A stretch of 51,078 bases of DNA, from positions 1 to 51,078 of the forward strand of contig JAJECN010000062.1 in assembly GCA_022821965.1 (NCBI GenBank). Reading direction: 5' to 3'. The position numbers were made by a program, and so were the translations under genes. Source of the stretch: Candidatus Poribacteria bacterium (GTDB lineage: Bacteria > Poribacteria > WGA-4E > WGA-3G). This document shows, in pieces, positions 1 to 51,078 of this stretch (positions within the stretch are counted from its first letter, which is position 1; each line of letters opens with the position of its first letter). The notes under the pieces were generated by a model. That model was not told the origin of the DNA. It saw only the letters and a list, made by a program, of their open reading frames with translations, and ran no database searches.

Positions 1-23
1 GACAACTGATAAAATATCCATTA

Positions 24-76
24 GGTATCCTCTCCTATAAAAAGTTAAGGCTTTGTTGTTCTTAGGAAAGGATACC
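24..76. repeat. Inverted repeat near left window edge
   Basis: Two 14-base arms, GGTATCCTCTCCTA at 24-37 and TAGGAAAGGATACC at 63-76, are inverted copies with one mismatch and a 25-base loop. The right arm and what follows (to about 100) closely resemble the sequence at 51045-51078 just upstream of the transposase, in the same orientation. It may be a remnant of insertion sequence ends or a small non-autonomous element; the function is unknown. Confidence 0.5.
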
Positions 77-204
77 CCTTTTCCGCTTCTCTTTCAACAC
101 ATATCACTCAATACCCCCTGCCAAAATATTTACACACCCAAAGAAAAGTGCATCCCATTTTGTGTATTAAACAAGTGAACTATTTCGTAATTTAAGGAAG
201 ACGT

Positions 205-1092
205 ATGCACCATAAAATCATTTACAGACATTGGCAGCCCGGTGATGACGAGGCTATTTTAGCATTGTTAATGCCTATATTTAAACAGGTTCGTGATGAT
301 AGGTATCGAAGGAAATTTGACAACTCACACCTTAACCCCGAAGCGGTTCACTTAGCATTGCTCAACGAAAGGGTCGTGGGACATGTATGGGGCGAACCAG
401 TTTCGATCTTCATTGAAGGTAAGATCCAAGAATTCGGAATGGTAACCCTTGCTTGTGTCGCTCCAGATATGCGCCGTCAAGGTATCGCAACCCGTTTGAT
501 GCAGGGACTTCATACGTATTTCCAAAGAAAAGGTTATCGCGGTAGCATTCTCTATACAGATAGTGAAATAGCAGCGCAAGTGTATCAAAGTCTTGGCTAT
601 CAGGAGGTTACCAGAGAGTTACGAACACAGATCTCACCACGTCAAGATTTATCTTCGCTGAAATGGACAAAAGTGGACCTTGAGGGTTTAGAGGCTTTAC
701 ACCAACTCAATAAAAGGTGGGCAAGGCATAATTTCCCTGTCTTGTGGGACGGTCAAAGTCGGAACGTACATCAGTTCAATATGAAGCAATATCGGGTTTT
801 ACTGCGTGATGGAGACCTTATCGGTTATGCAAAATGGGATGAGCCGTCAGCGCACCCTCCAGACGGATTAATTCGTGATCCCATCGTTCCAGATGGAGAT
901 CCGATGGAGGTTATCACATCGGTGCAGTCAGCAATCTCCACACCGCGCGGATGGCAGACTTTCGAGGGAAGTAAATATGAGCGTTCGCTAAGTGCCTTAG
1001 ATTGTCTACTTGAGCGGACAACACAAGTTGATATGTTTTTGGCTTTCGATCAGGAGATTGACTTAACAGGATACCATCGAACAGCGTATTGA
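205..1092 (+). CDS. GNAT family N-acetyltransferase
   Basis: This encodes a 295-residue GNAT-fold acyltransferase, expected to use acetyl-CoA; the acceptor cannot be told from sequence. The acetyl-CoA pyrophosphate-binding motif A is clear at about residues 84-100 (APDMRRQGIATRLM, the R-R-Q-G-I-A turn), preceded by the expected beta strand (FGMVTLACV). The GNAT domain fills about residues 1-145; the remaining 150 residues form a second, less conserved half that may be a degenerate second GNAT lobe. The ATG is preceded by GGAAG four bases upstream. The next gene is a close paralogue in the same direction 64 bases downstream, so the two are a tandem duplication and probably co-transcribed. Confidence 0.85.
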   Translation: MHHKIIYRHWQPGDDEAILALLMPIFKQVRDDRYRRKFDNSHLNPEAVHLALLNERVVGHVWGEPVSIFIEGKIQEFGMVTLACVAPDMRRQGIATRLMQGLHTYFQRKGYRGSILYTDSEIAAQVYQSLGYQEVTRELRTQISPRQDLSSLKWTKVDLEGLEALHQLNKRWARHNFPVLWDGQSRNVHQFNMKQYRVLLRDGDLIGYAKWDEPSAHPPDGLIRDPIVPDGDPMEVITSVQSAISTPRGWQTFEGSKYERSLSALDCLLERTTQVDMFLAFDQEIDLTGYHRTAY

Positions 1093-1156
1093 CAATAAAA
1101 TTCGATAGATGGTTAGCGAAAAATAACATCTATGATAAAAAAATTAGAGGAGATAC

Positions 1157-2047
1157 ATGCGTAATACGGTTACTTACAGACATTGGCAGCCCGGCGACGA
1201 TGACGCGATTTTGGCGTTGTTTTTGCAAGACGAACAATTTGGTATCACCAGAGACTACTACCAGGGGAAGTTTAGCAGTCCAGAACTTGAACCGGAAGGG
1301 GTTCGTTTAGCACTGCTTGGTGAACGGGTTGTTGGACATGTATTTGGCTCACAGACTTACCTGTTTATTGAAGGGAGGAGTCAGGATTTCGGGATGGTAA
1401 CAGTGATGTTTGTTGCACCCGACATGCGCCGTCAAGGTATCGCAACCCGCTTGATGCAGGACCTAAATGCATACTTTGAGAAAAAGGGGTATCGCGGCGG
1501 CATTCTTTATGTAGAGACTGCAGAAGCCTATCGGTTGTATTGGAAAGTCGGGTATCAGGAGGTTACCAGAGAGTTACGAACGCAACTCTCACCACGTCCC
1601 ACTTCCTCTCACCTCAAATGGACAGAGGTGAATCCTGATGATTTCGATATCTTGCATCAAATTAAAAAGAGATGGGCACGTCAGAATTTCCCAGTTTATT
1701 GGAATGATAAGTACCAAGAGGTGCATCAATACAATATCAAGCAGTACCGCGCTTTACGTCGCGGCGCAAACGTCGTTGGTTATGCGAAATGGGATGAACC
1801 CTCAGTCCATCGCCCGCAAGGATTGATTCAGGACCCAATGGTGCCGGATGAAGATCCGATGGAAGTTGTTATATCGGTGCAGGCAGCGATTTCTGCCCCG
1901 CGCGCGTGGCAAACCGCTGTCGGAAGTAGATATGAAGACCCACTTCGCTCACTCGGTTACATACTTGAACCGACAGAATGGGTGGATATGTTATTCTCCA
2001 TTGGTCCCGGAATTGATTGGACAAAACTTGCCCGAGTCTTTTGGTAG
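1157..2047 (+). CDS. GNAT family N-acetyltransferase, tandem paralogue
   Basis: This 296-residue protein is a close paralogue of the preceding gene along its whole length: it opens with the same YRHWQPGDD segment, shares motif A (APDMRRQGIATRLMQ), YQEVTRELRTQ and YAKWDEPS. The most divergent parts are the segment around residues 20-45 and the C-terminal tail, which is where acceptor specificity might differ. The start is supported by AGGAG five bases before the ATG. Both copies keep the acetyl-CoA loop, so both look functional. It ends 29 bases from the convergent inositol-phosphatase-like gene, with no obvious terminator hairpin between them. Confidence 0.85.
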   Translation: MRNTVTYRHWQPGDDDAILALFLQDEQFGITRDYYQGKFSSPELEPEGVRLALLGERVVGHVFGSQTYLFIEGRSQDFGMVTVMFVAPDMRRQGIATRLMQDLNAYFEKKGYRGGILYVETAEAYRLYWKVGYQEVTRELRTQLSPRPTSSHLKWTEVNPDDFDILHQIKKRWARQNFPVYWNDKYQEVHQYNIKQYRALRRGANVVGYAKWDEPSVHRPQGLIQDPMVPDEDPMEVVISVQAAISAPRAWQTAVGSRYEDPLRSLGYILEPTEWVDMLFSIGPGIDWTKLARVFW

Positions 2048-2076
2048 TAGGTTGCTAAACATTACTGATTCTGCGA

Positions 2077-2847
2077 TTAGGCATCTTTAAAGTAGCCTAA
2101 TACAGTATTATGCAAGACTCCATTCGTTGCTATGAGTGACGCAGTCTCTTTCGTAATGGGTTGTCCTTGTATATCTGTTACCTTCCCACCGGCTTCCCGC
2201 ACAATAACGGTGATGGCGGCGATGTCCCAAATGCTAATCGCTGCTTCAACGACGGCATCCGCTCTTGCCGAAGCCACGAGGTGATACATGTAAAAATCGC
2301 CAAATCCTCTCGTGCGTGCTGCATCGTTGATAAGGTTATAAATACCCGGAAAGGTACCTTTCTCTACAAACCACTTCAACCCACCGTGGCATACCATTGC
2401 GTCTTCGGGGTGCATCACATTGGAAACAGTTATCGGTTCGCCATTTAGGAAAGCACCACCGCCTGCTTCCGCGTAGAGGAGTTCGTTCAAAAGCGGAGCA
2501 TTGGAAACGCCAAGGATGAGTTCTTCGCCTTTCATTAACGCTATCTGTGTACCAAAGATCGGAATTTTACGGATGTAGTTTTTTGTGGCATCGATTGGAT
2601 CAATAATCCAGACATAAGGTGAATCTCCTTCTTCGATTCCGTATTCCTCACCTAAGAATCCGTGGTTGGGAAATGCTTGCTTGATAGTTTCGCGGATGGC
2701 TTTTTCCGCGCCTCTATCAGCGAGCGTGACCGGCGTTTCATCGGCTTTCATTTCAACCTTCATGGTATCGCCGGTGTAGTAAGCGGTGATAATTTCCTCA
2801 GCGTTTTTGGCTGCTTCTAATGCAACCTCTAAAAATTGACTCGGCAT
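2077..2847 (-). CDS. Inositol monophosphatase family phosphatase
   Basis: A 256-residue member of the Mg-dependent, Li-sensitive phosphatase family (IMPase, HisN, CysQ, SuhB group). Metal-binding motifs are visible: GEEYG at residues 66-70, WIIDPIDATKNY at 80-91 (the DPxDxT signature, with Ala where Gly is usual) and WDIAA in the C-terminal half (the second metal Asp). The length is typical. The family hydrolyses small phosphomonoesters such as inositol phosphate, histidinol phosphate or PAP; the Ala variant and overall look are compatible with a HisN-type enzyme, but no histidine gene is nearby, so the substrate is left open. AGGAG lies five bases before the ATG. It is last in a minus-strand run with the lipase-maturation and DegT genes. 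Confidence 0.85.
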   Translation of the reverse strand: MPSQFLEVALEAAKNAEEIITAYYTGDTMKVEMKADETPVTLADRGAEKAIRETIKQAFPNHGFLGEEYGIEEGDSPYVWIIDPIDATKNYIRKIPIFGTQIALMKGEELILGVSNAPLLNELLYAEAGGGAFLNGEPITVSNVMHPEDAMVCHGGLKWFVEKGTFPGIYNLINDAARTRGFGDFYMYHLVASARADAVVEAAISIWDIAAITVIVREAGGKVTDIQGQPITKETASLIATNGVLHNTVLGYFKDA

Positions 2848-2904
2848 AAATTCTCCTGTTTAATTCGTGAAGTTGGATAACACATTGGTGGGTCTGTTGC
2901 TTTC

Positions 2905-4716
2905 CTATCGAAGTGAAATTGCGGGGCAATAAATTCTTTTCCATTCGCGGGACCACCACGTGCCTTCTGAACGTTTTGTCGTGAGGTCCGTGAATCTATA
3001 ATCGTAAAGGGTCGCGCGAACATAACGAGGCGGTGCGTCTGGAAACGGATTTTCTTTGAACAACTGTAGCACCTCGGATTTGCCTTGTAGTAATGTTCCC
3101 ATGAAATTCAGAAACCACGGTGTGTTGCGATAGCTGCCTTGGAGGGCAGCAAACCACATCTGCCAATCGAGCCGTGGTTGGTGTGGAGCAACCCATTTAG
3201 GCGGAACCGTCAAGTCTCCCGGTTTCCATCGGAATTGGTAAGTCTTCCATGTTATCCGATCGTTGCTGCCCTCAACGATAATTTCTGGGCGCGATTCCGT
3301 CATATCCGCAAAAAGTCCGTAGGTATTCACACTCCGAAATGGCGCGATCCATGCAACATCTGGGAGTTGTGCTTCTCTAAAGAGTTGTCCGCCGAATCGG
3401 ATGCTGCTCAGTAGAAAGAGAAGCCCTGCTGCTACCGCTATACCGATCCGTCTGTATTGACGAGGCGGTTTTTCAATTGTGTGGATGGTCGGCATGAACC
3501 GTTTCGGAAGAAGTGCTTTCCACATTACATCATCGATGAGTAAGAGGCACAGCACAATTGTCAGCAGGTTGAAAAAGCAGTAGTTCCCTGTCAGGATGAT
3601 GAGTATTTGTAGCGCAATCAATCCGATGCATCCCACAGTTCGCGGATGTCGCGGGGCGAAGATCAGAAACGGGACGACCAACTCAGCCGCGAACATACCG
3701 AGAACTGAGGCTTTGTGAAACCATTCCGGTAACTGATGTGCATACCATCCGAACCACGTCGGCAAGGGTTGTGTTTCATAGTGAAAGTTGAGGGCAGTAA
3801 GGTTTCGCCACACCTCATCACTGGAGAGTTTAACAAACCCGGAGGCAAACATCAGGCGGAACAGGAGCCAACGTAATAGCCACAAAAATGCGGTGGAGGA
3901 TTGGGACGCACGCGTAAATGTTTCACGTAGGTGCAGTGGCGCGAAAAAGATCGCCAGAAAACCCGCCTCCAAGAGCAGGACATCCCATTGGAAACTCAGA
4001 AAAACTTGTCCGACTGTTACGAGCGACAGATAAAACGCCCACAAACTGACTAAAGCAAATGACGGAATGAAGCCTGCGATTAAGACCAGAGACAGAAGAA
4101 TTCCGCCAGCGCATAAGAAGTGGAGGAAGGCATCTGACGGGTTCAACCAGAACAGTGTTGGAACGAGGTAGTAACCTTCTGTCCCGATTTGCTGACGGAC
4201 AGCCTCCAAATACTGCCCGGCTGGTAGGATGCCGTTGCTGCCAACAAGCCCGTGAATCTGCACCCACAAGGACAAAAAGGCAATGAGGTAGATACAACCG
4301 AGTCCGCGCAGAAATAGCCATCGCGACAGATGAAAAGTCGTTCTCTCAGTGTGCGTTCCCCAAAACCAGCGCGTCAGAGCGGAGAAAAACGGACGGTGCT
4401 GTGCAACGAAACGGTAAACGCCCTCTGATACACCCGCGAACCCGGGCAAACGGCTATAACACCAGAGGAGAAAACCATTGTTCAAGGCACGCAGGACAGC
4501 CTCTGCTCCGCTCAAAACTGTTCCGTTTTGGAGAATCAATTGGACTGAGTCCTCAAATGCTGAAAGCGGTATATTTGGGAATTCCGTAGCCACCTCTTGA
4601 TACGGGGCATACTCGATGCTGTCGCCGGTGATATGCTGCCACTGAGCGATCCAGTATCGACAAAAGTCACAGGCGTTATCGTAGACAAGGAGCGGTTTGC
4701 TGCTTTGTGATTGCAT
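2905..4716 (-). CDS. DCC thiol-disulfide domain fused to lipase maturation factor-like membrane protein
   Basis: The N-terminal 110 or so residues are a DCC (DUF393) thioredoxin-like domain; its redox motif is YDNACDFC with Cys16 and Cys19. The remainder is a multi-pass membrane region with many hydrophobic segments followed by a soluble C-terminal part rich in Trp and Pro (segments such as RLDWQMWFAAL and the final WWSREWKRIY), which is the pattern of the lipase maturation factor family, known in animals to help fold secreted lipases. A fusion of a disulfide-active domain with a folding factor makes functional sense for extracytoplasmic protein maturation, but the client is unknown. The ATG at 4716 is preferred over TTG at 4719 because GGGGA sits six bases upstream. 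Total 603 residues. It lies 57 bases from the IMPase gene. Confidence 0.75.
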   Translation of the reverse strand: MQSQSSKPLLVYDNACDFCRYWIAQWQHITGDSIEYAPYQEVATEFPNIPLSAFEDSVQLILQNGTVLSGAEAVLRALNNGFLLWCYSRLPGFAGVSEGVYRFVAQHRPFFSALTRWFWGTHTERTTFHLSRWLFLRGLGCIYLIAFLSLWVQIHGLVGSNGILPAGQYLEAVRQQIGTEGYYLVPTLFWLNPSDAFLHFLCAGGILLSLVLIAGFIPSFALVSLWAFYLSLVTVGQVFLSFQWDVLLLEAGFLAIFFAPLHLRETFTRASQSSTAFLWLLRWLLFRLMFASGFVKLSSDEVWRNLTALNFHYETQPLPTWFGWYAHQLPEWFHKASVLGMFAAELVVPFLIFAPRHPRTVGCIGLIALQILIILTGNYCFFNLLTIVLCLLLIDDVMWKALLPKRFMPTIHTIEKPPRQYRRIGIAVAAGLLFLLSSIRFGGQLFREAQLPDVAWIAPFRSVNTYGLFADMTESRPEIIVEGSNDRITWKTYQFRWKPGDLTVPPKWVAPHQPRLDWQMWFAALQGSYRNTPWFLNFMGTLLQGKSEVLQLFKENPFPDAPPRYVRATLYDYRFTDLTTKRSEGTWWSREWKRIYCPAISLR

Positions 4717-4778
4717 CAAAATCCCCGACGAGATTTGCCCAATTCTTCACACATTTTGTGCTAAATATGGGGAGAGGA

Positions 4779-6008
4779 TTAACGCCATGCCTGATGAATT
4801 TTAGCAATGGCTTCCACAATCTGATCCATGTCCCCTATCGAGCCAAGGAAGAGGTTCTGGAAAAGCCATACGCTCTGTTCGCAGACTAATGTCGCATTTG
4901 GACAAGGCAATGATCGGATGAGGTGAGGATATTTCTCCGCGACGTGTGCCATCCCCGGCTCTTGTGAAAGTGGGGAACGGTAGCCGATGGAACACGGAAT
5001 GCCTTCAGCAGAGAGCGCGTCCACAAATTCCTGTCGCGATTTGCCACCGAAACCTCTGGGATCGTACCGCAGGCAGTAGAGGTGATACCCGTGTTTGGTA
5101 ACCCATGGCGCGAGTTCAGGCGGTGTGATGCCTTCAATTGTCGCCAGAGCGTTGGAGAGATAAGCAGCGTTTCGGTTGCGGAGGTCGGTTTGTGCCTCCA
5201 ACAGTTCCAAGCGCACCTGCAATATCGCGGCGAGATATTCTGAAGGGCGGTAGTTCCAACCGAGTCGCGGATATTCCCATCTCGCACCGCCCGGGGCACG
5301 TCCGACGTTCATAAAGGCACAGACTCGGTCGTGGATGTCTTTGTCATTCGTTGTGACCATGCCTCCTTCACCGGAAGTCAAATTCTTCGAGGCTTGGAAA
5401 CTAAACGCACCGACATCGCTGAGAGATCCAACTTTTTTCGTCTGATATTCTGCCCCGTGTGCTTGGGCACAGTCCTCAATAATCGCAAGTTGGTGGTGTT
5501 GGGCGATCTCTCGTAATGCACCCATATCTGCTGGATGACCGCCGAGATGGACGGGGAGGATCGCACGGGTTTCAGGACCAATAGCCGCTTCAACTTCCGC
5601 TGGATCAATCGTAAACGTCTCTGCTGAAATGTCCACAAATACCACGGTGCATCGACGTTCCAACACTGCGCTCGCAGTCGCTACGAACGTATAGTTTGGC
5701 ACGATGACCTCACCGCCATCGCTAAATCCGTCGAGATCCAGCGCACCGGCTAAAGCAGCACTGATTGAATCGGTGCCGTGCGGCATAAACAACGCATAGT
5801 TCGTCCCAGAATATTGGGCATACTGTTCACCGAAATGCTCAATCATCGTGCCACCGGAGCCTTCGTTACCGCTCAAGTACACTTCCCGAAGCAGCGGTTC
5901 GACTTTTGACTCCCACTCTTCAGTTGTTGTGAGGGGCCATGAGGACCACGGTTCGCTTTCTATGTCGCGGATAGGTGTGCCGCCTGAAATTGCCAGTTGG
6001 TTGGACAT
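4779..6008 (-). CDS. DegT/DnrJ/EryC1/StrS family PLP-dependent aminotransferase
   Basis: A 409-residue fold-type I PLP enzyme of the sugar aminotransferase class. Visible hallmarks are the cofactor Asp in IIEDCAQAHGA (Asp179), the Schiff-base lysine in SFQASKNLTSGEGG (Lys208) and the GTDSISAAL segment near residue 78 for phosphate binding. Members usually transaminate keto-sugars bound to nucleotides, or act in cyclitol pathways; a few regulate instead, but the lysine is present here so catalysis is expected. No other sugar-nucleotide genes lie beside it, so the substrate is unknown. GGAG lies six bases before the ATG. The upstream lipoprotein gene ends only 20 bases away. Confidence 0.9.
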   Translation of the reverse strand: MSNQLAISGGTPIRDIESEPWSSWPLTTTEEWESKVEPLLREVYLSGNEGSGGTMIEHFGEQYAQYSGTNYALFMPHGTDSISAALAGALDLDGFSDGGEVIVPNYTFVATASAVLERRCTVVFVDISAETFTIDPAEVEAAIGPETRAILPVHLGGHPADMGALREIAQHHQLAIIEDCAQAHGAEYQTKKVGSLSDVGAFSFQASKNLTSGEGGMVTTNDKDIHDRVCAFMNVGRAPGGARWEYPRLGWNYRPSEYLAAILQVRLELLEAQTDLRNRNAAYLSNALATIEGITPPELAPWVTKHGYHLYCLRYDPRGFGGKSRQEFVDALSAEGIPCSIGYRSPLSQEPGMAHVAEKYPHLIRSLPCPNATLVCEQSVWLFQNLFLGSIGDMDQIVEAIAKIHQAWR

Positions 6009-6028
6009 GCAAATCTCCGATTTATCAA

Positions 6029-6796
6029 TTAGTTATCTGTCTTGGGGATGGGGTTTCCCTTCTCATCCAAATATACGACTTCCCAACCCTCTGGTTCCAC
6101 TCCAGTATTCAAAAGATCAAGTTTCTGTTCCTCAAAGAGCTCCGGTCCGTTAACCGAGAGTATTTCTCCAGTCTCCGATTTTGTTGTGGACAGTCTTGAG
6201 TGCCAGATATGAGTCGTTGATCCAGTATCCTGTACGTAGATTCTCCCTGGAATATTAGGTAACGCCTTTTCACTTATCACAAACCAGTTTTTCACTTCTG
6301 GGTTGGTTTGCTTTGCTTCAGAAATGAGTTGATACTCCCATATCCGGGTGTCAATATAACTCGCTTTGATGGTTTCCCAATCCTCTCTTTCCCACTCATT
6401 TTGGGTGTCGAATTCTTTCAGTACCATATCCGATCGTAGATTTAAGTATCCACTATAATCCTTGAAATTCTCTATCGTGATCCCTTTATTGAGAAGCATC
6501 TGAAGCCATTCTTCACGAGGATATTCGGCATCTATATGTTCCAATGTAAACTCAAGGTGACGTTTTTTGCCAGAATGTGTCTCTGAAGCGGTAGCCCATT
6601 TTGTTGCTTGGGAACTGTATCTCGCATCAAACGCTTCCATAAGACCTTCAACGGTTTGGGGTCCGGTATATTTCTCTGTTGGTGTTTCAAAACCCAACGT
6701 TCTCCGTATTTCGAGATTCGATATTGCCTGACACCCAACAAAAACAGTTATGAAAATGAGAAAGAGTAACGTAATTCGTACAACGTATTTTTTCAT
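6029..6796 (-). CDS. Lipoprotein carrying one copy of an unnamed domain
   Basis: A 255-residue predicted lipoprotein: a basic start, a hydrophobic helix and a lipobox (VFVGC, Cys22). Residues about 46-155 form a domain found twice more in the protein encoded at 8982-10298. Shared landmarks are PQTV, an acidic-aromatic helix, then YPREEWLQMLL, KGITI-N, a YxxYL-RxxxV helix and EDWETxKxxYI. I do not recognise this domain as a named family. The C-terminal 100 residues (NWFVISEKALP, IYVQDTGSTTHIWHS) are not shared and look like a beta-rich module. AAGGG lies upstream of the ATG. No function is assigned; an envelope location is likely. Confidence 0.75.
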   Translation of the reverse strand: MKKYVVRITLLFLIFITVFVGCQAISNLEIRRTLGFETPTEKYTGPQTVEGLMEAFDARYSSQATKWATASETHSGKKRHLEFTLEHIDAEYPREEWLQMLLNKGITIENFKDYSGYLNLRSDMVLKEFDTQNEWEREDWETIKASYIDTRIWEYQLISEAKQTNPEVKNWFVISEKALPNIPGRIYVQDTGSTTHIWHSRLSTTKSETGEILSVNGPELFEEQKLDLLNTGVEPEGWEVVYLDEKGNPIPKTDN

Positions 6797-6972
6797 GATT
6801 TTTCCCTTTTTCTTCAGTAAGGTATCGCATGTTTGAAAGAAGTGCTTCTGTGAAGAGTACTCGCATTCAACTATCTGCGTTAAGTTTATATATTATCCAA
6901 AAAACTGTCAAGGAAAAATCACTGCTTGGCAGGCTATCTTTAAGTTTTTTATGCCAAAATTCTCCATGGAGA

Positions 6973-7803
6973 CTAAAGGAATGTGGTCGTGATGCCAAAG
7001 ACGATGCCAGCCAAGACTGCACCGACGAACGCATCAATCGCATAATGGAATCTACCGTAGACGGTCCCGAGAGTTAACCCAATACACATTGGCAATAGAA
7101 TCAGAAAGGCTGTACTATCATAACGGTGTGCATAAAGCAACACAATCACTGATAATGAAACGTGTGAACTCGGAAACGCCGTGCCTTTCGATGAACCTCT
7201 TGAGACAATTGAGTGTGTGAGTCTGAAGAAGAAGCCCTTGGACAATTTCCCTTGAATCTTTTCAAAAAGATAGCGCGGACCGGTGGCAGGCAGAAACGGA
7301 TAGCAGAGTAGACTCAGATTAAAGGTCAGTGTCTCAGCGAAAACTGTTTCCTGAAACGAATCTATCCTTCCTCCGAAGTAGAGCCACGCCGCCAAAAACA
7401 CGGCAATGATGTAGTAGCTAAAGTAGCAGAGGTGTAAAATTTCCGATAGAATTAGGGATGGAAACCGATCGCTGAGTTCGAGGCTTGGCATCCCTTTAAA
7501 GACCTGCTTTTCCCAGCGGATTACCGTTTCATCGAAATATTGTTGGAACACCATTTGGGTTAATTTTCCCATCTCGAAATAGAAAATTGCGATGGTGGAC
7601 AGTGGATACCAGTCTCGTAAAAATTGCAAGGGAAACGGCATCTGTTCATTGACGTACGTTAGCGATATAATTCCAGCAATCCAGAGTGCGCGTACGAGCA
7701 AATAGAGATACCAGCGTGCGACATTTTTGTAAAAAATCAGGATGAGTACGCCTGTGAGTGCTAAGTACCCGATGGCAACCCAATCATAAGGGAGAAAGTT
7801 CAT
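6973..7803 (-). CDS. PAP2 superfamily membrane phosphatase (AUR1-like)
   Basis: A 276-residue integral membrane protein with several hydrophobic helices and the PAP2 motifs in order: PATGPRY at 172-178 (the usual motif 1 region of AUR1-like PAP2 proteins), FPSSHVS at 210-216 with His214, and RFHYAID at 251-257 with catalytic His253. This branch includes inositol phosphorylceramide synthases and bacterial lipid phosphatases or phosphotransferases acting on polyprenyl or phosphatidate substrates at the membrane. The exact substrate is not deducible. It is 176 bases upstream of the lipoprotein gene and shares a 153-base divergent region with the Cache lipoprotein gene. Confidence 0.85.
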   Translation of the reverse strand: MNFLPYDWVAIGYLALTGVLILIFYKNVARWYLYLLVRALWIAGIISLTYVNEQMPFPLQFLRDWYPLSTIAIFYFEMGKLTQMVFQQYFDETVIRWEKQVFKGMPSLELSDRFPSLILSEILHLCYFSYYIIAVFLAAWLYFGGRIDSFQETVFAETLTFNLSLLCYPFLPATGPRYLFEKIQGKLSKGFFFRLTHSIVSRGSSKGTAFPSSHVSLSVIVLLYAHRYDSTAFLILLPMCIGLTLGTVYGRFHYAIDAFVGAVLAGIVFGITTTFL

Positions 7804-7886
7804 AAATCTGTTTTCAATGCAACATTGTGAGTTTTTTCAGAGAATTTACTCTATTGCGGAGAAAATGACAAGAAAAATTGACGCGT

Positions 7887-7915
7887 TTGACAATTGGGGT
7901 ATGAATGTATACAAT
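7887..7915 (+). promoter_or_regulatory. Sigma-70-type promoter for the Cache lipoprotein gene
   Basis: TTGACA at 7887-7892 and TACAAT at 7910-7915 are separated by 17 bases. Transcription would start near 7922, giving a leader of about 35 bases that contains the AAGGAG ribosome site at 7944-7949. Confidence 0.7.
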
Positions 7916-7956
7916 TAAAGGGAACTAAATTCTATTGACTAAAAAGGAGTCAAAAA

Positions 7957-8916
7957 TTGAGAAATTCTTTGTTGATGTTACTTATAATAGGGCTTGCAAT
8001 CCTTAATATTACCAGTTGTGAAAGAGCAGTGACGAAGCCAGTAATGGATGCCGTCACACCGAGTGAAATGCCTATAACAGATGATCCAGAGGCGTTCGCA
8101 GTTGCCTTTGTACAGGCTGCTGTTGATCTTTACAAAACTGCAGGTCGTGAGGCAACAATAGTCCACTACAACGATCCGGCAAGTATTGATGGACAGTGGT
8201 ATGTGTTCATCACCGATGAAAACGACCTCTATCTTGCACACCCATTGGCACCGGGTTTCCTCGGCAAGGACATAAAGGAGATTCCGGGGCTTTATGGATC
8301 TCTGATAGGGGCGGAGATTGCTATGGCGACAACCGAAGGACGCTGGACCGAGTACTTGTGGCCCAATCCGGAAACTAACAAATTAGGACAGAAACGCACG
8401 TGGTCAATCCGCCACGATGGCTATCTCTTTGCTTCTGGATATTACCAACCGTGGGGTCCAGATTCTGCGACGCGAACACTCGCCTCAAAAGATGATCCAG
8501 TGGCGTTTACACATGACTTCGTTCTGGCGGCGATTGCCCGTTATGAATTTGAAGGGCTTGAAGCCACGGCTGCTTACTACAATGACCCGATGAATGTTGA
8601 TGGTCAGTGGTATGTGTTCATCACGGATGCAAACGACCTCTTTGTCGCACACGCACCGATGCAGGAGTTGATAGGAACGGACCTGAAGGATGTCATGGGG
8701 CTTGATGGATCGGCTCTGGGGGCAGAGATCGCTAAGGCGACTTGGACCGGACATTGGATTGAGTACTTGTGGCCTAATCCCGAAACCGGTGAAAATGGAC
8801 AGAAACGCACGTGGTCAATCCGCCACGATGGCTACCTCTTCGCTTCCGGGTATTATGAATCTGTGGCAGAATCTTCCATGCCAGCTGTAGAAGGTTCTAT
8901 GCCAGAGGAAAATTAG
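7957..8916 (+). CDS. Lipoprotein with two tandem Cache-like sensory domains
   Basis: A 319-residue protein starting with TTG, chosen because AAGGAG lies seven bases upstream and the resulting N-terminus is a proper lipoprotein signal (lipobox NITSC, Cys21). Two repeats of about 110 residues follow, at about 45-170 and 175-300. Each has NDP...DGQWYVFITD.NDL, a loop, GAEIA.AT..G.W.EYLWPNPET and QKRTWSIRHDGYLFASGYY. This looks like the single-Cache small-molecule binding fold seen in chemoreceptors and kinases. There is no transmembrane helix, kinase, cyclase or methyl-accepting region, so it is a free-standing surface or periplasmic ligand binder. The two repeats are nearly identical in the last 60 residues, suggesting a recent internal duplication. 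Confidence 0.8.
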   Translation: MRNSLLMLLIIGLAILNITSCERAVTKPVMDAVTPSEMPITDDPEAFAVAFVQAAVDLYKTAGREATIVHYNDPASIDGQWYVFITDENDLYLAHPLAPGFLGKDIKEIPGLYGSLIGAEIAMATTEGRWTEYLWPNPETNKLGQKRTWSIRHDGYLFASGYYQPWGPDSATRTLASKDDPVAFTHDFVLAAIARYEFEGLEATAAYYNDPMNVDGQWYVFITDANDLFVAHAPMQELIGTDLKDVMGLDGSALGAEIAKATWTGHWIEYLWPNPETGENGQKRTWSIRHDGYLFASGYYESVAESSMPAVEGSMPEEN

Positions 8917-8931
8917 TCAATACTATAAATG

Positions 8932-8963
8932 GAAAAGGCGAGATCCGCGGACCTCGCCTTTTC
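8932..8963. terminator. Bidirectional terminator between convergent genes
   Basis: GAAAAGGCGAG at 8932-8942 pairs perfectly with CTCGCCTTTTC at 8953-8963, with a 10-base loop. The arms carry A/T runs on both sides, so it can end transcripts from the Cache gene and from the opposing gene at 8982. Confidence 0.85.
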
Positions 8964-8981
8964 TCGCGAATTCGACATACC

Positions 8982-10298
8982 CTAACGGTCGTGTAGCAAA
9001 GGCTTCTTGGACGGTTCTAACTTCTCAAGCTGCTCTTTGGCTCGCTTAAGTGCCTCCTCTGCACCAGTAAGTGCTTTCTCTGCGTCAACTTTGCCGAAGT
9101 ACACTGCAGCCTTCCTGCTATGATGGTGGAGTTTCTCAAGCATCTGCTTCAGATATGCGTCCTTATAGGTTTCCCAATCCTCGGTGGGTGCGATGCCGAA
9201 GAGTCTGGCGGACCAGACCTCTGGCTGCTTTTCAAGTTCTACCAATTCATCACGCTTTGATAGATAGGTCCAGTACTCTTCAAAATTGTCAATGGTAATC
9301 CCTTTATCAAGGAGCATCTGGAGCCATTCCTCCCGCGGGTATTTTGCATCTACTTCGCTCATCGGAAGTGGGACCTTATACTTAAAGACTGTGGTGCCTT
9401 CAAGTGTGTAGCTGACACTTCCAGAAGTTATGGCATACCTTTCGTTATACTTCTCGTCGTAGGTATTCCGCAGTGCTTTGACAGTCTGTGGCACTGCAAG
9501 GTTCTTAAATATAGGTGGGATCGGAGCCTTAGGAAACTCCGGGGGTAGAGCATGAAGCAGGTACTGATCTACATTGTCTTTCTTGAGTAGACCACGGTAC
9601 TTTTCTAAAGCTGTATCATAATTGAGTATGAATGGATGCCCTTCTTTTTCCAATCTTTTTTGAATCTGACTGATTTCTCGCACAATATATGCGTCTTTAT
9701 AGGTTTCCCAATCTTCAGTGGCTGGGATGTCGAAAAGTCCGGATGTCCACACGTTCGGTTGTCTCTCAAGATGCACTAAGGTATCCCGAAGGAATAGGTA
9801 TTCCCAATATGCCTTTGCGTTCTTAATCTTAATCCCTTTGTCAAGGAGCATCTGGAGCCATGCGTCGCGCGGATATTTCGCGTCAACCTCGGTGAGCGGA
9901 ATGTTCTCGTCGTAAGCAAAGATTTCAGTGTTCCCTACCGTGTACGACACACGCACCGTGGTATCCTTATGTTTGCGGTTGTAGCCTTCGTCATAAGCGT
10001 CCCGCAGTTCCTTAACGGTTTGCAGGATCGCATAATCCTGCGTCTGTGGCGGCGATGCGATCTCATTTTTCAGTTCGGCAGCGAGTGCCGAAAACTTTGC
10101 CCGAATGCTGGCGCGCATTTCAGCACGGCGTGCCTCGTCCATTTCTCCAGCGGACTTTAGCACAGTGTCAGTCTGTTCGTCTACCCAAGCTTCCCAAGGG
10201 TCTTCGACTGTTTGCGCATCTGGTTGCAATACCAAAAATGCGACTGTTCCGAGAGCAATAAGGAGGGTGAGTATGCGTACAATATGTTTGGCTTTCAT
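8982..10298 (-). CDS. Exported protein with two copies of an unnamed domain
   Basis: A 438-residue protein with one N-terminal hydrophobic helix (about 8-24, signal peptide or anchor). A helical acidic stretch is followed by two homologous domains at about 90-209 and 267-387. Each copy has QTVK.LR..YDE.YN, a short beta segment (VSYT...E.F.Y), EVDAKYPR..WLQMLLDKGI.I.N, a WEYL/WTYL helix, RQP.VW...LF.I and TEDWETYKDAYI. The same domain occurs once in the lipoprotein at 6029-6796. The C-terminus is a charged helical region (about 400-430). I do not recognise the family; repeated WLQMLL and DWETYKDAY blocks suggest a helical protein-binding module. It is convergent with the Cache lipoprotein across a strong terminator. 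Confidence 0.75.
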   Translation of the reverse strand: MKAKHIVRILTLLIALGTVAFLVLQPDAQTVEDPWEAWVDEQTDTVLKSAGEMDEARRAEMRASIRAKFSALAAELKNEIASPPQTQDYAILQTVKELRDAYDEGYNRKHKDTTVRVSYTVGNTEIFAYDENIPLTEVDAKYPRDAWLQMLLDKGIKIKNAKAYWEYLFLRDTLVHLERQPNVWTSGLFDIPATEDWETYKDAYIVREISQIQKRLEKEGHPFILNYDTALEKYRGLLKKDNVDQYLLHALPPEFPKAPIPPIFKNLAVPQTVKALRNTYDEKYNERYAITSGSVSYTLEGTTVFKYKVPLPMSEVDAKYPREEWLQMLLDKGITIDNFEEYWTYLSKRDELVELEKQPEVWSARLFGIAPTEDWETYKDAYLKQMLEKLHHHSRKAAVYFGKVDAEKALTGAEEALKRAKEQLEKLEPSKKPLLHDR

Positions 10299-10402
10299 TG
10301 TTTGTCTCCTTCAGTTAGGTTATCGGTGATGTGTATTACCTGCTACGTCTTACGGATTGTCACACCAAATCCTAAAAGAAGTTCCACTGTTCTCTCAAAT
10401 TA

Positions 10403-11464
10403 TCAATTAGCCACTAATTGACGGATTGCCTGGACTGCAGTCTCTGTATCTTGGAGTGGGGTATTCGGAACACGTGAGGTAAGCGCACTCTCTATATGCT
10501 GTGCTAACTCCTCAAGTCTGCACCGGCTCACCATGGCGTGTTGTTCCATATACTTGTAAACTTTATGTCGTTTCGGCAGTTTGACATTTTTGGGAGACAG
10601 CATTAGGACGATAACCTTGCGTCCACTGCTTGCTGCCTCGCATACCATTGAGAAACTATCTGCGGTAACGATGAGTAGGTCGCTTAAAGCGAGGATGGCT
10701 TGATACGGATCTTCAAGTTCTGAAGGCGTGTCCGGCACAATGAATAGCGAGCACCAATCGGAATGCTTCAGTGTTGAAACCAAATGTGCAGCCACATCTG
10801 ATGGGGTTCGGCGGGAGGTCGTCACCAGTATCTGTGTATTCATTTCCGTTGCGACTGTCTCGCAAATTTTGTGCAGCCGCTCAGCATCAGCAACCGTGAT
10901 AGTCTCGTGTCGATCTGCTCCACCGATAAGGAACCCGATACGCAGATTCTCTGGGAGGTTCATTTCATGATTTAATCGTTTCCGCTCAGTGTCCAATGCG
11001 TCTGGCGAGATAGGGTTCGGCACGCCGATTGTTTGGCAGACATTGTCCTTAGACGTAGCGTTATGCCAATAGAGCATTGGAAGAATCGCGAGATCGAAAT
11101 GACGAATCCCGACCGGTGAGGGTCTGCGACACGTAACCGTCTTAGCACCCAGAATTCTGCCAAGAAGTAAATTGACAGCTGCCACAGACGAACCTGTTGA
11201 GAGGATAATATCGGCTGTCTGAAGTAGTGCCAGCGCGTTATAGGAATCAGAAGTGAGACTCCACCGTAGGAGCGTGTGAATAAGCGACGTAGAGAGGGAA
11301 GCCCCGCCAAAGATACACATAAAAACGCGCAAGAGATTATCACGCCACTTGTGTCGGAATTCTACCGCAAGCCAGTTCACTTCACATTCAGGCATCTTTT
11401 CCACAATGCCGAAGGATTGCTTGTAATGTCCGGGTTTGTTATCGCTTAAAATAACGATTTTCAT
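10403..11464 (-). CDS. ELM1/GtrOC1-like putative nucleoside-diphosphate-sugar epimerase or glycosyltransferase
   Basis: A protein of about 353 residues starting MKIVILSDNKPGHYKQS. The opening strand and DNKPGH loop, the later VTTSRRTPSDV segment and the VTADSFSMVCEAASSGRKVIVL block are the landmarks of the ELM1 (mitochondrial fission protein) family, which has a GT-B glycosyltransferase-like fold. Bacterial members are thought to work in cell-surface glycan assembly; direct biochemistry is scarce. The ATG at 11464 is preferred over an in-frame GTG at 11479, because the family starts at this strand and the GTG has no usable ribosome site. A perfect palindrome lies just upstream. It is 21 bases or more downstream of the lipoprotein gene and is likely the last gene of the minus-strand run. 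Confidence 0.7.
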   Translation of the reverse strand: MKIVILSDNKPGHYKQSFGIVEKMPECEVNWLAVEFRHKWRDNLLRVFMCIFGGASLSTSLIHTLLRWSLTSDSYNALALLQTADIILSTGSSVAAVNLLLGRILGAKTVTCRRPSPVGIRHFDLAILPMLYWHNATSKDNVCQTIGVPNPISPDALDTERKRLNHEMNLPENLRIGFLIGGADRHETITVADAERLHKICETVATEMNTQILVTTSRRTPSDVAAHLVSTLKHSDWCSLFIVPDTPSELEDPYQAILALSDLLIVTADSFSMVCEAASSGRKVIVLMLSPKNVKLPKRHKVYKYMEQHAMVSRCRLEELAQHIESALTSRVPNTPLQDTETAVQAIRQLVAN

Positions 11465-11474
11465 CAAAGTAGTA

Positions 11475-11491
11475 GGCACACTCCGTGTGCC
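11475..11491. repeat. GGCACAC/GTGTGCC palindrome
   Basis: GGCACAC at 11475-11481 and GTGTGCC at 11485-11491 form a perfect 7-base stem with a 3-base loop between the lipoprotein stop and the ELM1 start. Related CACAC/GTGTG sequence is present at about 21570-21625 before the PorV-like gene. It looks like an interspersed short repeat of this genome. Confidence 0.6.
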
Positions 11492-11500
11492 ATAACCTTT

Positions 11501-12268
11501 TTAATCTTCCGCTGTAGACGCTAAGGTGTATTCAATTAGTTCTGTTGTGTCGTGTTCATTTTCAGTCTTAACAGTACCCACATGCGGAACGAACCACACC
11601 GTTAGATGATGCTGTATTGTTTCATCTTTTGAAAGAAGCGTATGTGTGATTTCCGTCTGATATTCTATCCGATATGCTTGCTCGAAACTTCCAGCAGGTG
11701 TTTCAAGTGGGCTCTCGGCGGTAACTTCCGCTTTAGTGCTTATATTCACTTCAAAAGGTATCTGAAGAAGCACTAAGTTTTGCAGAATGATGTTCCCCTC
11801 AACCTTCACAGTGAGGGCATTCCATTGTAGGTTCGGAATCAGCGGTGTCTGCAGGAGCACAAATTCGGGGTACGAGATTGGATCTACTACAGCACTCAAC
11901 TCCAAACCCGCGAATTCCGCTTGCACTGCTTTCGGAAGTTCAGTTTGAACGAGACGTTCTACCTTTTCACCGATTGCGGTAAGAATCTGATTCGGCGTAA
12001 CCCGATGGTGTATAGACATCAGAAAATCGAATTCGGATATCATAACTGGTGGCATATCCGTGAAGATCCGATAATCCTTTCCCTCAATGTTTGTCTCGCC
12101 ACTAATCTCTCGCGCCCATTCGAGTCCATCCGAGTTTCGGTAGACCCAACGACTTCCGATAGCATCTGGGAAGTAGTTGGGTTTACTTTTTATCGGGACA
12201 GAAGTTTCATCGGAACCGCATCCGAAGAGAATAAAAACAGCACACAGCATCAGGGAAGTCAGTCGCAT
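11501..12268 (-). CDS. Hypothetical lipoprotein
   Basis: A 255-residue predicted lipoprotein with lipobox LFGC (Cys17). After the signal come NYFPDAIGSRWVYRNSDG and alternating strand-like segments, ending in a stretch with VWFVPHVGTVKTENEHDTTELIEYTL. The FP...GS.W.Y opening and the VW.vp.vG.vk..... ending are typical of small secreted beta-sandwich lipoproteins of unknown role found in many environmental bacteria. Its ATG follows the stop codon of the upstream TlpA-like gene with a single base between, so translation is probably coupled and its product may work with the redox proteins. Confidence 0.7.
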   Translation of the reverse strand: MRLTSLMLCAVFILFGCGSDETSVPIKSKPNYFPDAIGSRWVYRNSDGLEWAREISGETNIEGKDYRIFTDMPPVMISEFDFLMSIHHRVTPNQILTAIGEKVERLVQTELPKAVQAEFAGLELSAVVDPISYPEFVLLQTPLIPNLQWNALTVKVEGNIILQNLVLLQIPFEVNISTKAEVTAESPLETPAGSFEQAYRIEYQTEITHTLLSKDETIQHHLTVWFVPHVGTVKTENEHDTTELIEYTLASTAED

Positions 12269-12269
12269 T

Positions 12270-13541
12270 TTAGTTCTTCACTGCCTCTGCTACCAGTTGT
12301 TCTAACGCGTCCCCTCTCGCTTTGTGTGTGATTAATTTGCCCTTTCTATCAATAAGCCACTGGTTGGGGACACCCGTGATATTATACTGCTGTGCAAGTG
12401 GATCGTCTCTCCACGCTTTACCACTGAAAACCTGCCGCCACTGGAGGTCGTTTTCCTTGATGTAGTCGTGCAGTTCCGATTCTTTAGTGTCAAGACTGAC
12501 ACCGATGATATCAAATCCCTCGTCTTTATAAGTATCGTAAACTTTTTTGATGTTGGGCAGCTCCAAGGTACAGAAACCGCACCACACTCCCCAAAAATTG
12601 AGCAAGACCACTTTTCCACGATACCCTTGAAGCGAAATCGGGTTGCCATCAAGGTCAGTTGCGGAAAAGTCAGGTACTGGTTTTCCAATCAATTCATAAG
12701 TAGGATCAGCCTTGCGGTCATACTCATCGGCGAGTTCAGTATTTCCTAATTTCCTATAGATGTAGGCAAGTCGCCAGAGGATAGGTTCTGCGTCCGGATG
12801 CTGTCGTTCGGCCTCCTTAAAAGCCTCAAGCATGTCCTCATATTGACCCGCTTCGTCAAACAGATCGAATAATATACGATACCCCGGAAGGTCTGGTTCC
12901 ATAACTGACTGGAAACGCTTAACAATCGCCTCTGCTGCTTGTTTGTTGCCGATTTTGGTGTAGAGGCGGACAAGTTGTTTATAGAGGTTAGGGAAACGCT
13001 TGCCATCCGGGTATCTTTCAAGGGCACCCTCAAAAGCAGTGATCGCTGCTTCGTGGCTACCGTAAAGATCTTCCAGTGTGAATTCCCAAACATTGGATGA
13101 TTTGTAAATCTTTGAAGAGAAACTCAGGTTCAAACAATCAAAATCTTCATTCGCGTGATGTCGGCAACGCACAAGCGGTATGACATCCCCATACACCTCG
13201 CGTTGTGTACTTTTTTCCTCTCGGTATTCAGGATGAAACTGGTACCCATAACTCACCGGCATTTTCGGATCTGTGTTCACGGTAAAGATGGTCTTGCCTT
13301 TCTCTTCGTCCGCCGGACAGATCAAGGTGTTCGCATCTGCCAAATGTTTTGGATGAAGGTCTGAAAGCCAGTCCGGGAAATCATCGTGTTCTTTCTTATA
13401 GCCTTGGATCGCCTTGCCGATGGTAATCAAGTTTTGGGTGCAGATTTCAATGTTTTTCTCATTCTGTTCCGTTGCTACTTCCGAATTGGCGAAGCCAATC
13501 AGTGAGTTCAATACGCTTCCTATGGTCGCTATTACTTTCAT
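12270..13541 (-). CDS. Secreted prepilin-head-like/TPR/TlpA thioredoxin protein, copy 1
   Basis: A 423-residue three-part protein. Residues 1-20 resemble a signal peptide. Residues 30-150 resemble the head region of DUF1559-type prepilin proteins (NLITIGKAIQGY, FPDWLSDL, ICPAD, and CRHH followed by LNLSFSSKIYKSS) with Cys34, Cys75 and Cys126-x-His-His conserved in all three paralogues. Residues 160-280 are TPR-like helices. Residues 286-423 are a TlpA/ResA-type redoxin with active site WCGFC (Cys321, Cys324) and the cis-proline segment TGVPNQW. TlpA-type proteins reduce disulfides outside the cytoplasm, often for cytochrome c maturation. It is the third of three tandem paralogues, 29 bases from the next, and is coupled to the lipoprotein downstream. 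Confidence 0.85.
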   Translation of the reverse strand: MKVIATIGSVLNSLIGFANSEVATEQNEKNIEICTQNLITIGKAIQGYKKEHDDFPDWLSDLHPKHLADANTLICPADEEKGKTIFTVNTDPKMPVSYGYQFHPEYREEKSTQREVYGDVIPLVRCRHHANEDFDCLNLSFSSKIYKSSNVWEFTLEDLYGSHEAAITAFEGALERYPDGKRFPNLYKQLVRLYTKIGNKQAAEAIVKRFQSVMEPDLPGYRILFDLFDEAGQYEDMLEAFKEAERQHPDAEPILWRLAYIYRKLGNTELADEYDRKADPTYELIGKPVPDFSATDLDGNPISLQGYRGKVVLLNFWGVWCGFCTLELPNIKKVYDTYKDEGFDIIGVSLDTKESELHDYIKENDLQWRQVFSGKAWRDDPLAQQYNITGVPNQWLIDRKGKLITHKARGDALEQLVAEAVKN

Positions 13542-13570
13542 TGATGCTCCCTTTTCGGTTGAGACTCTTG

Positions 13571-14854
13571 CTAATTTGCTGATTTACCCTTTAGTGCCTC
13601 TGCTACCAGACGTTCTAACTTTTCCCCTCTCGCTTGATGCGTAATTAACGTGCCATCTTTATCAATAAGCCACGGTGCCGGGATCGCTCGAATACTATAC
13701 TGTTGTGCGACCGGACTCTTCCATCCTTCTCCACTGAAAACCTGCCGCCAAGGAATGTCGTTCTCTTTGAGGTAATCCCGCAGCCTATCTTCATCAGTGT
13801 CAAGGCTAATACCGATAATGTCGAAACCTTCATCTTTGTAACTATTGTAAACTGCTTTGACGGTCGGCATTTCTGCGATGCACGGACCACACCACACAGC
13901 CCAAAAATCGAGGAGGACGACTTTGCCACGGTATTGCGCAAGCGAAATCGGATTCCCATCAAGATCTATGGCAGAAAAGTCAGGCACAGTCTTACCAATT
14001 AACGCCAGCGTAGGGTCAGCCTTTAGGCGGTATTCATTTGCCAGTTCAGCGTTACCTAATCTTTCATGAATCTCGACAAGTTTTCTGAAGACACTACGGT
14101 TTTCCGGGGACTGTTCCTCAAGTTTCGTAAAAAGCTGCAGCATGTCTTCATCTCGATGCATCAGTTCAAGCATATCACCAAGGACAAAGTGTCCTCGGAT
14201 GTTGTCAGGTTTTAAGGTCTCTTTATACCGGTTGATGAGATTCTCGGCATCTACCTCTCGTTCAACTTGGATGTAAAGGCGGACAAGCGCAGGATAATAA
14301 ACAAGATTTTCACTATCAGGATGCTGTTGGATTCCAGCAGCCAAGGTGGCAATGGTTTCTTCAACGCTTCCGTATATCTCTTCCGGTTTGTATTCCCATA
14401 AATTGGATGACCGGTAAACTTTTGACGAAAAACTCAGGTTTAGAACCTCAAAATCATCGTTTGCATGATGGCGACAACGCACGAGAGGCATGGCATCGCC
14501 ATATACCTTACGTTGTTCAGTTTTCCACTCTCTATACCTGGGGTTAAGCTCGTAACTATAACTCACGGGCATTTCTGGATCTGTGCTCTGCGTAAAAATC
14601 GGTTTGCCGCCTTCTTTATCTGAAGGACAGATTAACGCATTTCCATCTGCCAAGTGTTTCGTATGTAAATCTGAAAGCCAGACTGGAAAATCACCATTTT
14701 CTTTCTCATAGGCGTGGATTGCCTTGCCGATAACAAGCAAGTTTTGGGTACAGATTTCAATGTTTTTATCGCTCTGTTCTGGTGCTGATACTTCTGCATA
14801 AGCGAAGCTAACCAGCAGACTCAACACGGTTCCTACAGTCAAAATTGCTCTCAT
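13571..14854 (-). CDS. Secreted prepilin-head-like/TPR/TlpA thioredoxin protein, copy 2
   Basis: A 427-residue paralogue of the gene at 12270, with the same order: signal peptide (MRAILTVGTVLSLLVSFAYA), pilin-head-like region with CTQN, ICPSD and CRHH, helical TPR-like middle, and a C-terminal TlpA-type domain from about residue 287. The active site is the canonical WCGPC (Cys322, Cys325), and the cis-proline segment is RAIPAPW. Of the three copies this one has the most typical thioredoxin active site. Variation is concentrated in the TPR-like middle, while the head and redox domains stay alike, which would fit a conserved chemistry with differing partners. Confidence 0.85.
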   Translation of the reverse strand: MRAILTVGTVLSLLVSFAYAEVSAPEQSDKNIEICTQNLLVIGKAIHAYEKENGDFPVWLSDLHTKHLADGNALICPSDKEGGKPIFTQSTDPEMPVSYSYELNPRYREWKTEQRKVYGDAMPLVRCRHHANDDFEVLNLSFSSKVYRSSNLWEYKPEEIYGSVEETIATLAAGIQQHPDSENLVYYPALVRLYIQVEREVDAENLINRYKETLKPDNIRGHFVLGDMLELMHRDEDMLQLFTKLEEQSPENRSVFRKLVEIHERLGNAELANEYRLKADPTLALIGKTVPDFSAIDLDGNPISLAQYRGKVVLLDFWAVWCGPCIAEMPTVKAVYNSYKDEGFDIIGISLDTDEDRLRDYLKENDIPWRQVFSGEGWKSPVAQQYSIRAIPAPWLIDKDGTLITHQARGEKLERLVAEALKGKSAN

Positions 14855-14883
14855 TTGGTTCTCCTTGTCAGTTGAGTGTTTTG

Positions 14884-15318
14884 TTAATTTGTTGATTTAC
14901 CTTTCACTGCCTCTGCTACGAGTTTTTCTAACGCATCCCCTCTCGCGTGAGGTGAAATGAGTGTTCCATCTCTGGCAATGAGCCAACGCGTTGGGATCGT
15001 GCGAATGCCATAGTACTGGGCAGTGGGACTTTGCCACCTTTTCCCACTATAAACCTGCCGCCAAGAAATGTCGTTCTCTTTGAGGTAACGCCGTAATGAT
15101 GGTTCGTGATTGTCAAGGGTGATACCGATGATGTCAAACCCTTTATCTTTATAGGTATCGTAAACCCTTTTCACGTCTGGCATTTTCCGAAAACATAGTC
15201 CTGACCATGTCGCCCAGAAATCGAGCAGAACGACTTTGCCACGATATTGCTGGAGTGAAATCGGATTGCCATCAAGGTCTGTCGCGGAAAAGTCAGGTAC
15301 AGGCTTTCCGACTAACAC
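14884..15318 (-). CDS. TlpA-like domain fragment, 3' part of frameshifted copy 3
   Basis: This 144-residue reading frame is the redoxin half of a third paralogue. It begins in the middle of the expected protein (VGKPVPDFSATDLDGNPISL) and aligns to the end of the other two. The active site reads WSGLC: the first cysteine of CxxC is replaced by serine (Ser39), leaving only Cys42, so normal dithiol chemistry is lost. The preceding 296-residue frame carries the rest of the gene, and joining them needs one extra base in the run of C on the plus strand at 15348-15351. Either the gene is inactive, or this is a homopolymer sequencing error over a monothiol variant. Confidence 0.75.
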   Translation of the reverse strand: MLVGKPVPDFSATDLDGNPISLQQYRGKVVLLDFWATWSGLCFRKMPDVKRVYDTYKDKGFDIIGITLDNHEPSLRRYLKENDISWRQVYSGKRWQSPTAQYYGIRTIPTRWLIARDGTLISPHARGDALEKLVAEAVKGKSTN

Positions 15319-16202
15319 CGATACAGGTTCAGCCCTTTTTCGGTATTCCCCGCTAATTCAGTATTGCCCAATTCTTGATGAATCTCAGCGAGTTTCCTAA
15401 GAACACCGCGATCGTTTGGATCCTGTTTCTCAAGTCTCATAAAAAGCAGAAGTATATCCTCATTCCGCTCCAGCATCTCAAGCATTGTGCTCAGGGTCAA
15501 ATAGTGTCGAGGATAATTTGGGCTTATGTTTGATTTGAAAAGGTTAACGAGACCTTCAACCTTTTCCGGTTTTCCTGTTTCGATATAGAGCCGCGCAAGT
15601 GCTGGATACGCGTGATCGGACAAACGTTCATTGTCCGGTTGTTGCTGTAGTCCTGCTTCGATAGCGGCAATCGCTTCTTCGCGGCTCTCATACAAGTCTT
15701 CTGGAGTGGCTTCCCAAATGCTGAAAGATCGCTTGACGTTAAAGGCGTAGTTCAAGTTTAAGCAGTGAAATTCTTCATTCCCGTGGTGTCGACACCGGAC
15801 AAGTGGAACAACATTTCCATACATGTCCCGGTTTTCTTGCACGCGTTCTCGATGCTTAGAGGGGAACTGGTAACCGTAACTTACGGGCATTTTCGGGTCT
15901 ATGTTCCGCGGAAAAACTGCTCTGCCACCCACTCTATCTGCGGGGCAAATCAGTATATCTGGATCCGGCAAATATCTCGGATGGTAAAGATCCGAGAGCC
16001 ACTCTGGAAAATCGCCGTTTACTTTCAGGTAGGCTTGAATAGATTTACCTATCGCAATCAAATTCTGTGTGCAAATTTCAATCTGTTCTTCGCGTTGTTC
16101 TTCGGTCGGAGGGGCTTCTATCAGTTCTATTGGAGGCACTTGAGCACTCGCGGAAATAATGAGCAGACTCAACACAATTCCCAACGTCAAAATTGCTTTC
16201 AT
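15312..16202 (-). CDS. Prepilin-head-like/TPR part of frameshifted copy 3
   Basis: The 296-residue 5' part of the third paralogue: signal peptide (MKAILTLGIVLSLLIISASAQ), head-like region with CTQN, ICPAD and CRHH, and TPR-like helices ending LAEIHQELGNTELAG. After that the frame reads a short unrelated tail (NTEKGLNLYRC) to a stop, while the other frame gives EYRKRAEPVSVLVGKPVPDFSA, matching the paralogues. The frame change is therefore one missing base at the poly-C run at 15348-15351 on the plus strand. It is the first gene of the array; the array reads in order copy 3, copy 2, copy 1, lipoprotein, ELM1. Confidence 0.8.
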   Translation of the reverse strand: MKAILTLGIVLSLLIISASAQVPPIELIEAPPTEEQREEQIEICTQNLIAIGKSIQAYLKVNGDFPEWLSDLYHPRYLPDPDILICPADRVGGRAVFPRNIDPKMPVSYGYQFPSKHRERVQENRDMYGNVVPLVRCRHHGNEEFHCLNLNYAFNVKRSFSIWEATPEDLYESREEAIAAIEAGLQQQPDNERLSDHAYPALARLYIETGKPEKVEGLVNLFKSNISPNYPRHYLTLSTMLEMLERNEDILLLFMRLEKQDPNDRGVLRKLAEIHQELGNTELAGNTEKGLNLYRC

Positions 16203-16394
16203 TTGATTGTTCTCTTTTCTTTGTTTTTTGGGGATTTGCCGGACGGTAACGTTAAATATTTTTTCTCGTCTATGAGGGCTTCACGCAAACTTAAAGGATA
16301 GTATAACACATCGTTAAAAAAGTCTACCATTTTTTCGTTGGTTCCTAACGCTGACTGCGCTCCTTTTTGTAAATTAGGTGGATTCGGTCCAGTG

Positions 16395-16403
16395 TGATAT
16401 AAT
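16395..16403 (+). promoter_or_regulatory. Extended -10 promoter before the ADP-ribosylglycohydrolase gene
   Basis: TGATATAAT at 16395-16403 is a perfect TATAAT with a TGn extension. The -35 (TTAGGT at 16374-16379, 18-base spacing) is poor, as often with extended -10 sites. It lies 35 bases before the ATG. Confidence 0.5.
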
Positions 16404-16438
16404 GTAATAAGAACGTTGTTAGGATTGAAGGAGAAAGC

Positions 16439-17212
16439 ATGTTAGGTGCGATTATAGGCGACATCGCTGGTTCCATCTACGAGGGAGATCCAATCAAAAC
16501 CAAGGATTTTCCTTTCTTCGGCGACTACTGCCGTTTCACAGATGATTCTGTCTGCACTGTCGCTGTTGCAGATATTCTACTACACGATCTCCCACCCTCA
16601 GAAACGATGCAAGCGTGGTGCCGTCGCCATCCACGTCGCGGTTACGGTGGAAACTTCGGTATGTGGATTTATGACGATCCACCCGAACCTTACGGCAGTT
16701 ATGGCAATGGTGCAGCAATGCGTGTCTCTCCGGCAGCGTTCCTGAATCGCTATAATCTGGATGCTGCACTCTCCGCCTCCGGCAAGGTAACCGAGATTAC
16801 CCACAATCATCCAGAGGGTATAAAAGGCGCGCGAGCAACGACACACGCCATTTGGCTTGCATTTCAAGGTGAGAGTCCTGCCGACATCCGCAGGGTTATC
16901 GCCTCCGCATACGGCTACGACCTAACCAAGACCGTGGACGAAATCCGTCCATCCTACTTTTTCGATGTAACCTGCCAAGGCACTGTTCCACAAGCGATAA
17001 CGTGCGCGCTGGAATCTGTGAGTTATGAAGACGCGGTACGTAACGCCATCTCCCTCGGTGGTGATGCCGACACGCTTGCCGCTATCGCTGGTCCCATCGC
17101 CGAAGCGTTGCACGGCATTCCAGATGAGCTCAAAGAGCGGACGGAAAGCATCTACCTCACCGATGCTCCGGACATCCTTGAAGTGTTAGAAAACATGTAT
17201 CAGTTCCGGTAG
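16439..17212 (+). CDS. ADP-ribosylglycohydrolase family protein
   Basis: A 257-residue member of the DraG/ARH family, which removes ADP-ribose from proteins or small molecules using two divalent metals. The metal-binding motifs are present: GDIAGSIYE at 7-15, FTDDS at 33-37 (the TDDS metal pair) and GGDADT at 207-212 near the C-terminus, with NGAAMR at 90-95. Length and motif order are typical. An AGGAG ribosome site is eight bases before the ATG. No ADP-ribosyltransferase is recognised in the neighbourhood, so the substrate is open. A strong extended -10 promoter precedes it, and it appears monocistronic, followed by palindromic repeats. Confidence 0.9.
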   Translation: MLGAIIGDIAGSIYEGDPIKTKDFPFFGDYCRFTDDSVCTVAVADILLHDLPPSETMQAWCRRHPRRGYGGNFGMWIYDDPPEPYGSYGNGAAMRVSPAAFLNRYNLDAALSASGKVTEITHNHPEGIKGARATTHAIWLAFQGESPADIRRVIASAYGYDLTKTVDEIRPSYFFDVTCQGTVPQAITCALESVSYEDAVRNAISLGGDADTLAAIAGPIAEALHGIPDELKERTESIYLTDAPDILEVLENMYQFR

Positions 17213-17253
17213 GGGCAGTTTCCCAATCTTATTAGTTTTCTCTTAAGTTAGTA

Positions 17254-17322
17254 GGCGAGGTTTGGAACCTCGCCGGTCTTGTGTTCAAGATTTTTCGCTA
17301 TAGGAGCGATCTCCTGATCGCT
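17254..17322. repeat. Two palindromic intergenic repeats
   Basis: GGCGAGGTT/AACCTCGCC at 17254-17262 and 17266-17274 is a perfect 9-base stem with a 3-base loop. AGCGATC/GATCGCT at 17305-17311 and 17316-17322 is a second hairpin. GTAGGAGC-type sequence like the second recurs around 24178-24215. They lie downstream of the ADP-ribosylglycohydrolase gene and may also end its transcript. Confidence 0.65.
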
Positions 17323-17331
17323 ACGTCTCAC

Positions 17332-17359
17332 TTGACAGGTGGATTGAATGTGCTATACT
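17332..17359 (+). promoter_or_regulatory. Sigma-70-type promoter for the Mrr-type gene
   Basis: TTGACA at 17332-17337, 16-base spacer, TGC extension and TATACT at 17354-17359. Because this promoter overlaps the potential upstream ATG at 17348, translation must start at the later ATG, 17396. Confidence 0.75.
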
Positions 17360-17395
17360 ATTAACACATTTCAAAATTCAAACGAGAGATTATTT

Positions 17396-18262
17396 ATGGA
17401 AACTGTAATCAAAAAGGCGCAGGACCCAATTACAGAAGAAGAATATGAGATAGAGTTACCAGCACATGAAGTCGTCCTTAAAGCTATCCTTGAACTTGAT
17501 TATCCACCCGATGGGATTAGGATCATAGAGGCAACGAATATATTATCGGAAAAATTTCAACTGTCTGATGAACAGAGAAATGCAAAGAACAAACGAGGTG
17601 AACGGTATCTTGACGTTTTTCGTTACGACGTAGTCGCACCTGCATTTAATTATCTTTTAAAAAAAGAAGAATTGAAACAACCGGGAGGTCCAAAGACACC
17701 CTACTTTCTTGCTCTTGCTGCAAATACACTAAACCCCGAAAAATTGATTGAAGAAAATTATGAAAGAAGTCGAGAGAAATTAGCCAACGATTTACTGCAG
17801 CAGATTAAAGCTAACTCCCCTCCCTTCTTTGAGAAATTGGTTGTAAATCTGCTCATTGCAATGGGGTATGGTGGTTCATGGGAAGGTGCCGGAGAAATTA
17901 CAGGTGGTCCTGGTGATGGTGGAATTGACGGTATCATTTACTTGGACAAACTTGGGCTCGATGTGGTTGGTGTTCAAGCCAAGCGGCTAACAACAGGAAG
18001 TAATATAGGCCCTTCTGTAATTAACGAATTTGTTGGTGCTTTGCGTTTAAACGGTTTAGGCAAAGGGGTTATCATCACCACAGCGAGTTTTAGCAGCAAG
18101 GCTAGAGCATCTGCAGAAGGAAGTGATAATCCCAAAATTGTCCTTATTGATGGCGAACAACTTGCTCAGTTAATGATTGACCACGATGTCGGTGTTTCCA
18201 TAGAGAAAACTTACGAAATCAAACGTGTAGATTCTGATTATTTTGCTGAAAATACCGAATAA
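17396..18262 (+). CDS. Mrr-type restriction endonuclease
   Basis: A 288-residue protein with the two-part layout of Mrr. Residues 20-105 are a winged-helix-like N-terminal domain (LKAILELDYP, TNILSEKFQLSDEQ, GERYLDVFRYDVVAPAFNYL). Residues 130-270 are the Mrr catalytic domain, a PD-(D/E)XK-family nuclease: FFEKLVVNLLIAMGYGG, GGPGDGGIDGII with Asp178, and VVGVQAKR with Gln194-x-Lys196. Mrr cuts DNA carrying modified bases. The ATG at 17396 is chosen since the earlier in-frame ATG lies in the promoter. It is alone, without a methyltransferase beside it, as expected for a type IV enzyme. It is convergent with the enolase-superfamily gene. Confidence 0.85.
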   Translation: METVIKKAQDPITEEEYEIELPAHEVVLKAILELDYPPDGIRIIEATNILSEKFQLSDEQRNAKNKRGERYLDVFRYDVVAPAFNYLLKKEELKQPGGPKTPYFLALAANTLNPEKLIEENYERSREKLANDLLQQIKANSPPFFEKLVVNLLIAMGYGGSWEGAGEITGGPGDGGIDGIIYLDKLGLDVVGVQAKRLTTGSNIGPSVINEFVGALRLNGLGKGVIITTASFSSKARASAEGSDNPKIVLIDGEQLAQLMIDHDVGVSIEKTYEIKRVDSDYFAENTE

Positions 18263-18280
18263 TAGTGAGTATCGCTGCGA

Positions 18281-18315
18281 GTGTATGCATCCCATGAAAT
18301 CCGAGATGCATACAC
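18281..18315. terminator. Hairpin between convergent genes
   Basis: GTGTATGCATC at 18281-18291 and GATGCATACAC at 18305-18315 form a perfect 11-base stem with a 13-base loop between two convergent genes. There is no following T tract, so its role as a terminator is inferred from position. Confidence 0.55.
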
Positions 18316-18322
18316 CCATTTG

Positions 18323-19504
18323 CTAAACCACTTCCATCCAAACCCCCGGCACAAACCCCGGATACTCCCCCTCACTGAATGCCGGGTAGTAGACACTCTC
18401 GCTGTCGAAATCGTGAACTGTCTCTCCACCGCTTTCATTTGGAATATGTACCTTGCACGTATAATCCGTCTGATTGAACAACTGCTGTGGTGTCGGCGTA
18501 GATTCCTCAACGCGATATTCTGCCAATGCTGCCTCATTGATGTCAACACCGAGTCCCGGCGACTCCGAAACCTGAATCGTTCCATCAACGACATCAAGCC
18601 GTGTTTCAAGCAGATCTGATTCCCACAATTCGTGACACGTAATTGCTGGTAATTCCGCTTGCGATAACACTGCACCGAGATGCACCGAGTATGCCGTTGT
18701 AATACCCGTGCCGACCATCTGGAGCCAGTAGGGTTGCTCAAACGAAGCACAAAGCGCGTTCGTCCGCCGTAACGAGTTCACGCCCCCGCCGACAACGAAC
18801 CCGCCACAACAGCGCGCATGCAGACACGATTCATTGAAATGCTCGACGATTCGTTTCTGGACAGCTGCTTGCAACCTCGCTGCACCCTCTACATCCGTTC
18901 CGAGGTAGTATGGACTTTCGTAGATGGCGACATTCGGGTGTTCATCTAATTGCTGCAACACGGGGATAGCATTATCCGCAGTCCGCAGGAATCCGTTGAA
19001 GTCAATGTCGAGCCGATAGTCCGCTGGCACAGCATCACCGACGGCATCCACCTGTGCGAAGATGTCGCGCCACGGACGTGCTTTGAGTTTCGCGGACGTG
19101 TAACCGCGCTTCACCGATTCTTGGACTTCCGCAACCCAATCCTCTGGCGGCATATCGATATCCCACCACGAGATAGGGCATCTTTCGCGGACCTTGGGTC
19201 CGATGAGTTGATAGACGGGGACATCAACGGATTTGCCAATCGCGTCGAAAAGGGACATCTGGATACCGAATCCGACGCTGTCATCGTTCATACAGGCGAA
19301 TGCATTCTGTCCGATCACTTGTTCGATGTTTGCCGATTCGTTTGATAAGTTTTCGCCGTAGCCGACGACACCGTTGCTGAGTTCGACGCGATAAACGTGA
19401 ACCCGTTCACCGTGTGTCAGGGCGCGGTGCATGTGTCGGCTGACCCGTTCGTGATAGAACGGCACGTTCAACGGAATCGCTTCGAGATGTTTGATGCTAA
19501 GCAT
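18323..19504 (-). CDS. Mandelate racemase/muconate lactonizing enzyme family protein
   Basis: A 393-residue enolase-superfamily enzyme. The capping domain is at the N-terminus and the barrel carries the expected residues: AKLKARPW (the KxK acid-base motif), LDIDFNGF (first metal Asp), YESPY (second metal Glu) and a third metal ligand region later. These enzymes abstract a proton next to a carboxylate; typical reactions are sugar acid dehydration or racemisation, and the substrate cannot be fixed from sequence. The ATG at 19504 is used because AGGAGG lies exactly six bases before it; the longer reading from a TTG would include that ribosome site in the coding region. It stands alone on the minus strand. 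Confidence 0.85.
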   Translation of the reverse strand: MLSIKHLEAIPLNVPFYHERVSRHMHRALTHGERVHVYRVELSNGVVGYGENLSNESANIEQVIGQNAFACMNDDSVGFGIQMSLFDAIGKSVDVPVYQLIGPKVRERCPISWWDIDMPPEDWVAEVQESVKRGYTSAKLKARPWRDIFAQVDAVGDAVPADYRLDIDFNGFLRTADNAIPVLQQLDEHPNVAIYESPYYLGTDVEGAARLQAAVQKRIVEHFNESCLHARCCGGFVVGGGVNSLRRTNALCASFEQPYWLQMVGTGITTAYSVHLGAVLSQAELPAITCHELWESDLLETRLDVVDGTIQVSESPGLGVDINEAALAEYRVEESTPTPQQLFNQTDYTCKVHIPNESGGETVHDFDSESVYYPAFSEGEYPGFVPGVWMEVV

Positions 19505-19819
19505 GAGGGACCTCCTCAAATGATAAATTATCGCTCACGAGGTTTTCACTGTTTTACTGGTATGGTTTCCGAATTGTATCACATTTCCGAAATTGGCGGT
19601 AAAAATATTAAAGGGTGTTGCCTCGTAATGTTTTGCTTTGAAAGAAACCCCCTAAATCCGCCTTATCAGGGGGACTTGCGAGACATCGAACTCTGTTTTG
19701 TTAAAGAAAACCTGCGCGGTTTGCAACGAAGAATGTGAAAGGCAGTCTTGAATGCTGCTCTATAATCTTGATTTAGACAATCGACAGCCCATAACTAATC
19801 AATAACTAATTCATCGCGG
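19505..19819. other. Intergenic region, mostly featureless, with one short hairpin repeat
   Basis: This stretch between two divergent genes has no supported gene. It holds CCCCCT at 19648-19653 and AGGGGG at 19668-19673, flanking a CCTTATC centre: a common interspersed hairpin type in environmental bacterial genomes. A short tail after it (to about 19735) contains CCTGCGCGGTTTGCAACG, also repeat-like. I see nothing else in it. Confidence 0.55.
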
Positions 19820-19849
19820 TTGACACGCCCTCCGTTTTGTTGGTATAAT
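19820..19849 (+). promoter_or_regulatory. Sigma-70-type promoter for the phytanoyl-CoA dioxygenase gene
   Basis: TTGACA at 19820-19825, 18-base spacer, TGG extension and TATAAT at 19844-19849. Transcription would start near 19856, about 50 bases before the ATG. This is one of the best promoters in the window. Confidence 0.75.
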
Positions 19850-19907
19850 ATCTTTAACGCGTGTACGATATTGAAATGCTGATACTTTCGCAAGCGAGGG
19901 ACACATT

Positions 19908-20771
19908 ATGACAGAACTTCAACCCTTTAACGTTTCAAATGGACTCTTAGATCAACCCGAAAAACTCCGAGAACAGGCGCGACAAGACGGTTATCTTTTC
20001 TTTCGCGGCTTGATTGATGCCGACTCTATCTATGAGGTGCGCAAGGACTTCTTGGAAATCTGTCATCGACACGGATGGGCGGAAGGTGGAGAAAAACTGA
20101 TGGACGCGATCCGCGTCGGTGGTCCTTTCATGGAAGGCGATGACGGTTATTGGCCCGTGTTAGACGAATTCCAATGTTTAGAATCCTTCCATGCCTTTGC
20201 ACACCATCCGGCGATTATAGATGTGTGTGATAAGCTCTTCGGTGAGAAGACACTTGTGCATCCGCGGAATATTGGAAGAATTATGTTCCCGGAGAACACT
20301 AAATACACAACGCCTGCACATCAAGATTTTATCCATATTCGCGGGACAGAGGAAACCTATACCGGATGGATACCACTCGGTAATTGTCCAATGCATTTAG
20401 GTGGGTTGTCCGTGTTATCTGGATCGCATCAAAACGGCATATTTCCAGTCAAACCAGCGTTTGGTGCCGGCGGTGTTGGTGTTGATACAGAGCCTTTGGA
20501 GGCAGATGGATTCTACTGGGTTGGCGGTGATTACGGCATCGGCGATGCGCTTTTCTTTCATAGCCATGTTATTCATAAGGCACTACCGAATCAGACCTCA
20601 GATCAGATTCGTCTCTCTGTGGATTATCGCTATCAGGGATGCTCCAAGCCGGTCACCGAAGGGTCGCTGTTGCCCCATTTCAATCGGATGGCGTGGGATG
20701 AAATCTATCAGGAGTGGACCTCCACAGAATATCAGTACTATTGGAATGCGTTCGATTTAAACAGAGTTTAA
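19908..20771 (+). CDS. Phytanoyl-CoA dioxygenase (PhyH) family protein
   Basis: A 287-residue non-haem iron(II)/2-oxoglutarate oxygenase. The metal triad is visible: His138-x-Asp140 in TPAHQDFIHIRG and a distal His (220 or 223) in FHSHVIHKAL, with Arg235 in QIRLSVDYRYQ for the 2-oxoglutarate carboxylate. The PhyH family hydroxylates carbon centres in lipids, amino acids and natural products; this lineage of genomes tends to carry many copies, and the substrate is not deducible. The start follows GAGGG. The FGE-fold gene starts five bases after its stop, so the two are an operon. Confidence 0.88.
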   Translation: MTELQPFNVSNGLLDQPEKLREQARQDGYLFFRGLIDADSIYEVRKDFLEICHRHGWAEGGEKLMDAIRVGGPFMEGDDGYWPVLDEFQCLESFHAFAHHPAIIDVCDKLFGEKTLVHPRNIGRIMFPENTKYTTPAHQDFIHIRGTEETYTGWIPLGNCPMHLGGLSVLSGSHQNGIFPVKPAFGAGGVGVDTEPLEADGFYWVGGDYGIGDALFFHSHVIHKALPNQTSDQIRLSVDYRYQGCSKPVTEGSLLPHFNRMAWDEIYQEWTSTEYQYYWNAFDLNRV

Positions 20772-20776
20772 TAACT

Positions 20777-21565
20777 ATGAAAAACGTATTAGGGGTTTTA
20801 CTCTGTAGCATTTTCTGTTTTACGATGAGCCTGTCCGCGCAGGCACCCGATGATATGGTGCTGATTCCAGCAGGAGAATTTCAGATGGGAAGTGCCGATG
20901 GTGAACGGGATGAGAAACCTGTCCATACTGTTTATCTTGATGCGTTCTATATTGACATACATGAAGTGACGGTTGGGGAATACAAACAGTTTGTTGAAGC
21001 CACCGGTCATCGCCCGTTAGCGGAGTTTGTCTCTCGAACCTCGCCAACCGATCAACATCCGGTCGTGGAGGTCAGTTGGCACGATGCGATGGCGTATGCG
21101 CAGTGGGCAGGTAAGCGATTGCCGACAGAAGCCGAATGGGAGAAAGCAGCGCGAGGCGGTTTGATTTCACAAGACTATCCGTGGGGCGATACAATTGATG
21201 CCAGCAAGGCGAACTACGACAAGGATACGAAATCCGGGACACATAACGTCCGGACAACGCCTGTTGGAATGTATCCGGCGAACGGCTACGGGTTATACGA
21301 TATGTCAGGGAACGTCGCCGAGTGGTGTCTTGATACGTATCAGCGAAAGTTTTATGCGAATGGGGGGCAGCATAACCCTGTTGCTGGAGCTGAAAACGTT
21401 CAACTGGCTATTGCGAATGCTGACCGTAGCAAAGCGAAGCGTATTGTGCGGGGAGGATCGTGGAGTTTCAACGCGAAAAGCGTGCGTGTCGCGAATCGTC
21501 TCGCGGAGAAACCGTCGCTATTGAGTAGCGATGTCGGATTTCGTTGCGTGCGCGATGTAAAGTAG
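20777..21565 (+). CDS. Secreted FGE-fold (SUMF1 domain) protein lacking catalytic cysteines
   Basis: A 262-residue protein with a signal peptide (MKNVLGVLLCSIFCFTMSLSAQA) followed by a formylglycine-generating-enzyme fold: MVLIPAGEFQMGS, VHTVYLDAFYIDIHEVTVGEY, VEVSWHDAMAYAQWAGKRLPTEAEWEKAAR, PWGD, GLYDMSGNVAEWC and IVRGGSWS...VGFRCV. In true formylglycine-generating enzymes a pair of cysteines sits after the RGGS segment; here it reads RGGSWSFNAKSVRVANR with no cysteine, so sulfatase activation is unlikely. The fold may bind sugars or act in another oxidation. The ATG at 20777 is chosen because it begins the signal peptide; it follows the PhyH stop by five bases without a good ribosome site, suggesting coupling. 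Confidence 0.8.
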   Translation: MKNVLGVLLCSIFCFTMSLSAQAPDDMVLIPAGEFQMGSADGERDEKPVHTVYLDAFYIDIHEVTVGEYKQFVEATGHRPLAEFVSRTSPTDQHPVVEVSWHDAMAYAQWAGKRLPTEAEWEKAARGGLISQDYPWGDTIDASKANYDKDTKSGTHNVRTTPVGMYPANGYGLYDMSGNVAEWCLDTYQRKFYANGGQHNPVAGAENVQLAIANADRSKAKRIVRGGSWSFNAKSVRVANRLAEKPSLLSSDVGFRCVRDVK

Positions 21566-21623
21566 TAAGCACACTTTGTGGGTTCGTCGTGCATTGTAAA
21601 AATCGTAAATACACGCCGTGTGC

Positions 21624-21632
21624 TGTTATAAT
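21624..21632 (+). promoter_or_regulatory. Extended -10 promoter before the PorV-like gene
   Basis: TGTTATAAT at 21624-21632 is a perfect TATAAT with a TGn extension; no good -35 is seen. It lies in a short repeat-like stretch with CACAC/GTGTG sequence and about 27 bases before the TTG start. Confidence 0.45.
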
Positions 21633-21658
21633 AAACCTAATAAAAAAAGAGAAACCAA

Positions 21659-22756
21659 TTGATTAAATTACAACAACCAAAACTTAATACAGCAAATCTC
21701 ATCCGTTTTATAGTGATACTCATTGGATGGGGGTGTCTTGCTGTTTTACCTGCTGCTGCCGAAAACTATACTGGAGATTTTTTGACGAACGGTGTTGGCG
21801 GTCGCGCCCTTGGATTAGGGGGTGCCTATGTTAGCATTGCTGACGATGCTACCGCGACCTATTGGAATCCGGCTGGTATTGCTGGCGTTCCTGACAAGTA
21901 TCAGTTCTGTTTGATGCACGCCGCGCGGCGTTCGGGATTGGGGTCGTTCAACTATGTCGGTGGGACGACACAGGTGTTGTCGAACCTCACTCTTGGTGTC
22001 TCGTGGCTTCGCGCGGGGGTGGACGACATTCCTATCTATCCACTCGTGCCAGCGTTCGATCCGAATATTAGTAGCGAGCAACGCCGAAATCTCGAGAAAA
22101 ATCGACCGCGAGAATCCGACTTCATTCCAGCAGGCTACCTAAACGACAGTGAAAACGCCTATGTTCTGACGCTTGCGAAGCGTTGGGTTGTCAGCCAATC
22201 GTGGTGGGATAATTTCGGAAGGGATTCAATCCCGCCGGAATTTATGGTCGGTGTAAATACCAAGTTGATTACACAGAACGTAGGCGGCAGCGATCTTGAG
22301 GCATACAATTATGGGAGTTGGGGTTACGGTTTTGATGCTGGCGTGCTTGTCCGCTTGCCCGATTTCAACGCACTTTTCGGTTTAGAAGATTTTGGCAGTC
22401 TTACGTTTGGCATGAACCTTCAAGACATCTCAGAGACAACCCTGACGTGGAACACGCTATCCGCCCCCAAAGAATCTATCCCGGCGAATTGGAATGTAGG
22501 GGTAGCGTATACGAACAATCGCGTTTTCAATCGAGAACTTATTTTTTCCTACCAGTGGCAGCAGCGGTATGGCGGGCAGATGCATCTCGGCATAGAGTAT
22601 CATATTAGCAAGCCATTGGCACTCCGTGTCGGTTATCGCGACGCTCGCATTACAAGCGGGATCGGCATTCAACTCCGAAAATTTCGGCTCGATTACGCCC
22701 TTCTTTTCGGCGATCTGATTAGCACGCATTTTTTGAGCCTCTTATGGCATTTTTAA
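21659..22756 (+). CDS. PorV/PorQ-like (UPF0164) outer membrane beta-barrel protein
   Basis: A 365-residue protein with an N-terminal hydrophobic segment (about 15-34, IRFIVILIGWGCLAVLPAAA) and then the classic opening GVGGRALGLGGAYVSIADDATATYWNPAGIA, the hallmark of PorV/PorQ and FadL-related barrels. Alternating polar and hydrophobic strands follow to a terminal aromatic (SLLWHF), the usual outer membrane insertion signal. In Bacteroidetes PorV is part of the type IX secretion machinery and PorQ-like relatives occur widely; no other type IX genes are here, so this may be a plain outer membrane protein. The start codon is TTG at 21659, with AAGAGA upstream. Confidence 0.75.
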   Translation: MIKLQQPKLNTANLIRFIVILIGWGCLAVLPAAAENYTGDFLTNGVGGRALGLGGAYVSIADDATATYWNPAGIAGVPDKYQFCLMHAARRSGLGSFNYVGGTTQVLSNLTLGVSWLRAGVDDIPIYPLVPAFDPNISSEQRRNLEKNRPRESDFIPAGYLNDSENAYVLTLAKRWVVSQSWWDNFGRDSIPPEFMVGVNTKLITQNVGGSDLEAYNYGSWGYGFDAGVLVRLPDFNALFGLEDFGSLTFGMNLQDISETTLTWNTLSAPKESIPANWNVGVAYTNNRVFNRELIFSYQWQQRYGGQMHLGIEYHISKPLALRVGYRDARITSGIGIQLRKFRLDYALLFGDLISTHFLSLLWHF

Positions 22757-22769
22757 CTATAGGACTTAC

Positions 22770-22812
22770 GCAGCCCCTTGCGTGCGTGGTTTTGCGGCGT
22801 ACTCACCCATCG
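22770..22812. repeat. Interspersed repeat containing GCGGCGTACTCACC
   Basis: The block GGTTTTGCGGCGTACTCACC at about 22787-22806 recurs as GGTTTCGCGGCGTACTCACC at about 26340-26361. Both copies sit just after a gene end in the same orientation. I take it as part of a dispersed short repeat family; no hairpin function is proven. Confidence 0.55.
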
Positions 22813-22859
22813 GATCGGAAACCGGATTTTGACGTGAAGGAAATCCGAGAAAAACCCAA

Positions 22860-24089
22860 TCATCGGGGCGCAGGTTTGGACAAATCCGGCTGGTCACGTA
22901 GTAACAACAGGAGCGGCGCGAGCACCAACGGCAGCATCACCAGACCGTCTAATACAATCGGCAAACCGAATTGATCTCCCAAATCACCCACAATTTTATT
23001 TAATAATCCGCCGACACCCCATGCAGCACCCATCATCAAGCCGGATGCAATGTTTTCATGCCCGCGTAGAATCATCTGTGCTAAGATAATGTTAATCGTT
23101 ATGGAACTGGTGAGGACCACATTGCCAAAAAAGAGGAGCGCGAGGAAACTAAATCCGTCAGTGTGTAACGACGCATAGAGCAGCGGGGGAGCACCGAGCA
23201 GCGAGACCAATAAGAGGACATAGGTGTTTATGCGACTCATAAGCCATCCACTTGACATGATACCCATAGAACCCGCGAAAATAAAAAGCGCGATAACAAG
23301 AGAGCGCACTTGATCTGAGTAATCTTGATCGTCTAAGTGGACCGATAGGAAGGTTTCTAAACCCGTTAGCGTAACGGTTCGGAGTGCCGCAATAATGAAA
23401 AGGACGATGAGTGGCAGCATGCGTGGAGAAGCAACAGTCCAAAGAGGTTCTCGCGGTCTCGGTTCCTCGTTTGGCGTTCCGCGGGTGGTAGCAGTTAAAT
23501 CAAGATGCTTCTCAAATTTCAATACTTTTGGCACCAGTAACGCCACAAGTAAACCCGGTATCATCTCCCAAACGAGGTATTGCAAGCCGTATCGATACGG
23601 GATGAACATCAGTACCAACGGACCGAGTGCGCGTCCAATGTTACCGCCTGTAAGAAAAATGGAGGTCCCCAATCCTCGATCCTCCGATGCAAGCGCACCA
23701 GCATAAGTTGTCGCCTGCGGATGGAATGCGGCAATCCCAATACCACCAATAGCTAACAGCAGATATACGATATTAGCAGATGGGGCAAGCCACAAGAGGC
23801 TTAAACCGATTGCGCTAAACGCAACACCTATCGTCAGAAAGTGCACTGTCTGCACCCGATCTGACAGCCATCCAAAGAGAATCTGACCGAATGAGCTAAA
23901 GACACTATAAATTGCGACGAAGTTCCCCGCTAAACTGTTTCGTGCGCCAGCTGCGGCTAACTTTGTCAGTAGGAGAGGCTGCAGATGTGATAGAAGTGTC
24001 GCGTAGGAATCAAGAACGGTATGTGATAACGTCAGAAAATAGAACTGTTTCCGAGAGGATGTTTTTGATGAATCTTGATCGTTTTTCAT
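22860..24089 (-). CDS. MFS transporter, fosmidomycin-resistance-like
   Basis: A 409-residue major facilitator with about twelve hydrophobic helices and a large middle loop (LDLTATTRGTPNEEPRPREP). The N-terminal half has SLAGNFVAIYSVFSSFGQILFGWLSDR, the loop 2-3 motif of the family, and GIAAFHPQATTYAG, typical of the Fsr (fosmidomycin resistance) branch. It probably exports a small molecule; the substrate is unknown. I use the ATG at 24089 because the frame upstream of it (to 24230) is made of repeat-like sequence and gives no extra conserved domain. It is convergent with the PorV-like gene. Confidence 0.8.
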   Translation of the reverse strand: MKNDQDSSKTSSRKQFYFLTLSHTVLDSYATLLSHLQPLLLTKLAAAGARNSLAGNFVAIYSVFSSFGQILFGWLSDRVQTVHFLTIGVAFSAIGLSLLWLAPSANIVYLLLAIGGIGIAAFHPQATTYAGALASEDRGLGTSIFLTGGNIGRALGPLVLMFIPYRYGLQYLVWEMIPGLLVALLVPKVLKFEKHLDLTATTRGTPNEEPRPREPLWTVASPRMLPLIVLFIIAALRTVTLTGLETFLSVHLDDQDYSDQVRSLVIALFIFAGSMGIMSSGWLMSRINTYVLLLVSLLGAPPLLYASLHTDGFSFLALLFFGNVVLTSSITINIILAQMILRGHENIASGLMMGAAWGVGGLLNKIVGDLGDQFGLPIVLDGLVMLPLVLAPLLLLLRDQPDLSKPAPR

Positions 24090-24269
24090 GAGGCGAAATA
24101 GATACCGCGTTTCTATGAAGATTAAGATAATGTATATTGTAGACGACATCCCTCTAAAAAGCAAATCTTTTTTTTCCTGTAGGAGCATTACCGAATCGCG
24201 CCGTTTTCGTGTAGGAGCGCCCTGCTTCACTGACTGCCGATTGCTGATTACTGAAAACTAAACTTTTCC

Positions 24270-24298
24270 TTGACAATTAAACCTCCGGCATATATTAT
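24270..24298 (+). promoter_or_regulatory. Sigma-70-type promoter for the flippase-like gene
   Basis: TTGACA at 24270-24275 and TATTAT at 24293-24298 are 17 bases apart (TATATT at 24291 is an alternative with 15). Transcription would begin near 24305, giving a leader of about 180 bases that contains the 24388-24410 repeat. Confidence 0.65.
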
Positions 24299-24387
24299 GA
24301 TACGAATTCTGTAAGATAAAAAATCATTTATAATTTATAGTAAAGTTCACGATTATTCTAACATTGCAGGAAGGCGAGGATCCTAGG

Positions 24388-24410
24388 GGAAATACCCAAG
24401 CAAAAACACC
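24388..24410. repeat. Interspersed repeat, CAAGCAAAAACACC type
   Basis: GGAAATACCCAAGCAAAAACACC at 24388-24410 recurs inverted at 26496-26518 and, in a variant, at 26416-26439. It lies in the leader of the flippase-like gene, next to a GC-rich hairpin. It belongs to the same dispersed set as the cluster at 26303-26562. Confidence 0.65.
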
Positions 24411-24486
24411 CTCGCCAGCGGCGGTGAGGGTTTCCTCTACTGAAAAACTGTCTATATATTTTCCGACTTTACTTTGCATAGCGAGC

Positions 24487-25479
24487 GTGCCTTTGAATAA
24501 AAAGCAATTCCAGCGGGTTGCCAAAATCGGCTTACCGACAGTCTTAGCGGTCGTCATCGCATACTTCCTCTTAAAAGAGATTGACATTCAAGAGATACCA
24601 AAAACCCTGAGCCGATTGTCAATAAAGGCACTCTTAATCGGTTTTGCGTGTTATTGTTTATTAGTCTTGGCGAAAGCCCTCCGATTTCGAGCACTACTCA
24701 ATCTTGATAGCAATATACATCAGATCTTCCCAATCTTGGCGTTGCATACCTTTTGGGGTAATATCCTTCCGATGCGGACAGGGGATGTCTCTTATGTCTA
24801 TCTGATGCAACGACGACAGAAGGTTGATGCAACGCAGGGCATAGCGTCGCTTCTGGTTGCAAGTTTGATGGATCTCGTCCTGTTAATAGGTTTGGTAGTT
24901 GCCACGGCATGGCTACTGCGTGCCGAGCTTCGCGACACATTCTCTGGAACAGTCTTGTATATCACACCACTTCTGATGGCGGGCGTTTTGATTGTCGGGA
25001 TGGTTTTCGTCTACATCGCCCCGAATCTTTGTGTAAGGCTCACAAAAAAATGTGCGGTGCCACTCTTGCGTCTTCAGAAACGTCCTCTTACGTGGGCAGT
25101 CAACAAGGGGCTGACGGTGATTCAAGAGTTAACGGGGTTCCAGTCGAATCGAAGGTTTTTAGAGGTGTGGGGATATTCCGTAATCTGTCTTGCAATCCGT
25201 TTCGGATTCCAGTGTTACCTCGTCACGGAAATGGGTGTTGATATTCCGATGGTTGAGGTGCTGTTCGCACTTGCTTTTACCAACGTCTTTAACCTGTTGC
25301 CTGTCCAAACGATTGGGAACTTCGGCACGACGGAATTTCCGTTTGTCTGGTTGCTAAATCATTTCGGTACGTCGGTGGAGACTGCGACTGTTACAGGGTT
25401 TAGTTTACATATTCTAATCCTACTTTACTGTCTACCTTTAGGCGTGTATGGATTTTTTAGAAAACAGAAGGAGCAATAA
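24487..25479 (+). CDS. Flippase-like membrane protein (LPG synthase TM/UPF0104 family)
   Basis: A protein of about 330 residues with seven to eight hydrophobic helices. The block ALRFRALLNLD followed by LALHTFWGNILPMRTGDVSYVYLMQRR is the signature of the lysylphosphatidylglycerol synthetase membrane domain/YbhN family, and LLPVQTIGNFGTTEFPFVWLL near the end matches the second conserved loop. Family members act as lipid flippases or as unknown envelope proteins. The start is uncertain: GTG at 24487 begins just before the first helix but has no clear ribosome site; a longer frame from TTG at 24364 runs through repeat sequence and is disfavoured. One base separates its stop from the amidohydrolase start. 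Confidence 0.7.
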   Translation: MPLNKKQFQRVAKIGLPTVLAVVIAYFLLKEIDIQEIPKTLSRLSIKALLIGFACYCLLVLAKALRFRALLNLDSNIHQIFPILALHTFWGNILPMRTGDVSYVYLMQRRQKVDATQGIASLLVASLMDLVLLIGLVVATAWLLRAELRDTFSGTVLYITPLLMAGVLIVGMVFVYIAPNLCVRLTKKCAVPLLRLQKRPLTWAVNKGLTVIQELTGFQSNRRFLEVWGYSVICLAIRFGFQCYLVTEMGVDIPMVEVLFALAFTNVFNLLPVQTIGNFGTTEFPFVWLLNHFGTSVETATVTGFSLHILILLYCLPLGVYGFFRKQKEQ

Positions 25480-25480
25480 T

Positions 25481-26302
25481 ATGAAAATTATCGATCCACA
25501 CGTTCACGTTTGGAAAAACGATCCGCAATTCCCGTGGGCACCGGAAACGACAAATCCGCCAGCGGAAGATGCTACAGCGGAAATGCTACTGGAATTGATG
25601 GCGGCGAACGGTGTCGAAAAAACGGTGCTCGTTCAAGTCATCCATTACCGATGGGATAATCGTTACGCCGCGGACGCAATGAAAAGGTATCCCGATAAGT
25701 TCATGGGCGTTTGTCGGATTAACCCCGAGGATCCAGAGGCACCAGACCATCTCAGTCGGTGGGTCGAGGCGGATGGTTTCCACGGTGTTCGGCTCAGTCC
25801 GTCCGTTGGTGAAGCGGGGGATTGGTTCACGGGACCCTTGATGCAGCCGATCTTTCGTCGTGCTGAAACCCTTGGTGTGCCGATGCTTCTTCTCACTGGA
25901 GCCGAGCGATTGGTGGATCTCGTGCCACTTTTAGAGCAGCACCCAGAACTTGACGTTGTGATAGATCACATGGCGAGCTGCTCGCCTGAGGTACCTGAAA
26001 AACTTGAATTACTGCTCAATCTTGCGCAATTCCCTCGTGTCTATGTCAAGATAAGCCATACGTGGTCCATATCGAAAGCGGGTTACCCGTGGGCAGATAC
26101 GTATGAACAGGTGAAAAAAGTGTATCATGCCTTCGGGGGTTCGCGGATTATGTGGGGCACCGATTGGCCCGTCTGTCTCAGTCGAGCGAGTTATGCAGAG
26201 ACCTTATCGGTTGTTCGTGATGAGATGGATTTCTTTACACCGGAAGACCGCGAATGGGTGTTAGGCAAAACGGCACTCCGCCTCTGGCAATTCCAAGAGT
26301 GA
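25481..26302 (+). CDS. Amidohydrolase family 2 protein
   Basis: A 273-residue TIM-barrel metal hydrolase of the amidohydrolase-2 group. It begins KIIDPHVHVW, with the HxH metal motif at residues 7-9. Further conserved features are VDEADGFHG-like WVEADGFHGVRLSP, VVIDHMA (metal-site His) and RIMWGTDWPV (the C-terminal metal Asp). These enzymes act as lactonases or decarboxylases; L-fucono-lactonase-like and 2-pyrone-like activities are common, and none can be chosen here. The ATG at 25481 follows AAGGAG at seven bases, which sets the start. It is coupled to the upstream flippase-like gene with a one-base gap. Confidence 0.88.
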   Translation: MKIIDPHVHVWKNDPQFPWAPETTNPPAEDATAEMLLELMAANGVEKTVLVQVIHYRWDNRYAADAMKRYPDKFMGVCRINPEDPEAPDHLSRWVEADGFHGVRLSPSVGEAGDWFTGPLMQPIFRRAETLGVPMLLLTGAERLVDLVPLLEQHPELDVVIDHMASCSPEVPEKLELLLNLAQFPRVYVKISHTWSISKAGYPWADTYEQVKKVYHAFGGSRIMWGTDWPVCLSRASYAETLSVVRDEMDFFTPEDREWVLGKTALRLWQFQE

Positions 26303-26562
26303 TTTCTAAACTCCGTGTTCTCCGTAGGTCCGGTAAGTGCGGTTTCGCGGCGTACTCACCTGCCCCCGGGGTCCCCACCCGTTACTGGGATGGGGGATAA
26401 GGGGGATAAAGGGGGGTGTTTTTGCTGGAGTGTTTCTCGCGACCTGCATTCCTAACCGCACCATAGGTGTCAATTTTGGAAAAGACTCCATCGTAGGTGT
26501 TTTTGCTTGAGTGTTTCCGTCGGGTTGAACGGATCCGTCCAGTATAATCGTAAACACCCTTC
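26303..26562. repeat. Cluster of interspersed repeats
   Basis: This 260-base gap holds the GCGGCGTACTCACC repeat (26346-26361), a GGGGATAAGGGGGATAAAGGGG run around 26393-26415, and two copies of the GTGTTTTTGCTNGAGTGTTTC element at 26416-26439 and 26496-26518. The elements look like decayed or mobile small repeats. No coding region is supported. Confidence 0.65.
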
Positions 26563-27927
26563 TTATTTTTTCGTGACTGTCTCAATTGAAGTATAGACGA
26601 TGTCCATCAGGGCATCTAACTCTGATATTGAAATTTGCAACGGTGGCATCAAGACGATGGTGTTGACAAGCGGTCGAAGTATCGCTCCGCGGGTGAGTGC
26701 CTCTTTACAAACCTGTAGACCTATCTTCTCTTCAAACGGGTAAGGTGTACCGGTATCTGGGTCTTTCATTAATTCTACGCCAGCGGCAAGTCCACATACA
26801 CGCACATCACCGACATGCTGGAGTTCGTAGAATTCTTGAAGTCTGTTTCTGAAATGTTCAATTATGGGTTGAAGTTTGGAGAGAAGGTTCTCGCGCTCGA
26901 AAATAGAGATATTTTCCAGTGCGACGGCACACGCTAATGGGTTTCCTGTAAAGGTGTGACCGTGGAAGAAGGTCTTGAGGTCTCTATATTCACCGAGGAA
27001 GGCGTTATAGATTTCATCTGTCGTTAACGTCGCTGCGAGGGGAAGGTAACCCGCGGCAAGACCTTTTGCTGTACATAGAAGGTCGGGCGTAACGCCCTCA
27101 TGTTCGCATGCCCACATTTTACCCGTGCGACCAAATCCAGTCATCACTTCATCGACGATGAGAAGTGTTTCCCACCGTCTTGCCAATGCAGCGAGCTCCT
27201 TTAGAAACCCTTTCGGCGAGATAAGCATGCCACCTGCCCCTTGAATCAGAGGCTCTAAGACAATGCCCGCAATCTGTCCCTTATGCTCGGAAAGGGCGCG
27301 TTCGACCGCATTAAGCCAATGGGTTTTAACTTTGGAGTCGTTACTGGCTGCATTGATAGTATGAGAGGAACGATAGGCTTCAGGGGCGGATACGCGGATA
27401 CCCTTGAAAAGGAGGGAATCAAAGGTAGTATGGAAACTGTCGATGCCGCCTACACTCATCGCACCTATCGTGTCGCCGTGGTACGCGTTATCGAAATGGA
27501 TAAACAGTTTGCGTTGTGGTTCTCCCCTATGTTGCCAGTACTGATACGCCATCTTCAAGGCGACTTCGACAGCGGTTGAACCGTTGTCAGAATAGAACAC
27601 CTTGTTCAGTCCAGTTGGCGTGATTTCCACAAGTTTTTGGGCAAGTTGAATCGCAGGGATGTTGCTATATCCAAGTAGTGTGGTGTGTGCGATTTTATCC
27701 AGCTGTGCCTTGAGCACGGTGTTCAATTCGGGATGATTATGTCCGTGAACGTTTGTCCACATGGAAGCGATGCCATCAATATATCGGTTTCCATCAATAT
27801 CGATGAGATAACACCCCTCGCCACGTTCAATGATGACTGGATCCTCCGTCAGCCAATCTTGCATCTGCGTGAACGGATGCCAGAGGTAACGCTTATCCCA
27901 AGCAACAAGCGTTTCTTTATCGATCAT
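26563..27927 (-). CDS. bioA: Adenosylmethionine-8-amino-7-oxononanoate aminotransferase
   Basis: A 454-residue class III PLP aminotransferase that makes 7,8-diaminopelargonate (DAPA) from KAPA in biotin synthesis. It starts WDKRYLWHPFTQMQDW, the characteristic BioA opening, and has IDGIASMWTNVHGHNHPELN, GSTAVEVALKMAYQYW at 116-131, LIVDEVMTGFGRTGKMWACEHEGVTPDLLCTAKGLAAGYLPLAAT with Asp259 and the Schiff-base Lys288, and the typical HGHTFTGNPLACAVA. All key residues look intact and the length is normal. No other biotin gene (bioB, bioD, bioF) is in the window. It follows the ferredoxin fusion gene by 21 bases and has only a weak ribosome site, so it may be translated from a shared transcript. 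Confidence 0.92.
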   Translation of the reverse strand: MIDKETLVAWDKRYLWHPFTQMQDWLTEDPVIIERGEGCYLIDIDGNRYIDGIASMWTNVHGHNHPELNTVLKAQLDKIAHTTLLGYSNIPAIQLAQKLVEITPTGLNKVFYSDNGSTAVEVALKMAYQYWQHRGEPQRKLFIHFDNAYHGDTIGAMSVGGIDSFHTTFDSLLFKGIRVSAPEAYRSSHTINAASNDSKVKTHWLNAVERALSEHKGQIAGIVLEPLIQGAGGMLISPKGFLKELAALARRWETLLIVDEVMTGFGRTGKMWACEHEGVTPDLLCTAKGLAAGYLPLAATLTTDEIYNAFLGEYRDLKTFFHGHTFTGNPLACAVALENISIFERENLLSKLQPIIEHFRNRLQEFYELQHVGDVRVCGLAAGVELMKDPDTGTPYPFEEKIGLQVCKEALTRGAILRPLVNTIVLMPPLQISISELDALMDIVYTSIETVTKK

Positions 27928-27948
27928 AGCCTATAGCTGCAAGTTTCA

Positions 27949-29238
27949 TTATCCCTTCAATTTCGCGTAGTGGACTGGCGGTTCCAAGCCGAGTTCATTG
28001 TAAGTCCCTGTTTTCGGAACGATAATTTCAAGCACCCTGTTCCGATAGTGTGTATAGAAATCCTCTGGTTGTGCTTGAATGGGAAAAATATTTGTAAAGC
28101 CGTTAGGGAAGGAACTGGCACGTCCGACAACGTTTTCAAACCGCGGATCCTCCATTTCACCTGTTTTAGGATTCACAGGAAGTTGCGTCTGGACCGTCAC
28201 AGTGGTTTCAGGTGTCGATGTAGTGTCTACGGCAGCGTATGGAGAACTTAAATGGACTTCGTAGTCGTAGTGTGGCATTCTATCGGGAAGATTGAACGCT
28301 TCCTTCATTGAAGAATTGGGCACCCATCGCGGGAACTCAATTTCGATTCGATAGTAGTCCGCCATTTCTGAGACCTGATTAATCATTCCGTAGCGTCGGT
28401 ATCGTTCCTTTATATCATCGGCGTAAATTGCACCATCTACATCTACTGCTCCAGGCACTGTTGTCCGTTGTGTCGAAGGAACTGTAACCAGAGCAGAACG
28501 CGCACCGATAAGCAGCGGTGTCGCAACGAGTGACAAGAACCAACCGTAGAACGCTGCACCGTAACGTGGCTGTTCTTCCCTCGCGCTGAACTCGTCTTTA
28601 AATCGGTAAATACCCTCAGTGATCGCAATGACTATCCCAAGGAAAATCATCAAGTTCCCTTTACTTGAGAAAAGGTCGGGAGTTTGTCCTTGGAACCCAA
28701 CGAAGAAAAGGATAAGCGGATAAAGTGTTAGGTTGATGAGGCTGTTGATGCCAGTAGATACGGCGGCACTAAAGACACGTGGATTGCCCGCCATCTCCTC
28801 AAGCCTTGTTTTAAACTTTGCCGAGAATGCCCCAAGGATAGGCTGTCCGAGTAGTGCTAACAAATTGAACGGGGCACGGAGTCTTGAGTCTGGCTGTTCT
28901 GGTATCTGTACAAATTCTTCTGGAATACCTTGTTGTTTTCCTTGTTTGGTTTTTCCTGCTTCGTCGGCTCCGCTATCTGCAGCTTCAGGTTTAACGAAGG
29001 TCTCAAAAAATTTACTATTGACTTCAATATACGATTCCCACTGGCTGGGGACATCACTTTGCATGAAAATCGCGTCAACAGGACACGCAGGTTCGCATGC
29101 TGCGCAGTCGATACAAACATCTGGGTCAATGTAAAGCTGCTTTTCGCCTTCGCTGGTGTGTATGCAGTCTACAGGACAGACATCGACGCATGCGGTGTCC
29201 ATCACATCAACGCACGGTTCACAGATTATGTAAGCCAT
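27949..29238 (-). CDS. Ferredoxin fused to a membrane domain
   Basis: A 429-residue protein. Residues 1-80 are a seven- or eight-iron bacterial ferredoxin: Cys9, 17, 21 and 25, then Cys42, 45, 48 and 52, with the first cluster spacing of FdxA-type (C-x7-C-x3-C-P). An extra Cys6 is present. After a charged linker come three hydrophobic segments at about 163-183, 194-213 and 227-246, then a soluble beta-rich C-terminal domain of about 180 residues (YYRIEIEFPRWVP, MPHYDYEVHLSSP). I do not recognise the membrane part. The fusion ties an electron carrier to the membrane. AAGGAGG six bases upstream of the ATG gives a firm start. The bioA gene follows. Confidence 0.75.
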   Translation of the reverse strand: MAYIICEPCVDVMDTACVDVCPVDCIHTSEGEKQLYIDPDVCIDCAACEPACPVDAIFMQSDVPSQWESYIEVNSKFFETFVKPEAADSGADEAGKTKQGKQQGIPEEFVQIPEQPDSRLRAPFNLLALLGQPILGAFSAKFKTRLEEMAGNPRVFSAAVSTGINSLINLTLYPLILFFVGFQGQTPDLFSSKGNLMIFLGIVIAITEGIYRFKDEFSAREEQPRYGAAFYGWFLSLVATPLLIGARSALVTVPSTQRTTVPGAVDVDGAIYADDIKERYRRYGMINQVSEMADYYRIEIEFPRWVPNSSMKEAFNLPDRMPHYDYEVHLSSPYAAVDTTSTPETTVTVQTQLPVNPKTGEMEDPRFENVVGRASSFPNGFTNIFPIQAQPEDFYTHYRNRVLEIIVPKTGTYNELGLEPPVHYAKLKG

Positions 29239-29324
29239 TGTTCCCTCCTTTTTGTAGATGCTTCCGTATTAAGTATACCACAATTAATTGGTGATGGCAA
29301 GGAAATATTTCCGTTTTTCGCTGT

Positions 29325-29354
29325 TTGACAAATAGATCTGTAGTAGGTATAATG
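29325..29354 (+). promoter_or_regulatory. Sigma-70-type promoter for truD
   Basis: TTGACA at 29325-29330, 18-base spacer and TATAAT at 29349-29354, about 32 bases before the truD start. The leader would be about 26 bases. Confidence 0.75.
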
Positions 29355-29386
29355 GCGTAGAGACTAAGATTCACAGGGCAGGCGAG

Positions 29387-30457
29387 ATGTTCAAAGAACC
29401 CGAAGATTTTATTGTTGAAGAATTGCCACTTTATGAACCCTCTCAGGTAGGGACGCATACCTTTTTTGCGATTCGGAAACGCAATTTGACGACGCTGGAG
29501 GCAATTAACAGAATCGCACGCGACTTACAAGTGCAAAGTCGGCAGTTCGGTTATGCAGGGTTGAAAGATAAAAATGCGGTCACAACACAGATATTGTCTG
29601 TTGAAGGCGTGGCACCGGAACGGGTTCTGAAGGTTCAACAATCAGATATTGAGGTCCTATGGGCGGAACAGCACACGCATAAATTGCGAGTGGGGCACCT
29701 TCGCGGCAATCGGTTTGAGATAACCCTCCGCGATATTCCACATAACACACCGTCTTTTGTCGAAAGGATAATGACACGATTGGCGACTGTAGGTGTACCG
29801 AATCGTTTCGGCGCGCAACGGTTTGGAAATAAAAACGATTCACATCTGATTGGGAGGGCATTGGTGAAGGCGGAGTGGGAGACGGTTGTCCGTTACATGA
29901 TTACAGATGAAACGCTACAAGTTGATAATGTGGCACGGCGGATGCAAAGGGAATTGGCACGGAAACCCGTCGAAAGAGTGGTGTCCTCTATTCCGCATCG
30001 GCTGCGGAAGCTGTTTTTGTCGGCGTATCAGGCGTATCTCTTTAACCGCGTCTTGGAGCGGCGAGCACCCGATTTAGGCAAACTCCTTGACGGTGATATT
30101 GCTGTGAAACATGATAACGGTGCCCCCTTTCTTGTTAGGGATGCTGTCGTTGAGCAACCGCGGGCGGATGCCTTTGAAATCAGCCCATCGGGTCCGATCT
30201 TCGGATATAAGATGCGCCTACCGGCTGGCGATGTGCTCACGTTGGAAACATCGCTCCTTGCTGATGAACGGGTTCACCTTAAAGACTTTCGTAAGGTTGT
30301 CGGTATTCGGTTACCGGGAACACGTAGACCTTTGCGAATGCCGATGCAGTTGCACGAAGTCTCTGCTGTTGATGGTACGGGGGTGCGTCTTAGTTTCACG
30401 CTGCCTGCGGGTGGGTATGCCACGGTGGTATTGGAGGAACTTTTATCGAATATGTAG
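29387..30457 (+). CDS. truD: tRNA pseudouridine synthase D (tRNA pseudouridine 13 synthase)
   Basis: A 356-residue TruD-family enzyme that converts U13 of tRNA to pseudouridine. The catalytic motif YAGLKDKNAVTTQ is at 57-69 with Asp61 as the expected nucleophile. NRFGAQRFGNKNDSHLIGRAL, LFLSAYQAYLFNRVL and FGYKMRLP are further TruD blocks. The protein starts FKEPEDFIVEELPLYEPSQVGTH, the usual N-terminal strand, so no large part is missing. A weak GGCGAG lies before the ATG. The promoter is strong and the gene appears monocistronic, ending 49 bases from the convergent PEGA-domain gene. Confidence 0.93.
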   Translation: MFKEPEDFIVEELPLYEPSQVGTHTFFAIRKRNLTTLEAINRIARDLQVQSRQFGYAGLKDKNAVTTQILSVEGVAPERVLKVQQSDIEVLWAEQHTHKLRVGHLRGNRFEITLRDIPHNTPSFVERIMTRLATVGVPNRFGAQRFGNKNDSHLIGRALVKAEWETVVRYMITDETLQVDNVARRMQRELARKPVERVVSSIPHRLRKLFLSAYQAYLFNRVLERRAPDLGKLLDGDIAVKHDNGAPFLVRDAVVEQPRADAFEISPSGPIFGYKMRLPAGDVLTLETSLLADERVHLKDFRKVVGIRLPGTRRPLRMPMQLHEVSAVDGTGVRLSFTLPAGGYATVVLEELLSNM

Positions 30458-30506
30458 CCTTTGAGTCGTATGCCGTTATCACCAAGCGCGACTATTTCTG
30501 ACAATT

Positions 30507-32138
30507 TCAGTTTTCCGACGCGGTACGCTTGGATTTCTGGTATCTGTAAAACGTCCATGCGCCCGATGCAAGTAGCACGACTAACAACACGATAAGACCG
30601 ATGTTGAGAAGATAGCGACCACGATTCAGTTGCCACAGGCGTTTGCTTGCGAGCTCAGCAGCAGTGCTTCCTTTTTGCGCTTTCGCTTTCACCTCTTCCC
30701 AATACCGTTTTGCGAGATTAGGTTGTCCGTGTTGCTCCGCAAGTTTCGCTGTAACAACCAGATAAGTGACATCTTGAACGTCCTGTTTTTCCAGAGCATC
30801 GGCAAAAGAGCTGAGGAGTAGGACTGTCAGGTCGGGAGACATTTGCGGAAAATCTGGCGTGAGTTCGATCCCGTTCTGAAAAGCGGTGACAGCCCCTTGA
30901 TGGTTCTGTCGGTCAAATTCAATTTGTGAGACTTCAAACCACGTCCGTTTAATGAGTTTCAGCGGTTGTAAGATGTCGGTATAGCCATCAAATGTGAAAG
31001 TCGCCGATCCATAATTCAGATCACCCTGTTTTACAGCGAGTGTGTAGGTCTCACCAAGTTTCAGTAAACCCGAATCTTTCCACTCGTCAAAGCGATAGGT
31101 GCCATCTGCTTTGACAGTCTGTTGATGTGTTGTACCCTCAATCCAAACGACAGTACCATCAATGGGTTCACCGGCGACTCCGGCAACACTGCCGTAAAGA
31201 GCAATGGGCTCAAGTGCCCAACCGATATAGGCGGACTCCCCAAGGACTAACTGCAATTCAACAGTCTTCGGTGCTGGGATAAGGTACCCTGTTTTCTTCA
31301 CAGATACTGTAGAGGTACCCTGTTTCAGATTCTCCGTGATGAGTTTAGGTGTGTTTCCGACTTCTACATCGTTGATGGAAATTTCTGCGCCTTCGGGAAA
31401 CGTCTCAATTTTAAGTGCCGGGCTCAATTTAAGCAGCGCAGCTTCAACATCACCTGTGGGGGCAAGAATTCCGTCCATAAAATTGGGATTCTCCCGCAAT
31501 AATTCGTAACTTTCGATGATGCTCAACTGCCGATTATCGTTTGTGTCGGTCGTATCTGTGGCGAGAGCGTCATGGAGTTGCTGAAGGAGTGCTGTGGCAT
31601 CGACTGTCTCTGCCGACTGGATTACGTTTAGTGCAGCGGTTCCGAGTATCTCACGGTTCGCGTAGTAGGCACTTAAGTTTGTATCCGCTGTGTAACCGTC
31701 AACAATAACAATGGTGTCTTTTCTTTCAATCTCTCTCAGCCACTGGTTAAGGGTAACATCTTGGATCCCCTGCTCAGCCTCTGAAGTTAGCAGGTGCATT
31801 GTGTTCATACCCCTCGGTTTGGTGACCATTCCGTGGTAGAGAAGGATCAACGTATCCTGACTCCCTATTTGCCTTCCGACTTCTTGAAGCATGGCGTGGA
31901 TTTCGTCAGGTGTCACGCTATCGCCTTCAATACGATGGATCTGCTCGCTTGGCACCTGTCCGCGTGTGGTTAGGAGTTCAGTAAGCGCGTTCACTTGTTC
32001 GCGCACACGTGCCTCCGGTGTCGCGTCCACAATTAGCCAATGGGTAACGGAATCAACCGGGAACGCTGGGGTTAACGCACCGATGACCAATACAACACAA
32101 GTAAGGATAAGGAGAAAAATAAGATTCCGCTGTGACAT
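30507..32138 (-). CDS. Membrane-anchored caspase-like pseudopeptidase with PEGA domain
   Basis: A 543-residue protein with an N-terminal signal or anchor, residues about 30-190 resembling the caspase/legumain (C13/C14) fold, a PEGA domain (about 243-287: IETFPEGAEISINDVEVGNTPK), a carboxypeptidase-regulatory-like beta domain (about 315-385), a helical TPR-like stretch, and a C-terminal transmembrane helix followed by a basic tail. In the caspase-like part, DTLILLYHGM has the catalytic-type His-Gly (His102), but the segment that should hold the Cys (normally DxCxSG) reads VDGYTADTN, with Tyr and no Cys. It is thus probably a binding pseudoenzyme. The ATG at 32138 is a guess between two; an earlier ATG at 32171 lacks a ribosome site. 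Confidence 0.7.
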   Translation of the reverse strand: MSQRNLIFLLILTCVVLVIGALTPAFPVDSVTHWLIVDATPEARVREQVNALTELLTTRGQVPSEQIHRIEGDSVTPDEIHAMLQEVGRQIGSQDTLILLYHGMVTKPRGMNTMHLLTSEAEQGIQDVTLNQWLREIERKDTIVIVDGYTADTNLSAYYANREILGTAALNVIQSAETVDATALLQQLHDALATDTTDTNDNRQLSIIESYELLRENPNFMDGILAPTGDVEAALLKLSPALKIETFPEGAEISINDVEVGNTPKLITENLKQGTSTVSVKKTGYLIPAPKTVELQLVLGESAYIGWALEPIALYGSVAGVAGEPIDGTVVWIEGTTHQQTVKADGTYRFDEWKDSGLLKLGETYTLAVKQGDLNYGSATFTFDGYTDILQPLKLIKRTWFEVSQIEFDRQNHQGAVTAFQNGIELTPDFPQMSPDLTVLLLSSFADALEKQDVQDVTYLVVTAKLAEQHGQPNLAKRYWEEVKAKAQKGSTAAELASKRLWQLNRGRYLLNIGLIVLLVVLLASGAWTFYRYQKSKRTASEN

Positions 32139-32424
32139 ATTTTTATTCCGAGAATTGCGTTTCAAAAACATTCTAACGTATTAGTCTAACAGAAAATCGA
32201 GACGATTGCAAGAAAAAAGAACCTCTTTCGATATTAAAATGTCTAAACTTTTAATGAAAAGTTGCGTCAAAATATTATAGATAAGGTCTTTTTGACGGGA
32301 CTCGTAAGTTAAAATTTGCTGTTAAAAAAATTAGAAATATGTCTTGCATTAAAGCATGCGGTTTTAAATTCTTAAACTTCATGAAAGCACATATATAAGC
32401 GTCGAAATGGACAAGGAGATGTTA

Positions 32425-33840
32425 ATGATTCACGGGAAGATTAAGTTCACTGTTTTGTCAAAACTCACGGGTTTCCAGAACCTGCTCTTAGAACAGACGC
32501 GGCGTGCGGGGCACCAAAGCCTGCTGTTAAAAGCGATCCTTATTGTTCAGTTTGCGGTCGTTTTTTGTGTCAGTGCCCAACAACCTATGGGTGAGGTTGA
32601 TTTATCGCAGCCTTTGACACTTGAACAATGTATTCAGATAGGTTTGGAAAAATCGACGAGTATGCGAAACGCTCGGTTAAATCTCGCCATACAAGAGCTT
32701 CGAGTAAAAACCTCGCGCGCTGACTACTTTCCACGTATTTTTTCAAATGGCAATTACGATTTTTCTGACCGCATTGATTTCGGCTTTGAACCCGAAAATT
32801 ACAACTTAGGATTAGGCGCACAATATACCATTTGGGACAATGGGCAGCGTGAAGGTGGTTTTGCACAGGCGAAGGAATCACTGAGTGCCACTGTCAGCCG
32901 CAATGAGGGAATTAAACAGAGCCTAATTTTACAAATTACTGAAGCCTACTATGATGTCCTTCAGTTTCAAGCACTCGTTGAAGTCAGTGAGCAGAATTTG
33001 GCGAGGGCACAGGAGAACACACAGCGCACTAAGGATTTTGTAGAGGCAGGTTCACTCATTCCAGCGGATGTAGCAACTGCGGAGTTGCAAGAGGGGAATA
33101 ATAGATTAGCACTCCTACAGAACCAAAATTCCCTGCAAGTAGCAAAAGCCCGATTACCGAGACTCCTTGGTTTGGATCCGGGCGTGTTAATTACCGTTAC
33201 AGAGGATGAGTCATTTCAGTTATATCAACAGCGTGGCACTATTGAAAGAATAGAAATACCGGTTGAGGAAGCCATCCAAACAGCTCTGGACAATCGTCCA
33301 GAATTTAGGGAGACGGAAGCGCAATTGAGGTCACAGGAATGGTCGTTGACGCTCTCCAAATTACAGCGCTGGCCCCGGTTGAACGCCGATGTTGACTACA
33401 ACGTGAATCTTGACGATTACCTCCGCGAGCGTGAGAATTTCTCCGATTTCCGAAGTTGGAGTGCTGGTGTGTCACTCAATTTTACGCTTTTTGATGGTGG
33501 TATTTTGGGGAATCGTGTCAAAGAGTTGACGATGCAATTGGAGCAAGCCCGTGAAAATGCAAGTGACTTGGAGCGCTCCGTCGCCTTAGATGTTCGCCAA
33601 TCTTATCTAAATCTCAAGCGTAGTGAAGAATCTGTTGATATTTCCAAAACACAGGTCGTCAATGCGCAACTCAGTTTGGAAGTCATTCAAGGGCGTTTTG
33701 ATGTTGACAAAGCAATCCTGCTTGAACTCCTTGATGCCCAAACCAGTTACGCGCAAGCATTGACGAATGAAGTGAATACGTTCTACGATTACAAAATTGC
33801 ACAAACGCGTTTACAGGATGCAATGGGAGTGTTACAGTAA
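32425..33840 (+). CDS. TolC-family outer membrane efflux protein
   Basis: A 471-residue outer membrane channel of the TolC type, part of a tripartite exporter with the next two genes. The mature protein starts after about residue 58 (LVQFAVVFCVSAQQ); the region before is unusually long for a signal. Two structural repeats are visible, each with long amphipathic helices: LTLEQCIQIGLEKS, LQITEAYYDVLQFQALVEVSEQNLARAQEN, and RSVALDVRQSYLNLKRSEESVDISKTQV, and the beta-strand segments GLGAQYTIWDNGQREGG and AGVSLNFTLFDGG. The ATG at 32425 is preferred because AAGGAG is exactly six bases before it. Three bases separate its stop from the HlyD-like gene. Confidence 0.88.
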   Translation: MIHGKIKFTVLSKLTGFQNLLLEQTRRAGHQSLLLKAILIVQFAVVFCVSAQQPMGEVDLSQPLTLEQCIQIGLEKSTSMRNARLNLAIQELRVKTSRADYFPRIFSNGNYDFSDRIDFGFEPENYNLGLGAQYTIWDNGQREGGFAQAKESLSATVSRNEGIKQSLILQITEAYYDVLQFQALVEVSEQNLARAQENTQRTKDFVEAGSLIPADVATAELQEGNNRLALLQNQNSLQVAKARLPRLLGLDPGVLITVTEDESFQLYQQRGTIERIEIPVEEAIQTALDNRPEFRETEAQLRSQEWSLTLSKLQRWPRLNADVDYNVNLDDYLRERENFSDFRSWSAGVSLNFTLFDGGILGNRVKELTMQLEQARENASDLERSVALDVRQSYLNLKRSEESVDISKTQVVNAQLSLEVIQGRFDVDKAILLELLDAQTSYAQALTNEVNTFYDYKIAQTRLQDAMGVLQ

Positions 33841-33842
33841 CC

Positions 33843-35813
33843 ATGAAAAATCGGAAAAAGTGGATTATCATCGGGGCAATCGCCGTAGTCGTTATCGCTG
33901 TTGGTGCGATTGGTGCCACCCGGATGAACCTCAGTTTCGGTCAAAACAAGAAGGAAGCCGAGGAGAAACAGGAGGTGGTCCGTCGTGGCGAATTCCTGGT
34001 CCGTGTACGTGAGTCCGGTAACCTGCGCTCATTCTTGGAAGTGGATGTCCGCTCAAACGTAGAGGGCGAGATTGTTGAGATTTTCGTTGATGAGGCAGAC
34101 CCGGTTAAATTAGGAGATCCCTTGCTGCGAATTGATGAGGAGCAAATTCTGGAACAAAGAAAACAAGCGGAAGCCAATCGCGATGCTCGAAAAGCCCAAC
34201 TTCAACAGGCAGAGCTCCAAATTCAAATCACTGAGAAGCAGCAGGAGAGTAGTCTCGCGCAGGCACGCAATTCCGTCGCTGTTGCACAAGCGACTTTGGA
34301 TTCATTTGTCGCAACAACACAGCAACGGATTACCGAGGCAGAAACGCGGGTCGCAACTACACAAATTGACCTCAATCGCGACCGGATTGGATTAAAACAG
34401 GCAGAGATCGCTTTAGCACAAGCAAAACTGATGCTTGATCGCGCGGAAACGAGTGTTGGATCAGCGAAGGTAACACTTGAGACCGCTGAGGCAGAGTACA
34501 ATCGAAATAAAGAACTATTTGATAAGAAGTTAGTCTCACAACGGACGTTGGAAGAGTCACGAACCCAGCTTGCCGGTGCAAGATCCCAATATGACAATGC
34601 AGAGAAAGAGGTTGAATCGCAAAAGGAAACTATTAAATCTCAGGAAGAAAATATTAATGTCCGGACAGAAGCGATTCAAAGCAGTGAATCAACCGTTGAG
34701 CTGAATAAAACAAATGTGGAAACTCTTAAAGAATCGGAAGAAGCACGAAAAAAGCAGTTGGAGGCAGAATTAGAGAACGCTCGTACGCGTCTCCGGCAGT
34801 TAGAAGAGACGACTGAGGAAGAGAAGGAACTCACCAGACATGCGAAGGTGGGTGCCGAGGCGAGTCTACTCCAAGCGGAAAGTCAACTCAAGTCTCAACA
34901 AGAGCGCTTTGACTGGACAACAGTAAGGGCTCCAATGTCTGGCACGATTACGCGTATTATTGTAGAGGAGGGTGAAATTATCACCTCCGGTCGTTCGGCG
35001 TTTTCACGGGGTGAGGCGATCATGCGTATTGCTGACCTTGACCAAATGATTGTGAGAACGCAAATTAATCAGGTCGAAATCGGGAAAATAGACGAAGGAC
35101 AACGCGCTGAAATTACCGTTGATAGTTATCCGGGTCGTGTCTTTCTCGGTAGAGTGAGCGAGATTTCACCGAGCGCGACACCGCGCGGTCCCCAGAACCA
35201 AAGTTCCGTCATTACCTTTGAGGTGGATGTAGAGGTCATCGGTTCACCCCCGGAACTACTACCGGGTATGTCCGCTGATGTTGACATCATCGTGTTTGAA
35301 GAGTCCGATATCCTTCAACTTCCAATACCTGCTGTGCTGAGTCCAAAGGTTTTCACTGTTAAGGCGAAAGTAGATCCGGCAGATCTCGGACAATTTCAGG
35401 AGGGTCAGGAACTCAAAATCCGAAATCCGATCGGAAAGGAGTTCACGGGACGTGTTGGTCAAAAAACGTCGGAGGAGAGTCGTGGTAATCTTGAAATTCT
35501 ACTTGAGGGTGAGCAGAAGGGCTTACGGACCGGACCAACGCAGATTTCTATTGTTGTCTCCGGGCAAGAGGTGCTTCGCGATATAGAAGCTGCAGTGAGT
35601 AGCGAACGACAGTACTTTGTCATGCTGGATACGGGTGAAGCGAGTAAGAATAAAGATGGGAAAAAAGGGGTCAAAACTCACATTACAATTGGGCAACGGA
35701 ACAATACCCACTTTCAAATTACGGGGGGTTTGAAGGAAGGGGACCGCGTTTTTGTGCCCTCTATGCAGGAGTTAGCAAAGGAACAGGGAAATACGGAAGA
35801 AGAGGAAAACTAA
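33843..35813 (+). CDS. HlyD/MacA-type periplasmic adaptor protein
   Basis: A 656-residue adaptor that links an inner membrane exporter to the TolC channel. It has one N-terminal transmembrane helix (about 7-27), an N-terminal lipoyl-like half (VEGEIVEIFVDEADPVKLGDPLLRIDEE), a very long coiled coil (about 100-340, with many Gln and Glu heptads), the matching second lipoyl half (TVRAPMSGTITRIIVEEGE), a beta-barrel (QMIVRTQINQVEIGKIDEGQRAEITVDSYPGRVFLGRV) and a C-terminal MP domain. Length exceeds MacA (about 370) because of the longer coiled coil, which could span a larger periplasm. It is downstream of the TolC gene with a two-base gap. Confidence 0.9.
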   Translation: MKNRKKWIIIGAIAVVVIAVGAIGATRMNLSFGQNKKEAEEKQEVVRRGEFLVRVRESGNLRSFLEVDVRSNVEGEIVEIFVDEADPVKLGDPLLRIDEEQILEQRKQAEANRDARKAQLQQAELQIQITEKQQESSLAQARNSVAVAQATLDSFVATTQQRITEAETRVATTQIDLNRDRIGLKQAEIALAQAKLMLDRAETSVGSAKVTLETAEAEYNRNKELFDKKLVSQRTLEESRTQLAGARSQYDNAEKEVESQKETIKSQEENINVRTEAIQSSESTVELNKTNVETLKESEEARKKQLEAELENARTRLRQLEETTEEEKELTRHAKVGAEASLLQAESQLKSQQERFDWTTVRAPMSGTITRIIVEEGEIITSGRSAFSRGEAIMRIADLDQMIVRTQINQVEIGKIDEGQRAEITVDSYPGRVFLGRVSEISPSATPRGPQNQSSVITFEVDVEVIGSPPELLPGMSADVDIIVFEESDILQLPIPAVLSPKVFTVKAKVDPADLGQFQEGQELKIRNPIGKEFTGRVGQKTSEESRGNLEILLEGEQKGLRTGPTQISIVVSGQEVLRDIEAAVSSERQYFVMLDTGEASKNKDGKKGVKTHITIGQRNNTHFQITGGLKEGDRVFVPSMQELAKEQGNTEEEEN

Positions 35814-35903
35814 AAGGTGCAGCATTGTTAGCATAAACGTGCTAAGTTCTGTTTTCTTGTCTATTGTTTGTTTTCATAATATAAACGCTAAGGAGGAAAC
35901 GTT

Positions 35904-36608
35904 GTGTTAATTGATGTAAAAGATCTGACGAAAGTCTATCAAATGGGCGATGTGCAGGTGCATGCCTTACGAGGTGTGAGTTTCAGCATAACACAAGGTG
36001 AATTCATCGCGATTATGGGACCTTCCGGTTCCGGTAAATCAACGATGATGGATATTCTCGGATGTCTCGCGACACCGACATCGGGTGAGTACTACCTTGA
36101 AGGTGAAGAAGTCGGAAAACTTTCTGATAATCGTCTGGCGGACATTCGGAATAAGAAGATCGGATTTGTATTCCAATCGTTCAACCTACTACCACGAACC
36201 AGTGCGCTCAACAATGTTGAATTACCGCTTATTTACTCTGGCTTAGGGAGAAAAGAGCGGAAACGCCGTGCCTTTGAATCTTTGGAAGCTGTCGGTTTAG
36301 CAGACCGGGTTGATCACAAATCGACCGAGTTGTCTGGTGGACAGATTCAGCGTGTCGCAATTGCCCGTGCTTTGGTCAATAAGCCTTCAATGATCTTCGC
36401 TGATGAACCTACAGGGAACTTGGATACGCGTTCCGGTACCGAAATCATGGCAATTTTCAACCGCCTGAACGAGGAAGGGAATACCATCATCATGGTGACA
36501 CACGAGGCTGAAGTCGCTGAACACGCCAAACGTGTCCTCCACATTCGTGACGGTTTGATCGAGCGAGATGTTAGGCAAAATGGAAACGGAGAAGTTGCCG
36601 CTGACTAA
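35904..36608 (+). CDS. ABC transporter ATP-binding protein, MacB/LolD type
   Basis: A 234-residue ABC ATPase: Walker [10 protein letters not shown] at 39-47, Q-loop [22 protein letters not shown], signature [15 protein letters not shown], Walker [13 protein letters not shown] and the switch [11 protein letters not shown]. It resembles the LolD/MacB ATPases, which pair with FtsX-type permeases. The start is GTG at 35904 with AGGAGG seven bases upstream. The neighbouring TolC and HlyD genes suggest it energises a MacAB-TolC type exporter, but no permease gene follows; the next gene is a protease-like protein. The permease must lie elsewhere or be supplied by another system. Confidence 0.9.
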
Positions 36609-36624
36609 TTGAGGAGAAACCTGT

Positions 36625-38502
36625 ATGAAAAAGAGTTCCCTTTTTAGCCTTGTTGTGTTCTGTGTTGCCATCTGTCATGTCCAAGCACAGATTAAGTGGA
36701 ACGCAGCGAAGTTCATGCCTTTGTCTGAAGTAAAACTTGGCATGAAAGGGAAAGGTTACACCGTCTTTTCTGGGGTGACTGTTGAGCCGTTTGATTTTGA
36801 GGTTGTGAGTATTCAGCACAACCGTTACCCGCGTCAGCATATCATCTGGGCAAAGGGACTTAGTGAGAACTTTAAGCGAACCGGTTCTGCTGGTGGGATG
36901 AGTGGGAGTCCTGTTTATATTGACGGACGGCTTGTTGGCGCACTCGCTCGGAGCCATCGAGATCAGCGCAGGTATGGCAATATTTTTGGAATAACGCCTA
37001 TTGAATTAATGGTAGAGGTTACTGAGCGTGGCATGCATCCTAATTTGGCTTATCAAGGAACCCAGATTTTTCAACTTGATACAGGGATTGCGACGGAGGG
37101 TATTGATACTGTTCCTTCCTTCTTCACTCGGATTAGTGACGGGCACGGACAACATTCCTTTGATAAGAATATAGAAGGACAGTCGCGAAGACAAGACATT
37201 CCTACGTTTAAAGACTCGGATAGGCTTGCTATTCCTATTACGCTTCCCGGAATTGATTCAGAAGCGATGCGTTTCTACAAACCGCTTTTTGATAGGCTGA
37301 ATCTAATACCTTTAGAAGCAGCTGGTGGAGGGAGTCCTATCAAGAAGACTCCACTTGAAGCGGGACAAACAGTTGGTGTCGCGTCCGCCCGTGGTGATTA
37401 TGATGCTTTCGGTTTTGGAACTATCACTTATATTGATGGTGACCAATTCATTGCTTATGGGCACGCGAGAAACGATGAAGGGCATATCAATCTACCCGCC
37501 TCGGGTGGCTATGTCCATCATATCGTACCAGCTCGGTATAGGTCTTACAAAGTTGCTTCCGCTACACAAGCGATCGGCACCTTAGTGCAGGATAGAGATG
37601 CGGCTATCGCTGGCAACATCGGAGAGCATCCGAGTTACATCCCCATAACACTCAATATGGAAACGAGCGATGGGAAACGACATGATCTGTTTTACGAGGT
37701 CATTCGGCATCGCAGTGTTTCTCCACTTTACGCCGAGCTTGGAACGGCATATCTCATTGAGGCATTTGACTTTGCCTCTGCCGAGCATACACTGACTATT
37801 GATGCCAAATTTATCTTGAAAGAGCATCCTGAACTCACCTCACGTGAGATTGTATCTAAGAACGTTTATTCTTCAAGTTTCCCCGCGTCCGGGGTTAGGC
37901 AAACGCTCAGGACACCTCTTCTACAATTGATCGGTAATTCCTATGCAAACGTTGAAGTAGAGGCGATAAATCTTAACCTGAAGCTTGAATCGAAACGCCG
38001 AAACGCTGTGATTGAGAGCCTTCGGGTTGATCGGCAACGCTATCGTCCAGGTGAGACGGTTGAGGTCATATTGACATTGCGTCCCTACTTTGAGAAACCG
38101 ATAACGCAGCTTGGCACAATTACGATTCCAGACGATGCTCCTGACGGACTTATTACCCTCTTGGCAATGAACGCAACCGCAGACGAGAAATGGCGACGCT
38201 CACGTGCTCCACTTAACTTTCGTCCGAAAAACATTAATCAGCTCATTAAGATTTTGCAACACAATGAAAGTAATACAGATATTATCCTGGAGATCTTCGT
38301 TCTCCAGCCAGGATTGACAGTTCAGGGCGAGGAATTCTCCAGTTTACCAACCTCTGTAATGTCTGTAATGAACACAGGACAACAGGTCGGTGAAAGCGGA
38401 TACACTGAGGCTACTACGTTACACCGAAACAGGGTTCCAACAGACTATGTTATTTTCGGTAGTGGTGCGCTTGAGCTTGTTGTAGATAGCAACACCCCTT
38501 AA
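36625..38502 (+). CDS. SpoIVB-like peptidase S55 domain protein
   Basis: A 625-residue protein with a signal peptide (MKKSSLFSLVVFCVAICHVQAQ). Residues 32-130 contain LGMKGKGYTVFSGVTVEPFDFEVVSI, then GSAGGMSGSPVYIDGRLVGAL with GMSGSP at 91-96, the S55-type nucleophile serine loop (Ser93). A second block, GFGTITYIDGDQFIAYGHA at about 263-281, supplies a GH resembling the catalytic His region of SpoIVB. In SpoIVB the His block comes before the Ser; here the order is reversed. The C-terminal half (about 360-625) is beta-rich and of unknown role. It starts 16 bases after the ABC ATPase gene, within the export cluster, so it may process exported substrates or gate the machine. Confidence 0.75.
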   Translation: MKKSSLFSLVVFCVAICHVQAQIKWNAAKFMPLSEVKLGMKGKGYTVFSGVTVEPFDFEVVSIQHNRYPRQHIIWAKGLSENFKRTGSAGGMSGSPVYIDGRLVGALARSHRDQRRYGNIFGITPIELMVEVTERGMHPNLAYQGTQIFQLDTGIATEGIDTVPSFFTRISDGHGQHSFDKNIEGQSRRQDIPTFKDSDRLAIPITLPGIDSEAMRFYKPLFDRLNLIPLEAAGGGSPIKKTPLEAGQTVGVASARGDYDAFGFGTITYIDGDQFIAYGHARNDEGHINLPASGGYVHHIVPARYRSYKVASATQAIGTLVQDRDAAIAGNIGEHPSYIPITLNMETSDGKRHDLFYEVIRHRSVSPLYAELGTAYLIEAFDFASAEHTLTIDAKFILKEHPELTSREIVSKNVYSSSFPASGVRQTLRTPLLQLIGNSYANVEVEAINLNLKLESKRRNAVIESLRVDRQRYRPGETVEVILTLRPYFEKPITQLGTITIPDDAPDGLITLLAMNATADEKWRRSRAPLNFRPKNINQLIKILQHNESNTDIILEIFVLQPGLTVQGEEFSSLPTSVMSVMNTGQQVGESGYTEATTLHRNRVPTDYVIFGSGALELVVDSNTP

Positions 38503-38563
38503 ATAACCTTTGCCATTCTTTTTCATAACTACACCTACAACCCTAAACGAATCCAATACAACT

Positions 38564-39532
38564 ATGCACCACGTCAGAATTACGACCCCGTCTCGCCTAC
38601 ATTTTTCTCTGCTTGACTTGAACGGCGTATTGGGACGAATTGATGGTGGTTTTGGTCTCGCGATTGATGAACCCAATTTCCAAATCATTGCTGAACGGGC
38701 GACCGATATTCAGGTGTCATCTTCTGTCTATCATGACCGAGCTTGTGGGGTTATTGCGCGACTCCAAGAGACCTATCCTTTTCCTGGCATTAAATTGACA
38801 TTTGTGTCTGAAATCCCAATGCATTGTGGATTCGGGTCCGGGACACAACTCGCTCTGGGCATCGCACAGGCTGCCAATGTGCTGTATGAACTCGGATTGG
38901 ATGTGCAAGAGTTAGCAACGGCTGTTGGGCGTGGCGGCACTTCTGGTATCGGCGTTGCAGCGTTCGATGCGGGTGGATTCATCGTTGATGGTGGACATCG
39001 TTTCCCTGAACAGAAGGCATCATTTCTCCCCTCTTCTGCCGTTGGTGATATTCCGCCACCGCCAATTTTGCTCCGTTACTTGTTTCCAGAAGTGCCACTG
39101 TTAATTGTTGTACCGAATTGCTCGCGGATTTATGGCGATGAGGAAGTTGAGCTGTTTCGTACCCTCTGCCCACAACCGGAATGGACTGCCCAGAAACTTT
39201 CACACATCCTATTGATGCAGATACTTCCTGCCCTGGTTGAGGGAGATATACGCAGCTTTGGGAAAGCCTTAAATCAGATTCAAACGTTTGGATGGAAGCG
39301 GGTGGAAATTGACGCACAGGGTGCTGAATTACAATTGACGCTTGACTTCTTACAAGACAGCGGCGCGTTTGGGGCAGGCGTTAGCAGTTGGGGTGCAGCG
39401 ATTTGCGTGATAGGTGAGGATGTCAATAAATTAAAACAGGAGACTGAGGCGTTCCTAAAAACGCTTCCGGGTGGTGGGAACTGTTTTATTACGCAGGCGA
39501 ACAACGTTGGTGTCCACGTTGTGTCGGATTGA
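38564..39532 (+). CDS. Beta-ribofuranosylaminobenzene 5'-phosphate synthase-like GHMP-family protein
   Basis: A 322-residue protein starting MHHVRITTPSRLHFSLLDLNGVLGRIDGGFGLAID, the hallmark of beta-RFAP synthase, which makes the first committed intermediate of tetrahydromethanopterin synthesis from p-aminobenzoate and PRPP. The GHMP-type loop PMHCGFGSGTQLALGIA is at 87-103, and GRGGTSGIGVAAFDAGGFIVDGGH follows. Beta-RFAPS is typical of methanogens and of bacteria with tetrahydromethanopterin-linked C1 metabolism, but homologues of unknown role also occur. No other methanopterin gene is visible here, so function is tentative. The ATG at 38564 lacks a clear ribosome site; the frame extends upstream to a TTG with no conserved sequence. 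Confidence 0.75.
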   Translation: MHHVRITTPSRLHFSLLDLNGVLGRIDGGFGLAIDEPNFQIIAERATDIQVSSSVYHDRACGVIARLQETYPFPGIKLTFVSEIPMHCGFGSGTQLALGIAQAANVLYELGLDVQELATAVGRGGTSGIGVAAFDAGGFIVDGGHRFPEQKASFLPSSAVGDIPPPPILLRYLFPEVPLLIVVPNCSRIYGDEEVELFRTLCPQPEWTAQKLSHILLMQILPALVEGDIRSFGKALNQIQTFGWKRVEIDAQGAELQLTLDFLQDSGAFGAGVSSWGAAICVIGEDVNKLKQETEAFLKTLPGGGNCFITQANNVGVHVVSD

Positions 39533-39550
39533 GTGTGGGAATAAAAAAAT

Positions 39551-39572
39551 AGGCGGATGTCATCATCCGCCT
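39551..39572. terminator. Bidirectional terminator between convergent genes
   Basis: AGGCGGATG at 39551-39559 and CATCCGCCT at 39564-39572 form a perfect 9-base stem with a 4-base loop, with a run of A on the left and GTTTTCTTT on the right. It serves both the beta-RFAPS-like gene and nfuA. Confidence 0.88.
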
Positions 39573-39582
39573 GTTTTCTTTA

Positions 39583-40197
39583 CTATCCGTTGCTTGATGA
39601 ATAGTACGGATTCATTCCAGCTTCGTGATCGGTGGTATCGATCACACGTTTGATCTCCGGGAAGACTTCTTGAATCATCGCTTCAATACCGTGTTTGAGG
39701 GTAGCATTCGCCATGCCGCAGCCTTGGCAACCGCCTCCCATGTGAATGTACACAGCGTCATCTTCGACGTTCAAGAGTTCTATCTGTCCACCGTGTGCAG
39801 CAACGGCTGGGTTAATCCGTTCATCAATGAGCTTCTGTACCTCTTGTGCCTTTGGATTGTCCCACGTCGGCGTATTCGGATTCTCAATGTTGAATCCACT
39901 TGAATTCAGGTCGTCAACATAGTCAATCACAGCACCTTTAAGGTCAGGCGCACTTTCAGCATCGACAAGTACGTTGAAATTTTCACATTCAACAACAATG
40001 TCGCCTTCTTGTGCTTCAGTAGCTAAGCCAAGACTGTATTGGAAAGCAGTGGCAGTTCTGCCTTGGATACTAATGCGTAGTCCCTCCACTTCAACCTCTT
40101 CGGTTTCTATCACTGCTTGAATCTTCTCTTGTGCGGTTTCTGTGACTTCAAGCAAAGGGGCTTCGTCTCCCTTGAGCTTCTTCAAGAAATTCTTCAT
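39583..40197 (-). CDS. nfuA: NfuA-type iron-sulfur cluster carrier
   Basis: A 204-residue protein with the two domains of NfuA. The N-terminal part (residues 14-95) resembles an A-type (IscA/HesB) domain but lacks the cluster cysteines of a working IscA, which is normal in NfuA. The C-terminal Nfu domain (116-190) has LIDERINPAVAAHGGQIELL and the cluster-binding GGCQGCGMA with Cys157 and Cys160, followed by KHGIEAMIQEVFPEI. NfuA carries [4Fe-4S] clusters to target proteins. GGAAGG lies upstream of the ATG. It is 22 bases downstream of the sigma factor gene and probably in the same transcript. Confidence 0.9.
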   Translation of the reverse strand: MKNFLKKLKGDEAPLLEVTETAQEKIQAVIETEEVEVEGLRISIQGRTATAFQYSLGLATEAQEGDIVVECENFNVLVDAESAPDLKGAVIDYVDDLNSSGFNIENPNTPTWDNPKAQEVQKLIDERINPAVAAHGGQIELLNVEDDAVYIHMGGGCQGCGMANATLKHGIEAMIQEVFPEIKRVIDTTDHEAGMNPYYSSSNG

Positions 40198-40219
40198 AAT
40201 TGCCTTCCATAAGTAGTGT

Positions 40220-41500
40220 CTATGCGGCAGTTTTTCCTACCCAAGATTGATCCGATCGAAATTCTCCCATTTCGTCGTAAAGGTCATGCAACCGCTTGAT
40301 TGCGTCTATTTCGAGTTGTCTGACGCGTTCTCGGGTAACTTTCAGGGCAACACCAATTTCGCGGAGTGTTTTCCGTTCTCCATCTTCGAGTCCAAAGCGC
40401 ATTTTCAGCACTCTCTGTTCTCGCTCAGGTAATCTTTTAAGAAATTGGGCGGTCAGATCTTTGTTAATTATTTCTGCGATCGGGCCGTCTTCTCCGCTGG
40501 TTGTTGGGTCTTCGATTAAATCACCTAATGTGGCGGCGGAGCGCTCATCGCTGAGTGGTAAATCCATTGAAATAGCGTCAGCGTTGAACGTTAAAATTTC
40601 CTCAACCTGTTTTACTGTCAGGTCTAAGGCTTCCGCTATTTCCTCACGCCGTGGTTCGCGTTGCAGTTCTTGGCACAATGTCGCATAAACAGCATCGAAC
40701 TTATTCATCTTCGCAACCACGTAAGAAGGCAATCGAATCGAGCGGGAGAAATTGTCGAGCGTACGCATAATTGCCTGTTTAATCCACCAGATAGCGTACG
40801 TACTGAATTTAAAACCCTTCTGGTAATCGAACTTACTTGCTGCTTTAATCAGTCCAATGTTTCCCTCTTGAATCAGATCTTCAAGTGGGACGTTGTGCCC
40901 CTGGTATTTGACGGCAATAGAAATAACAAGTCGTAGGTTCGCTTGAACGAGTTCATCTCGTGCTTTTCGTGCTTCGCCTTCCGCGGCTTCAATCCGTTTC
41001 GCCAGTAACTCTTTCTCTTTACTGGATAATGAATTCACTTTCACGAGTGCTTTTAGTAGTTCATCTACGAGTGCTTTCCGTGCTTCACATCTGCCAGCTT
41101 CAATCTGTTCCGCCAGTAGCTCTTTCTTCTCGCGAACTAATAAATCTACTTTCACGAGTGCTTCCAGTAGTTCATCTAATACTTTGGCTTCCGCGGCTTC
41201 AATTTGCTTGACCAGTAGCTCTTTCTTCTCGCGAACTAATAAATCTGCTTTCACGGATGCTTCCAGTAGTTCATCTAATGCTTTGGCTTCCGCGGCTTCA
41301 ATCCGTTTTGCCAATTCAACTTCTTCCTCACGCGTTAAAAGACGGTGTCCAGCTACACTCCGAAGCCAACTCGTTAAAGCACTCTGATCACTTCCTTTGT
41401 AACTCTCCGAGGGCTCTGTTTCATCTGCTGGATATGATGCGTCCATGTAAGGATCAACACTTTCAATACTTGCTGTTTCACCGAAAAACTCGGCTTCCAT
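40220..41500 (-). CDS. rpoD: RpoD-family sigma factor with a repeat insertion
   Basis: A 426-residue sigma-70-type factor. Regions 2 (about 181-250: [56 protein letters not shown]), 3 (257-330) and 4 (355-415, ending [27 protein letters not shown]) are all intact. Region 1.2 is recognisable ([30 protein letters not shown]), but instead of running straight on into region 2 it is interrupted by about four copies of a 33-37 residue helical unit ([31 protein letters not shown]), about 110 extra residues. Region 1.1 is short. AGGAG precedes the ATG. It is probably a primary or group 2 sigma; the insertion is discussed in the findings. Confidence 0.85.
40970..41317 (-). repeat. Tandem in-frame repeat inside the sigma factor gene
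   Basis: About four direct repeats of 99 bases (one unit longer) within the coding sequence. The block TCTTTCTTCT begins at 41121 and again at 41220, 99 bases apart, and the flanking 60 or so bases also match with few changes. The reading frame is kept, giving units such as [19 protein letters not shown] and [20 protein letters not shown]. Confidence 0.85.
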
Positions 41501-41550
41501 CGTTCTCCTCTCCTTAAATATGAGATTCTAATAAATAAACACAAGAGTTA

Positions 41551-41580
41551 ATGATACATTATGTTAAAACGTTTTGTCAA
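41551..41580 (-). promoter_or_regulatory. Sigma-70-type promoter for the sigma factor gene
   Basis: On the minus strand, TTGACA (plus-strand positions 41575-41580) and TATCAT (41551-41556) are 18 bases apart, about 50 bases upstream of the start codon. The surrounding region 41501-41758 is strongly AT-rich with no gene. Confidence 0.6.
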
Positions 41581-41758
41581 GTAAAATGTTTAAAAAAAAG
41601 TAAAATTTCCCCATAAAATCTAACAAACAAGGCATTTTAACAAATTTTCCCCTTAAAAAACAACATAAAAACGTAATTATACCGTCATACCTCGGAAGAA
41701 ATCGTCCGAAGCAATCCTATTTATTGGAATAAAACGTTACCGCTTCCCGTGAAATGTA

Positions 41759-42253
41759 TTATGTCGCATGTCCAATCAGTAGTACTGCTGCTGGAAGTGA
41801 GGTCGATGCCGTCTTTTCAAATGCTCTCTGAATACACGGAATATCCGCGTCTGTTTCCAGCATTTCATAAGGTAGGTTCCACGCTTTCAATGTAGGTTCA
41901 AGGAAGGTCGCAACAGAATCGATCCATTGTCCATCTTCATCTCGGTTGTGATACCCCCGATACCCGATGAATACCACTACCGGCACCCGCATATTGACGA
42001 CAGTCCCGCGGATAGCATCGCCTGATTCTAAAAATCCGGTATTTTGGATGATGATAGTGGGTCTTTTGCCGCCGACGTACAACCCTGATGCAATCGCAAA
42101 TGCTTCCCCTTCGCGGGTTACCGTGATAACCTCAATTCCCGGTTCTGCCCGTAAAAGTTCATAAATCCGGGCACTTCCGTTGTCTGGAACGCCTACAGCG
42201 TGCGTGATTTCCTGTTTTTTTAGTTCATTTACAATCTTCTGTGCTGATGCCAA
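41759..42253 (-). CDS. Sulfopyruvate decarboxylase alpha-subunit-like TPP-binding protein
   Basis: A 164-residue protein matching only the N-terminal (Pyr-type) domain of thiamine-pyrophosphate enzymes: AVGVPDNGSARIYELL, ITVTREGEAFAIASGLYVGGKRPTIIIQNTGF and MRVPVVVFIGYRG. The conserved Glu for the TPP aminopyrimidine is in TREGEA. This split architecture, with a short alpha subunit, is seen in sulfopyruvate decarboxylase (ComD of coenzyme M synthesis) and in phosphonopyruvate decarboxylase-like pairs. No beta subunit with the PP domain is in the window. The start is TTG at 42253, with AGGGG seven bases upstream. It sits between the sigma factor and acs with no obvious operon partner. Confidence 0.75.
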   Translation of the reverse strand: MASAQKIVNELKKQEITHAVGVPDNGSARIYELLRAEPGIEVITVTREGEAFAIASGLYVGGKRPTIIIQNTGFLESGDAIRGTVVNMRVPVVVFIGYRGYHNRDEDGQWIDSVATFLEPTLKAWNLPYEMLETDADIPCIQRAFEKTASTSLPAAVLLIGHAT

Positions 42254-42326
42254 TTTGTACCCCTACTTCTTGTAAATTTAATGCACAATGAATTACGCGA
42301 CTACGAACCCAACTGCTTTAAGGAAT

Positions 42327-42401
42327 AGTTATCAGTTAAGAAATATGCTGTGGCAGTTACAGAATACGACGCTGCCACAAGAAGTCTCTTAACTGATAAC
42401 T
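42327..42401. repeat. Long nested inverted repeat downstream of acs
   Basis: AGTTATCAGTTAAGA at 42327-42341 pairs perfectly with TCTTAACTGATAACT at 42387-42401, and an inner TGTGGCAG/CTGCCACA pair (42349-42356 and 42372-42379) continues the stem. It could be a small transposable element remnant or an end-of-transcript hairpin for acs. Confidence 0.75.
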
Positions 42402-42433
42402 CTCACTGCAAGGAAAACCAACTGAAAACTATT

Positions 42434-44377
42434 CTACCGTCTACCTTCTACGAGAGCATCCACAACTGTGGGGTCGGCGAGGGTTGAAGTATCACCGAGT
42501 TCAGAGATGTCGCCTTCAGCAATTTTGCGGAGGATACGTCGCATAATCTTACCCGACCTCGTCTTCGGCAGTGCGGGTGTAAACTGGATCTTGTCCGGTG
42601 TTGCGATAGGTCCAATCTGTTGTCGGACTGCCTGTTTGATGCCTGTTTCTACATCGTCAGATGCGGATTCACCTGTCATGAGGGTAACATACGCGTAGAT
42701 ACCTTGTCCCTTGATGTCGTGTGGGTAACCAACAACCGCTGCTTCCGCCACCGCCGCGTGTTGACCAATTGCGCCTTCAACCTCTGCTGTCCCTAAACGG
42801 TGTCCAGAAACATTCAGAACATCGTCCACGCGCCCTGTAATCCAGTAGTAACCATCTTCATCGCGTAGCACCCCATCACCCGTCATATAGTAGCCCGGGA
42901 ATCGACGAAAATAGGTATCTAAAAACCGCTCATGGTCCCCGTAAACAGTGCGCATGATACCGGGCCACGCTGTTTTAATACACAGATAACCCGTCGCTGG
43001 GTTGCCTTCAACCTCATTCCCCTCCTCATCTAATATCACCGGCTCAATGCCGAAAAACGGAAACGTCGCCGAACCGGGTTTCAGTGGTGTTGCAGCAGGT
43101 AGAGGAGTCATTAGAATCCCACCCGTTTCGGTCTGCCACCATGTATCCACGATTGGGCACCGTTTCTCACCGACGATGTTGTAGTACCACAACCACTCCG
43201 GCTCTTTAATCGGTTCACCCACTGTGCCGAGCAACCTAAGCGTAGATCTGTCATACTTCTCGACCCATGAGTCCCCCTCCTTCATCAAAGCACGTAGAGC
43301 CGTTGGGGCGGTGTAAAAGATGTTAATGTTATGCTTCTCGACGACTTGCCAAAATCGTCCGAAGTCTGGATAGTTTGGTACACCTTCAAACATGATGCTA
43401 ACCGCACGATTGGCAAGGGGACCATAGATAATGTAAGAGTGTCCGGTAATCCAACCGATATCGGCGGTACACCAATAGACGTCACCTTCGTGATAATCGA
43501 AGACCTGTTGATGCGTATAAGATGTATAAACGAGATAGCCACCAGTCGTATGTAAAACGCCCTTCGGTTTTCCCGTTGAACCAGAGGTATACAGAATAAA
43601 GAGCGGATCTTCCGCATTCATCACTGTTGGTTCGCATTCTGCGTCAGCATCTGCCATCGTTTCATGCCACCAGATATCGCGTGAGGCATCAAAATCGACT
43701 GCATCTCCAGTGCGTTCCACGACGACCACCTTTTCAATAGAGGGGCATTCTGCCACAGCGGCATCTGCATTTGCCTTCATCGGTATATCGCTACGCGGAC
43801 CCCGCATTGCAGTGTCCTGTGTTATAAGCATTTTACATGCCGAGTCATTAATCCTGTCTCGGAGGGATTCGGCTGAAAAAGCACCGAAGACGATGGAGTG
43901 AACAGCACCGATCCTGGCACACGCCAGCATTGCAATCGCCAGCTCTGGGACCATCTGTAGATAAATGCAGACACGATCACCTTTTTCAATGCCTTGCGCT
44001 TTTAACACATTTGCAAACTTTTTGACTTCGGCGAGGAGTTCGCTGAAACTGAACGTCTTATCTTCGGATGGGTCATTTCCCTCCCAAATAATAGCGGTTG
44101 CATCACCGTGTCCAGCTTCTACATGTCGATCGAGGCAGTTATAGCAAGCGTTTAGTGTGCCACCCTCAAACCATTTAATCTCAGCGTTAACAAAGTCGTA
44201 ATTGCTAACCGTATCCCATTTCTGATACCACGTCAACCGTTCCGCAACCGTTGCCCAGAACGCTTCCGGGTCTTGAATGGATTCGGCGTATTGTGTCTGA
44301 TATGTGTCCAGACTGTTGACGTGCGCGTTATCGATTGGATAAGCAGTTTCTACCGGTGAAAAAATATTGTTAGCCAT
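42434..44377 (-). CDS. acs: Acetyl-CoA synthetase
   Basis: A 647-residue AMP-forming acetate-CoA ligase. Motifs include the P-loop-like [15 protein letters not shown], the adenylate site [11 protein letters not shown]-type segment ([18 protein letters not shown]), [36 protein letters not shown] and the C-terminal [19 protein letters not shown] whose lysine is regulated by acetylation in other bacteria. It activates acetate for central metabolism. The length and motifs are typical and nothing is missing. A GGAG lies shortly before the ATG. Upstream, 44378-44460 contains no clear regulator site. Confidence 0.95.
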
Positions 44378-44515
44378 TTTATATTTTCATCTCCTCTACA
44401 AATCAATCTCCAGTTCTCAAAATGTCTTTACAAGTTGTATAGAACATATTTTATTGCAAAACGGTGATCATGTCAACAGCAATTATCTGAGTAATTCCGA
44501 AATTGCAAATATACC

Positions 44516-44545
44516 TTGCGTTTCCAATAGAAAATGAAGTATAAT
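44516..44545 (+). promoter_or_regulatory. Promoter for the antitoxin-like gene
   Basis: TATAAT at 44540-44545 with a weak TTGCGT -35 at 44516-44521 (18-base spacing). It lies about 22 bases before the antitoxin ATG and is probably also the promoter for the NACHT gene downstream. Confidence 0.45.
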
Positions 44546-44567
44546 TACCAATCGAGGAGACACATCA

Positions 44568-44921
44568 ATGAGAGAAATGGGGAACTGGCGCGAGTATCAA
44601 ATTAGAAGACTTGCTAATGATCGGGAGGCAGCGATTGACTATCTCCAATTGACCTTAGAGGAATACCATGCTGATGGCGATCTGGCCTTCTTCCTGAAGG
44701 AGCTTCGGTTCTTTATAGAATCACAAGGCGGAGTTGTTGAAATTTGCAAACGAATTGGTATTGATACCGAAACGCTTTTAAATATGTTCTCTAATGAGGA
44801 TGCTACACAATTATTGGATACGTTCAGCTCTTTGTTGAACGCGCTTAAGCACCCTCCGGTGATTGAAGATGCACACGCTAAGCATCTGGCACCTGCGAAA
44901 CAGATTCCAACCAGTCAATAG
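44568..44921 (+). CDS. HigA-like antitoxin / HTH protein, possibly orphan
   Basis: A 117-residue protein matching the probable addiction module antidote family (an XRE/HigA relative): LANDREAAIDYLQLTLEEYHADGD, FFLKELRFFIESQGGVVEICKRIGIDTETLLNMFSNED and LDTFSSLLNAL, with the HTH in the middle third. Usually such a gene follows a RelE-type toxin gene, but there is none on either side here. Its last residues (KQIPTSQ) are encoded by a copy of a sequence found again at 47495-47570, so the 3' end seems to have been fused to that sequence during a rearrangement. It may autoregulate, as related antitoxins do. GAGGAG lies upstream of the ATG. Confidence 0.75.
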   Translation: MREMGNWREYQIRRLANDREAAIDYLQLTLEEYHADGDLAFFLKELRFFIESQGGVVEICKRIGIDTETLLNMFSNEDATQLLDTFSSLLNALKHPPVIEDAHAKHLAPAKQIPTSQ

Positions 44922-44972
44922 CAGTTTGTTCATCCTTTTCAATGGCGATTTCCACTGCTCGCTTTGCACATT
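44897..44972. repeat. Direct repeat copy 1 flanking the NACHT gene
   Basis: Positions 44897-44972 match 47495-47570 with about 8 mismatches in 76 bases, same orientation. The matched sequence is the 3' end of the gene at 47491 (minus strand), so this copy is a truncated gene end lying beyond the antitoxin. Together the two copies bracket the NACHT gene. Confidence 0.85.
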
Positions 44973-45080
44973 TGGTCTAATGAGCAGTTCTGTTAATAGA
45001 AATCCACCGGCACATCCGTTATTTTTCATAGATTTTCGTTCGGTTAACATTGGATTTAAATTGAAACAGGTAGGTAAGCA

Positions 45081-46334
45081 ATGCTTGAGAAGATTGGAAT
45101 CGGGATTTTAACAAAGGCGGTTTCAGAATTTTCAAAAGAAGCCTGGGAACGCCTTAAAAATAAACGCCAACGTTCAAAAAACGCCTCTCACGATTACAAC
45201 AGTCCCTACAAGAAACGTCACGGTCAACTCCAAGCCTTCTGCGTTGGAATGGAAGAGAAGAGATCGGTTGACGACCTTTATGTAGTCGCTCAGTTCTTGG
45301 CTAAAAGGAAAGCAACAAAGCATAACTCTACCGAAGACATTGGAAGGGTATTTCTGCAGAAAGGTAGAGGGTATTTCACTTCAACTTCAGATGAACGCCA
45401 AGACGGGATGAGGGTTGCCACTAACGAACAGTATCTGATGGTGCTCGGAGTTCCCGGTGTCGGAAAATCGACCTTTCTGCGCAAGATTGGACTTGAAGCA
45501 CTGAAAGGAGAGGATGGGAATTTAGAGCACCAATGTATCCCAGTTTTTCTTGAACTGAAGCGATTCACCGAGGATCCGATTGATATTGAGGCATGGATTA
45601 TTGACGAGTTTAAGATATGTGGTCATCCAGATCCTGAGCAGTGGGCAAAGTCTAAGTTGGAAGCGGGTGAACTGTTAATACTTTTTGATGGTCTTGACGA
45701 GGTGCCGGAATCAAACCTTAACAACGTCATCAATAAAATTACGGATTTCGTCCATCAATATAGCCGAAACCGCTTTATTGCTTCCTGCCGGGTAGGAGCA
45801 TACAAGGGAGGACTTACAGATTTCGCTGTAGTGGAGATGGCAGATTTTGATGATTCACAAATTCAGGCGTATATCAACAATTGGTTTGCATCAGCGTCCG
45901 ATCAAAAGAAGAAAACTGCCCAACGGTGTTGGCAAGCATTGAATGATCCAGAGCATCAAGCAATTAAGGAATTAGCACAGAATCCTTTATCACTCGCGCT
46001 GTTGTGTCAGGTTTATGAAGACTCACAAGATTTTCCATCAAGTGAAACGATCTTGTATGGAAAAATTCTTAACATTTTTCTCAAAAAGTGGACAGCAGAG
46101 AAGCATGTTCATAGAGACCCACCAATGAGTCCGTATTTGGCTATCCCGACTGTAAAGGAGCCACTTTCTGAAATTGCAGCAGAGAATTTTAAGGCAGACC
46201 GTCTTGTTTTCAGTGAGGACGAACTCACCAATCAGATTCAGGAATTTTACCAGCGTAGGACCGATATATCCTCAAGATTTGATGCTTCCGGAATCTTAGA
46301 CGCAATTCTTGTGGATCCAGGACTTTTTCGTTGA
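45081..46334 (+). CDS. NACHT-domain NTPase, N-terminal part of frameshifted gene
   Basis: 417 residues of a STAND-type NTPase. After an unassigned N-terminal region (1-110) come Walker A GVPGVGKST at 123-131, Walker B LLILFDGLDEV at 198-208, RNRFIASCR, VVEMADFDDSQIQAYINNWF and NPLSLALLCQVYED, a set diagnostic of NACHT proteins of bacteria that defend against phages. It stops after LVDPGLFR, while the next frame continues the protein with WIQDFFVERANGIYTFFHLTFQEYL, so one base too many (extra T in the run at 46324-46328) breaks it. The ATG at 45081 is preceded by AGGT. Confidence 0.8.
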   Translation: MLEKIGIGILTKAVSEFSKEAWERLKNKRQRSKNASHDYNSPYKKRHGQLQAFCVGMEEKRSVDDLYVVAQFLAKRKATKHNSTEDIGRVFLQKGRGYFTSTSDERQDGMRVATNEQYLMVLGVPGVGKSTFLRKIGLEALKGEDGNLEHQCIPVFLELKRFTEDPIDIEAWIIDEFKICGHPDPEQWAKSKLEAGELLILFDGLDEVPESNLNNVINKITDFVHQYSRNRFIASCRVGAYKGGLTDFAVVEMADFDDSQIQAYINNWFASASDQKKKTAQRCWQALNDPEHQAIKELAQNPLSLALLCQVYEDSQDFPSSETILYGKILNIFLKKWTAEKHVHRDPPMSPYLAIPTVKEPLSEIAAENFKADRLVFSEDELTNQIQEFYQRRTDISSRFDASGILDAILVDPGLFR

Positions 46335-47451
46335 AAGGGCTAACGGTATCTACACCTTCTTTCACCTAACGTTTCAGGAGTATTTAACGGCGAATCACAT
46401 CGTAGGAGACACGCCTTCAATTCAGAATCCGGTGAATCAGCATTTATATTATTGGCAGTGGGAAAAAGTCTTATTACTAACCGATTCAGTTCAGGATCTG
46501 GTGAATCAGCATTTATATCATCCGCTGTGGCGAAGAGTCTTCTTATTCACCGCTGGCCTGATGCGCGAAGTAGACGGTTTGCTTTTCGCAATGGAAGCGG
46601 AAGCCGTTGAGTACATTGATTCCTACGAACTCGAAGGACTGCTCCGATGGGCAGAAAAGATCACAGATGGCCCAAATAATCAATACAACAAAATTACCAG
46701 ACGACTATTTGCCATCCGCCAATTCATTTCCCTATGGATGCTCAACCAAATTTATGAAGAGGTCGACAATATTATCAATGACGACCCAGACTATGACGAC
46801 CCAGACTATGACGACTTAGAACTTGATTGGAGTAACTACAAGGACTTTGAATTCTACCATTACCTTGACCTGGGCCAAGGTCTCTGCCCAGGATTCGACC
46901 AAGACCTCTACCAAGGTCGCGCCCAAAACTTTTTATCCACACAAAATTACCGTGGACTCAACCGATACCGAGACCTCTACCTTGACCTCTGCTGGAAGTC
47001 CGATATCGAAAAAGATCCCTACACAAACCTCTATCAAGATATTTACCGTATGAATTCTAATTTCTATCCTCCTAGATTTTCTAAGTTCGGAGATCAGTTC
47101 AGCAGAGAATTGGACAATCGAATAGCGGTTGTTGAGCGTATGGAACAGATGAAAATTTTCAATGGTGTGGATTTACAACGGATGGTTCAGCGGTTTAAGG
47201 CACAACGGGAATTCGTCACAGCAGCAGATGAAGGGGAATCTGTTAAACCACCAACGGAATCTATTCACGACACATGGCTTTCGGTTTTGGGTATCACCAA
47301 TAACATGCTCAATATTTCACACGAGGAGTTAGGTTGCTATGTCATGTATATTGAGGCAATGGAACTTATCTTCGCGTGCAAAGCATCTGGACGTGTTTCA
47401 CCTGAAGTATGGCAGAAAATTGAAAAGAAGCTTCTGGCTTCAGGAACATAA
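46309..47451 (+). CDS. NACHT-domain NTPase, C-terminal part of frameshifted gene
   Basis: 380 residues that continue the NACHT protein. It begins with the helical segment FFVERANGIYTFFHLTFQEYLTANHIV, normally directly joined to the preceding frame. A 69-base tandem duplication (starting near 46431 and repeating from 46500) gives VNQHLYYWQWEKVLLLTDSVQDL and VNQHLYHPLWRRVFLFTAGLM. A 15-base DNA repeat gives DDPDYDDPDYDD. The region 46850-47050 is rich in Asp, Leu and Tyr (YRDLYLDLC, TNLYQDIYR), looking like diverging short repeats. The C-terminal 100 residues are helical. Taken with the first part, the intact protein would be about 790 residues. Confidence 0.75.
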   Translation: MWIQDFFVERANGIYTFFHLTFQEYLTANHIVGDTPSIQNPVNQHLYYWQWEKVLLLTDSVQDLVNQHLYHPLWRRVFLFTAGLMREVDGLLFAMEAEAVEYIDSYELEGLLRWAEKITDGPNNQYNKITRRLFAIRQFISLWMLNQIYEEVDNIINDDPDYDDPDYDDLELDWSNYKDFEFYHYLDLGQGLCPGFDQDLYQGRAQNFLSTQNYRGLNRYRDLYLDLCWKSDIEKDPYTNLYQDIYRMNSNFYPPRFSKFGDQFSRELDNRIAVVERMEQMKIFNGVDLQRMVQRFKAQREFVTAADEGESVKPPTESIHDTWLSVLGITNNMLNISHEELGCYVMYIEAMELIFACKASGRVSPEVWQKIEKKLLASGT

Positions 47452-47490
47452 AGAACACACGAAGTTCTCACATCCGAAATACCAAGGAGA

Positions 47491-47841
47491 CTATGAAACA
47501 GATTCCAACCAATTGATAGCAGTTTGTTCGTCTTGTTCAATGGCGATTTCGACGGCTCGCTTTGCACATTCCAGAAGGTCTTTAGCGTGCTTGCGTAAGT
47601 TAAAAAGAATGATATCCTTGAGCATAAAACGCTCGTTGAGGATATCCGCCAAAGTCTGATCAGCGTTAGAAATATCGGTAATATCTTCAAAGTAGTTTGG
47701 ATCTCTTCGGTAGTATTGACGGATAAGTTCTTCAGGTTTTAGTTGGATGGCCTTCCCTTGAATAGGGCAGTAGGTGATGGGTGTTTTTTTACCTTCTATC
47801 CTTTTATAAGAGGTAACGGGATTCTGATGATAGAATTCCAT
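47491..47841 (-). CDS. Hypothetical protein, third gene of the R-M-like operon
   Basis: A 116-residue protein with no family I recognise. It starts MEFYHQNPVTSYKRIEGKKTPITYCPIQGKAIQLKPEELIRQYYRRD and ends with helical RKHAKDLLECAKRAVEIAIEQDEQTAINWLESVS. The YCPIQGKAIQLKPEE part resembles an N-terminal motif of several restriction-related proteins, but this is impression only. It overlaps the 3' end of the previous gene by 38 bases, so translation is coupled. Its last 76 bases are duplicated at 44897-44972 on the other side of the NACHT gene. Confidence 0.6.
   Translation of the reverse strand: MEFYHQNPVTSYKRIEGKKTPITYCPIQGKAIQLKPEELIRQYYRRDPNYFEDITDISNADQTLADILNERFMLKDIILFNLRKHAKDLLECAKRAVEIAIEQDEQTAINWLESVS
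47495..47570. repeat. Direct repeat copy 2 flanking the NACHT gene
   Basis: This is the in-place copy, forming the 3' end of the gene at 47491 (minus strand). It is about 90 percent identical by eye to 44897-44972 and lies 2.6 kb from it, with the NACHT gene between. Confidence 0.85.
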
Positions 47842-48322
47842 ACTCTCTACATTTGTCGATTATTATTTTCCTATCTTTACAGTTTTCTAAAATATCATAA
47901 TTTTCCTTCAAATCCGCGATCTTGTTAATGGAAATGCTTTTCTGATTGAGTTCCTCAATAAGAATCGTCGGAACAAAGTAGAGTTCAAAAGCGTTATTGC
48001 CTGCTGGATGAACTCCAATAACAACATCTGAGGTTGCAGTGGACTGGGTATAAGTCTTAACGTCCGATTTATACTCTCTATCAACTCCACCTCTACCTCC
48101 ACCAGTAAAGGGTACTGATTGTTTTGCTGTTTTGACTTGCGCGCGAATTATGTCCTCACTATCATCTGCCTTTTTAAGGACAATGATGATGTCATAAGGT
48201 GATAAAGGTAGATCGACCAACGAAACGTTCTGGTATCTTTTCATTAAAATTCCAGCAGCGATATGCTCATGAGCAAATCCATCAACCGATGCCTGCCTGC
48301 CTCTCTCTTCTATATTAACCAT
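47804..48322 (-). CDS. Putative restriction endonuclease partner of the methyltransferase
   Basis: A 172-residue protein with a plausible PD-(D/E)XK-like core: Glu18 in HEHIAAGIL, Asp44 in SPYDIIIVLKK and Gln62-Val-Lys64 in RAQVKTAKQS. The glycine-rich VPFTGGGRGGVDREY follows, then TSDVVIGVHPAGNNAFELYFVP, the strand and helix order of many endonucleases. Family assignment is inferred from residues and from its place: it overlaps the methyltransferase end by 8 bases and the small third gene by 38. I cannot name the recognition sequence. Confidence 0.55.
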   Translation of the reverse strand: MVNIEERGRQASVDGFAHEHIAAGILMKRYQNVSLVDLPLSPYDIIIVLKKADDSEDIIRAQVKTAKQSVPFTGGGRGGVDREYKSDVKTYTQSTATSDVVIGVHPAGNNAFELYFVPTILIEELNQKSISINKIADLKENYDILENCKDRKIIIDKCREYGILSSESRYLL

Positions 48323-49622
48323 GCTTCTGCCTCTTTTTCAGGACTAAGATCCAATCGGTATTGATGCGTTCTCCCCTGGGAACCTTAATAAAATGCTTGA
48401 TAATCTCCGAACCGAAGTAGGTTTCAATCTCGAATCCAATATCTTCGGCGATTGGCATGAGATATTTCCAATTCTCAAATAACTGACCTCGAATACGGTT
48501 ATTACCTACGACAATGATGTATCTGCCGCCTTCGCGCAGGACTTTGTAGACTTCGATAAGGTTTTTTCGCATGTCATCTAAATATTTGAAGGCGATGAAT
48601 GCCCGTCTCGGATCTGCTTCAAAAATATTAGCCATGACTTTATCAGCCTCTGGTACTCCTATTTCGTGTCGCAGTTTGTAATGAGTCGCTGAAACGCTTT
48701 CTGTGCCGACGTTCTGTTTTTTCAGAGCGGTTAACGAGTCTTGTGCAAAGCCTAACCAATACATCTCTAATTGGTGGGTTCTCGGATAGTCAACGGCATT
48801 GACATAGGGTGGGGAGGTTACCGCGAGATCAAAGTAATTTGTTTTGTATTTAATGTTCCTTGCGTCCATATCGTCTGGAAAATCGGCGGTTATATCCGAT
48901 GGGTAGTCTTGAGAAAACGCTACCATCTTCGGTACCTTGACGAGAACTGCTTTTGCAAATCGGTTCAGGGCATCAGAAGGTTTAACCAATTTATTCAACT
49001 TTTTCCGAATCACTGTACGGGTGCAATTGTCGTCGGCATTGGAGACAGATCGAATGATAGATGAGAGGCAGACTTTGAAAAAGTCTTTAACCGCATCATT
49101 GGTATCAAGTGAATGAATCTGCTGTTTTAAATAGGTTAACTCTAAGAGAATTTCTTTGTTGAACCAATTATCTCTATAGGGAAAATCAGGCAGATCAGAT
49201 TCCGAAACGAGCGACGGTCTGTAATCAAGAATAGCATCTAAAAGGACTTTTTGTGCTAACTTGAGTTCTTTTTCCACCAAAGGAATTACTTTCACTTTTG
49301 AAATGAAACGTGAGAATGGATCGACATCAATTCCGACAGAGTTTCGTTTTAACAGGAGTGCCTCAACATTTGTGGTGCCACTCCCCGCAAATGGGTCAAG
49401 AATCCAGTCGTTTTCTTGAGAATATCGTTTAATGAGCCAACGCGGTAATTCTGGAAAAAATTTGGCAGGATACTTGTGCAAGCCGTGTGTTAGAAAACTC
49501 TGATCATGGCTGATAAATAGAAACCTGTCTCCATCCTTCGCTGGTAAATCAACAGGAATATCTCCATCTACTCGAACAATGCTTTCACCAAAGTCGTTTA
49601 CAATTTCAGTAATGTTATCCAT
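48315..49622 (-). CDS. DNA methyltransferase (N4-cytosine or N6-adenine type)
   Basis: A 435-residue DNA methyltransferase. The SAM-binding motif DPFAGSGTTNVEALLLKRNSVGIDVDP starts at residue 76, preceded by HGLHKYPAKFFPELPRWLI, and the catalytic motif IV TSPPYVNAVDY (SPPY at 270-273) comes later, so motif order is I then IV. SPPY favours N4-cytosine or N6-adenine methylation. RYIIVVGNNRIRG near residue 370 is the region VIII-like strand. It starts a three-gene operon with overlapping frames. TTGACA is present upstream but no matching -10 is found. Together with the downstream gene it forms a probable type II restriction-modification system. Confidence 0.82.
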   Translation of the reverse strand: MDNITEIVNDFGESIVRVDGDIPVDLPAKDGDRFLFISHDQSFLTHGLHKYPAKFFPELPRWLIKRYSQENDWILDPFAGSGTTNVEALLLKRNSVGIDVDPFSRFISKVKVIPLVEKELKLAQKVLLDAILDYRPSLVSESDLPDFPYRDNWFNKEILLELTYLKQQIHSLDTNDAVKDFFKVCLSSIIRSVSNADDNCTRTVIRKKLNKLVKPSDALNRFAKAVLVKVPKMVAFSQDYPSDITADFPDDMDARNIKYKTNYFDLAVTSPPYVNAVDYPRTHQLEMYWLGFAQDSLTALKKQNVGTESVSATHYKLRHEIGVPEADKVMANIFEADPRRAFIAFKYLDDMRKNLIEVYKVLREGGRYIIVVGNNRIRGQLFENWKYLMPIAEDIGFEIETYFGSEIIKHFIKVPRGERINTDWILVLKKRQKHG

Positions 49623-49735
49623 TATTTTTTATAGTGTAGTAGTGGTAGATTTCTGAGTAATCAAAAATCTTGAAAGAAAGTTGTTATGTTTTGCTTTTGT
49701 CAATATAGTACTAAAGTTTGGACGATATTGTAAAC

Positions 49736-51013
49736 TTATGCTGCCTTGTCAAAAGGCAGGGCTGTATCGTCTTGAAAACGAACATTAATATTCTGCGAGT
49801 TTGTTTTTTCTTTGAACTTGGCAGAAAATGTTGAGACCGCTATTTGCGAACGGAGATAAGCCACCCGTAAGCCCTGTGTGAGTTTTCGAGGGCGATACCA
49901 ATGAATACCAAGATGTTGACAGACCTTCTCAACACTTATCTCCTTCTGCGGAGCATCGCCGGACGTGAATACCAACTTCGTCAGACTTGCTGCAACGAAA
50001 CTGAGTTGGACGAACCGATTGATGCTCTTGCGAGATTTGGTGCGATAGGTATCGAATCCGAAGTGCTCTTTGGCATCTCGAAAGGCAGTTTCTATCTGCC
50101 ACCTATGTTGATAGTGCTTGATGATTTTCGGGATCTCAAGCGTCAAATCTGTTGTAAAGACGCAGAAATACCGATACGGTTTTGAGACTTTCGGACGTTT
50201 GCGGATGATGACGAGTCGGACATCAGCATCACACATCCTCGTCCGCACAATCTTTGAGGCAATCGAATAACTTTTGGTATCTATATCTGTGTCATTATAT
50301 CGCAGTCGGCGAATATCAAGACGGTCTCCGTATTTTCTGGGTCTCCCGCGTTGGCGGTGCTTTGGTGGTTTTGGTAAACGATAGAAAACAGCATTAGATT
50401 TCGCACGACATAAGATATGATGTCCGAAACTTCGTGCCATTGTAAAAACTTTTCGCCGTGCGAAGCCACGGTCAAAGATAATAAGTCCCGGGGGAATCTT
50501 TGAACAGATACGCTTCAGCACCGCCTGACTTTTATCGCGGAGCGTCTGTGGCACAATGAGTTTCACCCAGACGGGGAAGAGATGCCAGCGTGTCGCAGTC
50601 TGACACAATAAACCTAACGCCCCAAACTCGTGTCCGTAATGAAACTTCGATTGATTTACGCGATGCTTTTGATAACCGCAGTTGCGGAAAAAATGCAGAC
50701 CCCATTGTGTTTTGCCAGTCTTGAGTGCCTTGGTCTCATCATAGACATAAACCCACTCCATAAAAAGATGTTGGATACGTCTGATGAGAAGTGCTGAGAC
50801 GGCATCGGCACTCCATTTCCCCCGGGAGAGGAACTTCGGAAATGACCAATACTTGGTTTGCGAAGCACTCGATTGATAAAGTTCCGTCAGTGTTCCATTG
50901 CCTCTGTTAGCGATGAACCCGAAGATAAACGCTTGGAAAAGTGCGAAGTTTTGTTGATTGAATAAATGCCGAAAATCCGATAGAATACTTTCTAAGCAGA
51001 AAAGGAGGTCCAT
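49736..51013 (-). CDS. IS4-superfamily DDE transposase
   Basis: A 425-residue DDE transposase. The catalytic residues are Asp92 in YVYDETKALKTG, Asp181 in LIIFDRGFARRK and Glu308 in YQHRWQIETAFRDAK, where the last also fits the Y-x2-R-x3-E-x6-K (YREK) signature of IS4-type elements. A basic central block (RQRGRPRKYG) lies between. It looks intact. AAGGAA precedes the ATG. The element's right end may continue beyond the window, and I could not resolve a matching inverted repeat in the left flank, 49623-49735. Confidence 0.88.
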   Translation of the reverse strand: MDLLFCLESILSDFRHLFNQQNFALFQAFIFGFIANRGNGTLTELYQSSASQTKYWSFPKFLSRGKWSADAVSALLIRRIQHLFMEWVYVYDETKALKTGKTQWGLHFFRNCGYQKHRVNQSKFHYGHEFGALGLLCQTATRWHLFPVWVKLIVPQTLRDKSQAVLKRICSKIPPGLIIFDRGFARRKVFTMARSFGHHILCRAKSNAVFYRLPKPPKHRQRGRPRKYGDRLDIRRLRYNDTDIDTKSYSIASKIVRTRMCDADVRLVIIRKRPKVSKPYRYFCVFTTDLTLEIPKIIKHYQHRWQIETAFRDAKEHFGFDTYRTKSRKSINRFVQLSFVAASLTKLVFTSGDAPQKEISVEKVCQHLGIHWYRPRKLTQGLRVAYLRSQIAVSTFSAKFKEKTNSQNINVRFQDDTALPFDKAA

Positions 51014-51078
51014 TTTTTTACGTTCCTTTCAAAACACGGGTTTGTTTATGAAAGGATACCTCTTTTTCTGCTTTCAAA
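49736..51078 (-). mobile_element. Insertion sequence, IS4 type, cut by the window edge
   Basis: The transposase gene and about 65 bases upstream of it. The upstream sequence ends with GAAAGGATACCTCTTTTTCTGC at 51049-51070, similar to 66-88 at the start of the window. Left and right boundaries are not certain, and no target duplication is visible. Confidence 0.5.

Follow-up and report, generated by a model that had tools for sequence, protein, structure and literature searches.

Paired hsdS 3' ends bracket a NACHT gene in a Candidatus Poribacteria genome and probably record the exchange of downstream genes

A NACHT gene between two hsdS ends

The stretch of DNA analyzed here, termed the window, comprises 51,078 nucleotides from a sponge-symbiont Candidatus Poribacteria. 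A NACHT NTPase gene lies toward its right end, in the following setting:

42434-44377, minus strand: acs (acetyl-CoA synthetase), conserved left flank of the hotspot
44568-44921, plus strand: orphan HI1420-type antitoxin-like gene (PF21716 match weak and below cut-off; seam alignment)
44897-44972, minus strand: left stub, the truncated 3' remainder of a lost hsdS gene, with the antitoxin gene as its downstream neighbor (overlap as with intact hsdS, spacing -22/-25)
44973-45080, plus strand: upstream region of the NACHT unit (homology with NACHT units of other genomes)
45081-47451, plus strand: NACHT NTPase gene with NCH2-like C-terminus, disrupted (ORFs 45081-46334 and 46309-47451)
47494-47601, minus strand: right tail, 3' end of a second hsdS allele (NACHT end 43 bp away, a spacing as with several intact hsdS genes)
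47491-47841, minus strand: 116-aa ORF, an in-frame hsdM'-'hsdS fusion (two hsdM N-terminus pieces plus the hsdS tail)
47804-48322, minus strand: 172-aa protein, putative methyltransferase partner, perhaps an endonuclease (adjoins the methyltransferase in L061, L094, L117, L132 and L138)
48315-49622, minus strand: 435-aa N6/N4 DNA methyltransferase (type II), right flank (PF01555, 1e-21; MTase_II, 1e-78)
49736-51013, minus strand: IS701-family transposase gene at the contig end, a bystander (NF049999, 205.9 bits, above cut-off)

The NACHT gene is bracketed by a direct repeat of 76 nt (44897-44972 and 47495-47570; spacing 2598), in which 68 of the 76 positions are identical (89%, 8 differences). 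The original prediction had described such a repeat, with about eight differences and a NACHT gene between its copies, and both parts hold (PF05729, E = 2.4e-15 in the window protein). A search of the 5.69-Mb own genome with the 110-base right end recovered the left copy at E = 1e-22, far beyond chance. The right copy is longer, reaching ~47601 (108 bp), and the left copy is truncated within that length. The eight differences are mostly synonymous at the codon level and not adenine-directed; a diversity-generating retroelement, with a template and a variable repeat at the 3' end of a gene, was dropped as a candidate for this reason. A second bracket in the same genome, on contig C20, encloses a DUF4238 gene.

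Each copy consists of the final codons of an hsdS gene, which encodes the specificity subunit of a type I-like restriction-modification (RM) system. The repeat matches the C-terminus of hsdS genes of 450-500 aa (PF01420), one of which, at L005, matches Methylase_S (PF01420) with E 6.6e-11; tail-owning genes also match many PADLOC Specificity_I models. The RM system of this family consists of two genes, hsdM with an HSDR_N domain and hsdS. The L005 operon has no R gene, and its HsdM carries HSDR_N_2 fused to N6_Mtase, as in RM+S enzymes; SWI2_SNF2 has six matches elsewhere in the genome. The system may thus be either type I or BcgI-like (type IIB/IIG). The C-terminus is among the best conserved parts of HsdS (0.72-0.80 vs ~0.4-0.5 in target-recognition regions), and hsdS alleles share a conserved end of ~110 bp whatever their DNA specificity.

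At the left, the last ~25 bases of the antitoxin gene overlap the stub, which provides the final codons of that ORF (44568-44921), as had been proposed. The RelE/ParE-type toxin (HI1419 family) that precedes the antitoxin gene in relatives such as L034, where it was assigned to Gp49 (TIGR02683, 120.9 bits), is missing in the window. At the right, the copy had been taken for the end of a regular small gene of the RM operon, but its owner proved to be a decayed hsdM'-'hsdS deletion fusion. The hsdM pieces occupy approximately 47715-47804 and 47605-47718, the ~250 bp that once separated them being gone, and hsdS contributes its last 36 codons. With a 76-bp stub on one side and a tail fused to hsdM on the other, intact target-recognition domains are absent from both copies.

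Homology to the NACHT units of other genomes begins at 44968-44972 (L053, L040, L044, L077 and L079). The window protein has Walker A (GVPGVGKST) and Walker B (LLILFDGLDE) motifs whose core residues are invariant in six homologs, and the gene is intact at 756-802 aa in L099, L035, L040, L044, L074 and L079. In the window a T-run at ~46320 contains one additional base, which breaks the frame; there, 10 of 10 aligned homologs are one base shorter. The frameshift may be an artifact of sequencing or assembly. A match to EruA scores far below that model's cut-off. Judged by its domains, the product is a putative, NLR-related defense protein that might protect against phages.

Alternative genes downstream of hsdS in relatives

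Within the family, acs is single-copy, with one match each in 56 of 59 genomes. A survey of 51 acs loci, most of the genomes compared being fragmented metagenome-assembled genomes (MAGs), found the NACHT gene at 8, hsdS or its tail without NACHT at 16, and neither at 27, the last group including a few loci with very short flanks. Relatives with one repeat copy and no NACHT gene had been named beforehand as a test of the claim that the gene is exchanged as a cassette in a defense island, and the 16 loci with hsdS or its 3' end but no NACHT gene support that claim. In six relatives lacking NACHT at this site (L034, L045, L056, L067, L068 and L076), the same antitoxin gene shares 22-25 bp with an hsdS that is full-length or at least long, an arrangement that probably represents the pre-insertion state.

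Family-wide, the position directly after hsdS is taken by varying defense-type genes, which include those for the antitoxin, NACHT, an AbiEii-like ATPase, TIR-TPR and DUF4238. The same hsdS allele can be followed by different cargo, as in L034 (antitoxin) and L035 (NACHT), at 89% aa identity, and in L040 (NACHT) and L045 (antitoxin), at 92%. Across six such hsdS pairs, DNA identity of mostly 80-100% in the gene body falls to 32-43% right after the stop codon. The spacing between hsdS and cargo is cargo-specific, equal for stubs and intact hsdS, and constant across assemblies.

The two copies in the window derive from distinct hsdS alleles, of which they are the 3' ends. The left one did not arise by duplication of the right one: each adjoins a downstream gene of its own, spaced as with intact hsdS, and copies within a locus are no more alike than copies from different loci (mean 74.7% within a locus vs 76.7% between unrelated hsdS tails). 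A duplication with deletion, in which insertion of NACHT would have placed on its left a copy of the right-hand gene's 3' end, had been offered as the source of the left copy. Although two direct copies at 89% identity would fit such an event, the tail comparison and the spacings contradict it, as does the outer flank of the left copy, which is that of hsdS in relatives without NACHT; we consider it very unlikely.

All 16 two-tail loci have their tails in direct orientation, and none has them inverted. The NACHT gene is found, too, beside a single tail (L040, L073, L079 and L086) and without any tail (L118); bracketing is therefore not required for its presence, which weighs against the exchange reading given below.

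Comparison of the window with L099, a locus from another genus, showed 90% identity at 4-fold sites in the antitoxin and NACHT genes, whereas the flanks share 41.5% (acs), 26% (next gene) and 51% (methyltransferase). This contrast at silent sites, ~90% against 26-51%, indicates that the antitoxin-stub-NACHT-stub block moved between genera as a unit. Cassette exchange is supported, and recent duplication is not. Since most of the genomes are MAGs and the tails are repeats of ~100 bp, chimeric metagenome joins at short conserved hsdS ends might be suspected of creating such brackets. However, the window and L099 carry the same truncated junction in different assemblies and genera, the L046 bracket lies within the single 5.34-Mb contig of genome G045, and cargo spacings do not change between assemblies, so that the chance of an artifact appears negligible.

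Origin of the stubs

Our preferred reading, to which we assign a probability of roughly 0.78, is that the stubs of two hsdS alleles are scars left when downstream cargo was exchanged by homologous recombination. Recombination in or near the conserved hsdS end, probably of the ordinary, RecA-type kind, would join new cargo, or a block of cargo and hsdS, to the resident locus, and the displaced cargo would still carry, as a stub, the end of the hsdS that it once adjoined. In the order of events that we infer, a NACHT-hsdS block would have entered an antitoxin-hsdS locus beside acs, and the resulting order would have been antitoxin-stub-NACHT-hsdS. Deletion of the spacer and of part of the left stub would have followed, producing the state common to the window and L099. 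Last, in the window, hsdM-hsdS would have collapsed to the 116-aa fusion and the NACHT gene would have been frameshifted. ComEC is present in the window's own genome, in keeping with this reading.

Many stubs begin at nearly the same hsdS base (AACTTACGC), with different sequences upstream. This common start counts against plain homologous recombination, which predicts no fixed start, and might instead point to site-specific or transposase mobilization, with hsdS AACTTACGCAAG acting as a pseudo-end for an abundant short element with the terminal repeat GGACTTACGCA, at which hsdS ends and cargo would be cut and moved. A search of the own genome gave 106 copies of GGACTTACGCA vs 2 of the reversed control, many of the former paired in inverted orientation ~107 bp apart; the C20 stub starts TATAGGACTTACGCA. 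With respect to a composite transposon or IS-borne cassette, the tail start resembles the element end GGACTTACGCA, and no transposase lies between the window copies. The other edges of the units, however, coincide with the hsdS stop and differ by cargo rather than falling at a second terminal repeat, and no second GGACTTACGCA is found near the C20 stub. Stubs with other start points exist as well (L046, L059, L061, L072, L075 and L088). Moreover, a 33-bp upstream sequence common to L035, L042, L053, L077, L093 and L096 is found only attached to tails, so several junctions may share one origin event; its origin as a dispersed repeat was rejected on the same observation. A second upstream type (L036, L047 and L100) also matches other places, and in L046 it lies upstream of the cargo gene, apart from the tail. 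No recombinase was found near the locus: the own genome has one tyrosine recombinase, on contig C10 away from the locus, and no serine recombinase was detected in this 95% complete genome. On balance, mobilization of this kind seems improbable. Integron or phage-type site-specific integration was rejected given the lack of a nearby recombinase, a tRNA or an Rfam match.

It is conceivable, if rather doubtful, that the hsdS 3' end serves as a docking site that renews itself, where incoming hsdS-cargo blocks land at or near AACTTACGC and leave a stub, with the boundary set by a specific cutting activity and not by chance crossover. If so, these loci would be a record of past defense genes in the form of stacked stub-cargo layers.

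Relation to known systems

The exchange model accounts for a class of repeat-bracketed genes in Poribacteria. Under it, the stubs would be a readable record of how chromosomal defense genes are exchanged without an integrase, from which former hsdS neighbors can be read. It also suggests a search rule, namely to look for candidate defense genes of new families beyond hsdS stops and orphan hsdS 3' stubs. Candidate defense proteins of 303, 362, 376 and 833 aa, with families unassigned, were noted in such slots. In the open-licence literature we found no account of cargo bracketed by hsdS 3' stubs.

In integrons, a direct recurring element follows each of several diverse gene cassettes. The Poribacteria loci share a recurring direct element, but theirs is protein-coding hsdS, cargo orientation varies, and the one tyrosine recombinase lies on another contig. 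Parallels also exist among defense islands. In S. aureus vSa-alpha and vSa-beta, hsdM/hsdS and neighboring defense genes (Avast type II, SMA) are exchanged by lateral transduction and homologous recombination (PMC12829572). In both cases, defense genes by hsdM/hsdS appear to be swapped along with hsdS alleles and joined by homologous recombination of the recipient; in Poribacteria, however, the seam lies at the hsdS stop codon, stubs are retained so that direct repeats accumulate, and many cargo families occupy one slot. Hotspots of E. coli defense islands combine a fixed chromosomal site with variable defense content (PMC10121019), much like the site beside acs, although in Poribacteria the slot is tied to the end of an RM gene that undergoes turnover of its own, and the slot recurs at other loci. 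Finally, hsdS domains are shuffled by recombination in conserved regions (reviewed in PMC3874165). There, as here, the exchanged module is flanked by conserved hsdS parts, but in Poribacteria it is the gene downstream of hsdS, not the target-recognition domain, that is exchanged. We regard the window as a variant of the known, recombination-driven turnover of defense islands.

The repeat and the gene that it ends

The 76-nt direct repeat (44897-44972 and 47495-47570) was confirmed as first given, and a whole-genome search with the right end as query recovered the left copy at E = 1e-22. Two more copies lie 1.3 kb apart on another contig of this genome (C20), around a different gene, which encodes a DUF4238 protein. 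The C20 copy with intact neighbours forms the end of hsdS, which encodes a Methylase_S protein of 471 aa. This gene is preceded by hsdM (L005:10609-12972), whose 787-aa product combines N6_Mtase and HSDR_N_2 domains. The operon, in which the HSDR_N_2 domain is fused to the methyltransferase, has no hsdR gene and may act like BcgI-type RM+S enzymes. Searching with the hsdS C-terminus, whose last 36 residues rank among the best conserved parts of the protein, gave ~90 places in 59 genomes of the family. We fetched these regions, located every conserved hsdS 3' end (tail, ~110 bp), drew gene maps and aligned the junctions; tails that have lost their hsdS body are termed stubs.

The original prediction took the right copy as the true end of a small gene. 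It does form the 3' end of a 116-aa frame, but protein matches argue against a regular small gene: the N-terminal part resembles hsdM frames of roughly 700 aa, the last 40 residues resemble hsdS frames of 460-500 aa, and the proteins of 97 other genomes contain no full-length match. This frame is therefore an hsdM-hsdS deletion fusion. In the window, 47715-47804 and 47605-47718 are adjoining hsdM segments whose counterparts in relatives are ~250 bp apart, and the hsdS tail comes next; both deletions keep the reading frame, which could reflect selection or luck. Two further loci carry hsdM-hsdS deletion fusions (L092:7871-7972 and L095:3577-3672), with the first ~10 hsdM codons joined straight to the hsdS tail and a breakpoint near AACTTACGC. 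The adjoining 172-aa protein (47804-48322), coupled to a methyltransferase, has no significant family matches and is possibly a restriction endonuclease of unknown kind.

In six relatives without NACHT (L034, L045, L056, L067, L068, L076), gene maps place a full-length or long hsdS overlapping the antitoxin gene by 22-25 bp. Since the antitoxin side of the window's left copy is exactly as in these loci, the left copy is the stub of an earlier hsdS. It supplies the last codons of the antitoxin, as proposed, not through the arrival of NACHT but as an old feature of the convergent hsdS-antitoxin overlap. A duplicate of the right copy, the other origin suggested, finds no support, tail pairs being 74.7% alike within a locus versus 76.7% between loci. 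One relative (L117) has the antitoxin, the 172-aa gene and the methyltransferase, with the hsdS end down to ~14 bases.

Cargo genes and the acs site

Genes found directly 3' of hsdS or a stub include (last entry, one gene further on):
Antitoxin, accompanied in relatives by a RelE/ParE-type toxin
NACHT protein
AAA_21/AbiEii-type ATPase, then a DUF4276-like protein
Trypsin-TIR-TPR protein
618-aa AAA_21 protein
DUF4238 protein
HNH_2 protein
GmrSD_N and HATPase proteins, beyond the hsdS-adjacent cargo

Distances to hsdS or the tail are characteristic of each class (antitoxin mostly -22/-25; NACHT -2 to 0 or 42-51; 400-aa ATPase 88-99), and for these three classes the distances from stubs agree with those from intact hsdS. 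The 981-aa protein at L092:4881-7826 (trypsin-like peptidase, TPR, TIR, TPR) belongs to a family that adjoins hsdS stubs in five loci and is possibly a defence protein.

The acetyl-CoA synthetase gene acs, on the left flank, is single-copy in the family genomes, and 51 acs loci had some flank, several of them very short. NACHT is present in 8/51, between two tails in the window, L035 and L099, with the right tail alone in L040, L073, L079 and L086, and without any tail in L118. Relatives with an hsdS end but no NACHT at the same site, the proposed check, were found: 16 of the 51 carry hsdS or a tail. The other 27 have neither, and in some of these the methyltransferase, alone or together with the 172-aa gene, is all that is present. 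Three further NACHT brackets (L042, L053, L077) lie at other sites or on contigs that end before acs, and have a trypsin-TIR-TPR gene as outer gene. Both kinds of site show the same inner junction, made up of 33 bp and the tail, with different outer flanks, as expected if the cassette's outer edge falls inside the tail. Two tails lie within 6 kb in 16 loci, always in direct orientation (16/16).

The window carries a decayed version of a locus that is intact in L035, L040 and L079, among others, as its NACHT frame is split and its hsdM-hsdS is cut down to the fusion. At a T-run (46318-46326) the gene is one base longer than in 10/10 aligned homologues, yielding two ORFs, through either a true frameshift or an assembly error. 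NACHT also contains an imperfect 69-bp tandem duplication (46416-46552; present in L099 and L053, absent in L035, L040, L044, L074 and L079), followed by an acidic, tyrosine-rich low-complexity stretch (DPDYDD, DLYxDLY) that is highly variable among homologues. A sigma-70-like factor gene (40220-41500) carries 3-4 tandem repeats of 99 bp (33 aa) at 40970-41338, near its N-terminal part.

Exchange at the hsdS end

Different cargo occurs beside hsdS alleles with 89-92% identity to each other, and the hsdS genes linked to NACHT fall into several clusters. Six hsdS pairs are mostly 80-100% identical at the DNA level within the gene body; the value declines toward the 3' end and drops to 32-43% just past the stop. 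The window and L099, which come from different genera of one family, have the antitoxin, the truncated stub, NACHT and the right tail in common, with 85-97% identity per 200 bp across this block versus ~80% in acs. At four-fold degenerate sites, antitoxin plus NACHT are 90% identical, whereas the flanks reach 41.5% (acs), 26% (the gene beyond acs) and 51% (methyltransferase). Stronger purifying selection on the protein cannot account for this, because NACHT is less identical than acs at the protein level (85-87% versus 92.6%). Horizontal transfer accounts for the higher DNA identity of the block.

The simplest mechanism that we infer is homologous recombination, for which the conserved hsdS end would serve as substrate. 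No recombinase was found inside the NACHT bracket; the single tyrosine recombinase of the genome is encoded on a different contig, serine recombinases are absent, and a ComEC-type protein is present. The recombination model leaves unexplained why many stubs share a 5' boundary at AACTTACGC. This sequence resembles GGACTTACGCA, the terminal repeat of a short element, of which the genome has 106 ends versus 2 for the reversed control; such elements are ~118 bp long (e.g., 44076-44193 on contig C3).

Relation to known systems

Recombination of hsdS in conserved regions is classical (PMC3874165), and E. coli has defence-gene hotspots (PMC10121019). The open-licence literature searched contained no description of hsdS 3' stubs around cargo. 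The nearest described case is that of S. aureus islands, where hsdM/hsdS and adjoining defence genes are exchanged through transduction and recombination (PMC12829572).
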